Assembly: GCA_000372785.1 (NCBI GenBank)
Contig: KB889758.1
Coordinates: forward strand, 93,015 to 139,034
Origin: a gamma proteobacterium SCGC AB-629-P17
GTDB taxonomy: Bacteria; Pseudomonadota; Gammaproteobacteria; PS1; Pseudothioglobaceae
DNA: 46,020 bases
Reading direction: 5' to 3'
Shown here: piece by piece, positions 1 through 46,020 of the stretch
Layout of the letters: each line of letters begins with the position of its first letter
How positions within the stretch are numbered: the first letter of the stretch is position 1
The notes under the pieces: model-generated
The model's database searches: none
Seen by the model: the letters and a program-made list of their open reading frames with translations, nothing else
Told to the model about the DNA's origin: nothing
Translations under genes and position numbers: made by a program

Positions 1-360
1 TTTGAGGCTCAATTAGAAGCAGACCTTGCTTCTGATGCTTTGGAGAAAGAAATAGCTGAGTTTGAGGCTCAATTAGAAGCAGACCTTGCTTCTGATGCTT
101 TGGAGAAAGAAATAGCTGAGTTTGAGGCTCAATTAGAAGCAGACCTTGCTTCTGATGCTTTGGAGAAAGAAATAGCTGAGTTTGAGGCTCAATTAGAAGC
201 AGACCTTGCTTCTGATGCTTTGGAGAAAGAAATAGCTGAGTTTGAGGCTCAATTAGAAGCAGACCTTGCTTCTGATGCTTTGGAGAAAGAAATAGCTGAG
301 TTTGAGGCTCAATTAGAAGCAGACCTTGCTTCTGATGCTTTGGAGAAAGAAATAGCTGAG
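1..360 (+). repeat. Six exact 60-bp tandem repeats
   Basis: Six consecutive 60-base units starting TTTGAGGCTCAATTAGAAGC are identical at the nucleotide level and in frame with the coding sequence, each giving 20 residues. A seventh unit diverges from about 369. The array begins exactly at base 1, so the true copy number is unknown and may have been collapsed by assembly. Lack of any synonymous difference between copies indicates recent expansion or homogenisation. Confidence 0.97.
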
Positions 361-783
361 TTTGAGGCCGAACTGGAAGCAGACCTTAAAGCCCAGAGAC
401 TTGCTGAATTCCTAGCAAAACTGGAAGCAGAGAAAGCCGCTTCCGCTAAAGCAACTGCAATTTATCAAGCCAGAGTGCAACAAGATCAGATTATCAAGGA
501 CAATCAAGCTAAACGAGCGGCTAAACTTGCTGCAAAACAAGCCGCTGCCGAAGCCGCTGCTGCAGAGCTAGCTGCCTTTAAAGCTGAACTGTCTCGTTAT
601 GCAGAATGCAAAGCTGCACTAAGTTTATCTGATAGTAATATTGCACTTTTTAAAACAGCATTGGAAGCTGGTAATTTGTTTAACGTAGGTCCTCAAATTA
701 CTGCTGGAACAGAATTTACAGCAAACAGATGGGATGAATATGCAAGCTGTATTGGTGCATTGGGTTATAAAAATCCCTTTTAA
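1..783 (+). CDS. Ala/Glu-rich tandem-repeat protein, 5' end missing
   Basis: The reading frame is open from base 1, so the true start and any signal peptide lie outside the window; 260 residues are visible. The first 120 residues are six identical copies of a 20-residue unit (it begins FEAQLEADLA), followed by a degenerate seventh copy and an Ala/Lys/Glu-rich stretch predicted to be helical. The last ~60 residues form a different, more globular block with LSDSNIALFK, NVGPQ and GTEFTANRWD, bracketed by two cysteines (AEC and SCIG). The same block ends the next gene, so the two are paralogues. I recognise no named family. The helical stalk plus compact C-terminal domain would suit a surface or periplasmic spacer protein, but that is inference. 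A TTG inside the repeat at 40 is not a credible start. Confidence 0.8.
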   Translation, partial: FEAQLEADLASDALEKEIAEFEAQLEADLASDALEKEIAEFEAQLEADLASDALEKEIAEFEAQLEADLASDALEKEIAEFEAQLEADLASDALEKEIAEFEAQLEADLASDALEKEIAEFEAELEADLKAQRLAEFLAKLEAEKAASAKATAIYQARVQQDQIIKDNQAKRAAKLAAKQAAAEAAAAELAAFKAELSRYAECKAALSLSDSNIALFKTALEAGNLFNVGPQITAGTEFTANRWDEYASCIGALGYKNPF

Positions 784-862
784 GGTAGAGGATTACTAAT
801 ATTGTTAATAAGTCTTCCTTCATATCGAATGGAAGCGTAGAAAAACTTAACAAATAATAAAG

Positions 863-888
863 CCCAGAGCTTGCTCTGGGTTTTTTTT
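863..888 (+). terminator. Rho-independent terminator after the first repeat-protein gene
   Basis: An 8-bp perfect stem (CCCAGAGC / GCTCTGGG) with a 2-base TT spacer at its centre is followed by eight T. It lies 80 bases after the stop of the upstream gene and just before the next gene, so the two paralogues are probably separate transcripts. Confidence 0.9.
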
Positions 889-903
889 ATTTAAAATGAA
901 TTT

Positions 904-2124
904 ATGAAAAATTATTTAGTTCATAATTTAATCAAATTTCTTTTTATATTCTTTATATCGATCACCATTCATGCTGGCGGCAATGAAAGCGACTCACTAT
1001 TGATGGAATCATTGGATGAGGTATTGATAGAAGAATATAAACCTTGTTCTGATCAATCAGATATTAATTCATTTGAAGTTAGCACAATATCTTCATTAAT
1101 GATTATATCTGAGGGCGCCTTTTTTACTGAAGGAGAAATTATTACCAGCTCTAGTGGAGTACAAGCAATTGTAGATTCTTATGATGTTGAAACGCAAAAA
1201 TTAACTTATCATCAAGATGCTAGTACGGGTTTTAAAACTTTTTTATTAAATGAAACAATCGAAGGGTCTTCTTCTGGAATTGCCATCGTTAAAGAGTTTA
1301 TTATTGATTTATCCATCCCTTGTTCCGAATTAATAGTTTCTATTGAAGAAGAACCTCAACAGATGGTGTTTTCGCCAAAAAAATCAGCTGAAGAAGCCAA
1401 ACTAGCTGCCGAGCTTGCTGCTGCAGAAATGATGGCTGAAATTGAAGAAGAGCTGGCTAGACAAGCTGCACTTGAAGCCTTCCAGAAGAAGCTTGCCGAA
1501 GAGAGAGCCGCTGCCGCTGCATCTACTGCAGCATACCAATCCAAGCTTGCTTACGATGCTATGGTCGAAGAACTTATGGAAGCTTTAGCGATAGAGCAAG
1601 AAATTGCAGCTTTTGAAGCCAAACTAGCTGCCGAGCTTGCTGCTGCAGAAATGATGGCTGAAATTGAAGAAGAGCTGGCTAGACAAGCTGCACTTGAAGC
1701 CTTCCAGAAGAAGCTTGCCGAAGAGAGAGCCGCTGCCGCTGCATCTACTGCTGCTTATCAGGCCAAAGTTGCTTATGATGCCAGGGTTGCCAAAATTAAG
1801 GAAGATTTAGTAAGACAACTCGAAGAAGTTGTAGAACAGGATGATTTCAAATCTCATCTTGTAGAAGAACTTATAGCACAAGCCACTGCTAAATTAGAAG
1901 AAGAAAAATTTATTGGAGCAATATCTGGAGAAATAGTAACCGTTGCAATTCATGAATTTTGTAAAGATACTTTGAATTTGTCAGACAGTAATATTGCACT
2001 GTTTAAAAAAGCATTAGCAGGTGGTTATTTGGGTAATGTAGGTCCACAGGTTAAGCACGGAACGGAATTCACTGCAAATAGATGGGATAAATATATTACC
2101 TGTGTTAGCTCATTAGGCAATTAA
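904..2124 (+). CDS. Secreted Ala/Glu-rich repeat protein, paralogue of the preceding gene
   Basis: 406 residues. The N-terminus has a basic start and hydrophobic core (FLFIFFISI) ending near HAGG, a plausible Sec signal peptide. Residues ~70-130 are Gly/Ser/Thr-rich and probably beta (TEGEIITSSSG, TGFKTFLLNE). Residues ~164-310 are helical and contain two near-identical blocks of about 46 residues, 74 residues apart, with EEELARQAALEAFQKKLAEE in both. The C-terminal ~50 residues repeat the LSDSNIALFK / NVGPQ / GTEFTANRWD domain of the previous gene, with flanking cysteines (EFC, TCV) that could form a disulfide. Function is unknown to me; an envelope or exported structural protein is the most I would infer. 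An Ala/Ser-rich open frame on the opposite strand inside the repeats is a shadow. Confidence 0.85.
   Translation: MKNYLVHNLIKFLFIFFISITIHAGGNESDSLLMESLDEVLIEEYKPCSDQSDINSFEVSTISSLMIISEGAFFTEGEIITSSSGVQAIVDSYDVETQKLTYHQDASTGFKTFLLNETIEGSSSGIAIVKEFIIDLSIPCSELIVSIEEEPQQMVFSPKKSAEEAKLAAELAAAEMMAEIEEELARQAALEAFQKKLAEERAAAAASTAAYQSKLAYDAMVEELMEALAIEQEIAAFEAKLAAELAAAEMMAEIEEELARQAALEAFQKKLAEERAAAAASTAAYQAKVAYDARVAKIKEDLVRQLEEVVEQDDFKSHLVEELIAQATAKLEEEKFIGAISGEIVTVAIHEFCKDTLNLSDSNIALFKKALAGGYLGNVGPQVKHGTEFTANRWDKYITCVSSLGN
1393..1751 (+). repeat. 137-bp perfect direct repeat, 222-bp period
   Basis: Bases 1393-1529 and 1615-1751 are identical over 137 bases, beginning GAAGCCAAACTAGCTGCCGA. The 222-base period is a multiple of three, so the duplication is in frame and lengthens the helical part of the encoded protein by 74 residues. 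Confidence 0.95.
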
Positions 2125-2147
2125 CATTGCTTGCAAAAAATTAACAC

Positions 2148-2705
2148 CTATATTTCTAGTAATGAGTTTTCCTTATCACTGAGAGATTTATCAATCAAAC
2201 CAATGTGTTGATCAGTAATTTTTTGAATATTTTCTTCAGCTCGATGGGTTTCATCCTCTGATATTTCTTTTTCTTTAAGTAGTTCCCTATAATCTGATAT
2301 AGCATCTCTACGAATGTTTCTAACAGCTACCCTTGCATGTTCTGCCTCATCTCGAACTACGCGTACTAATTCTTTTCGTCGCTCTTCTGTGAGTGGTGGA
2401 AGGGGAATACGAATAACTTGACCCATCGAGTTTGGATTTAGTCCCAAATCAGAAGTCATTACCGCCTTTTCAATTGGCCCAACCATATCTTTTTCCCATG
2501 GTGTAACTTTTAGTGTTCTTGAGTCTTCTGTAGTTATATTTGATACTTGAGAGATGGGTACTATGGTGCCATAATATTCAACGTGAATTTGTTCAAGAAG
2601 TGAAGGGTGTGCTCTACCAGCTCGAATTTTGCTAAAGTCACCCTCCAGTGAAGCTAGGGTCTTATTCATACGGTCATTAGCATCATTATGAATTTCATTG
2701 ATCAT
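2148..2705 (-). CDS. frr: Ribosome recycling factor
   Basis: 185 residues, the usual length. RRF works with EF-G to split post-termination 70S ribosomes in the cytoplasm. Family hallmarks include [15 protein letters not shown] near the N-terminus, [16 protein letters not shown] in the middle, [15 protein letters not shown] and a C-terminal long helix rich in Glu/Lys. The usual partners rpsB-tsf-pyrH are absent here; the gene stands alone, divergent from uvrA, with its 3' end facing the repeat-protein gene 23 bases away. The assignment is secure. Confidence 0.97.
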
Positions 2706-2773
2706 TGTTAATCTCCATTATGTACTCATTAATCTAGCAACTAACAAAATAGTGATTTTACACAAGGCGTGCG

Positions 2774-2779
2774 TATAAT
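2774..2779 (+). promoter_or_regulatory. Candidate -10 element for uvrA
   Basis: A perfect TATAAT lies 33 bases upstream of the uvrA start in the divergent frr-uvrA gap. No good -35 hexamer sits at 16-18 bp, and I see no LexA-type CTGT-N8-ACAG box in the gap. Confidence 0.4.
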
Positions 2780-2812
2780 GAACCCTTTGTCCCTCATAAA
2801 ATAACTGAGTTT

Positions 2813-5629
2813 ATGGATGCAATAAGCATACGTGGCGCCAAAGTTCATAATTTAAAGAATATTGATGTCAATCTTCCTAGAAATAAACTTGTAGTCATTA
2901 CGGGACTTTCTGGGTCCGGCAAATCATCATTAGCTTTTGATACAATCTATGCTGAAGGCCAACGTCGTTATGTCGAGTCATTGTCAGCTTATGCCAGACA
3001 ATTTCTATCGTTAATGGAAAAACCAGATGTCGATCATATAGAAGGACTATCTCCAGCTATTTCGATTGAGCAAAAGGCTACTTCTCATAATCCTCGATCC
3101 ACTGTTGGAACTATCACAGAAATCTACGATTATTTAAGATTACTATTTGCTAGGGTAGGGACGCCAAGATGTCCAGAACACAAAACTGCTTTAGAGTCTC
3201 AAACTATTTCACAGATGGTGGATGAGATACTCATCTTGCCGGAAGGTGACAAAATTATGATTTTAGCTCCTATAGTGAAAAATCGTAAAGGTGGTCATCA
3301 AAAGTTGTTGCAAGAGCTTTCACATCAAGGCTTTCTGAGAGCAAGAGTTGATAGCCAAATTGTATATCTTGAGGAATTAACTGAACTTGATGGCAACAAG
3401 CGTCACACAATAGAGATTGTTGTTGACCGATTAAAGGTTCGCCAAGACATTACTTCAAGATTGTCAGAGTCTTTAGAAACCGCACTAAATATGAGTTCAG
3501 GTATTGTAAAAGTGATTCCCATGGATACTGATTCTGTCTGGGAAGAGATGACTTTTTCTGCAAAATTTTCCTGTGTACATTGCGGCTACTCTTTAGATGA
3601 ATTAGAGCCTAGACTCTTTTCATTTAATAATCCTGTAGGTGCATGTGGAACATGCGATGGTCTGGGAGTTAAAGATGTTTTTGATGAAGAAAAAGTGGTA
3701 GCTAATCCTGAACTTAGTATAGAGGATGGTGCAATATATGGTTGGAGTAAAAATAATGCTTACTTTTATCAAATGTTAGGATTAGTAGGTGACTTTTACA
3801 ATTTTAGTATTAAGCAACCTTTTAATGAATTAACAGATGAACATAAAAATATCATTCTTTATGGTAGTGGAGAACAATCAATAGATTTTTCCAAAATAAA
3901 AGGTAGGAGGGGTTGGTCAAACAAGAAAAAGCCTTTTGAGGGAATCATTCCAAGGATGATTCGTCGCTATGAGGAAAGCGATATACGGTCTGTTAGAGAA
4001 GACTTATCCAGATATGTTATTAGCAAACCTTGTGCCAGTTGCCATGGTGACAGGCTCAATGAAGCAGCAAGAAATGTATTTATCCAAAATAAGAATCTCT
4101 CAGATTTAACTAGACTTTCAATCAATCAGATATATGATTTTTTTGATTGTATTGAACTTGATGGGAAGCGTGGTCAAATTGCCAGTAAGATTCTCAAAGA
4201 AATCTCACAACGTTTACATTTTTTGATTAATGTCGGACTAGACTATCTTAGCTTGGAGAGAAAAGCCAACACTCTTTCTGGAGGCGAAGCACAACGCATT
4301 CGACTAGCCTCTCAGATTGGCGCTGGTTTAATCGGTGTCTTGTATGTTTTAGATGAGCCTTCCATAGGTCTTCATCAGCGCGATAACCAAAAATTATTAG
4401 ACACACTAACTTATCTAAGGGATTTAGGCAATACAATAATAGTTGTAGAACACGATGAGGAAGCCATTAGGCAAGCTGATTATATTATTGATATAGGTCC
4501 TGGCGCTGGGATTCATGGCGGAGAAATTGTTGCTATTGGGCATCCGGAAGAAGTAATCGCTAGTACCAAGTCTCTAACAGGAGACTATTTAAGTGGCCGC
4601 CAAATAATCAACGTGCCTAATAAAAGAAAACATGCCAATGAATGGTTAAAAATACAAGGTGCAAGCGGAAACAATTTGAAGAATGTTGATTTGGCGATTC
4701 CAGTAGGCTTATTGACTTGTGTCACTGGGGTTTCAGGTTCAGGAAAATCTACCTTAATTAACAACACTCTTCATCAGTTAGCTGCAAAAATTTTGAACCG
4801 TGCTCAAGTTGAGGTAGCTCCATTCAGAGGGTTTGATGGAATGCACTTCTTTGATAAAGTGGTGAACATTGATCAAAGTCCTATTGGTCGCACTCCGAGA
4901 TCTAATCCGGCCACTTATACAGGCGTTTTTAGTTTGATTCGTGATCTATTTTCTCAGACACTTGAATCACGTTCTCGTGGTTATAGATCGGGTCGCTTTA
5001 GCTTTAATGTCAAAGGTGGTCGATGTGAGCCTTGTAAAGGTGATGGCCTTATTAAGGTAGAGATGCATTTTTTGCCCGATATTTATGTTTCTTGTGATGT
5101 TTGTAGTGGTCGTAGATATAACCGTGAAACTCTAGAGATACAATACAAGGGCAAAACTATCGCTGAGATTTTGGAGATGACGGTAGAAGATGCTCTAGAA
5201 TTTTTTCATGCTATACCCAAAATTACAAAAAAACTTCAAACCTTGTTGGATGTTGGATTATCTTACATCACACTTGGGCAGAATGCGACAACATTGTCTG
5301 GTGGAGAGGCTCAGCGCGTGAAACTTTCCAAAGAGCTCTCTAAATCTGATACCGGGCAAACACTATATATTTTGGATGAGCCCACCAGTGGTCTTCACTT
5401 CCATGATATCAAACAACTACTTTTAGTTATTGCTCGACTCAGAGATCGTAATAATACAATTGTTATCATTGAACACAATCTTGATGTCATAAAGACAGCT
5501 GACTGGGTTATAGATCTTGGACCCGAAGGTGGCGATAAAGGTGGTGAAATTATTGCATTTGGAACACCAGAGATGATCTCCCAATCACAAAACTCTTTTA
5601 CTGGAAAATTCCTAAAAAAACACCTTTAA
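2813..5629 (+). CDS. uvrA: Excinuclease ABC subunit A
   Basis: 938 residues, a normal length. UvrA is the dimeric ATPase that finds bulky DNA lesions and loads UvrB in nucleotide excision repair. Two ABC modules are visible: Walker [10 protein letters not shown] at residues 31-39 and GVSGSGKST at ~638, with signatures [16 protein letters not shown] (~488) and [16 protein letters not shown] (~829). Zinc-finger cysteine pairs are present at CVHCGY/CGTCDG, CASCHG and [15 protein letters not shown]. The ATG at 2813 gives the expected [17 protein letters not shown] start. Its stop overlaps the stop of the convergent gene by 4 bp. No SOS operator is obvious upstream. Confidence 0.98.
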
Positions 5630-6321
5630 GTGGGTTTTTTAAACTCTTTTAATACCAGTTTAAATTCACTATTTCCGTTAATTTTATGAATGAGTACAGG
5701 TTGGAGATTATGCTCTATAGAAAGGTTAAGTGTTAATTCCAATTCTGGACAAATAATTACAATAGTTTCTATCTCTTTTTCTTTAATAGAAACAGTTTGA
5801 TATCCCTCAAGTAAAAATTTTTGATACTCAACTCCATCTTCGTCTGCGACTTGGTAAATAAATTCTACTTGGCCAGGATTTTTTTGAATGTCGATTGAAA
5901 GTGCTAGGTATACACTTAGCTGATCAACAAGGTTTCCCGGATCAATCGTCCATTTTTTTCCAGTACTAGAAATGACGGATTTTCTATCAATGATTGTAAA
6001 TTCATAGTCTTTCCTTACCTCATCCTTTATCCTTTCAACAACACTAAAATGAGTACTTATCAACTCACCATCTATCTCTTCGCCAATGCTTTGCTCTGAT
6101 CTAGAGTAATCGTATAAAGCCTTCAACAACGAAGAAGTGCGCGCCTCAGTTGTGTAGATATATTTGTTGCCATCTACGTCCAACACAAATTGAGCAGCAC
6201 CAATATGCATACTACCTAGTTTAGTTTTTGCATAGAGCTTATATTCTCCAGTATAAGAGCTAAGTGCGTAGCATTGAAGTGTAATGAACAAACTTAAAAT
6301 AAGCGTGAAAGTCTTTTTCAT
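5626..6321 (-). CDS. DUF3108 domain protein, exported
   Basis: 231 residues with an N-terminal signal peptide ([19 protein letters not shown]). The body starts with [19 protein letters not shown] and continues as a beta-rich domain with [20 protein letters not shown], the pattern of the DUF3108 family found next to purN/purM in many gammaproteobacteria. The molecular function of the family is not known to me; location is probably periplasm or outer-membrane associated. It is the last gene of the purM-purN operon, overlapping purN by 4 bp, and overlaps uvrA's 3' end by 4 bp. Confidence 0.8.
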
Positions 6322-6926
6322 AGTGTCTTTTTATCTAGCGTGGCTGTGTTTTTGTCTATAAGTTTTAGTCTGCCCTGAGTATACCAGTGAATGGTTTTTG
6401 GGTAGAGGTCATGCTCTTTGTCAAGGACTTTTTTTGCAAGGGTTTGCGCATTATCTGTAGAATCAATATTCACAAATTCTTGTGCAATCACAGGTCCACC
6501 ATCAAGCTCTTCTGTTACAAAATGTACACTCGCACCGTGCTTCTTTTCAAAAGCATCAATAGCTCTTTGGTGTGTATTGAGTCCTGGAAATTTTGGTAGC
6601 AGTGAGGGGTGTATATTAAGTATTTTGCCGAAGTATTTTGAAATAAAATCAACAGAAAGAATTCTCATGTAACCCGCTAAAATGATTACTTCTGGTTGGT
6701 GATTATCGATGACTTTCATGATTTCTTGGTCAAAATCAAGTTTTGAGTCAAACAACGTTTCATCTAAAGCTTCACAAGGAATGCCTGCTTTTGCAGCGCG
6801 TTTTAAACCAAAAGCATCCGTTTTATTGCTAATAACACAACAAATTTTTAAATCAATCGAGTTTGCATTATCAATGATTGACTGCAAGTTGGAACCGTTA
6901 CCTGATATTAAAACAACCCCATTCAT
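6318..6926 (-). CDS. purN: Phosphoribosylglycinamide formyltransferase (GAR transformylase)
   Basis: 202 residues. PurN transfers formyl from 10-formyl-THF to GAR, the third step of purine synthesis. The N-terminal GNGSNLQSII phosphate-binding loop is present, as is the catalytic region ILNIHPSLLPKFPGLNTHQR (Asn-His) followed by HGASVHFVTEELDGGPVIAQ, which carries the catalytic Asp. It lies 4 bases after purM and overlaps the DUF3108 gene by 4 bp, so the three are one operon reading leftward. Confidence 0.97.
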   Translation of the reverse strand: MNGVVLISGNGSNLQSIIDNANSIDLKICCVISNKTDAFGLKRAAKAGIPCEALDETLFDSKLDFDQEIMKVIDNHQPEVIILAGYMRILSVDFISKYFGKILNIHPSLLPKFPGLNTHQRAIDAFEKKHGASVHFVTEELDGGPVIAQEFVNIDSTDNAQTLAKKVLDKEHDLYPKTIHWYTQGRLKLIDKNTATLDKKTL

Positions 6927-6930
6927 TTGA

Positions 6931-7932
6931 CTAGATTAAAACTTGCTTACCGTTTGATTTGACAACTTCGCCGATTAGCCAAGCCTTTTCTCCAGACGAA
7001 TTGAGATGGTCAATGGTTTTTTGAGAAGTATCTTTGGGAACCACTACAACCATGCCCACGCCACAATTAAGGACTCGATACATTTCAGTTATATCTATAT
7101 TGCCCTCAGTTTGCAACCATCGAAAGATTTCTGGCAGTTCCCATGAGGTTGGGTTTATTTTTGCAGCAAGATGGCTTGGTAGTACTCTTGGTAAATTTTC
7201 TAATAGACCTCCGCCAGTAATATGTGATATTGCATTCACGGGTAGTTTATTGATTAGAGAAAGTATTGACTTAACGTAAATTCTTGTCGGTTCTATAAGA
7301 GAGTCGAGTTGCTCAGAGCTGGGTTTTGTTTTTTTCATTACCTTGCGTATCAAAGAATATCCATTTGAGTGAGGGCCTGATGACCCAAGAGCAATCATAT
7401 GATCACCAACAGATACCCTAGAGCCATCAATGATTTTATTCTTTTCTACTATGCCGACACAAAATCCTGCCAAATCGTATTCTTCCCCCTGGTACATGCT
7501 AGGCATTTCGGCAGTTTCGCCACCGATTAGTGCGCATCCAGATTGTATACAACCTTTGCCAATTCCAGAAATGACAGATGTAGCAACCTCTGGATTTAGA
7601 GACCCCGTTGCATAATAGTCCAGAAAAAATAAGGGCTCTGCACCTTGAACAATAAGATCATTAACACACATTGCAACCAAATCAATACCAATAGTATCAT
7701 GTTTATTAAGCATTTCAGCTACTATAAGTTTTGTGCCCACACCGTCAGTGCCAGAAACTAAGACAGGGTTATCGTACCTATCTAGAGGTATTTCAAACAT
7801 TGCCCCAAATCCACCTAAACCAGTTAATACGCCTGAACGAGAGGTAGATTTAGCGATGGGTTTAATTTTCTCAATGAGTTTGTTCCCTTTGGTTATGTCG
7901 ACACCTGAGTCCTTGTAAGTCAATGATGACAT
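6931..7932 (-). CDS. purM: Phosphoribosylformylglycinamidine cyclo-ligase (AIR synthetase)
   Basis: 333 residues, slightly shorter than the E. coli enzyme. PurM closes the imidazole ring of AIR using ATP, the fifth step of purine synthesis. Diagnostic segments are [18 protein letters not shown] at the N-terminus, [38 protein letters not shown] and [18 protein letters not shown]. It is first in the purM-purN-DUF3108 operon and is divergent from the phosphatidyltransferase gene across a 57-base gap. Confidence 0.98.
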
Positions 7933-7989
7933 CTTGGTTTTTCCGTATAATTAAGGCCTATAAATCAACGATTTGAAGTAAGCATAATC

Positions 7990-8550
7990 ATGAGTTTTTC
8001 AATGCTACCTAATGCGCTTTCAATAATACGCATTATTTTAACAGTTCCCATTGTTATAGCGTTATTAAAAGGGCAATATCTTTTAGCAACATTGCTATTT
8101 TTGTTAGCTGGTGCTACCGACGCTTTGGATGGTTGGATTGCTAAACAGTTCTCTTTCCAATCAAGACTAGGGTCAATATTGGATCCGATGGCGGACAAAA
8201 TATTATTAACTTGCACTTTTGTAAGTCTTTATTGGGTTGGAATTTTACCGCTCTGGTTACTCTTACTTATCTGTGTTCGTGATGTGATTATCGTCGCTGG
8301 CGCCTTGGGTTATTTCCTAGGTGAAATGAGCGGAGCAAGCGACCTTTTAGAGCCTACTTTGATTAGTAAATTTAATACTGTTTTGCAGATAGCTTTAGTG
8401 CTATTTTTGTTATTGATTCAGCTCATTGTAGGGTTTGCTGGATGGCTCGAAATAGTATTTATTATTGTTGCCACTTCAACCGCACTCAGTGGCGCAGATT
8501 ATATGTGGTTGTGGATTAAAAAATTTATTTTGCAAGAGTCAAAGAAATGA
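7990..8550 (+). CDS. CDP-alcohol phosphatidyltransferase (PgsA-like)
   Basis: 186 residues, several membrane segments. CDP-alcohol phosphatidyltransferases join a CDP-activated diacylglycerol to an alcohol; PgsA makes phosphatidylglycerol phosphate at the inner membrane. The family signature appears as DALDGWIAKQFSFQSRLG followed by SILDPMADK, giving all the metal-binding Asp residues; the usual Arg after Ala (DGxxAR) is Lys. Length and the N-terminal LPNALSIIRIILTVPIVIAL fit PgsA, but a different alcohol specificity cannot be excluded. The stop overlaps the hda start by 4 bp, so the two are co-transcribed. Confidence 0.85.
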   Translation: MSFSMLPNALSIIRIILTVPIVIALLKGQYLLATLLFLLAGATDALDGWIAKQFSFQSRLGSILDPMADKILLTCTFVSLYWVGILPLWLLLLICVRDVIIVAGALGYFLGEMSGASDLLEPTLISKFNTVLQIALVLFLLLIQLIVGFAGWLEIVFIIVATSTALSGADYMWLWIKKFILQESKK

Positions 8551-9215
8551 ATCAATTGGGTCTGCCAATTTCGCTTGATTCTAAAATGCTCTTAGACAAT
8601 TTTCTTGGGAACAAGCAGCTATTAGAATATATTGCAAAACTTTATCTTGATAAAACCTCAGCTGAAATCTATGTTTACGGAGCTTCAGGTCTTGGAAAGA
8701 CGCACCTATTACAAGGTGCAACCTTAAGGTCATTATCAGATCAACAAAGCGCTATGTATATTGATTGTCACAATTCTTTGCCAGCGCATGTATTGGAATC
8801 TATAGAACAATTAAAATGGATCAGCATTGACAATATTGATGCGATTAATGCTAATCAACAGGACTTGTTTTTTGATTTATATAACAGAGCTAAACAAGCA
8901 ACAGTGACAATGTTAATCAGTGGCACTGATTTACCTTCAGAATTGGGTGTTATGAAAGATCTCAAAACTCGTCTTGGTTTGGCTACCATTTTTCAATTAC
9001 AGCCGCTTAATGATAAGTTAACAATGTTGATTTTAAATAACCAAATGATTGATCGGAATTTAAGTATTGATTCTAAAGTTTACGAATATCTATTTAAGTA
9101 TTATTCAAGAGATGTCAAGGTTTTATTAACAGCTATGGATGATTTGGATAAGGCCTCGCTTCAAGCAAAGCAAAGTATTACCATTCCTTTTGTCAGAAAA
9201 ACACTGCGCCTTTAA
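8547..9215 (+). CDS. hda: DnaA regulatory inactivator Hda
   Basis: 222 residues, matching a stand-alone DnaA-like AAA+ domain. Hda with the DNA-loaded sliding clamp stimulates ATP hydrolysis by DnaA and prevents re-initiation. The N-terminal QLGLPISLDSKMLLDNFLG fits the Hda start, which carries the clamp-binding motif; Walker A is YGASGLGKTHLLQ and Walker B is WISIDNIDAI. DnaA domain IV, the DNA-binding part, is absent, which separates it from DnaA. It is translationally coupled to the upstream phosphatidyltransferase, an arrangement seen in other gammaproteobacteria. Confidence 0.9.
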   Translation: MNQLGLPISLDSKMLLDNFLGNKQLLEYIAKLYLDKTSAEIYVYGASGLGKTHLLQGATLRSLSDQQSAMYIDCHNSLPAHVLESIEQLKWISIDNIDAINANQQDLFFDLYNRAKQATVTMLISGTDLPSELGVMKDLKTRLGLATIFQLQPLNDKLTMLILNNQMIDRNLSIDSKVYEYLFKYYSRDVKVLLTAMDDLDKASLQAKQSITIPFVRKTLRL

Positions 9216-9326
9216 AGATTCTCATGAGTTCATTACTATCTATTCTTAATCGTAAGGAGTGGTTATACTAATGCTCAATTCGCCTATATGAAAGCATTAT
9301 AATAGAGTTTTTATTTGGCTAATTAT

Positions 9327-10706
9327 ATGGATCATCTACCTGTTTTTATTAATTTACGTCAAAAGCCTTGTCTCGTTGTTGGCGGTGGAGATATCGCTCT
9401 AAGAAAGGTCAATTTGTTGCTGAAAGCGCAGGCTCAAATTAAGTGCATTTCGCCTGAATTCTGTAATGGTTTAATAGAATTATCCAGGGAGAATGCTATG
9501 GATTTGATTGAAAAGCGCTTCGAGTCGACAGATATTGATAATCAGTCCGTTATTATTGCAGCAACCGATGACGATAAAACTAACGCTATGGTTTCGAGTC
9601 TAGCTCATGAGTCAGGAATACCTATCAATGTCGTTGATTCTCCAGATTTATCTAGCTTTATTATGCCGTCTATTGTGGACCGGTCTCCCATTGTGATTGC
9701 TATTTCTTCAGCTGGCAAGGCGCCCGTACTTGCTCGTATAATTCGTGCAAAATTAGAGACTATCATCCCCAGTGCTTATGGAAATTTAGCAGAAATTGCA
9801 GGGGAGTATCGTCAAAAAGTTAAACAGAGGTTTGTTAACTTAAAGGATAGAAGAAAGTTCTGGGAATCTGTTTTTTCGGGCGTAATTGCTGAAAAAGTTT
9901 TTGCTGGTCGTTCTGAAGAAGCAAAATCAGATATAGAAAAACATCTTGCCAGTTCAGTAGAGATTAATTTAGGTGAGGTTTACTTGGTAGGAGCTGGTCC
10001 TGGAGATCCTGATTTGTTGACTTTTAAAGCGTTAAGGTTGATGCAGCAAGCTGATGTGGTTCTTTATGATAGGCTGGTTTCTAAAGGAATTATGGAGCTT
10101 GTAAGACGAGATGCTGAGCTAATATATGTTGGTAAGAAAGGGGGAAGTGAATCTACTCGTCAAATAGATATTAATGAGCGCTTAGTAGGGTTAGCTAAAT
10201 CTGGCAAGAGAGTATGTCGCCTAAAAGGTGGAGATCCATTTATTTTTGGACGAGGAGGAGAAGAGATAGAAACGTTATCTGATCATGGCATTCCATTTCA
10301 GGTGGTACCAGGTATTACTGCAGCTTCTGGCTGTGCTTCATATGCTGGAATTCCGCTAACTCATCGAGATTATTCGCAGTCCTGTAGATTTGTCACCGCT
10401 CATTTAAAGGATGGCACAAGTAGTCTACCATGGAATGAATTTGTTGTAGAACAGCAAACAATCGTTTTCTATATGGCTTTAACTAGTGCAAATCATATAT
10501 GCCAACAACTGATTACTCATGGAATGCGTGAAGATATGCCAGTTGCTTTAATTGAAAGAGGAACAACAACAGAACAAAAGGTTTATTCGACATCTTTATC
10601 AAAGCTTTCTGATTTAATTAACAAACAAGAAATTCATGCTCCAACATTGATGATTGTCGGTGATGTTGTCAGTCTTCGGGAAAAATTGAGTTGGTTTGGA
10701 GACTAG
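9327..10706 (+). CDS. cysG: Siroheme synthase (uroporphyrinogen methyltransferase / dehydrogenase / ferrochelatase)
   Basis: 459 residues from the ATG at 9327, which gives MDHLPVFINLRQKPCLVVGG, the standard CysG start; a TTG 12 bases upstream is in frame but less likely. The N-terminal half is the NAD-dependent dehydrogenase/ferrochelatase (GGGDIALRKVNLLL); the C-terminal half is the SAM methyltransferase, beginning VYLVGAGPGDPDLLTFKALR and containing RLKGGDPFIFGRGGEE. It makes siroheme for sulfite and nitrite reductases; in a sulfur oxidiser it could also serve reverse dissimilatory sulfite reductase (inference). A TATAAT at 9298-9303 is a plausible -10. Confidence 0.96.
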   Translation: MDHLPVFINLRQKPCLVVGGGDIALRKVNLLLKAQAQIKCISPEFCNGLIELSRENAMDLIEKRFESTDIDNQSVIIAATDDDKTNAMVSSLAHESGIPINVVDSPDLSSFIMPSIVDRSPIVIAISSAGKAPVLARIIRAKLETIIPSAYGNLAEIAGEYRQKVKQRFVNLKDRRKFWESVFSGVIAEKVFAGRSEEAKSDIEKHLASSVEINLGEVYLVGAGPGDPDLLTFKALRLMQQADVVLYDRLVSKGIMELVRRDAELIYVGKKGGSESTRQIDINERLVGLAKSGKRVCRLKGGDPFIFGRGGEEIETLSDHGIPFQVVPGITAASGCASYAGIPLTHRDYSQSCRFVTAHLKDGTSSLPWNEFVVEQQTIVFYMALTSANHICQQLITHGMREDMPVALIERGTTTEQKVYSTSLSKLSDLINKQEIHAPTLMIVGDVVSLREKLSWFGD

Positions 10707-10768
10707 ATGGATTTCTATTTCTTATTGGTCAAAAAATCATTTTATTTGGGTATAATTCAAATCTCCTC

Positions 10769-10853
10769 GCGGGAGTGGTGGAATTGGTAGACACGCTGGA
10801 TTTAGGTTCCAGTGTCGCAAGACGTGAGAGTTCGAGTCTCTCCTTCCGCACCA
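10769..10853 (+). tRNA. tRNA-Leu (UAG anticodon)
   Basis: 85 nt including an encoded CCA. The acceptor arms GCGGGAG and CTTCCGC pair, and the anticodon arm is CTGGA-TTTAGGT-TCCAG with TAG at 10803-10805. The long variable arm and GTTCGAGTC T-arm fit a class II leucine tRNA. A TATAAT at 10751-10756 is a likely -10 element. Confidence 0.95.
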
Positions 10854-10866
10854 TAAAAACTAATTT

Positions 10867-12774
10867 ATGCTAATTGAAATTGGACATTTTGCACTTGTTC
10901 TCGCACTTATATTTTCTATATTGCTTGTAGTTTTGCCTTCAATTGGTATTTATCAGAATAAATCATCACTAGCGCAACTTTCTAAGCCTTTAGTTTGGGG
11001 ACAGTGCTTTTGGATTATTGTTGCATTTCTGGTTTTAATGAATGCATTTCTAACTAATGATTTTTCTGTAAAGTACGTTGCTGAAAATTCAAATACGCAA
11101 TTACCGATCTTATACAAAGCATCTGCCGTCTGGGGGGCTCATGAAGGCTCTTTACTTTTATGGGTTTTTGTTCTTTCCTTATGGAGTATTGCAGTAAGTA
11201 TTTTTTCAAAGCAAATACCTTCAAATTTACTAAACTTAATCCTTGCTGTGTTAGGTGCTGTGAGTTTTGGTTTTTTACTTTTTTTGCTTTATACTTCAAA
11301 TCCATTTGAGCGCTTAATGATTCCACCCATAGAGGGTCGTGAGCTTAATCCACTTCTTCAAGACTTTGGCCTTGCAGTTCATCCACCCATGCTATATATG
11401 GGATATGTTGGTTTATCGGTGCCCTTTGCCTTTGTGATTTCTGCATTGATTAGAGGTCAACTCGATAGCTCATGGCTAAGATGGACTAGACCATGGACAT
11501 TGATTTCGTGGGCATTTTTAACTGTTGGAATAATACTTGGAAGTTGGTGGGCATATTATGAACTTGGCTGGGGAGGATGGTGGTTTTGGGATCCAGTAGA
11601 GAATGCATCATTTATGCCTTGGTTGGTTGCAACAGCGTTGATTCACTCACTCAGTGTTAGTGAGAAGCGTGGCACTTTTAGGCAATGGACAGTACTGCTC
11701 GCTATTGGCGGTTTTTCATTGAGTTTATTGGGTACTTTTTTAGTTCGTTCAGGGGTTCTGACGTCAGTGCATGCATTTGCAACGGACCCCACAAGAGGTT
11801 TGTTTATCCTCATATTTTTATTCATTGTTATTGGTGGCTCTTTAGCGTTATATGCGTGGCGCTATAATTTGTTACAAAAAAACAATCCAATTTCTCTATT
11901 TTCTAGAGAAACTGGACTTCTAGTTAATAATATATTGCTCGTTACTGCAATGCTTAGTGTTTTATTAGGAACACTCTATCCGCTAATACTTGATACCTTA
12001 AACCTTGGCAAAATATCTGTTGGTGTCCCCTATTTCAACGCAGTATTTATACCAATTATGCTGCCAGCAGTATTAGTAATGGCGATTATTCCTTTTGTTC
12101 GTTGGAAAAAAGATAATTTAATGAGGATAGCTTCGTATCTTCGCCTATATTGGCTAGGAATTTTAGCTTTGATCTTAATTGCAAGAATTATCATAACTGA
12201 TAATGTTTATGTTTTAGTTGCAATTGGACTCTTCATTTGGATGTTAGTTCACGTAATGGTTTTATTGATAAGCCGCATTAGATCAAAATCAATTTTTTCA
12301 TTAGCTTTTTTCGGAATGCTTATCGCTCACCTAGGTATAGCAGTGTTTGTTATTGGAGCAACTGTGTCAACTCAATTAGGAATTGAGAAAGACATTAAAA
12401 TGAGTGTCGGGGAATCTCAAAATATTGCTGGTTATGATTTTGTCTTTAATGGTGTTAGTCGTCATGAAAACAATAACTATAAGGGCTTTAAAGGTGATTT
12501 AACTGTCTTAAAAAACAACAAAGAAGTTGTTCGATTATATCCAGAAAAACGTCAATATCAGACAGGTATGCCGATGACAGAAGCCGCAATTAACCCATCA
12601 ATTTCCAGAGATTTATACGTTGCATTGGGAGAGTCTTTAGGCGGTGGCGCTTGGAGTGTAAGAATATATTATAAGCCACTCGTTAGATGGATATGGTTGG
12701 GTGGTTTGATGATTGCCCTAGGTGCTATATTTGCTGCGATTGATAGACGATATTTTTTAAGGGTTAAGTCATGA
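10867..12774 (+). CDS. ccmF: Cytochrome c-type biogenesis protein CcmF
   Basis: 635 residues with many membrane segments. CcmF is the core of the System I haem-apocytochrome c ligation complex in the inner membrane. The tryptophan-rich haem-handling signature is visible as YELGWGGWWFWDPVENASF (~residues 232-250), with AVWGAHEGSLLLWVFVLSLW earlier and conserved periplasmic-loop histidines (LAVHPPMLYMGYVG). It starts 13 bases after tRNA-Leu and overlaps ccmI by 4 bp. Genes for CcmA-E, CcmG and CcmH are not in the window. Confidence 0.97.
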   Translation: MLIEIGHFALVLALIFSILLVVLPSIGIYQNKSSLAQLSKPLVWGQCFWIIVAFLVLMNAFLTNDFSVKYVAENSNTQLPILYKASAVWGAHEGSLLLWVFVLSLWSIAVSIFSKQIPSNLLNLILAVLGAVSFGFLLFLLYTSNPFERLMIPPIEGRELNPLLQDFGLAVHPPMLYMGYVGLSVPFAFVISALIRGQLDSSWLRWTRPWTLISWAFLTVGIILGSWWAYYELGWGGWWFWDPVENASFMPWLVATALIHSLSVSEKRGTFRQWTVLLAIGGFSLSLLGTFLVRSGVLTSVHAFATDPTRGLFILIFLFIVIGGSLALYAWRYNLLQKNNPISLFSRETGLLVNNILLVTAMLSVLLGTLYPLILDTLNLGKISVGVPYFNAVFIPIMLPAVLVMAIIPFVRWKKDNLMRIASYLRLYWLGILALILIARIIITDNVYVLVAIGLFIWMLVHVMVLLISRIRSKSIFSLAFFGMLIAHLGIAVFVIGATVSTQLGIEKDIKMSVGESQNIAGYDFVFNGVSRHENNNYKGFKGDLTVLKNNKEVVRLYPEKRQYQTGMPMTEAAINPSISRDLYVALGESLGGGAWSVRIYYKPLVRWIWLGGLMIALGAIFAAIDRRYFLRVKS

Positions 12775-13583
12775 TCTTTAGCTGGCAAATGATTCTAATG
12801 ATTGTTTTATCAAGTATCTTTTTAGCTTGGTTTCTATATAAACCTATAAGGGTGAATCTTAGTGATGAAGATTCAAACATTCGCATTAATCGACAGAGAC
12901 AAAATGAACTTGCTTCAGATATGAGTCTAGGACTTATAGAGGAGTCATATTATCAAGAAGCTGAAGATGAAATCATTGGAACTTTAGCCTCAGAACTTAA
13001 AAGTATTGAGTCTAAGAATTTAGAAATAAAGCCCTTGATATGGTCATTTATCACAGCTCTATTTATTGCAATATTATCATTATCGTTATATTCTCAATTA
13101 GCTCCAAAGGCAATTCCCAGTTCTTTAAACAAATCTATAGAGCCTTTAAGTATCAGTGACAGTATTGAAACATTAAAGGATTATTTAATTGAAAATCCAG
13201 AAGATTTTCAAACATGGAAGATGCTTGGAATGGCACAGGTTGCTATTGATAATGTTGATGAATCAATTGAAACTTTCGAGAGAGCATACTTAATCAATCC
13301 AACCGATATTGACTTGTTACTTCAATATGCCAGTGCCATTGCAGCAAGTCAAGAGGGCCAATTTGATGGAAAGTCTAAGGCTTTGATTGAGGAAGCATTT
13401 ATTCTTGATCCACAATCTATTCAAGTTTTATACTTTTCAGGCATTGTTGCAGCTCATGAAGGGAATCTTAATGGCGCTGTCGAGTTTTGGCAAAAAGTTC
13501 TTTACCTTATGCCCGAAGATCATCCTGATAGAAGCATAATCGAAGAGGCTCTAGATACCGTATTGAATTTAGAAGTAAAATAG
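12771..13583 (+). CDS. ccmI: Cytochrome c biogenesis TPR protein CcmI-like
   Basis: 270 residues. An N-terminal membrane segment (MILMIVLSSIFLAWFLY) is followed by RQRQNELASDMSLGLIEE, typical of the CcmI N-terminal cytoplasmic region, then a second membrane helix (ALFIAILSLSLYSQL) and TPR-type helices with DFQTWKMLGMAQ and AIDNVDESIETFERAY. CcmI chaperones apocytochrome c to the CcmF/H ligase. It directly follows ccmF with a 4-bp overlap; the ccmG and ccmH genes that commonly sit between them are missing at this locus. It is equivalent to the C-terminal half of the fused E. coli CcmH. Confidence 0.88.
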   Translation: MIFSWQMILMIVLSSIFLAWFLYKPIRVNLSDEDSNIRINRQRQNELASDMSLGLIEESYYQEAEDEIIGTLASELKSIESKNLEIKPLIWSFITALFIAILSLSLYSQLAPKAIPSSLNKSIEPLSISDSIETLKDYLIENPEDFQTWKMLGMAQVAIDNVDESIETFERAYLINPTDIDLLLQYASAIAASQEGQFDGKSKALIEEAFILDPQSIQVLYFSGIVAAHEGNLNGAVEFWQKVLYLMPEDHPDRSIIEEALDTVLNLEVK

Positions 13584-13588
13584 CCATC

Positions 13589-14716
13589 ATGAGTGAAACA
13601 TTAGAACTAGCAAAATCTCTTATAAGCAAAGCCTCAGTCACGCCTGATGATAAAGGCTGTCAGTCAATAATGATTGAGCGACTAAAAAAAATTGGGTTTG
13701 AAATACATCCGCTGAAATTTGGAGATGTTGATAATTTCTGGGCTACACGTGGAAATGGTGGCCCTCTATTTGCTTTTGCAGGGCACACAGACGTTGTTCC
13801 AGCTGGAAATGAAGATGCCTGGAATACTGCGCCTTTTGAGCCTACCATCAAGGATGGTTTTTTGTATGGTCGCGGTGCTGCAGATATGAAAGGCGGTCTA
13901 GCATCTATGGTCACTGCAACTGAAAACTTTGTTAAAGAAAATCCGAATCATAATGGCACTATTGCTTTCTTGATTACATCTGATGAGGAGGGAGTTGCTA
14001 TCAATGGAACAGTAAAAGTGATGGATTATCTAAAAGAAAATAACCAAAAAATCGATTTTTGTTTAATTGGTGAGCCATCATCAAGTGCTATATTGGGAGA
14101 TGTAATAAGGAATGGCAGGAGAGGTTGTTTAAATGGCTCTTTAACTGTCAAGGGGAAACAAGGCCATATTGCCTATCCTCAATTAGCAAACAATCCGATA
14201 CACCTTGTAACGCCAGCATTAAATCAGCTATGTGATGAAGAATGGGATAACGGCAATGAACATTTTCCAGCTACTTCATTACAGATCTCTAACATACATT
14301 CTGGATATGGTGTTACAAACGTCATTCCAGGAGAGTTAGAGGTGCTATTTAATTTTAGGTATTCGACTGAAACAACTAAAGAGCTACTGCAAAAAAGAGT
14401 TGTTGAGATTTTGGATGATTATGATTTCGAATATTCGATAGATTGGCAGCACTCAGGCTTCCCTTTTTTAACTCCAAAGGGAAGGCTTGTTGATGCTTGC
14501 GCCGAAGCAATTAGTAATGTGAAGTCAATAGAACCTGAACTATCTACCTCTGGCGGCACTTCTGATGGAAGATTTATAGCGCAAGAAGGCACTCAGGTTG
14601 TAGAGCTTGGTCCAGTTAATGCAACGATTCACCAAGTCAATGAATCTGTTTTGGTTCAAGACCTTGAAGACTTAACTAGAATTTATTCTAAAGTTTTAAC
14701 CAAAATACTAGTCTAG
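13589..14716 (+). CDS. dapE: Succinyl-diaminopimelate desuccinylase
   Basis: 375 residues, the same size as the E. coli enzyme. DapE is a di-zinc amidohydrolase that releases LL-diaminopimelate for lysine and cell wall synthesis. Metal and catalytic motifs are AFAGHTDVVPAG, LYGRGAADMKGGLASMV, FLITSDEEGVAINGT and LIGEPSSS, with STSGGTSDGRF near the C-terminus. It follows ccmI by 5 bases and precedes trmD by 10 bases, so it is probably part of a longer transcript; the other lysine gene here, dapA, is just beyond trmD. Confidence 0.97.
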   Translation: MSETLELAKSLISKASVTPDDKGCQSIMIERLKKIGFEIHPLKFGDVDNFWATRGNGGPLFAFAGHTDVVPAGNEDAWNTAPFEPTIKDGFLYGRGAADMKGGLASMVTATENFVKENPNHNGTIAFLITSDEEGVAINGTVKVMDYLKENNQKIDFCLIGEPSSSAILGDVIRNGRRGCLNGSLTVKGKQGHIAYPQLANNPIHLVTPALNQLCDEEWDNGNEHFPATSLQISNIHSGYGVTNVIPGELEVLFNFRYSTETTKELLQKRVVEILDDYDFEYSIDWQHSGFPFLTPKGRLVDACAEAISNVKSIEPELSTSGGTSDGRFIAQEGTQVVELGPVNATIHQVNESVLVQDLEDLTRIYSKVLTKILV

Positions 14717-14726
14717 CTTCAGTGAA

Positions 14727-15401
14727 ATGAAATTTGATATTATCACTCTTTTCCCAGAAATGTTTTCTGCAATAAAGGAAGAAGGTGTTATTGCCAGAGC
14801 AATGAAGAAGTCGCTTATTTCAATCAACACTTGGCAGTTAAGGGACTTTAGTTCAAATAAATATAAAAATGTTGACGATAAGCCTTATGGCGGGGGTGCT
14901 GGAATGGTAATGCAAGTCAAACCAATCAGAGATTGTATTTCTAAAATAAAACAATCAAGTCCCAACACCAAGGTCATATATTTGTCACCTCAGGGAAAAA
15001 AACTCGACCAAAACTTGGTAGAGGAGTTGGCAAATTTTGAATCCATAACAATGCTTTGTGGTCGCTATGAAGGTGTCGATGAAAGGGTTATTGAGAACGA
15101 TATCGATTTTGAAATTTCAATAGGGGATTATGTTATCAGTGGTGGTGAGTTGGCAGCAATGATTGTGATTGATGCGATCAGTCGACGCCTGTCAGGCGTT
15201 TTAGGGAATGAAGTATCGTTGAAAGACTCTTTTACAGATAATTTACTTGATTTTCCGCACTATACTCGACCAGAAGTTATCGATGGTCAAGCTGTTCCTA
15301 AAGTCTTGGTGAGCGGAGATCAGGCGAAAATAGATGCTTGGTGTTTAGAACAATCAATCAAAAAAACAAAGCAAAAGCGACCTGATCTTTTGCTTAAATA
15401 A
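14727..15401 (+). CDS. trmD: tRNA (guanine-37-N1) methyltransferase
   Basis: 224 residues, shorter than the ~250 common in enterobacteria, with the loss at the C-terminus. TrmD uses SAM to methylate G37 next to the anticodon and prevents +1 frameshifting. The SPOUT knot is intact: KFDIITLFPEMF at the start, PYGGGAGMVMQVKPI, LCGRYEGVDERVIEN and DYVISGGELAAMIVIDAI, with HYTRPEVIDGQAVPKVL downstream. It is outside the usual rpsP-rimM-trmD-rplS operon. Confidence 0.96.
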   Translation: MKFDIITLFPEMFSAIKEEGVIARAMKKSLISINTWQLRDFSSNKYKNVDDKPYGGGAGMVMQVKPIRDCISKIKQSSPNTKVIYLSPQGKKLDQNLVEELANFESITMLCGRYEGVDERVIENDIDFEISIGDYVISGGELAAMIVIDAISRRLSGVLGNEVSLKDSFTDNLLDFPHYTRPEVIDGQAVPKVLVSGDQAKIDAWCLEQSIKKTKQKRPDLLLK

Positions 15402-15427
15402 ATCTATAGTTTTGTAGCCCTCTTGAA

Positions 15428-15456
15428 TTGTTATTGCTTGGTCTATCGTATATAAT
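15428..15456 (+). promoter_or_regulatory. Probable sigma-70 promoter for dapA-bamC
   Basis: TTGTTA (15428-15433) and TATAAT (15451-15456) are separated by 17 bp, 28 bases upstream of the dapA start. Confidence 0.55.
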
Positions 15457-15484
15457 TTCAGCAATCTTTTGAATTAATCTTTCT

Positions 15485-16375
15485 ATGAATAATAATCACT
15501 CCTTTTTAGGCTCTAGTGTGGCTTTAATCACACCAATGTTTGATGACGGAGAGGTTGATTATGCTTCGCTGGAAAAATTAATTGATTTTCATATTGACGC
15601 TGGAACAAGTTCCATTGTTTCTGTTGGTACTACTGGTGAATCAGCAACCCTTGGTGTCCATGAACATCTTCAAGTAGTAGGGCATACTATTGAATACGCC
15701 GCAAAAAGAATTCCAGTGATAGCGGGAACCGGTGCAAACTCAACATCTGAGGCTATAGAACTCACTCAGCAAGCAAAAGGCCTGGGTGCTGATGCTTGTT
15801 TATTGGTGACTCCTTACTACAATAAACCAACTCAAGAAGGACTTTACCAGCACTTTAAACTGATAGCTGAGACTGTGAACATTGACCAATTGTTATACAA
15901 TGTGCCTGGAAGAACTGCAGTTGATATGTCCGTAGAAACTACTGTCAGGCTAGCTGAAATTGAGAATATTATCGGTATTAAAGATGCTACAGGTAACCTT
16001 TCTGTCATTAAACAGTTGGTTGAACGATGCCCTGAGGATTTTTTGTTACTCACCGGTGACGATGCAACTGCGCTAGATTTTATTCTGTGTGGTGGTCATG
16101 GTGGAATTTCGGTGACTGCAAATATTGTCCCTAAAGAACTTCAAAAAATTTACTTATCAGCGATGTCAGACCAATCTGATTTAGCTAAAGAACTTAACAA
16201 AAAGCTTAAAAATCTGCATGAGCACTTGTTTTTGGAAGCAAATCCAATTCCAGTTAAATGGGCTCTACATAAGATGGGAAAATGTCACAAAGGAATTAGA
16301 CTACCTTTGCTGGCATTATCTGAAGAATACCAATCGGTTATTTTGGATGACCTAGAGAAATTAGGGCTTGTATGA
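15485..16375 (+). CDS. dapA: 4-hydroxy-tetrahydrodipicolinate synthase
   Basis: 296 residues, the usual length. DapA condenses pyruvate with aspartate semialdehyde, the entry step to diaminopimelate and lysine. The TIM-barrel motifs are GSSVALITPMFDDGEVDY, VSVGTTGESATL, VTPYYNKPTQEGLYQHF, LYNVPGRTAVDM (catalytic Tyr) and IIGIKDATGNL, carrying the Schiff-base lysine. bamC starts one base after its stop, the same dapA-bamC order as in E. coli. Confidence 0.98.
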   Translation: MNNNHSFLGSSVALITPMFDDGEVDYASLEKLIDFHIDAGTSSIVSVGTTGESATLGVHEHLQVVGHTIEYAAKRIPVIAGTGANSTSEAIELTQQAKGLGADACLLVTPYYNKPTQEGLYQHFKLIAETVNIDQLLYNVPGRTAVDMSVETTVRLAEIENIIGIKDATGNLSVIKQLVERCPEDFLLLTGDDATALDFILCGGHGGISVTANIVPKELQKIYLSAMSDQSDLAKELNKKLKNLHEHLFLEANPIPVKWALHKMGKCHKGIRLPLLALSEEYQSVILDDLEKLGLV

Positions 16376-16376
16376 T

Positions 16377-17438
16377 ATGAAGTACATTAAACATTTAGTC
16401 GTCATATTTATTGCTTCGCTACTGACAAGTTGTTCTATGGTTACAGATCCTGTAAAAAAAATTGGCTTAGGTAGTCGTGTTGTTAATTATCAGGGAGATG
16501 ATACCGTTGATTCTCTGGTCATTCCGCCTGACCTAACAAAGCCAAATTCTCAAGGAATGTTCGCTGAGAATGTAGAAGTGGATGAGAATAGTTATCAGAT
16601 CACCAAAGTTCAGAATGTTGAAGTCAAGCGCGACAATCTTCGTCGCTGGCTGTTGGTTGATATGCCGCCTAGCGAGGTTTGGTCGCTGTCTAAAGAATTT
16701 TTTAGATCCTTCGGCTTTCAGATTGAAAAAGAAAATCAAAAAATTGGCATCATGGAGACAGACTATTTAGAGATTGACACAAACGTGCCAGATAAATCAC
16801 TTGGCGCTATTCGTGCCGGACTTTCGAAACTATTAAATACACAGTACGGGCTCCCCATTGCAGACAAATATCGTATTAGAATTGAGCCAATTGATGATCC
16901 TGATCAGTCCGAGGTTTATCTGACACTCAGTTCAATTGGAGAAGTTGTTCAAGGGGAACTAAGAGTATGGCAACCTCGCAAAAAGGATGTTGAACTAGAG
17001 ACAGAAATGCTTTTACATCTTATGGTATTTTTAGGTAGTGATCGCTCTGAATCTATTAATAAAATACTTGCTAGCAATCAGAAGATAGAGTCTCAAGTGT
17101 CAGTTATTAAATCTGAAAGTGGTTATGCAACACTTGTGTTTCCGTACAATAAAAGACAAGCTTGGAACTATCTTGGTTGGGGTCTTGACGAGTTAAACAT
17201 CGATGTCGAAGACCGTGATGCCTTAGACGGGAGTTACTTTATTAAACATACCAAAGATAAAGGATTCTTCTCAAAATTGCTAAGTACGGTTTCCCCTAGT
17301 CAAACTTACCAGTTGACTGTTAAGCAACTTGATGAAACATATTCCCAAGTAATCTTTTTTGACTTGAGTGAAGAAAACAAACAAGAAACGATTGATTACA
17401 GTTTTGATTTCTTTAATGAACTTGCGGCTAAATTTTAA
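16377..17438 (+). CDS. bamC: Outer membrane assembly lipoprotein BamC
   Basis: 353 residues from the ATG at 16377, chosen because it gives a short lipoprotein signal (VVIFIASLLTSC) with the lipobox cysteine; an upstream TTG would overlap dapA. BamC is a non-essential lipoprotein of the BAM complex that inserts outer membrane proteins. The early segment with VIPPDLTKP fits the BamC N-terminal unstructured region that contacts BamD, and two helix-grip-like domains follow (DMPPSEVWSLSKEFFRSFGF; NKRQAWNYLGWGLDELN). Sequence similarity is weak in this family, but the position after dapA supports it. Confidence 0.88.
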   Translation: MKYIKHLVVIFIASLLTSCSMVTDPVKKIGLGSRVVNYQGDDTVDSLVIPPDLTKPNSQGMFAENVEVDENSYQITKVQNVEVKRDNLRRWLLVDMPPSEVWSLSKEFFRSFGFQIEKENQKIGIMETDYLEIDTNVPDKSLGAIRAGLSKLLNTQYGLPIADKYRIRIEPIDDPDQSEVYLTLSSIGEVVQGELRVWQPRKKDVELETEMLLHLMVFLGSDRSESINKILASNQKIESQVSVIKSESGYATLVFPYNKRQAWNYLGWGLDELNIDVEDRDALDGSYFIKHTKDKGFFSKLLSTVSPSQTYQLTVKQLDETYSQVIFFDLSEENKQETIDYSFDFFNELAAKF

Positions 17439-17479
17439 TATTTATTGTTGTAATTCAAATGGCTAGATTTTTCTAAATC

Positions 17480-19381
17480 ATGCTTTCCAAAACAAAAGTT
17501 CAAGAGATTGCTAATCAAAATATTTTGATTAGTGATTTGCATGATGATGAATTGGCTGAATTTTGTATCATTGCTAACCATATGTATCGTGATGGCAAGC
17601 CCATTGTCAGCGATCAGGACTATGACTTTGTTTTTCTGACAGCGCTTTCTAAGAGGAAGCCCAATCATCCATTTTTGCAGAAACTGGAAAGTGAACATGA
17701 AGGTTTTTCAGAAGAAAAGGTAAAACTTCCCGAAAGGATGTTGTCAACTGATAAAGCTTACTCTTGGAGTGAAATTCAAAAGTGGCTTGAAAGAATTACT
17801 AAATCCGCTGAAGAGATTGATTTGTCATCTAAAGATGTTCTCATAAAAGGCACAGCTAAGCTGGATGGATTTGCAGGTTATGACGATGGTTTTAAGCTAT
17901 TTACTAGAGGTGATGGCAACAAAGGTAGTGACATTAGTAGAGTTTTTGAAAGAGGGCTAGGGGTCTACAATGACACCGAGAGAGGTCAAGGAGCTGGAGA
18001 AATTGTTGTCAAGAGAAGTTATTTCGAGACTCACCTCAACAAGCATTTCGAATATCCCCGAAATTTTCAAGCTAGCCTCATTAAGGAAAAGGAACTAGAC
18101 CAGTTTGCTTTACAAGCGATAGCAGACAAAGCTGCATTATTTGTACCCTTTACTCAATTACCGGAATGGCTGGGGGACATCACAGAATTCACTGACAACT
18201 TTGAAAGTATTGTCAACGAATTAGAAAGTGGAGTTGATTTTGATGTCGATGGCGTCGTTTTTGAGCTTGTCAATGAAGAGCTAAAAACTCATATAGGCTC
18301 TAACCGTAAATTTCATCGTTGGCAAATCGCTTTCAAAGAAAACAAAGAAAAAGCCCAAGTCAAAGTTATCTCAGTTACTGCACAAGTAGGAAGGACAGGA
18401 AAGATTACGCCAGTTGCTGAACTCGAGCCAACACTGCTGAGTGGGGCAACCATATATCGTGCGACTGGTCACCATTACGGTCTCGTTAAAGATCAGGGGC
18501 TAGGTTCTGGTAGTGTAGTGGAATTAACACGTAGCGGTTTGGTAATCCCAAAGATCAATAAAGTTCTAAAACCTGCAGAAGTAGATATACCAACCCAATG
18601 TCCTAGCTGTGGAGCTGAATTGTTTTGGGAGTCTGACTTTTTGATGTGCCTAAATCATGAATCCTGTCACGATCAAATTGTCGGCAAAATGGTCTACTTC
18701 TATAAAGTGCTTGCAAACAATGATGGCTTTGGTCAAGCTACAATACAAAAACTATATAAAAACGGTATTCGCCAAGTGAATGATATTTACGCTTTGGATG
18801 AAGGTAAATTAATGTCAATGGGATTTGGTGAAAAAACGTCCAATAATCTAGTTAACCAGCTAATTAGGTCTCGACAAGAGAGTGTTGAAGATTGGCGCTT
18901 TTTGGCAGCCTTTGGAGTGCAAAGACTTGGAATGGGTAACTGTGAAAACTTACTAAAGCATTACTCTTTGGAACAGGTTTTTGATTTGTCAGTTGAAGAT
19001 ATAGCAAATATTGAAGGCTTTGCAGAATTGACCGCTGAAGTTATTTTTAACGGCTTGGATTCAATTAAACCTCAATATGAGGCTTTGATTTCTGGGGGTT
19101 TTGAATTAGAAAAGACCATACTCGTTAGTCAAACTATTCAACATGACCACCCATTTCAAAATAAAAAAATTGTTTTTACTGGAACAATGAGCCAACCTCG
19201 AGCAGAGTTACAAAAGCAGGCTAAGGCAAACGGCATTGCGGTGAGTTCAAGTGTTAGCTCTAAAACTGACTTTCTAATTATTGGAGAAAATGTTGGTCAA
19301 TCAAAGCTTAAAGCTGCAAAGGTCAACGATGTTGTGATTTTGACTGAAGAGGAATACCTTAATAAACTTAACACAAAATAA
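17480..19381 (+). CDS. Divergent NAD-dependent DNA ligase (LigA family)
   Basis: 633 residues versus ~670 for typical LigA. Family features in order: domain Ia-like KPIVSDQDYD (~45-54), ERMLSTDKAYSW, the adenylation motif AKLDG with its lysine (~130), TRGDGNKGSDIS, FDVDGVVFEL, RWQIAFKE, QVGRTGKITPVAELEP, a four-cysteine zinc finger (CPSCG ... CLNHESC), helix-hairpin-helix repeats and a C-terminal BRCT domain (KKIVFTGTMSQPRAELQKQA). Several segments strongly conserved in housekeeping LigA are altered: the NPRNAAAGSLRQ-type motif is YPRNFQASLI, VRGE is not recognisable, and the RRAGDVIP motif reads LTRSGLVIP. It could be this organism's only ligase or a second, specialised one; the window cannot decide. 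Confidence 0.85.
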   Translation: MLSKTKVQEIANQNILISDLHDDELAEFCIIANHMYRDGKPIVSDQDYDFVFLTALSKRKPNHPFLQKLESEHEGFSEEKVKLPERMLSTDKAYSWSEIQKWLERITKSAEEIDLSSKDVLIKGTAKLDGFAGYDDGFKLFTRGDGNKGSDISRVFERGLGVYNDTERGQGAGEIVVKRSYFETHLNKHFEYPRNFQASLIKEKELDQFALQAIADKAALFVPFTQLPEWLGDITEFTDNFESIVNELESGVDFDVDGVVFELVNEELKTHIGSNRKFHRWQIAFKENKEKAQVKVISVTAQVGRTGKITPVAELEPTLLSGATIYRATGHHYGLVKDQGLGSGSVVELTRSGLVIPKINKVLKPAEVDIPTQCPSCGAELFWESDFLMCLNHESCHDQIVGKMVYFYKVLANNDGFGQATIQKLYKNGIRQVNDIYALDEGKLMSMGFGEKTSNNLVNQLIRSRQESVEDWRFLAAFGVQRLGMGNCENLLKHYSLEQVFDLSVEDIANIEGFAELTAEVIFNGLDSIKPQYEALISGGFELEKTILVSQTIQHDHPFQNKKIVFTGTMSQPRAELQKQAKANGIAVSSSVSSKTDFLIIGENVGQSKLKAAKVNDVVILTEEEYLNKLNTK

Positions 19382-19397
19382 ATAAATCAATTATAAT
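19368..19397 (+). promoter_or_regulatory. Strong sigma-70 promoter for the glnK leader
   Basis: TTAACA (19368-19373) and a perfect TATAAT (19392-19397) are 18 bp apart and straddle the stop codon of the ligase gene. Transcription would start near 19404, giving a leader of about 178 nt before the glnK ATG. Confidence 0.65.
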
Positions 19398-19406
19398 GGT
19401 TCGCAC

Positions 19407-19430
19407 TTAATGACCGACGCTGGTTGTTAA
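19407..19430 (+). promoter_or_regulatory. Leader hairpin with hexanucleotide loop
   Basis: TTAATGACC and GGTTGTTAA pair over 9 bp (two of them G-U) around the loop GACGCT. It would form at the extreme 5' end of the glnK leader RNA, 13 nt before the first terminator hairpin. Loop position 4 is G, as in ANTAR target loops, but position 1 is G where A is expected. Confidence 0.5.
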
Positions 19431-19443
19431 TAAAAGACAATGA

Positions 19444-19481
19444 CGTTTATTTGGGTAATTTCCTAGATAAGCGTTTTTTTT
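19444..19481 (+). terminator. First intrinsic terminator in the glnK leader
   Basis: CGTTTATTTGGG and CCTAGATAAGCG can pair over 12 bp (three G-U), also with a six-base loop (TAATTT), followed directly by eight T. The stem is AU-rich and therefore a weak terminator, which suits a regulated one. Confidence 0.6.
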
Positions 19482-19515
19482 CGTCAGTTTAAAGTTGAGC
19501 TGAACTGGTATAGAG

Positions 19516-19559
19516 GCCTGCTACCTTAGTGTTTTTATAAGGTAGCAGGCTTTTTTTTT
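19516..19559 (+). terminator. Second, strong intrinsic terminator just before glnK
   Basis: A perfect 13-bp stem (GCCTGCTACCTTA / TAAGGTAGCAGGC) with a 9-base loop is followed by nine T and ends 22 bases before the glnK ATG, immediately upstream of its ribosome-binding site (AGGAG at 19570). It either ends ligase-gene transcripts or attenuates glnK-amt. Confidence 0.9.
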
Positions 19560-19581
19560 GTTTTTTTATAGGAGTACTAAC

Positions 19582-19926
19582 ATGAAAATGGTGACAGCAG
19601 TTGTCCAGCCTAAAAGGCTGGATAGCGTTAGACAAGCACTTTCTGAGGTTGGTGTAACTGGCGTTACAGCGACTGAAGTTAAAGGGTTCGGTCGTCAAAA
19701 AGGCCATACTGAGCTTTATCGTGGGTCTGAGTTTGTAGTTGAGTTCTTACCGAAAGTTAAATTAGAAATTGCCATTATTGAGGATCAGGTTGATGAGGTG
19801 ATTGACACCATAGTAACAGCTTGCAAAATCAACGGTGGAAAGATTGGCGACGGTAAGATTTTTGTAACAAATCTAGAACAGGTAGTCCGTATCCGTACGG
19901 GTGAAACCGGTCCAGAAGCAATATAG
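19582..19926 (+). CDS. glnK: PII nitrogen-regulatory protein, GlnK type
   Basis: 114 residues from the ATG at 19582, which has an AGGAG site 7 bases upstream. PII proteins bind ATP/ADP and 2-oxoglutarate and gate AmtB and other nitrogen targets. The T-loop region reads KGFGRQKGHTELYRG then SEF: residue 51, the tyrosine that GlnD uridylylates, is Phe (codon TTT), while residue 49 is Ser as in cyanobacterial PII. The B-loop region before GKIGDGKIFV has two extra residues relative to E. coli GlnB. The C-terminal VRIRTGE signature is intact. amt follows after 9 bases, marking this as the GlnK-AmtB pair. Confidence 0.97.
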   Translation: MKMVTAVVQPKRLDSVRQALSEVGVTGVTATEVKGFGRQKGHTELYRGSEFVVEFLPKVKLEIAIIEDQVDEVIDTIVTACKINGGKIGDGKIFVTNLEQVVRIRTGETGPEAI

Positions 19927-19935
19927 GAGAGGGAT

Positions 19936-21153
19936 ATGGAAAATCAAATATTAGAATTACAATATGCCCTTGACACCTTCTACTTTTTAGTAATGGGTGC
20001 TCTAGTGATGTGGATGGCGGCAGGTTTCTCTATGCTCGAAGCGGGCCTTGTTAGGAGTCGAAATACAGCTGAAATTTTAACTAAAAATATTGGCTTGTTT
20101 GCAATCGCTTGTACGATGTATATGGTCTATGGATACGACTTAATGTATGGTGGTGGATTTTTGCTAGACGGCATTAGTGGCGAGGGTGAAACTTACTCAA
20201 ACGCAGCTGACTTTTACTTTCAGGTAGTGTTTGTGGCAACCGCAATGTCGATTGTCTCTGGAGCGGTAGCTGAACGAATGAAGTTGTTCTCGTTTTTTGT
20301 TTTTGCTGCAATTTTTACTGCCATTATTTATCCTATGGAAGGCTTATGGACCTGGGGTGGCGCAAGCGTTTTTGGTATATATAGCTTGGGCGACGACTTT
20401 GGGTTTCTAGATTTTGCGGGTTCAGGTATCGTTCATATGGCAGGAGCTGCGGCAGCACTTGCAGGCGTTCTTATACTCGGTCCACGCAAAGGAAAGTATG
20501 ACAAAGATGGTAACTCCAAGCCGATGCCTGGTGCAAACCTCCCTTTGGCAACCTTAGGTACATTTATTCTTTGGATGGGATGGTTCGGCTTTAATGGCGG
20601 CTCAGTACTAGCAATGGCCAGCAAAGAAAGTGCCGATGCAGTAGCAATGGTATTTTTAAATACTAATGCAGCAGCAGCTGGAGGTGTAATCGCAGCACTT
20701 CTATTGGCAAAAGCTTGGTTCGGTAAAGCCGACTTAACTATGGCACTGAATGGTGCCTTGGCTGGTCTTGTAGCAATTACCGCGGGTCCAGACACTCCTA
20801 GTGCTCTAGTGGCAACTCTAATTGGTGCTGTGGGTGGTTTGATTGTAGTGTTTTCTATTGTTTGGCTTGATCGCGAACTAAGAATCGATGACCCAGTAGG
20901 CGCAATTTCAGTTCACGGTGTGGTTGGATTGTGGGGACTATTGGCAGTGCCTTTAACTAACAGCAGTGCCTCCTTTTTCGGTCAGCTAGTTGGCGCAGGC
21001 ACCATCTTTGTATGGGTATTTGGCACTTCATTATTACTATGGCTAGCTCTCAAAGCAGCTATGGGTATTCGAGTCTCTGAAGAAGAGGAAGAAGACGGTG
21101 TCGACCTTATCGAGTGCGGTTTAGAAGCCTATCCGGAGTTTGTGTCGAAGTAA
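19936..21153 (+). CDS. amt: Ammonium transporter
   Basis: 405 residues with about 11 membrane helices. Amt proteins conduct ammonium/ammonia across the inner membrane and are blocked by GlnK when nitrogen is sufficient. Family motifs are MWMAAGFSMLEAGLVRSRNT, GSGIVHMAGAAAALAG (first pore histidine), LGTFILWMGWFGFNGGS and ISVHGVVGLWGLLAVP (second pore histidine). Its own start has a GGAGAGGG site. There is no separate cleavable signal peptide as in E. coli AmtB. It is in an operon with glnK; nasT-like follows after a 251-base structured gap. Confidence 0.97.
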   Translation: MENQILELQYALDTFYFLVMGALVMWMAAGFSMLEAGLVRSRNTAEILTKNIGLFAIACTMYMVYGYDLMYGGGFLLDGISGEGETYSNAADFYFQVVFVATAMSIVSGAVAERMKLFSFFVFAAIFTAIIYPMEGLWTWGGASVFGIYSLGDDFGFLDFAGSGIVHMAGAAAALAGVLILGPRKGKYDKDGNSKPMPGANLPLATLGTFILWMGWFGFNGGSVLAMASKESADAVAMVFLNTNAAAAGGVIAALLLAKAWFGKADLTMALNGALAGLVAITAGPDTPSALVATLIGAVGGLIVVFSIVWLDRELRIDDPVGAISVHGVVGLWGLLAVPLTNSSASFFGQLVGAGTIFVWVFGTSLLLWLALKAAMGIRVSEEEEEDGVDLIECGLEAYPEFVSK

Positions 21154-21192
21154 TGAGTACTAGAAGTTATGAACACTAAAAGAAGCGATTTG

Positions 21193-21296
21193 AGGGGGTA
21201 GTGACCTTCATGTGACCTCCTGCCAGTTTGTCCATCATGATTGAACTAGGTAGGAGGCAAACGGCTTAGCTGGCGGCTACTTCTCCTGCCGCCAGC
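21193..21296 (+). promoter_or_regulatory. Structured RNA region with competing pairings between amt and nasT-like
   Basis: This GC-richer stretch in the 251-base gap has four pairing possibilities. A (AGGGGGT, 21193-21199) pairs with B (ACCTCCT, 21215-21221). B extended (CCTCCTGCC, 21216-21224) pairs with C (GGTAGGAGG, 21249-21257), with an inner AGTT/AACT. C also pairs with D (CTCCTGCC, 21283-21290). A final 8-bp hairpin GCTGGCGG / CCGCCAGC (21269-21296) excludes C:D. GTGACCT also occurs twice with an 11-bp period (21201, 21212). No U-tract follows, so it is not a plain terminator. It may be the nasT leader, a small RNA or the amt 3' end. The remaining gap to 21404 is AT-rich and holds only a TTGACA (21313) without a good -10. 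Confidence 0.45.
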
Positions 21297-21404
21297 AAAA
21301 GCTTTATTTGAGTTGACAGTGATCAAATGATAAACAGCAATACATGTTATATATTCAAAAAATAGTATATACAAGCATAATTGCTAATCTGATGAGGTAT
21401 ATTA

Positions 21405-22031
21405 ATGTCTAATGGTAGTATTGATCCTTTTAATGAGGTCACAATGAAACAGTCAGCACTGAAAATTATATTGGTTGATGGAAATATGGGGCGTTCAGCC
21501 ATTCTTCGTCGTGCACTCCAAGATAAAGGGCATGAAGTTATTTGTCGTCTTGATGGAAGCTCTAATCTTGCCAACAGTAATGAAATTACCCATGCAGATG
21601 TGGTTATTGTCAATGCAGATATTCCAGACGAAGCGGTTTTTGCAGACTTGAGAGATGTGAACAAAACCAAGCCCAAACCTATTGTTATGTTTACCGAGAG
21701 CTCTGGAGATAAGATGACAGGAACTGCTATCAAATCAGGCGTCAACGCCTATATTGTTGATGGTCTTGAAGAGAATCGAGTGCAACCCATTATCGATGTT
21801 GCAATAGCCCGTTTTAGGGAGTTTCAGGCACTCAAGGATGAGTTGGATGCAACTCGTAGCCAATTAGCTGAAAGAAAAGCTGTCGAAAAAGCCAAAGGTA
21901 TATTAATGAAGCATAAAAATATCACTGAAGATGAAGCTTACCAGTCTCTTCGCAAGATGGCGATGGACAAAAATAAAAGAATTGCTGATGTTGCTGACGG
22001 TGTTATAAGTGCTTTTGAGTTACTAGATTAA
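21405..22031 (+). CDS. nasT: NasT-like ANTAR-domain antiterminator/response regulator
   Basis: 208 residues. The N-terminal part is a CheY-like receiver (ALKIILVDGNMGRSAILRRA; PIVMFTESSGDKMTGTAIKS; GVNAYIVDG), a short coiled linker follows, and the C-terminal ANTAR RNA-binding domain has ERKAVEKAKGILMKHKNITE and EDEAYQSLRKMAM. ANTAR proteins bind leader RNA hairpins and prevent termination; NasT normally controls nitrate/nitrite assimilation and is held by the nitrate sensor NasS. Here the expected phosphoacceptor Asp is Asn (VVIVNADIP), no nasS is next to it, and its neighbours are glnK-amt. Starts at 21405 and at 21444 both have GAGGT sites; the later one matches typical NasT length better. 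Confidence 0.88.
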   Translation: MSNGSIDPFNEVTMKQSALKIILVDGNMGRSAILRRALQDKGHEVICRLDGSSNLANSNEITHADVVIVNADIPDEAVFADLRDVNKTKPKPIVMFTESSGDKMTGTAIKSGVNAYIVDGLEENRVQPIIDVAIARFREFQALKDELDATRSQLAERKAVEKAKGILMKHKNITEDEAYQSLRKMAMDKNKRIADVADGVISAFELLD

Positions 22032-22033
22032 AT

Positions 22034-22372
22034 TTAGCTACTTTTTTCCTCGTTTGATTTGTTTCGAGCAGCCTTTTCTGTATGGCCTGATATGCCAAAG
22101 CGGCGGATTAGTTCAGTTTCAATTTCTTTAATACTAATATTCTTGTGGCGAAGTAAAACTAAGGTATGAAACCAAAGGTCTGCCACTTCGTGGATGATTT
22201 TGTCTTTACCTTCATCTTTAGTAGCCTTGATCACTTCCGCAGACTCTTCACTGATTTTATCTAATATTTTATCGGTGCCTTGATTGTATAAAGAGGCAAC
22301 ATAAGAGTTATCAGCAGTCTCTGATTTACGTTGCTCTAGTATCTTTTCTAGAGTTGAGAGTATTTCATCCAT
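22034..22372 (-). CDS. hisE: Phosphoribosyl-ATP pyrophosphatase
   Basis: 112 residues from the ATG at 22372, giving MDEILSTLEKILEQRK; a longer in-frame upstream extension lies mostly inside hisI and is not real. HisE hydrolyses phosphoribosyl-ATP to phosphoribosyl-AMP in histidine synthesis. The family core is DKILDKISEESAEVIKATK followed by EVADLWFHTLVLL, the acidic metal-binding helices of MazG-like folds. It overlaps the hisI stop by 8 bp, so the two are translationally coupled; in enterics they are fused as one protein. Confidence 0.95.
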   Translation of the reverse strand: MDEILSTLEKILEQRKSETADNSYVASLYNQGTDKILDKISEESAEVIKATKDEGKDKIIHEVADLWFHTLVLLRHKNISIKEIETELIRRFGISGHTEKAARNKSNEEKSS

Positions 22373-22745
22373 AAATCTTTTTTGGGTCCTTGATAACGTC
22401 AGCAATACTGACCCATTTATCATTATCCAACTTATTAAAAAAACAATTAGCGCGACCAGTATGGCAAGCAATACCACCGTTTTGTTTTACCTTAAGCAAT
22501 ATGACATCATGGTCGCAGTCGGTAAAAATTTCAATTATTTCTTGACTATGACCTGATTCTTCACCTTTAAACCAAAGCTTTTTTCTTGATCTTGAATAGT
22601 AAACCGCCTGCTGAGTTTTTATACTCAGTGATAGCGCTTCTTTGTTCATCCAAGCCATCATTAAAATTTCACCACTTATATGATCTTGAGCTATTGCAGG
22701 CACCATGCCAGTTTCATTGAATTGAATTGTCTCTATAGCGCTCAT
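22365..22745 (-). CDS. hisI: Phosphoribosyl-AMP cyclohydrolase
   Basis: 126 residues. HisI opens the adenine ring of phosphoribosyl-AMP, the step after HisE. Metal-binding motifs are TDCDHDVILLKV and CHTGRANCFF, preceded by VYYSRSRKKLWFKGEESGH and the N-terminal VPAIAQDHISGEILMMAWMN. It is upstream of and overlaps hisE. The rest of the his operon is not in the window. It is divergent from the nuclease gene. Confidence 0.97.
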   Translation of the reverse strand: MSAIETIQFNETGMVPAIAQDHISGEILMMAWMNKEALSLSIKTQQAVYYSRSRKKLWFKGEESGHSQEIIEIFTDCDHDVILLKVKQNGGIACHTGRANCFFNKLDNDKWVSIADVIKDPKKIYG

Positions 22746-22797
22746 TTGATGTACTTTGTTTTATAATGAGGCAATTTTACCGGCCGCTTACATATAG

Positions 22798-23322
22798 ATG
22801 AAACTTTTTATTTTTTGCTTATTCTTTAGTCTCCATAGTTTTATTTTTGCGGGCGAATCAAAGCAACCTCTATTCATTGTCGATGGTGATAGTGTTAATA
22901 TCAATATTGTTCTTTTTCTAGATATAGCTCAAACCCCGACTGAAGAACTAGGTAACAAAGCTAATCTAAAAATGAGAATTGCCGGAATTGATACCCCTGA
23001 AATAAAACAAACTTGTGAAATAGAAGAAGATCAATCGATAGATTGTGGTGTTTTATCAAAAAATTATCTGCAAAAGTTGTTAGAAAGTGAATCAGGCGAT
23101 TTGGTTATTAAACCTATTGGCGTTGATTATTATCATAGGATATTGATAAGATTATTTAAGGGTGAGACTGATATTGGGAAAAAAATGGTTGAAGACGGGA
23201 TGTCGTATTCTTATGACAATACCTATAAGGTTGAAGAGACTTATGCTAAAGAAAATAAGTTAGGGTTTTGGAGTTTTTTCAAACCACCAGTGAATCCAAA
23301 GATCTGGCGAAAGGAGCATTAA
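22798..23322 (+). CDS. Exported thermonuclease-family (SNase-like) nuclease
   Basis: 174 residues with a clear signal peptide (FIFCLFFSLHSFIFAG). The staphylococcal nuclease fold is visible: FIVDGDSVNI (metal Asp), MRIAGIDTPEIKQ (Arg, Asp, Thr and Glu of the active site), YYHRILIRLF (second catalytic Arg) and MVEDGMSYSY. Two cysteines (QTC, DCG) could form a disulfide in the periplasm. All catalytic positions of the family appear present, so it should be an active Ca-dependent nuclease acting outside the cytoplasm, perhaps scavenging nucleic acids; the role is inferred. It ends 7 bases from the convergent prfB. Confidence 0.85.
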   Translation: MKLFIFCLFFSLHSFIFAGESKQPLFIVDGDSVNINIVLFLDIAQTPTEELGNKANLKMRIAGIDTPEIKQTCEIEEDQSIDCGVLSKNYLQKLLESESGDLVIKPIGVDYYHRILIRLFKGETDIGKKMVEDGMSYSYDNTYKVEETYAKENKLGFWSFFKPPVNPKIWRKEH

Positions 23323-23329
23323 AAATATA

Positions 23330-24424
23330 TTACAGGCCTGCTTTCAGACTAGCCTCAATGAATTGATCTAAATTGCCATCAAGAACATCTTGAGTATTAC
23401 TGCTCTCAACTCCAGTTCTTAAGTCTTTAATACGTGACTGGTCAAGCACATAAGAGCGAATTTGATGACCCCAACCAATATCGGACTTTAAATCTTCAAG
23501 ATCTTGTTTTTCACTGTTTCTTTTTTGTATTTCAAGCTCAAAAAGTTTTGATTTTAATTGTTTCATGGCCTGGTCTTTATTGGCATGCTGTGATCTACCA
23601 TCCTGACATTGAACAACTGTTGATGTTGGTAAGTGTGTGATTCTAACCGCTGATTCTGTTTTATTAACGTGCTGTCCACCTGCGCCAGAAGCTCGATAGG
23701 TATCAATACGTAAATCTGCAGGGTTAATATCAATTTCAATATCATCATCTACTTCAGGAGAGACAAATACAGATGAAAATGAGGTATGCCTTTTGCCACT
23801 AGAATTGAATGGTGACTTACGAACCAAGCGATGGATTCCTATTTCACTTCGAAGCCAGCCAAATGCATATTCACCTTCGAAATGAATAGTTGCAGATTTA
23901 ATTCCAGCAACATCACCAGGTGATACTTCCATAAGTTTGACCTTGTATTTATGTTTATCACCCCAACGCAAATACATACGTAATAACATTTCTGCCCAGT
24001 CTTGTGCCTCAGTTCCTCCCGAACCTGATTGAATATCTAAATATGCCGAGTTTTGGTCCATCTCACCACCAAACATGCGCTGAAATTCAAAAGAAGCGAT
24101 TGAAGCCTCTATGTCATTCAAATCATTAACGATGCCATTGACGGCTTCTTCGTCATTCTCTCCTTCTGCCATCTCTAGAAGCTCTTTAGCATCATAAAGA
24201 ACACTTGATGCCTTTGTAAAAGCGTTACAAAAGTTTTCAAGCTTTACCTTTTCTTTACCTAATGATTGTGCTTTATCAGGGTTTGTCCATACTTCAGAAT
24301 TTTCTAGTTCCCGATGTACTTCTTCCAGACGATCTTGTTTTTCTTCTAGTTCTAAGTGTACGGATAAAATATCTAAACGCTCTTGCAGTTCAGATATTTT
24401 TTGATAAGTAGCTGATAGTTCCAT
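23330..24424 (-). CDS. prfB: Peptide chain release factor 2
   Basis: 364 residues in one uninterrupted frame. RF2 reads UAA/UGA and triggers peptide release. The stop-codon recognition tripeptide SPF is in [19 protein letters not shown] and the catalytic GGQ in [37 protein letters not shown] closes the gene. The internal UGA with its frameshift site, which autoregulates RF2 in E. coli and most relatives, is absent: the corresponding region reads straight through ([20 protein letters not shown]). It lies downstream of rpsO but beyond a terminator. Confidence 0.97.
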
Positions 24425-24450
24425 AATTCTATTTTAAAGTGACATGCAAT

Positions 24451-24477
24451 AAAAAAGCCCCAAAAATAGGGGCTTTT
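24451..24477 (-). terminator. Terminator after rpsO (possibly bidirectional)
   Basis: AAAAGCCCC and GGGGCTTTT pair over 9 bp with a 7-base loop between the rpsO stop and the prfB start; T-runs flank it on both strands. Confidence 0.85.
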
Positions 24478-24498
24478 ATTTTTTTCATCCTTGTGCTA

Positions 24499-24759
24499 TT
24501 ATTTTCTTAACCCTAAGCGTGAAATTAAATTGGCATAAGAGTTAATGTCATTACTCTTAACATAAGACAATAATTTTTTACGCTGAGATACTAGTCTCAG
24601 TAGTCCTATTCTTGAGTGATGGTCTTTTTTATGAGTTTTAAAGTGTTCAGTCAGATGTCTAATGCGTGCTGTTAAAAGTGCAATTTGCACATCAGCTGAA
24701 CCAGTGTCACTGGTGTCTTTTTGGTATTCTTTAATAATAGCTTGTGTATCAATTGACAT
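24499..24759 (-). CDS. rpsO: 30S ribosomal protein S15
   Basis: 86 residues (89 in E. coli). S15 binds the central domain of 16S rRNA and starts assembly of the platform. It is recognised by [40 protein letters not shown] and the C-terminal LISRLGLRK. The pnp gene, normally next to rpsO, is absent; a terminator follows at once. Confidence 0.97.
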
Positions 24760-24841
24760 TATAAATCGTTATATGTGGCAAAAATTAAGTTGGAAATTAT
24801 ACGCTAATTTCTTTCATTGTACTATTTCTAATAGAATAATT

Positions 24842-25747
24842 TTAGTTTTCCGAATAAAAGTTTTCTTCACCCTCTGGTCTTGTTTTAAATCGCCGATGAA
24901 TCCATAAATACTGTTCTGGATTTTTAAGTATTTGCTTTTCAAGAATTTGATTTGTTTTACTAGCATCTTTAGTTGCATCACCACTAGGATAATTCTTTAG
25001 AGGTTTGTCAAAGGACATCTCATATCCATCCTTAACTCTAATAAAAGAGTAAGGTATAACTCGAGTGTTATTATTTTTTGCAAGCCTTGATGTAGCGGAT
25101 GCTGTTGCTGTTTGAATGCCAAAAAGAGGCGCAAAAATACTATTGTTTTTTCCAAGGTCTTGATCTGGCGCATACCAAATTGGCAGACTATTATTAATAG
25201 CCTTCATAATTGATCTTGTATCTGTGCTTTTGATCATTACAGCACCATTTTTTACATAACCTCTAACCATTACCTGATCAAATAATTGATTATTTTGTGG
25301 TCGATAAATATTAGCAATTGTATGTTTAATTAATAGTGCGCGACTGCCAAGCATTAGTGGCATAAAGTGAGAACAAAGCAGAATAATACCCCCTTCTTTT
25401 TTTAGTGCCTCGGTGAAATATTGTTCATTGTTAATGATAAGCATTTTTTCAATTTTTTTGTCACTTGCATAATAGGCATTAGCAGTTTCAAAGAGACTAA
25501 TACCAATAGCTTCAAAATGCTGTTTAACTAATAGTGTGACTTGAGGTTGCTTCTTGTCAGGAAAGCAATTGCTGATATTAGAATAGGCAGTCTTTCTTAA
25601 TTCAGTCATGAATGGATAAATCAACTTACCTATTATTTTTCCAAAGAATACTTGAAGTCTGAACGGAATAAAGACTCCTACTCGCATCAGCAAGATTAAT
25701 ATCCATGTTGGAAAATATTTAGGGTGAATAAAATTGGTGTTTATCAT
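24842..25747 (-). CDS. Lipid A lauroyl acyltransferase homologue (LpxL/HtrB family) with altered catalytic motif
   Basis: 301 residues with an N-terminal membrane helix (WILILLMRVGVFIPF). LpxL-type enzymes transfer a secondary acyl chain from acyl-ACP to Kdo2-lipid IVA at the inner membrane. Family segments are IANIYRPQNNQLFDQVMVRG, IWYAPDQDLGKNNSIFAPLF and EQYLWIHRRFKTRP. The catalytic HX4E/D motif reads HFMPLM at residues 127-132, so the acidic residue is Met. The protein may be inactive, use another base or have changed its substrate. It is divergent from dnaG by 42 bases. Confidence 0.85.
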   Translation of the reverse strand: MINTNFIHPKYFPTWILILLMRVGVFIPFRLQVFFGKIIGKLIYPFMTELRKTAYSNISNCFPDKKQPQVTLLVKQHFEAIGISLFETANAYYASDKKIEKMLIINNEQYFTEALKKEGGIILLCSHFMPLMLGSRALLIKHTIANIYRPQNNQLFDQVMVRGYVKNGAVMIKSTDTRSIMKAINNSLPIWYAPDQDLGKNNSIFAPLFGIQTATASATSRLAKNNNTRVIPYSFIRVKDGYEMSFDKPLKNYPSGDATKDASKTNQILEKQILKNPEQYLWIHRRFKTRPEGEENFYSEN

Positions 25748-25789
25748 TTAAAATAAAGATATTCGAAAGTAATAATTACTAACTAAATT

Positions 25790-27616
25790 ATGCCATTTAT
25801 TGACAGAGATTTTATCAATGATTTGTCTAATAGAGTAGATATTGTTGGTCTAATCAATAAGCGTGTATCACTAAAAAAGGCCGGTAAGGACTATAAGGCT
25901 TGTTGTCCATTTCACGAAGAAAAGACACCTTCTTTTACGGTGGTCCCGAGTAAACAGATATTTCATTGTTTTGGTTGCGGTGAAAGTGGTGGTGCGATTG
26001 ATTTTGTAAAGAAGTTTGATCATTTGGATTTTGTAGCAGCTGTAGAAGCAATAGCTGGTGAATCAGGTATTTCAGTAGTTTATGATCAAACGGCAAAGCC
26101 CGTTGATTCTCGATTCAAGCGTTTTAACAAATTGATGATGGAACTGAGTGATTTTTACCAATCACAACTGAAGCAATCTACTACCAAAAAGAAAGCAATT
26201 GATTATGCGAAGAAACGTGGTATTAGCGGCTCTATCGCTAAGCGATTCGAGTTAGGTTACGCACCATCAGGCTGGAGCAACCTTTATGAAAGTTATAAAA
26301 GCAATGAAGAATCCCTTGCAGATCTTGTAACAATGGGAATGTTGGTTTCAAAAAAAGACAAAAAAAATGATTATTATGATCGCTTCCGAAATCGACTCAT
26401 GTTTCCCATTCATAACGCTAAAGGTAATGTAATAGCTTTTGGTGGAAGGGTATTGTCAAACAAGGACAACCCAAAATATTTGAACTCACCCGAGACACCG
26501 TTATTTTCCAAATCAAAAGAATTGTACGGGTTATATCATTGTCGAAAATACAGCCGCAGGATTGATTACATTTTAGTTGTAGAGGGTTATATGGATGTCA
26601 TTGCACTGCATCAACAGGGTATAACCAGCGCAGTTGCAACCCTTGGAACAGCAACAACCCCAGCTCATTTAAAAACCCTATCTCGTTCAACTGACACCAT
26701 TGTTTTTTGCTTTGATGGAGACAAAGCTGGGCGTGCTGCAGCCTGGAAGGCTTTAAAGACATCGCTGCCTATTGTCACAGCTGGCCTTGTGATTAAATTT
26801 TTAATTTTGCCGGAAGGCGAAGACCCAGACACTTTAATAAAACATGAATCTACAAAATCATTTACAAAACGAATTGAGACAGCTCAAACTCTTTCTAGTT
26901 TTTTGTTTGATCATATAAAGTCAGAGGTGCCATTTGAGACAATTGAGGGTAAAACACTGTTTCTAGAAAAATCAGCTTTATTAATTCATCAGGTTAGCTA
27001 TCCGATATATCGACAACAGTTAATTGAGGGTGTTGCACAAACTATCGGTCAAGATGTTTCTTATGTCGAAAAGGCATTGACTCAGAGTGTGCAGAGTAAA
27101 CCACCAGCCTTTGAACGACAAGTAAATGAGATTAATGATTTCACCGACCCGCCACACAACGAGGTTATAACTGCAAGTGCCAGTTCAAATATGAAAGGTT
27201 TGATGTCGAAAATGATCTCTTGTGTTTTAAATTATCCTTCTTTAGTTTGTGACTCTGAATCCTCTGGGGTAATTGAAGAGAGGGCAAAAAAATTACCTAA
27301 ATCTGATGTTCTTATGGAGCTTATTCATTCTGCGCAAATTGAGCCAGATATTACAAAAAAAGCTCTTATTAAGCCTTATGAAAATAAGAATATGGTCTTT
27401 TCTCGGCTTAATAAACTGAGCGTAATGGAGCCGTTCTTAAGTGAAAATGAAGCCAAGATTGAGTTTATGTCTGCTCTGACAGCCGCTGAAAATCATCAGC
27501 AAAGAAAATCAATAAAGGCCTCAATACTATCAGCTAAAACAAGCGCTGAAGAAAAGAAAATTGCAGATGATATAAGTCGTCGTAAGATGTCTTCTGACTA
27601 CAACAAAAAATCTTAA
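25790..27616 (+). CDS. dnaG: DNA primase
   Basis: 608 residues, slightly longer than E. coli DnaG. DnaG makes RNA primers for replication. The N-terminal zinc site has Cys39, His42, Cys60 and Cys63 (CPFHEEKTPSF; HCFGCGESGGA). The TOPRIM catalytic core has YILVVEGYMDVIALHQQGI and VFCFDGDKAGRAAAWKAL. The last ~170 residues are the poorly conserved helicase-binding domain. The rpsU-dnaG-rpoD order of other gammaproteobacteria is not kept: the 3' end overlaps the convergent ftsI stop by 4 bp. Confidence 0.97.
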   Translation: MPFIDRDFINDLSNRVDIVGLINKRVSLKKAGKDYKACCPFHEEKTPSFTVVPSKQIFHCFGCGESGGAIDFVKKFDHLDFVAAVEAIAGESGISVVYDQTAKPVDSRFKRFNKLMMELSDFYQSQLKQSTTKKKAIDYAKKRGISGSIAKRFELGYAPSGWSNLYESYKSNEESLADLVTMGMLVSKKDKKNDYYDRFRNRLMFPIHNAKGNVIAFGGRVLSNKDNPKYLNSPETPLFSKSKELYGLYHCRKYSRRIDYILVVEGYMDVIALHQQGITSAVATLGTATTPAHLKTLSRSTDTIVFCFDGDKAGRAAAWKALKTSLPIVTAGLVIKFLILPEGEDPDTLIKHESTKSFTKRIETAQTLSSFLFDHIKSEVPFETIEGKTLFLEKSALLIHQVSYPIYRQQLIEGVAQTIGQDVSYVEKALTQSVQSKPPAFERQVNEINDFTDPPHNEVITASASSNMKGLMSKMISCVLNYPSLVCDSESSGVIEERAKKLPKSDVLMELIHSAQIEPDITKKALIKPYENKNMVFSRLNKLSVMEPFLSENEAKIEFMSALTAAENHQQRKSIKASILSAKTSAEEKKIADDISRRKMSSDYNKKS

Positions 27617-29463
27617 CTTTCTGACATTGATTGAATCTCCAAATCATTGACTAGGATTCTTTCCATAGCTACCTTGAATGCCATAGCGGCAGAATTTGAA
27701 CCTTCACAACGATTTCTTAAAGTTGGATCCCAATAAACGAAACATTTTTTAGGGTAATCGAGCCGAACTGCGATGATATATTTGGGATTAATAACCGGTG
27801 AAAAGCCAACAAAATAGGTGCGTTTCTGACCCTCTTTACTATACTTTCCATCTATCACCATTTCAGCAGTTCCTGTTTTTCCTGCAACATCATAACCATC
27901 TATGATAGCGCGATAACCAGAGCCCTTCATTGAAGCAACTGAGTCGAGTATTTCGGTAATTCTTTTAGTTGATTCTGGGCTGAAAACTTGTTGCTTCTTG
28001 GTATCAATATTTCCATCTTCTATCAGTTTGAGTGCAGGCAGAGCGCCTTCATTTGCAAACACCAAGTAAGCTCTGGCTAGCTGGGCTAGATTGGTATTCA
28101 TTGGTCCATGCCCAAAGGATACAGAGCGCTTGTCCGTCAAACCCCAAGTACTAAAGTGTCTCAAAATTCCAGGATTTTCAATGCTTGGCATTAATCCCAG
28201 AGATTCGCCAAAGCCAAGTTTCTTCCATGCATTATAAAAGTCTTCATTCTCGAGTCTTTCGGAGACATTGATAGTTCCAAGGTTGTGAGATTTTTCTAAA
28301 ATTAGTTTTACAGTTATCTCAGTATATTTTTCGTCTGGTCTATGGTTTCCAATTCGTTCAGTGACATCAATCAATTCATCATCTGTTGCAGTGATAACGC
28401 CTTTGTCTAAAGCTAGGAGCATGGTGAATGGTTTCATGGTTGAACCTGGCTCTATTTTGTCTGCTAGGACTCGGTTACGGTATTCCTCAGCATCAAAGCT
28501 TTTGCGATCATTTGGGTTTGCGGAAGGGTAGTTCGCCAGAGCTAGTATGTCTCCATTTGGAGATAAAACAATGGCTGAAGCAGAGTCCGCTTCATGAAAT
28601 TCTGCGGACTCTTTTATGGCGTTATAAACATGAAATTGAATGTCTGCATCGATTGTTAACTGAAGGTCTTCACCATTCTTTAACTCTTGAAGTGTTTCAG
28701 CTTGATGATAGATGTTTGAGTTAGATTTGTTGTCTTTCATTATTTTTATACCGTTCACTCCAGCTAAATAACGATCAAACTCAGCTTCAATACCAAATAC
28801 ACCAATATAATTGTTATTGGTTCTACCTAATAATGGGGCTATAGATTCAGTTTTGGGGTAGTATCGGAACCTGCTAGATTGAACCGCCACTCCAGATACA
28901 GCTTGTTTACCACACTTGACTTTTTCAACTTTTTCTTTCAACGCTACATTCATACCAGCAAGCAATTTTGCTTTCTCAAATAAATTAATGGAAGGCGAAA
29001 TTAACTTTGAATTACACACTTTAATCCGAAGTTTTTTGAGTTCAGAGATATTTTCAAGGACTGGGTCGGTGACCACTAAGTTTTCTTTGACAATGTACTC
29101 TTTTCTCTGATTAATTCTCTTTTCTTCAATTATTCTCCTTAATTCGTCTATAGGCATAAATAATGCTTCAGCTAATAGTGGAATGTATTCATCTTGAATA
29201 ATCATCGGATCAAGATTGACTCTTTTTTGAATCAAGTCAATAGCAAGAATATTTCCATTTCTATCTAATATATTTCCCCTTACAGCATTCTCAGTTAAAG
29301 TTTTTTCAGCCTTGGTTAAGGCTTTATTTTGCAAGGAAGCGCCATTAACTTGCTTAGAATGAATATTGATAGCTTGATAAACAAAAACAACTATTATTAC
29401 AATGAAGGAATACTTTACTAGGGCTTGTCTGTTCCAATAATTCTGAACTCTTGTAAACTTCAT
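27613..29463 (-). CDS. ftsI: Peptidoglycan transpeptidase FtsI (PBP3)
   Basis: 616 residues. FtsI crosslinks septal peptidoglycan. It has a short cytoplasmic tail, one membrane helix (FIVIIVVFVYQAINI), a pedestal domain (RGNILDRNGNILAIDL) and a penicillin-binding domain with the active-site STMK (EPGSTMKPF, ~340), SHN (EKSHNLGTI) and KTG (VAGKTGTAEMV). It is the last gene of the mraZ-rsmH-ftsL-ftsI set and overlaps ftsL by 4 bp. The murE, murF and mraY genes that normally follow are not here. Confidence 0.97.
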   Translation of the reverse strand: MKFTRVQNYWNRQALVKYSFIVIIVVFVYQAINIHSKQVNGASLQNKALTKAEKTLTENAVRGNILDRNGNILAIDLIQKRVNLDPMIIQDEYIPLLAEALFMPIDELRRIIEEKRINQRKEYIVKENLVVTDPVLENISELKKLRIKVCNSKLISPSINLFEKAKLLAGMNVALKEKVEKVKCGKQAVSGVAVQSSRFRYYPKTESIAPLLGRTNNNYIGVFGIEAEFDRYLAGVNGIKIMKDNKSNSNIYHQAETLQELKNGEDLQLTIDADIQFHVYNAIKESAEFHEADSASAIVLSPNGDILALANYPSANPNDRKSFDAEEYRNRVLADKIEPGSTMKPFTMLLALDKGVITATDDELIDVTERIGNHRPDEKYTEITVKLILEKSHNLGTINVSERLENEDFYNAWKKLGFGESLGLMPSIENPGILRHFSTWGLTDKRSVSFGHGPMNTNLAQLARAYLVFANEGALPALKLIEDGNIDTKKQQVFSPESTKRITEILDSVASMKGSGYRAIIDGYDVAGKTGTAEMVIDGKYSKEGQKRTYFVGFSPVINPKYIIAVRLDYPKKCFVYWDPTLRNRCEGSNSAAMAFKVAMERILVNDLEIQSMSES

Positions 29464-29735
29464 AATATCATCTCATTAATTTGGTTTGGATTGTGCATCA
29501 TTAAAATATCTTGTGATTTTTTGTAAATAATGACACCACTCTGAAGTTCAGAATATTCCATTTTTAATTGCCTGTTAATAGCAACAATTTGTTCATGTTG
29601 GGTTTTTACTATATTTTCTTTTTTATGGAGCTGATACATTTGGTGATGCCAATAAACGCAAAGCAAACTAATTGAGATCACCAATACAATCAAAAATCCA
29701 TTGATAATCCATATTTTTCTTAATAATATTAGCAT
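29460..29735 (-). CDS. ftsL: Cell division protein FtsL
   Basis: 91 residues: a short N-terminus, one membrane helix (IINGFLIVLVISISLLCVYW without the first residues) and a periplasmic coiled coil ending in a short tail. FtsL with FtsB and FtsQ activates septal wall synthesis by FtsWI. Sequence conservation is low, so the call rests on size, topology and its place between rsmH (7-bp overlap) and ftsI (4-bp overlap). Confidence 0.85.
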   Translation of the reverse strand: MLILLRKIWIINGFLIVLVISISLLCVYWHHQMYQLHKKENIVKTQHEQIVAINRQLKMEYSELQSGVIIYKKSQDILMMHNPNQINEMIL

Positions 29736-30655
29736 TTTTGTGCCAAACGAAGAATGGCGCTGCGAGATCGCCTATTAGTCCTAATTTCCTGTTCAGAAGG
29801 CTTTATTTTTCCTAGATCTTTAAGTGAGCACTGATTTCCTTTATTAGTTCTTATTGGTAGACCTTTGGGAGCTTCTTTAGGGCGAGAATATTTACGTATA
29901 AACTGCTTGACAATTCGATCCTCTATTGAATGAAAGGTAATCACAGAAAGCCTACCATTGACTGCCAATACTTTAATTGTTTGTTCAAGAGCTTCAGAGA
30001 GTTGTTTTAGTTCGTCATTAATAACAATTCTAATTGCTTGAAAAGAACGGGTTGCGGGGTGTTTATTTTTTCCAGACCGAACAACGGAGGAGATAAGGTT
30101 AGCTAAATCAAGAGTGGTTTTAATCTCATTGCTTTTTTGATATTTTTTAATTGTAGCAGCAATAATTCGACTTCTTTTTTCTTCACCATAAAGATAAATA
30201 GCGTCAGCAATCTCTATCTCACTACTTTCTTTTAGCCATTGAGCGGCGGTTAGAGATTGTGTTTGATCCATTCTCATATCAAGGGCTCCATCTTTATTAA
30301 AACTAAAGCCTCTTTCAGCTTGATCAAGTTGTGGTGAAGAGACTCCTAAATCCATTAAGATTCCATCAATTTTTCCCATTAAATCCAACCTTTCGAGTTC
30401 ATTGTTTAACCTGGAGAAACTAGAATGAATAACAATTAAGCGTGGGTCATTGAAATTTAATTTAGCGAATTCAACTGCATCTATATCTCGATCAAACGCT
30501 ATTAATTGGCCTGAATCTCCAAGTTGCTCAAGTATGCCTTGAGTATGACCGCCTCTTCCAAAGGTTGTATCAACATAAATACCATTGGGACGAATATCGA
30601 GGCCATTTATTGATTCACTAAACATCACCGAATTATGATGGTTTTTGTTCATCAT
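29729..30655 (-). CDS. rsmH: 16S rRNA (cytosine-1402-N4) methyltransferase
   Basis: 308 residues. RsmH (MraW) methylates C1402 in the ribosomal P site. Motifs are HNSVMFSESINGLDIRPNG, VDTTFGRGGHTQGILEQL (SAM site), GILMDLGVSSPQLDQAERGF, HPATRSFQAIRIVINDELKQ and LSVITFHSIEDRIVKQFI. It is second in the division cluster, 30 bases after mraZ. A second Met directly after the first is an equally possible start. Confidence 0.97.
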   Translation of the reverse strand: MMNKNHHNSVMFSESINGLDIRPNGIYVDTTFGRGGHTQGILEQLGDSGQLIAFDRDIDAVEFAKLNFNDPRLIVIHSSFSRLNNELERLDLMGKIDGILMDLGVSSPQLDQAERGFSFNKDGALDMRMDQTQSLTAAQWLKESSEIEIADAIYLYGEEKRSRIIAATIKKYQKSNEIKTTLDLANLISSVVRSGKNKHPATRSFQAIRIVINDELKQLSEALEQTIKVLAVNGRLSVITFHSIEDRIVKQFIRKYSRPKEAPKGLPIRTNKGNQCSLKDLGKIKPSEQEIRTNRRSRSAILRLAQKC

Positions 30656-30685
30656 AAATTAATCGGATTTTTTATTTTCACGACC

Positions 30686-31138
30686 TTAAAGTGAAAGCTT
30701 TTGAATCTCTTGAGGGGCCTCAACTTGTGAACTCAGTCTTTCAAGCTTTTCGATTTGTTCTCCCCAAGCATTCTCATCCCAAATTTCAAAATTATGACCT
30801 TGACCACTCAAAATAACTTTCTTATTTAAATTGGCATGTTTTCTGTGAGATATTGGGATCAGTATTCTGCCGATTTTATCTAAATCACATTCATTGGCAT
30901 GACCGATAAGCTTTCTTGAAAGTCTTTTTGTGTGAATATTAAGAGAAGGAAGCTTGGCCACTTTTCTTTCAAGATTTTGCCAGTCTGACAATGGATAAAG
31001 TAGCAGGCAAGAATCATCAGGGTGGATGCTCAGAACCATTTGCCCAGAGCAAACTTTTGCAATTTGATTTTGATGACGAGTAGGAATCTTTATTCTTCCT
31101 TTTGCATCAATAGATAAGAGGTGAATTCCACGAAACAT
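30686..31138 (-). CDS. mraZ: Division cluster regulator MraZ
   Basis: 150 residues, first gene of the leftward division cluster. MraZ is a ring-forming AbrB-like DNA-binding protein that represses its own operon by binding TGGG-type repeats. Both half-domains are seen: MFRGIHLLSIDAKGRIKIPT at the start and ECDLDKIGRILIPISHRKHA in the middle. The MFRG start matches the family, so the ATG at 31138 is firm although no Shine-Dalgarno is visible; TATAAA 8-13 bases upstream of the ATG hints at a very short or leaderless mRNA. Phased TGG repeats sit just upstream. Confidence 0.95.
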   Translation of the reverse strand: MFRGIHLLSIDAKGRIKIPTRHQNQIAKVCSGQMVLSIHPDDSCLLLYPLSDWQNLERKVAKLPSLNIHTKRLSRKLIGHANECDLDKIGRILIPISHRKHANLNKKVILSGQGHNFEIWDENAWGEQIEKLERLSSQVEAPQEIQKLSL

Positions 31139-31142
31139 AAAT

Positions 31143-31175
31143 CCATTTTATACCATTATTTACCAAATATAACCA
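31143..31175 (-). promoter_or_regulatory. Four phased MraZ-box-like repeats
   Basis: On the minus strand TGG occurs four times at exactly 10-bp intervals (TGGTT, TGGTA, TGGTA, TGGAT) within 37 bases upstream of mraZ. The known MraZ operator is TGGGN repeated with 5-base spacers, the same 10-bp period. Here the third G is replaced by T or A. Confidence 0.6.
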
Positions 31176-31285
31176 CAATATTTCATACATAAGTCTGGTC
31201 TATCAAGTGTCAGTTTTTTGGTTCTATATAATTATATTTTTTAATTTATAATGAGTTTTTATAATATCCATTTAGTAGGAAGCTG

Positions 31286-32632
31286 ATGAACACAAAAATA
31301 GCAATAATCGGTGCTGGTCCATGCGGTCTGGCACAACTAAGAGCATTCAAATCAGCAGAAGAGGCTGGCACAGATGTGCCAGAAATTGTCTGTTTTGAAA
31401 AGCAAGATAACTGGGGTGGGTTATGGAATTATAGTTGGAGAACCGGACTCGATAGGAATGGTGAGATTGCTCATAGCAGTATGTACCGTTATTTATGGTC
31501 CAATGGACCAAAAGAATGTCTAGAGTTTGCTGATTATTATTTTGAGGAACATTTTGACCACCCAATCGCTTCATATCCACCTAGGGAGGTCTTATTTGAC
31601 TATATCCAGGGCAGAGTTATAAAAGCCAATGTTAGAGATAAAATTAGATTCAGTACCGCCGTTAGAAATGTTGAATTTAGTGAAGAGAGTGACAGTTTTA
31701 CACTAACCGCTCACAATCTAACAGATGATCAGAGTTATACAGAAGAGTTTGATTACGTCGTTATAGCGACTGGGCATTTTTCCACTCCAAATGTTCCGAA
31801 TTATGAGGGTTTTAGCCACTTTAATGGCAGAATTTTGCATGCACATGATTTCCGTGATGCTCTAGAATTTGAAGGTAAAGATTTACTCGTGATTGGTAGT
31901 AGTTATTCTGCAGAAGATATTGGTTCTCAGTGCTACAAATATGGCGCAAAGTCAATTACAAGTAGCTACCGTACTGCGCCAATGGGCTTCAAGTGGCCAG
32001 ATAACTGGGAAGAGAAACCAGCATTACTTAAAGTAGACGGCAACACCGCTCATTTTGCTGACGGCAGTTTTAAGGACGTCGACGCTATTATTCTTTGTAC
32101 AGGCTATCTTCACCATTTTCCATTTTTGCCTGACTCGCTTCGCTTAAAAACAAACAATATCTTATACCCACTAGGTTTGTATAAGGGTGTTGTTTGGGAG
32201 AAAAATTCAAAACTGCTATACCTAGGAATGCAGGACCAGTGGTATACCTTTAATATGTTTGATTCCCAGGCTTGGTATGCCAGAGATGTCATACTTGGAA
32301 GGATTGAATTGCCTTCTTTAGAGGAAATGCAGTCACATACTAAGGAGTGGCACGAGCGTGAGACAGCTCAAGACGACGCCAAATATGCAATTGACTTTCA
32401 AGGCGAATACACGCAAATGTTGATTAATGAAACAGATTACCCTGATTTTGATATTAAAGGCGTTAATCGTACATTTATGGACTGGAAACACAACAAAAAA
32501 GACGACATAATGGGTTTTAGAGATAAATCCCACGCATCATTGATGACTGGTACTCAGTCTCCTCCGCATCACACACCTTGGCTTGAAGCGCTGGATGACT
32601 CTTTGGAGGCGTACTTAAAACAAGAAAAATGA
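31286..32632 (+). CDS. tmm: Trimethylamine monooxygenase (flavin-containing monooxygenase)
   Basis: 448 residues with an AGGAAG ribosome site. Tmm oxidises trimethylamine to TMAO with NADPH and O2, and is known to act on dimethyl sulfide too. It has the FAD site [17 protein letters not shown], the FMO signature [13 protein letters not shown] (FxGxxxHxxxF) and the NADPH site [13 protein letters not shown]. Segments specific to bacterial Tmm as I know them are [61 protein letters not shown] and the C-terminal [14 protein letters not shown]. It stands alone: no TMAO demethylase or transporter gene is beside it. Other N- or S-oxygenating FMOs are less likely given the motif match. Confidence 0.92.
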
Positions 32633-32824
32633 GGTTAGTTTAATTTTTAGCATCTATGCACACTACTGTGTGTCATTTGTTGGATGAAGCGTTTCAAGTT
32701 CTTTATGACTTCACAATGTAAAAATCACAAACGATAAATGGAATTAAGACCAATACTCAATGTCGATTAAAATATAATATTATCGCTGAGAAAAATCTTA
32801 TTATTGAACCTCACTAAGAATTTT

Positions 32825-33424
32825 ATGAACTCTACTAATAGTCGCACCATCTTGCTTAAGAAAATGATGGCGGTTGCCGGGCTAATTTGGTTTGCATACC
32901 TAATATTTCATATGTTGAGTGTCTTAAGCTTCCATTCCGGTGAGGAGGTATTTAGTGGATTCTATGGGTGGTTGAACAGCTCAATCTTTTACCCAATTTT
33001 GCTTGCCCTGTTAGTGCTCACAATTTCCTTTCATATAGTAATTGCTGTTTCTCGGCAGCTATCCAACAACGAAAGCATTGGTGAACGTTATAAGAAGACT
33101 TATCCAAAAGCAATCCCTAGACTAGTGGCATGGTTGGGAGCTTCAATTATGCTTGCTTTTATTGTAATTCATAGTTTTCAAATGCTTTCCACAGAAACCG
33201 CAGATTTGTATCAAGAAATCCATTCAATTTTCAATCAACCTTTGATGTGGTTTATTTATGGATTGGGACTTCTGTCATTATCGACACATCTGCACCATGC
33301 TTTAACTAACGTATTACAAACTCTAGGTATTTCCAGTTCTCAATGTCACGGTTTGGCGATCTTCATTGTGGTTGTTATTATGGCAGGTTTTGCTTCAATT
33401 CCATTAGGTATTTTAAATGCATAA
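32825..33424 (+). CDS. sdhC: Succinate dehydrogenase/fumarate reductase cytochrome b subunit (b558 type)
   Basis: 199 residues from the ATG at 32825; a TTG at 32804 is an alternative. About five membrane helices ([56 protein letters not shown]) carry histidines at helix positions suited to two b haems (FHML, SFHIV, VIHSF, THLHH). This single-subunit anchor passes electrons between the quinone pool and the SdhAB head. It overlaps sdhA by 8 bp. The b558 type differs from the two-subunit SdhCD of most gammaproteobacteria. The 192-base gap before it shows nothing I can name. Confidence 0.88.
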
Positions 33425-35345
33425 TCTAAATTCAAACGAGCCCTCAGGCCCTTTAAAAAATAGATGGGAAAAGCATTTATTTGACTTGTCCTTGATTGCA
33501 CCTCAGAATAGAAAAAAATATAACATTATTGTTATCGGCACTGGTCTTGCAGGCGCTTCCCTATGCGCCACATTGGGCGAGGCTGGCTACAATGTCAAAT
33601 CCTTTTGCTACAATGACAGTCCCCGAAGGGCACACTCGATTGCTGCACAGGGTGGAATAAATGCCAGTAAGAATTATCAAAATGATGGTGACAGTACTTG
33701 GAGACTCTTTTATGACACCATAAAAGGGGGCGACTTTAGAGCTCGTGAGTCAAATGTTTATCGTTTAGCTCAATTAAGTTGCAATATTATTGACCAGGCT
33801 GTATCACAAGGTGTTCCTTTTGCAAGAGAGTACAGTGGTTATTTGGCCAATAGGTCTTTCGGAGGTGCTCAGGTCTCTCGTACCTTTTATGCACGTGGTC
33901 AAACCGGCCAACAACTGTTGTTGGGAGCATACAGCGCTATGAGCAAAGAAATATCTTCGGGGCGAGTGAGACATCAATCAAGGTCTGAAATGTTGGAGCT
34001 CATCATTGTTAATGATAGAGCGAGAGGGATTGTTGTTCGAGATTTAGTTAGCGGTGAAATTTCAGCACATATAGCTGACTGCGTTGTGATGTGTACAGGT
34101 GGCTATAGTAATGCTTTTTACCTCTCAACGAATGCCAAAGGTTGCAATACCTCTGCTACTTGGCGAGCTTACAAAAAAGGTGCCTACTTTGCAAATCCAA
34201 GTTTCACCCAAATTCATCCGACCTGTGTTCCACCAACAGGTGACAACCAATCTAAATTAACATTGATGAGTGAATCATTACGCAATGATGGTCGAATTTG
34301 GGCACCAAAAAACATCGAAGATTGTGATAAAGATCCAAATAATATTAATGAGGAAGATAGAGATTATTTTCTTGAACGCATGTACCCAGCTTTTGCAAAC
34401 CTAGTACCAAGAGATATTGCCTCTAGAGCGCTAAAGGAAATATGTGATGAGGGCAGAGGAATTGGATCAAAAGTTAATAATCAACGACTGGGTGTTTATC
34501 TTGATTTTTCTTCAGTGATTGAAAAAATAGGTATAGAAAAAGTGAAAGAAAAATATGGCAACTTGTTTGATATGTATGAAAGTATCACAGGTGAGAATCC
34601 TTATCAAGTTCCCATGAAAATTTATCCAGCACCACATTACACTATGGGTGGCCTATGGGTAGATTACAATTTGATGACGACTATTGATGGTCTTTTTGCT
34701 ACTGGGGAGGCTAATTTTTCTGACCACGGTTCTAACCGTCTAGGTGCTTCAGCACTAATGCAAGGTTTAGCTGATGGTTATTTTATAGCACCACAAACGG
34801 TAGCTAACTACTTAGCTAAAAGTCAATTCGAAGAAATAAGTAATATTCATCCAGAGGTTGTAGCTTCACTTGAATCAGTGAAGGCTCGTATAGGTAAACT
34901 AATGAATGCTCCCAAACCAAAACACTCACCAGACTATTTTCATCAAAAACTAGGTAGGATTTTATGGAGTGTATGTGGTATGTCAAGAGAAAAGCAATCA
35001 CTTAATGCTGCCATGAAAGATATTTCTAAACTGGAATCAGAGTTTTGGCAGAGCATAAAGGTTACAGGTTCTGCGGGCGACTTTAATCAAACATTAGAGA
35101 AAGCCGGAAGAGTAGCTGATTTTATTGAGCTCGGATATTTGATGTGCCGTGATGCAAGTGAGCGTGAAGAGTCATGCGGTGCTCATTCCCGAGTTGAATA
35201 CCTAGCTGAAAGTGGTGAAGCAAAGCGTGACGATGAAAACTATAGTCATGTTGCTGCCTGGGAGTTTCAAGATGGAGATCCTATACTACATAAAGAGAAG
35301 CTTCTTTTTGAATTTATTAAGCCATCTGTGAGGGATTATAAATGA
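33417..35345 (+). CDS. sdhA: Succinate dehydrogenase/fumarate reductase flavoprotein subunit
   Basis: 642 residues. The subunit binds FAD covalently and interconverts succinate and fumarate. Visible are the dinucleotide fold [20 protein letters not shown], the FAD-linked histidine near residue 73 in [18 protein letters not shown], the substrate-site IHPTC and the [20 protein letters not shown] / [20 protein letters not shown] segments. Length and the long lead before the Rossmann motif resemble the b558-associated enzymes of Bacteroidetes and Bacillus more than E. coli SdhA (588). Direction of the reaction cannot be told from sequence. Confidence 0.92.
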
Positions 35346-36064
35346 ATTTTACACTTCATATTTGGCGACAAAAAAATGAAGAAAGTTTAGGGAATTTTGT
35401 CACCTATCAGGTAGAAAATATTGATGGAGATACTTCATTTTTAGAGATGCTTGATCAGCTTAACGAACAACTTATCGAAAAAGGTGATGATTGTGTTGTA
35501 TTTGATTATGACTGCAGAGAAGGAATTTGTGGAACCTGTTCACTGGTAATAAATGGTCATCCTCATGGCGCAAAAAACGCAACTGCAACCTGCCAATTAT
35601 ATATGCGAGACTACGCCAACCAGAACGAGCTTTGGGTTGAACCTTGGCGTGCTTCTAGCTTCCCAGTGATTAAGGATTTGGCTGTTAACCGTGATGCCTT
35701 CGATCGCATTATTCAAGCAGGCGGCTTTATTTCGGTGAGAACTGGCTCTGCACCTGAGGCTAACTCACAGCTTGTTAGTAAAGATAATGCTGATAATGCT
35801 TTCGATGCAGCCACTTGTATTGGTTGTGGTGCATGTGTTGCAGTTTGTCCAAACGCTTCAGCGAGTTTGTTTGTGGCAGCAAAAATTAATCATTTTCATC
35901 AATTGCCGCAAGGAAGTGTGGAAAGTAAAAATCGTGCAAAAAGGATGATTAATCAGATGGAAGTAGAAGGTTTTGGTAGTTGTTCAAATCACCGTCACTG
36001 TGAGGTTGTTTGTCCACAAGAAATATCTGTCAGCAATATTACTTTGATGAATAGCCTTCTCTAA
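35342..36064 (+). CDS. sdhB: Succinate dehydrogenase/fumarate reductase iron-sulfur subunit
   Basis: 240 residues, overlapping sdhA by 4 bp. It relays electrons from FAD to the membrane anchor through three clusters: the [2Fe-2S] ligands in [16 protein letters not shown] with a later Cys in ATCQLY, the [4Fe-4S] site [15 protein letters not shown], and the [3Fe-4S] site [20 protein letters not shown]. All ligands look present, so the complex should be functional. Confidence 0.95.
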
Positions 36065-36186
36065 AGTTATTAGGTGTTTAATTATTTACATTATTTAACT
36101 TAAACAGAAAATAACTCGAGACATGGGACTTGAATGGATATGATTAGTATTGACTTAATGATCTTATTATTTTATTAGGGGGTATT

Positions 36187-37119
36187 ATGAAAATTGCACT
36201 ATTGGGAGCTGCTGGGGGTATTGGGCAAGCGCTAAGTTTATTGTTAAAAACACAGTTGCCAGCAGGTTCTGAATTGTCATTATATGACATTGCGCCATTA
36301 ACACCAGGCGTTGCGGTAGATCTTAGTCATATCCCAACTGCTGTAAAAGTAACCGGTTTTTCTGGTGAAAATCCCTCACCTGCCCTAAAGAATGCTGATA
36401 TTGTATTAATTTCAGCAGGTGTTGCACGTAAGCCAGGTATGGCTCGTGCTGATCTTTTTAACATTAATGCAGGTATTATTAAAAATCTTGTTACGAGTTG
36501 TGCTGAAACTTGTCCAAAAGCATTAATTGGTATTATTACTAATCCAGTTAATGCTACAGTTGCTATTGCTGCAGGAGTTTTAAAGGAAAAGGGTGTTTAT
36601 GATTCAGCACGGTTATTCGGTGTCACAACGCTTGATATTATCCGTTCAAACACTTTTGTTGCTGAAACACAAGGCTTAAATCCTGAAGATTATGAAGTGC
36701 CTGTAATTGGTGGCCATTCTGGTATTACTATATTGCCATTACTTTCACAGTCTGGTTGTGAGTTTACAGAAGAAGAAACTGCAGCCCTTACTAAACGTAT
36801 TCAGAATGCAGGAACTGAAGTTGTTGAAGCAAAAGCAGGCGGTGGTTCTGCTACCCTTTCAATGGGTTACGCTGGAGCACGTTTTTGTTTGTCTCTGGTC
36901 CGTGCACTTAATGGAGAAGATAACGTTGTTGAGTGTACTTATGTTGAGGGTCACGGTGAAAAAACACGCTTTTTTGCTCAGCCTGTTCTTTTAGGAAAAA
37001 GTGGTGTGGAAAAAGTATTAGACTATGGAGACTTAACAGCCTTCGAAGAGTCCAAACTCAATGATTCAATTGATACGCTTAAGAGTAACATTTTATCAGG
37101 TGAATTATTTAAAGAATAA
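36187..37119 (+). CDS. mdh: Malate dehydrogenase (NAD)
   Basis: 310 residues, the size of E. coli Mdh. It interconverts malate and oxaloacetate. It has the NAD site [20 protein letters not shown], substrate arginines in [29 protein letters not shown], and the catalytic histidine in [13 protein letters not shown]. It belongs to the E. coli/mitochondrial type, not the LDH-like type. It has a strong GGGGG ribosome site and follows sdhB by 122 bases that show no other feature. Confidence 0.97.
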
Positions 37120-37179
37120 TCGATACTTATACTTTAAATACACGATAATACATGCTTCTCAAATCAATTCAGCGCAAAT

Positions 37180-38406
37180 ATGTCTATGCAATTCCATGAA
37201 AAAGCCCTAAACTATCATCGGGGGAGGAGGCCTGGGAAGATCTCCGTATCATCTCATAAGAATATAGATACCTATCAAGGATTAAGTTTGGCTTATACTC
37301 CAGGTGTTGCAGAACCAGTTCGAGAAATTATAAACAATCCGAATAAGGTAAACGAATATACAATCAAAGGTAATCTGGTTGCAGTTATTACAGATGGTTC
37401 AGCAGTTTTAGGCTTGGGAAATGTCGGCCCATTGGCAGCAAAGCCTGTCATGGAGGGAAAGGCTGTTTTGTTTAAACGTTTTGCTGATATTGATGTCTTT
37501 AACATTGAACTTGATACTCAAGATGTTGATGAAATTGTGAATACAATCAAAAATATTGCTCCAACTTTTGGTGGCATTAATTTAGAAGATATTTCAGCTC
37601 CTCGTTGCTTTGAAATTGAACAAAGACTGATTGATGAGTTAGACATACCTGTGTTTCATGACGATCAACATGGTACCGCTATCATTGTTGCAGCAGGTCT
37701 TTTAAATGCGCTAGAAATTCAAGGCAAAACCCCCGATACAGTGCAGATTGTTTGTGCAGGTGCTGGTTCTGCAGGGATTGCTATTTTGGACTTGCTAACT
37801 GAATTGGGCGTTAAGAAAGAAAACATGGTTCTTGTTGATCGTAATGGTGTGGTATCAGAAGATAGAAAGGATAAGGTTAACAAATACAAGGCTGAATTTG
37901 CACTAGATACCAAGAAAAAAACACTAAGCAATGCCATGAATGGTGCTGATGTTTTTATTGGTGTCGCGAGTGGAGATCTTGTTACACAAGAGATGGTTAA
38001 ATCGATGGCGGTAAATCCAATAATTTTTGCACTTTCAAACCCCGATCCTGAAATTTCACCAGCTGACGCCTTTGCCTGCAGAGATGATTTATTGATGGCA
38101 ACAGGACGAAGTGACTACCCTAACCAAGTCAACAATGTGCTCGGATTTCCGTATATTTTTAGGGGTGCTCTAGATGCCAAATCCAAAGCAATCAATACCG
38201 AAATGAAAATTGCTACAGTACATGCGCTAAAAGAATTGGCTAAGTTACCGGTTCCGGATACTGTTCTTCAGGCATATAACCTTGATAGCCTTAGTTATGG
38301 AAGGGATTACATCATTCCAAAACCATTCGATCCGAGACTAATCGACATCGTGCCGAAAGCAATTATTGAGGCTGCTATTTTGAGCGGTGTTTCGCGTCTA
38401 ACTTGA
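37180..38406 (+). CDS. maeB: Malic enzyme (MaeB-type catalytic domain only)
   Basis: 408 residues. It oxidatively decarboxylates malate to pyruvate, probably with NADP. The N-terminal [14 protein letters not shown], metal and substrate region [40 protein letters not shown] and the nucleotide site [16 protein letters not shown] are intact. E. coli MaeB carries a ~330-residue phosphotransacetylase-like extension, absent here, so acetyl-CoA control through that domain is not possible. Its position after sdhCAB-mdh groups the C4-acid enzymes. Confidence 0.93.
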
Positions 38407-38442
38407 TCTTTCAATAACCCCCGAAAATAGGCTATTTAATGC

Positions 38443-38471
38443 TTGCTAAGAAAAACTAGTTATGGGATAAT
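38443..38471 (+). promoter_or_regulatory. Sigma-70 promoter for the tRNA-tuf transcript
   Basis: TTGCTA (38443-38448) and GATAAT (38466-38471) are 17 bp apart, about 17 bases before tRNA-Tyr, with a GTCCG discriminator-like segment after the -10. Confidence 0.6.
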
Positions 38472-38487
38472 GTCCGATTGTTTTTTT

Positions 38488-38572
<85 letters not shown>

Positions 38573-38594
38573 GGAAAACATGAGAATAGGAATT

Positions 38595-38668
38595 GCGGGT
38601 GTCGTATATCGGTATTACCTTGGCCTTCCAAGCCAATGAGGTGGGTTCGATTCCCATCACCCGCTCCA
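38595..38668 (+). tRNA. tRNA-Gly (UCC anticodon)
   Basis: 74 nt with encoded CCA. Acceptor GCGGGTG/CACCCGC pairs; anticodon arm TTGGC-CTTCCAA-GCCAA shows TCC; the T-arm GGTTCGATTCC is standard. Confidence 0.96.
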
Positions 38669-38683
38669 TGTGGTTAGGACTGT

Positions 38684-38759
<76 letters not shown>

Positions 38760-38788
38760 CTTAACATTATGAATATAGGGGAATAGAC

Positions 38789-39979
38789 ATGTCAAAAGAA
38801 AAATTCGAAAGAACCAAACCACATGTGAATGTGGGCACAATTGGTCACGTTGACCATGGTAAGACTACACTAACTGCAGCCTTGACTAAATGTATGTCTG
38901 AAGCTCGTGGTGGTGAGGTCAAAAATTATGCAGATATTGATAACGCACCTGAAGAAAGAGAGCGCGGTATCACCATCTCAACTGCACACGTAGAGTATGA
39001 GTCAGAAGCTCGTCACTATGCTCACGTTGACTGCCCAGGACATGCTGACTATGTTAAGAACATGATTACTGGTGCTGCGCAAATGGATGGCGCTATTATC
39101 GTAATCGCTGCGACTGACGGGCCAATGGCTCAAACTCGTGAGCACATTCTTTTGTCTCGACAGGTAGGTGTTCCATATATCGTCGTTTATATGAACAAAG
39201 TAGACTTGGTTGATGACGATGAGCTAGTGGAGCTTGTTGAAATGGAAATCCGTGAACTATTAACAGAATACGAATTCCCTGGTGACGATACACCGGTGAT
39301 CCTTGGTTCAGCTTTGAAAGCATTAGAAGGCGATACCTCTGATATGGGCGTTCCTTCCATCCAAAAACTAGTTGATGCATTAGATTCATATATCCCAACA
39401 CCAAAACGTGACACCGATAAAACATTCCTGATGCCGATTGAGGACGTGTTCTCAATCTCAGGTCGTGGTACTGTTGTAACAGGTCGTATCGAGCGTGGTG
39501 TCGTTAACGTTGGTGACGAAATTGAAATCGTTGGTATTAAAGACACTCAACTCACTACTTGTACCGGTGTTGAAATGTTCAGAAAACTGCTTGACTCAGG
39601 TGAAGCAGGTGATAACGTTGGAGTACTACTTCGCGGTACCAAGCGTGAAGAGGTTGAACGTGGTCAAGTACTTGCGAAGAAAGGTACGATCACACCACAT
39701 ACTAAGTTTGAAGCTGAGGTTTATATCTTAAGTAAAGAAGAAGGTGGACGTCATACGCCATTCTTTAACAACTATCGACCACAGTTCTACTTCAGAACAA
39801 CAGACGTAACTGGTGCCGTGCAATTACCATCAGGTGTTGAAATGGTTATGCCTGGTGATAACGTTAAGATGTCGGTTGAGTTACTTGCACCAATTGCGAT
39901 GGAAGAAGGTTTAAGATTCGCAATCAGAGAAGGCGGTCGCACGGTAGGTGCTGGCGTGGTCTCGAAGATAACTGATTAA
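38789..39979 (+). CDS. tuf: Elongation factor Tu
   Basis: 396 residues. EF-Tu brings aminoacyl-tRNA to the ribosome. The G1 loop is [13 protein letters not shown], the switch I/G2 region [15 protein letters not shown]3 DCPGHADYV and G4 MNKVDLVDD. Domains 2 and 3 follow, ending [12 protein letters not shown]. The tRNA cluster upstream and tRNA-Trp/secE downstream make this the tufB position. Codon use is visibly more biased (GGT, CGT, AAC) than in neighbours, as expected for a highly expressed gene. Confidence 0.99.
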
Positions 39980-39994
39980 TATTGAATATAATTT

Positions 39995-40027
39995 GTAGCT
40001 ACAGTTTTCTGTGGCTACGTTTTTTTT
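39995..40027 (+). terminator. Rho-independent terminator after tuf
   Basis: GTAGCTACAG and CTGTGGCTAC pair over 10 bp (one T-G) with a TTTT loop, followed by G and eight T, between tuf and tRNA-Trp. Confidence 0.88.
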
Positions 40028-40041
40028 AGGGATTTATATTT

Positions 40042-40117
40042 AGGCAAGTGGCTCAATTGGTAGAGTGGCGGTCTCCAAAACCGTTGGTTGGGGGTTCGAG
40101 TCCCTCCTTGCCTGCCA
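40042..40117 (+). tRNA. tRNA-Trp (CCA anticodon)
   Basis: 76 nt with encoded CCA. Acceptor AGGCAAG/CTTGCCT pairs perfectly; anticodon arm GCGGT-CTCCAAA-ACCGT shows CCA. It is the usual tRNA ahead of secE. Confidence 0.97.
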
Positions 40118-40132
40118 AATTAAAGGATAGAT

Positions 40133-40513
40133 GTGACTAAGCAAATAGACAATCTAAATAAAGGATCATTCCAATTAAATACTATTCTGTCAATTGTTAT
40201 ATTGATAGTCTCAATTGCAATGTTTTATTTAAATCCTCTTGGATTGACGACACTTTTTAAGGTTCTTATAATGCTATTTGGATTTGTTGTCGCAGCAGCT
40301 ATATTTATTAAATCTGCACAAGGTGATCGATTTCTCCACTTTGTGAAGGAAACCAGAATTGAATTAAGAAAAGTTGTTTGGCCGACTCGACAAGAAACCA
40401 TTAAAACAACTGGATTTGTGTTGATTGCCGTAATTATTGTTGCAATCTTTCTGTGGATTATTGATGCATTCTTTACTTGGGGTGTGCAATTGATTTCAAC
40501 GTTAAATTTTTAA
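40133..40513 (+). CDS. secE: Preprotein translocase subunit SecE
   Basis: 126 residues, starting at GTG with an AAAGGA site; an ATG two bases upstream in another frame is followed at once by a stop. Three membrane helices are visible, as in E. coli. The conserved amphipathic region is HFVKETRIELRKVVWPTRQE, followed by the last helix. SecE clamps SecY in the translocon. It begins the secE-nusG pair, 14 bases from nusG. Confidence 0.96.
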   Translation: MTKQIDNLNKGSFQLNTILSIVILIVSIAMFYLNPLGLTTLFKVLIMLFGFVVAAAIFIKSAQGDRFLHFVKETRIELRKVVWPTRQETIKTTGFVLIAVIIVAIFLWIIDAFFTWGVQLISTLNF

Positions 40514-40526
40514 GTAAAGGGTTTTC

Positions 40527-41060
40527 ATGTCTAAGAAGTGGTTTGTCATCCATGCAAGAAGTGGCTATGAAGCAAAAGTAAAAGCTGCCATAGAAGAAGC
40601 CGTATCTCGTGAAGGTATCGAAGATCTTGTTGGCGAGATTATGATTCCAACTGAGCAAGTGGTTGAACTAAAAGGCGGAAAAAAAAGAGAAACTGAACGT
40701 AAGTTTTTTCCAGGTTATATGTTAATAAAGATGGAACTTACTGAGCCGAGTTGGTTGTTGGTTAAAAACACCAGAAATGTGATTGGTTTTATCGGTGGTT
40801 CCTCAGGAAAACCTTCTCCAATAACACAAAGAGAGGTTGAAAGAATTTTTGCACGTGTTCAAGAAGGAGCTGATAAGCCTAAACCTAAAGTTGCATTCCA
40901 GCCAGGCGAAGAAGTGTTGGTTATAGATGGTCCATTTAATGAATTTAATGGCACTGTTGAAGGTGTTAATTATGAAAAAAGTTTACTGACAGTGGAAGTC
41001 TTGATTTTTGGTCGTACCACTGCAGTTGAGTTAGAGTTTGCTCAAGTGGAGAAAACCTAA
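40527..41060 (+). CDS. nusG: Transcription termination/antitermination protein NusG
   Basis: 177 residues. NusG binds RNA polymerase, Rho and ribosomal S10. The NGN domain starts KKWFVIHARSGYEAKVKAAI and contains RKFFPGYMLIKMEL and TRNVIGFIGG; the KOW domain has FQPGEEVLVIDGPFNEFNGT. Length is normal (181 in E. coli). Confidence 0.98.
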   Translation: MSKKWFVIHARSGYEAKVKAAIEEAVSREGIEDLVGEIMIPTEQVVELKGGKKRETERKFFPGYMLIKMELTEPSWLLVKNTRNVIGFIGGSSGKPSPITQREVERIFARVQEGADKPKPKVAFQPGEEVLVIDGPFNEFNGTVEGVNYEKSLLTVEVLIFGRTTAVELEFAQVEKT

Positions 41061-41129
41061 GTTGGCCTTGACAGGCTGTTTTAACTAAAGGGGAGCTTAA
41101 CAGCGTTTGTACCCATAGGAGATAGAATA

Positions 41130-41558
41130 ATGGCAAAAAAAATTGAGACATACATCAAGTTGCAGGTACCTGCAGCGGAGGCGAATCCATCGCCACCAGT
41201 TGGTCCAGCATTAGGTCAACATGGTGTCAATATTATGGATTTTTGTAAAGCTTTTAACGCTCAAACTCAAGATCTTGATAAAGGTATGCCGGTGCCAGTC
41301 ATCATTACAGTCTATAACGATCGTAGTTTTACATTTATTACTAAAACACCACCTGCCGCAGTTCTTTTGCGCAAAGTAACAGGTATTGAAAAAGGAAGCG
41401 GTGAGCCACATATGAATAAAGTTGGAACAGTAACTCGCGCTCAATTAGAAGAAGTAGCTAACATAAAAATGAAAGATTTGAATGCAAATGATATGGATGC
41501 CGCAGTACAAATTATTGCTGGTACAGCTCGTTCGATGGGCTTAGTGGTGGAGGGTTAA
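41130..41558 (+). CDS. rplK: 50S ribosomal protein L11
   Basis: 142 residues. L11 forms the base of the factor-binding stalk. It is recognised by [35 protein letters not shown] and the C-terminal [12 protein letters not shown]. It is first of the rplK-rplA pair, 2 bases before rplA. Confidence 0.98.
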
Positions 41559-41560
41559 TA

Positions 41561-42256
41561 ATGGCTAATCTAACAAAAAAACAAAAAGATAACGATTCAA
41601 AAATTGAAACTGGAGTTCGTTATTCAATAATAGATGCCCTTAGTCTTGTTAAGGATTGCGCAACAGCAAAATTTGACGAATCCATTGATGTCAGTATTAA
41701 TCTAGGTATTGATTCCAAAAAATCAGATCAAAACGTTCGCGGTGCTGTTGTGCTTCCAAATGGAACAGGAAAGGTTGTTCGAGTTGCGGTCTTTACTCAA
41801 GGTGATAATGTTCAAAAAGCAACTGATGCCGGTGCAGACATTGTTGGGATGGAAGACTTGATGAAGTCTATACAGGATGGTGACCTTAATTATGATGTTG
41901 TTATTGCTTCACCTGATGCAATGGGCGTAGTTGGACGATTAGGCCAAGTTCTTGGGCCACGTGGCTTAATGCCAAACCCAAAGGTTGGAACAGTAACACC
42001 AGATGTTGCTAAAGCTGTTAAGAATGCAAAAGCAGGACAGGTACGCTATCGTGCAGATAAAGCTGGAATTATTCATGCAGGTGTTGGTAAAGCTTCATTT
42101 GATGTAAAGGCATTGGAGGAAAATATTTCTGCACTGATTGATGCACTTAAAAAAGCTAAGCCTAGTTCAGCAAAAGGTGTTTATTTTAAAAAGATAAGTG
42201 TTTCATCAACTATGGGCCCAGGCCTTGCTATTGATACAGCTAGTGTTGATATTTAA
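41561..42256 (+). CDS. rplA: 50S ribosomal protein L1
   Basis: 231 residues. L1 forms the mobile L1 stalk at the E site and represses its own operon. Typical segments are [40 protein letters not shown]-like text read here as [19 protein letters not shown], and [17 protein letters not shown]. Confidence 0.98.
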
Positions 42257-42325
42257 TTAGTTTTAATACCAATAATTTAAATTTTTATTGGTAAATGAAT
42301 TCTTTGGGCGACAGGGTTACTTGTT

Positions 42326-42404
42326 CTGCCTCAAAGACCATAGGTGCGACAAATTGTTTTCAATTTGTTGCTTAATAAATTGATTCTTCAATTTGCCTAT
42401 GCAG
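42326..42404 (+). promoter_or_regulatory. Probable L10 leader RNA (autoregulatory element)
   Basis: The 224-base gap before rplJ is structured. CATAGG (42339) pairs with CCTATG (42396), extended by CTGC (42326) with GCAG (42401) across an asymmetric internal loop of kink-turn type. It encloses an 11-bp hairpin GCGACAAATTG/CAATTTGTTGC with a TTTT loop (42346-42371) and a smaller AAATTGA/TTCAATTT hairpin. This fits the site bound by the L10-L7/L12 complex. A further 9-bp hairpin TACCAATAA/TTATTGGTA lies at 42267-42293. Confidence 0.55.
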
Positions 42405-42480
42405 AGGGTATGAAAATACTCTGTGGCGAAAGTTGTAATTTTATAACTTTCTTTTTGTTTAATTGTTCAGGAGAGACAAT

Positions 42481-42889
42481 ATGGCTCTAAATCTTGAAGC
42501 AAAAAAGGCAGTTGTCGAACAGGTCAATGCAGTAGCTAGTAATGCAGTGTCTGTGGGAGTTGCCGAGTATCGTGGATTGAATGTTGAACAAATGACTAAT
42601 TTGCGGAACTCTGCGATAGATGCAGATATTTCTTTGCGTGTCGTAAAAAACACGCTTGCAAAGAGAGCATTAGCTGAAACCAAATGTGAGTGCATCTTGC
42701 CGGTTCTAAGTGGCCAAGTCATTTTGGGATTTTCCCAAGAAGACCCGGGTGCTGTAGCGCGAGTTTTCCGTGATTTCATTAAAGAAAATGAAGCATTAGT
42801 CGTTAAAGGTTTGGGAGTTTCGGGTGAATTTGTTGATGCGGATCAACTAAAACGCATCGCGGACCTTCCAACTAAAGATCAAGCAATCA
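42481..42889 (+). pseudogene. rplJ: 50S ribosomal protein L10, first 136 codons (cut by chimeric junction)
   Basis: The ATG at 42481 has an AGGAGAG site and gives [32 protein letters not shown] follows, clearly L10. L10 anchors the L7/L12 stalk. After 42889 the sequence leaves rplJ and becomes antisense rpoB, giving a false ending (IIF then stop). The missing C-terminus is on the minus strand at 45813-45925; joining the two gives an in-frame 173-residue protein. The break is almost surely technical, so the genome should have an intact gene. Confidence 0.93.
42795..42889 (+). repeat. 95-bp perfect inverted repeat, left arm
   Basis: Identical to the reverse complement of 45926-46020 over 95 bases, inside rplJ. 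The copy ends exactly at the window's last base. Confidence 0.97.
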
Positions 42890-45308
42890 TCATATTTTGA
42901 CCTAGAGCAAGCTCTCCTAAATCAGTTGATGGTCCGTCAGCAAGAACATCACCTGCAACAACTTTATCACCTGGTTGTACGAGTGGCTTTTGATTAATAC
43001 AAGTATTTTGATTAGAGCGAGAGTACTTGACCATGGTATAAATATCAACTCCCAGTTCACCAGCCTTAGCTTGCTTCGCATCAACACGTATTACAATTCT
43101 TGATGCATCTACTGTCTCAACAATACCGTCATGATCTGCGATTACACATACGCGTGAATCTGTTGCAACAACTCGCTCAATGCCCGTTCCTACTAATGGC
43201 TTCTCAGCACGTAAGACTGGAACAGCTTGGCGTTGCATATTTGATCCCATTAATGCACGGTTGGCATCATCATGTTCAAGGAAAGGAATAAGTGAAGCTG
43301 CAACAGATGATATTTGTTTAGAGTCAATGTCAATCAATGTAACTTCTGACTTATCCACTAACACAAATTCATTCTTATGTCGCCCAGAAACCAAGTCATC
43401 CAATAAATAACCTTTACTGTTAACTGCAGAGTTTGCCTGCGCTATAGTATGACTAATTTCATCAATTGCAGAAATATAAACGACTTCTTTGGTAACAAGG
43501 CCATTTTTAACAACCTGATATGGAGTTTCCAAGAAACCATATTCATTTGTTTTAGCATAGACGGCCAATGTATTAATCAAACCAATGTTTGGACCTTCAG
43601 GCGTCTCGATTGGACACAAACGGCCATAATGAGATGGGTGTACATCGCGAACCTCAAAACCAGCACGTTCACGTGTTAACCCACCTGGACCTAATGCGGA
43701 GATTCTACGTTTATGGGTAATCCCTGATAAAGGATTCACTTGATCCATAAATTGTGACAACTGAGATGAGCCAAAAAATTCTCTAACTGCAGCTGAAACT
43801 GGCTTAGAGTTAATTAGGTCTTGTGGTGTCAATTCATCAGTTTCAGCAAGATTAAGGCCTTCTTTGACTGCCTTTTCTACCCGAATAAGTCCAATTCTAA
43901 ATTGATTTTCAATCATTTCACCAATAGCTCTTACGCGCCTATTAGCTAAAGTATCTACGTCATCAACAACGTCATGACCATTCTTGATATCAATTAACTT
44001 TTTGATAACATTAATAATGTCATTATGTGTCAGGACATAATCACCTGTTTCAGAATTAATACCTAGACGTCTATTAAGTTTCATTCGTCCAACTCGGGAT
44101 AAGTCATACCGATCATTATTAAAAAATAGATTTGAGAACAGTGAATTTACAGCATCTTCTGTTGCAGGCTCGCCTGGACGCATAACATGGTAAATTGACA
44201 TACGAGCTTCTATTTCTGTTTGCATTTCATCAAGATGCAAAGTGTCTGAGATATAGATGCCATTTTCAGCATCATTAATATAAATAATATTAATTTTTTT
44301 AATCTTAGTTGTTATCAAAACTTCAATAGATTCTTCAGTTATCACAGTATTAGCTGACAGTAAGATTTCACCAGTATCAGTATCAATAACATCCGAAGCA
44401 ATCACTTTCCCTAAAAGATAGTCAAGTGGTGCACTGATAAGATTAATATTGCCGTTTTCAAGCATCTTTGTATGCTTTGCTGTAATACGACGATTCTTTT
44501 TAACGACAACATCTTCTCCTAACTTAATATCGAATTCAGCAATAATGCCTCTCAAACGTTGTGGTTGAATTACCAAATCACATGACTTAGTTTTTAATTT
44601 AACTTCAATGTGATCAAAGAAAGTGTCAATAATATCATTTGTAGACATCCCCATTGCACGCAACAAAGTGGTTACTGGAAGCTTTCTACGTCTGTCAATT
44701 CTGACAAACAAGTGTTCATGATGGTCAAACTCAAAGTCCAACCATGAGCCACGGTAAGGAATAATGCGAGAAGAGAATAATATTTTACCTGATGAATGAG
44801 TTTTACCCCTATCGTGCTCAAAGATAACGCCCGGAGAGCGATGCAGTTGAGAAACAACAACACGCTCTGTACCATTAATAACAAATGTTCCAGTATCTGT
44901 CATCAAAGGGAGTTGACCTAAATATACATCCTCTTCGATAACTTGCTTTACGCGACGTTTTTTCTTGAGTGTTGAACCGTTTTTATCAAAAAGTACAAGA
45001 TTAAGTTTTACTTGAAGTGTTGCCGCATAGGTGACACCACGAAGCTTACACTCTTTAACATTATATTTAGGATCTTGAAGTTCGTAATCTACATATTCAA
45101 TTTCCGCATAACCATTAAGCGCTGTAATTGGAAACACAGATTTAAATACAGAATGTAGACCGATATCTTTCTTTTCAGTTTCCCCTTCTTGAATAAAAGT
45201 ATTAAATGAATTAATCTGAATAGATAATAAATCTGGCTCTTTTAGAATCGACTCTCTTGTGCCAAAATTATTTCTGATACGCTTTTTCTCCGTGAATGAA
45301 TAAGTCAT
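42881..45308 (-). pseudogene. rpoB: RNA polymerase beta subunit, first 809 codons (3' part missing)
   Basis: The gene starts [20 protein letters not shown] at 45308 and runs to LGQNMMIA, equivalent to about residue 807 of the ~1,340-residue E. coli protein; a stop then arises from rplJ sequence. The N-terminal lobes and the rifampicin region ([33 protein letters not shown]) are present; the 3' third with the flap and active-site segments and the following rpoC are missing. It is inverted relative to rplKAJ, opposite to the universal order. Reading frame and conservation are perfect up to the junction, so this is a broken piece of a functional gene. Confidence 0.95.
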
Positions 45309-45354
45309 AAATGCCTCGAATTAATCAATAAATTGTTTTCAAAATTACTTTTAA

Positions 45355-45390
45355 ATAAAAACACCAAAATCCCCTGAGGGGGATTTTGGT
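45355..45390 (-). terminator. Attenuator between rplL and rpoB
   Basis: On the minus strand ACCAAAATCCCC pairs perfectly with GGGGATTTTGGT (12 bp, loop CTCA), followed by G and TTTTTATTT. It lies between rplL and rpoB, where E. coli also has a partial terminator that lowers rpoBC expression relative to ribosomal proteins. Confidence 0.85.
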
Positions 45391-45407
45391 ATATAGCATT
45401 GAACAAG

Positions 45408-45788
45408 TTACTTTAGTTCTACACTAGCACCAGCTTCTTCAAGCTGCTTTTTTAAGTCATCTGCTTCTGCTTTAGGAGCACCCTCTTTAATAGGTGCTGG
45501 AGCACTTTCAACAAGGTCTTTTGCTTCTTTAAGACCTAAACCAGTGATAGTGCGAACAGCTTTGATAACAGAAACTTTCTTGTCACCAAAACTTGTTAAA
45601 ACAACATCAAACTCAGTTTTTTCTTCAGCTGCTGCACTTGCTTCAGCTGCTACAGCAACTGGTGCCGCAGCTACTGCTGCAGCAGAAACGCCAAATTTTT
45701 CTTCCATTGCTGAAACTAGCTCAACAACGTTCATAACAGACATATCTGAAATTGCATTTAAAATATCTTCGTTCGTTAATTTCGCCAT
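45408..45788 (-). CDS. rplL: 50S ribosomal protein L7/L12
   Basis: 126 residues. L7/L12 dimers recruit translation factors. The N-terminal dimerisation region ([39 protein letters not shown]) is joined by an Ala-rich hinge to the C-terminal domain ([35 protein letters not shown]). It is complete, between the rplJ fragment and rpoB in normal relative order, but on the strand opposite to rplKA because of the inversion. Confidence 0.98.
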
Positions 45789-45812
45789 GATATTTACTCC
45801 TCTATATAATTA

Positions 45813-46020
45813 TTATTGTTGTTGATCACGAATAGCTGCGACAACTCGAGTTAGTTTGGTTGGAACTTCATTTAAAGTCCTCACTAACTTCTCGGTTGGT
45901 GCAAGCATTAACGCCATCAACATACTGATTGCTTGATCTTTAGTTGGAAGGTCCGCGATGCGTTTTAGTTGATCCGCATCAACAAATTCACCCGAAACTC
46001 CCAAACCTTTAACGACTAAT
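45813..46020 (-). pseudogene. rplJ: 50S ribosomal protein L10, C-terminal part (open at window end)
   Basis: The last 68 codons of rplJ, entering from the window's right edge: [20 protein letters not shown], then the unique C-terminus ending AAIRDQQQ. The first 95 bases repeat the end of the + strand rplJ piece. It precedes rplL by 24 bases, the normal rplJ-rplL spacing. Confidence 0.95.
45926..46020 (-). repeat. 95-bp perfect inverted repeat, right arm
   Basis: Reverse complement of 42795-42889, ending at the final base. Its end at the contig edge suggests the assembler stopped where the path re-entered sequence already used. Confidence 0.97.

Follow-up and report, generated by a model that had tools for sequence, protein, structure and literature searches.

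Organization of the gene pair

The window analysed here is a stretch of 46,020 nucleotides from the gammaproteobacterium SCGC AB-629-P17 (C2:93015-139034; the assembly amounts to 1.42 Mb and is 77% complete). It opens on two adjacent genes on the forward strand. Gene 1 (copy 1) is represented by its 3′ part (1..783), a reading frame open at its 5′ end which includes an Ala/Glu-rich stalk and a C-terminal block (598..780). Gene 2 (copy 2; 904..2124) encodes an exported-looking protein of 406 residues. Both proteins end in a block of about 55 residues with the pattern Cys ... GP-x4-GT-x-F-x3-RW-x2-Y-x2-Cys, and these align over 53 residues with 68% identity, in agreement with the original prediction of adjacent paralogues sharing a C-terminus. 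The view that the pair is an oddity amid housekeeping genes was likewise upheld.

The contig runs on upstream of the window. The 5′ end of gene 1, which had been thought missing and in need of long reads, is present there: the gene is cut by the window and starts with a GTG behind GGAGG at L003:12497, 518 bases upstream. The whole gene (L003:12497-13798, forward strand, equivalent to window -518..783) includes a signal peptide (RNQSIKFFTIFVLAFNVFA|GGDDRD, predicted from the sequence), a GGDDRD tag, the stalk and the block. The signal peptide of gene 2 (904..975, forward strand; assigned from the sequence without SignalP) is predicted to be cleaved at ...ITIHA|GGNESD. Since gene 1 has a signal peptide as well as gene 2, both products appear to be exported; the earlier proposal of export for the second protein was reasonable and only incomplete.

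The C-terminal domain

In an alignment of 62 domain sequences, 11 columns never vary (C, L, N, G, P, G, T, F, R, W, C), those of both cysteines included, and both window genes carry the block so defined. A histidine is found three residues before the first cysteine in 60 of the 62 sequences; gene 1 of the window, with a tyrosine, is one of the two exceptions. Conservation begins about 16 residues earlier in most relatives, with the pattern IGxTxSGxxVTxAAHxxC. The conserved unit, which we call the head, is a C-terminal domain of about 70 residues. Only two copies of the block occur in the assembly of the window's own genome (protein match, E 3e-20), and its DNA motif is present twice in the window compared to none in 100 shuffled sequences.

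The block gave no family match in Pfam, NCBIfam, PHROGs or PDB sequences and no credible identity in PADLOC, and a literature search returned no description of a protein bearing it. The AlphaFold2 model of the gene 2 domain (1906..2121, forward strand; 49 sequences, mean pLDDT 82, pTM 0.65) predicts a β-hairpin followed by three helices, with the cysteines in the first and last helix. Comparison of this model with PDB folds yielded nothing at E < 0.001 with Foldseek and no clear match with VIA-align (best Z 2.7), although the absence of a fold match does not prove that the fold is new. The original claim that the block belongs to no named family thus stands for all these libraries. Three matches were set aside. 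PADLOC PDC-M40A (E 8e-5) is located in low-complexity sequence of the stalk and was read as chance, as was a SIR2 match (E 0.005) on a short form of the protein; the NCBIfam antigen I/II match (E 0.01) falls on the stalk, far below the cut-off. As far as could be tested in the libraries and papers searched, the domain family, its N-terminal tag and its family-wide distribution are new; an exported protein with a spacer and a small head is an already known kind of architecture.

The domain of gene 2 is under purifying selection, with dN/dS ratios of 0.08-0.26 where dS < 0.7. For the head of gene 1, ratios of 0.28 and 0.63 were obtained over 62 codons. In a domain tree the Pseudothioglobus copies are separated from the rest (support 93/99) and several copy 1 and copy 2 subgroups are supported; the tree is built on few columns, leaves many forks open and does not date the duplication.

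Distribution and genomic context

A search with the gene 2 block matched 76 of 83 genomes of the bacterial family (the window's included), covering all 11 genera sampled. Carriers include SUP05/Thioglobus/Pseudothioglobus, Ruthia, Vesicomyosocius and the Bathymodiolus symbionts, that is, both free-living and deep-sea symbiotic members. These are widespread marine sulfur oxidisers, mussel and clam symbionts among them, with a poorly known envelope. The match in G012 is only a piece at a contig end. Seven genomes have no match: four (G007, G008, G013, G014) are without both frr and cmoB, and the contig of G071 ends shortly after frr. The other two, G001 and G019, encode at the locus a signal peptide, a tag (AGGDDRDSGPVESLD) and a β-domain of the gene 2 type followed by a different C-terminus; the head has been lost there and is dispensable in these two. 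The sole match outside the family (G137, E 0.018) is a 486-residue membrane-transporter-like reading frame and was taken as chance.

The block is confined to the family in the larger collections searched. Its profile identified only family members among 369 genomes of the class. A DNA pattern for GP-x4-GT-x-F-x3-RW-x2-[YF]-x2-C, which recovers 70 of 72 known loci, matched 66 loci in 84,980 species, and 65 of these are true by HMM (E < 1e-24). None of the 65 was traced outside the family: their titles name the SUP05 cluster, Ca. Thioglobus, Pseudothioglobus, Ruthia, Vesicomyosocius, Ruthturnera, Thiodubiliella and Bathymodiolus symbionts, some read unclassified Gammaproteobacteria, and two odd ones (Thiotrichales NAT80 and Piscirickettsiaceae UWMA-0130) probably correspond to family genomes (G005 and G068). 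The 66th locus, from Labilibaculum, is a chance match whose motif frame is interrupted by a stop codon. A motif whose spacer was shortened by one base matched nothing, and the correct motif had no match in viral contigs, on which ground a viral origin of the block was rejected. The block is no coincidence of a single contig, which would have refuted the original reading: 65 named contigs carry it.

Most loci with enough flanking sequence show the order bioC, a znuA-like gene, cmoB, the block gene, frr, pyrH and uvrA, with the block gene between cmoB and frr and on the other strand from cmoB. The window pair (L003) occupies this same position. In other genera the usual form is one gene of about 125 residues encoding a signal peptide, AGGDDRDxGPVESLD, a short linker and the block (for example L034 in G046, L104 in Ca. 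Ruthia, L120 in Ca. Vesicomyosocius and L105 in the Bathymodiolus heckerae symbiont). This unnamed Thioglobaceae/Pseudothioglobaceae protein is homologous to the window pair, with which it has in common the predicted signal peptide, the GGDDRD tag of gene 1, the block and the cmoB-frr position; it differs as a single gene with a short linker, without a stalk and without the β-domain. The single gene of genus g5 (L052, L071) carries a stalk of medium length, which shows that stalk growth extends beyond the genus of the window. The latter (g1, with Ca. Pseudothioglobus aerophilus among its contigs) usually has two long-stalked genes in tandem. The description of the pair as lineage-specific therefore applies to the long-stalked tandem arrangement and to the genus-specific β-domain, but not to the block itself, which is family-wide and syntenic.

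This comparison indicates that both window genes descend from one small exported protein kept by the whole family between cmoB and frr, and we regard the family, its synteny and its architecture as almost certain. Presence in nearly every genome at one chromosomal spot suggests that the block protein is probably a core part of the family's cell envelope. The gene also persists in complete genomes that measure 1.02-1.18 Mb (G046, G050, G054, G061), which argues against a role limited to open water.

Copies away from the cmoB-frr locus occur in g1 (L054:4650-5198 and L062:1996-2778, extra copies with a divergent block), and second matches were found in other genera (G049, G072). In G009, gene 2 (L053:5141-7056) is broken into two frames inside its repeats, representing a sequencing error or a pseudogene.

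A separate observation concerns pyrH, the UMP kinase gene, which is essential in model bacteria. Most family members carry it in the frr-uvrA interval; it is absent from this position (window 2705-2813) in the subclade of the window (G000, G017, G021, G027, G016). Nor was it found elsewhere in these five assemblies (61-95% complete), where the UMP-CMP kinase family also gave no match over its cut-off; their only matches to the pyrH profile fall on another kinase-like reading frame and are weak, at 34-38 bits where the cut-off is 244.

The N-terminal tag and a second tagged protein

In most full-length members, AGGDDRD comes directly after the signal peptide. Of the window pair, gene 1 has GGDDRD at this position and gene 2 has AGGNESD instead; several relatives of gene 2 retain even less of the tag.

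The tag is shared with a second, exported-looking protein from the same genus (L194:1441-1854; also L172, L175, L177, L187 and L198-L209). It is composed of a signal peptide, AGGDDRDQxLPLNSLN, an acidic linker and a C-terminal membrane helix ending in FFVREK, and is otherwise unrelated to the block family. It was identified in 18 of 28 genus relatives and, in the 12 copies that are fully read, the tag is intact. No copy was found outside the genus or in the window's own, incomplete (77%) assembly. The motif that follows the tag is also alike in the two proteins, GPVESLD in the block family and LPLNSLN in the second protein. From the common tag and this likeness we infer that the mature N-terminus may be a docking element used twice. 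Since gene 2 of the window has only AGGNESD, docking through the tag would not be general for copy 2.

Stalks, repeats and the β-domain

The stalk of gene 1 includes a tandem array of 60 bp (20 residues) units at 1..387 on the forward strand, with 6.4 copies within the window and 6.6 in L003 (98% match). Two N bases lie just upstream of the array, and the window starts right after an N. Both stalks contain a common module, ...EMMAEIEEELARQAALEAFQ(Q/K)KLAEE(K/R)AAAAASTAAYQ..., and the original description of stalks of different build holds for the tandem array added in gene 1 and the β-domain added in gene 2, but not for this shared module. Between strains, spacer length differs by whole modules. 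In gene 2, the Ala/Glu-rich stalk (1387..1830, forward strand) is modelled as a helix of 148 residues, about 22 nm long if straight. The model of the mature protein (six sequences, mean pLDDT 65) places a β-domain (residues 37-110) before this helix and the C-terminal domain, here poorly resolved, after it; a fold search with the whole model against PDB returned nothing at E < 0.001.

About 16 draft assemblies of g1 break in or beside the pair (e.g. G003:C13, G025:C14, G012:C66/C6, G017:C12/C41). The repeats are probably the cause, and such breaks may have hidden these genes so far. Together with the two Ns before the array, the contig ends show that repeats disturb assembly here and could suggest that the pair is itself an artefact of assembly or of chance. 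We give this explanation practically no weight: G006 and G028, each assembled as a single contig, contain the intact pair, as do G020 and G021, and the block is found on the 65 named contigs described above. These data refute an artefact as far as the genes and the block are concerned and leave uncertain only how many copies the 60-bp array has. Further upstream of the window, about 2 kb of N (L003:6671-8731) separate a glutamine-synthetase-like gene from a MOSC-like gene.

The β-domain of gene 2 (1045..1323, forward strand) has two conserved cysteines and was seen in no genus but g1 (in 14 genomes, the window's among them). It resembles modules of phage virions. PHROG 438 (baseplate wedge) matches 10 of 12 members, weakly as a profile match (best E 9e-5), and PHROG 460 (Hc2) matches five of the 12. 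Among viral predicted structures, the model superimposes on a Synechococcus phage tail sheath (2.0 Å over 76 columns) and on other phage structural proteins (about 2 Å over about 75 columns); a direct protein search of phage records reached only E 0.04. The resemblance to virion proteins of T4-like marine myoviruses is limited to this domain: the rest of these proteins is unrelated, and gene 2 has in addition the conserved cysteine pair and a signal peptide. We read the domain as a shared small β-module, perhaps acquired from a marine myovirus, with both homology and direction tentative.

Possible functions

Taken as a whole, the data are best explained by a family-wide exported head protein which was duplicated and extended by stalks in Pseudothioglobus, a reading to which we give an even chance of being correct. 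The protein would be exported to the periplasm or cell surface, where the two invariant cysteines would form a disulfide locking the head. The GGDDRD N-terminus (in peptide form, GGDDRDMGPVESLD) would dock to a common envelope partner, and the length of the spacer would set how far away the head binds its target. A tandem duplication took place in Pseudothioglobus, where the spacer also grew into repeat-built helices of varying length (about 22 nm predicted for gene 2), with copy 2 carrying a β-domain near its N-terminus. Export, disulfide, docking, binding and location are all predictions, and the dock-spacer-head mechanism is a tentative proposal, somewhat short of an even chance. The loss of the head in G001 and G019, the altered tag of gene 2 and its relatives, and the dN/dS ratios of the gene 1 head, no lower than 0.28-0.63, count against it. 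A bolder version, in which the head of unmatched fold, docked by a tag common to a membrane-anchored protein and preserved even in animal symbionts with genomes of about 1 Mb, is a new envelope module that marks one family and forms part of an envelope or division apparatus particular to it, is on present evidence rather doubtful.

An envelope role is plausible by analogy with the reported biology of the clade, in which S-layers, sulfur globules in the periplasm and division without FtsZ have been described (PMC6509183). The S-layer protein of SUP05 is reported as a 34-kDa protein of a hexagonal surface lattice; S-layers are reported for three cultured strains, EF1, PS1 and NP1, and genes for them in both free-living and symbiont SUP05 (PMC6509183). 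It resembles the block protein, itself probably envelope-associated, in its place in the envelope and its wide spread in the same clade. The matching taxonomic spread might indicate an accessory surface protein involved in attaching the S-layer to the outer membrane or peptidoglycan, for which the long spacers would fit the Pseudothioglobus envelope. We consider this unlikely: the long spacer is absent from most members, and no known S-layer-binding domain was found with Pfam and other profile searches. The differences in repeat number and spacer length between strains and the virion-like β-domain could alternatively reflect a surface protein varying rapidly under phage or grazer pressure, with the repeats and β-domain acting as adhesin, decoy or shield. 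This is quite unlikely for a gene whose head is conserved under purifying selection and which is kept in host-restricted symbionts.

Two further possibilities concern the periplasm. The histidine conserved in 60 of 62 heads could, with the two cysteines, bind a metal such as zinc, and a ZnuA-like gene is located two genes away. It lies beyond cmoB and on the opposite strand, however; gene 1 of the window has tyrosine for histidine, and a cysteine pair in an exported protein more usually forms a disulfide, all of which makes a metal binder very unlikely. TolA, of the Tol-Pal system, is alike in its manner of working only, with a long Ala/Glu-rich helix carrying a small C-terminal domain across the periplasm, as the predicted 148-residue helix and small domain of gene 2 might do. 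The N-terminal membrane anchor of TolA is uncleaved and binds TolQR, whereas a signal peptide that is probably cleaved is predicted here. There is no sequence match, no TolA domain appeared among Pfam matches up to E 10, and most of the family has no stalk. A TolA-like device is thus highly improbable.

Whichever function is considered, the family-wide exported head protein offers a clear target for study: it is syntenic, present in nearly all of the family, undetected outside it and has survived genome reduction. An alignment and a fairly confident model of the domain are now available, together with a common N-terminal tag that is open to testing.

The spacer between the two genes (window 859-906) holds a strong intrinsic terminator (859..884, forward strand; z -3.7), kept within the genus, with its stem retained in nine relatives. 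In most relatives TATAAT directly follows the terminator (TAAAAT in the window), only about 6-10 bases 5′ of the gene 2 ATG, a spacing that might point to a separate promoter for gene 2 and a leaderless transcript.
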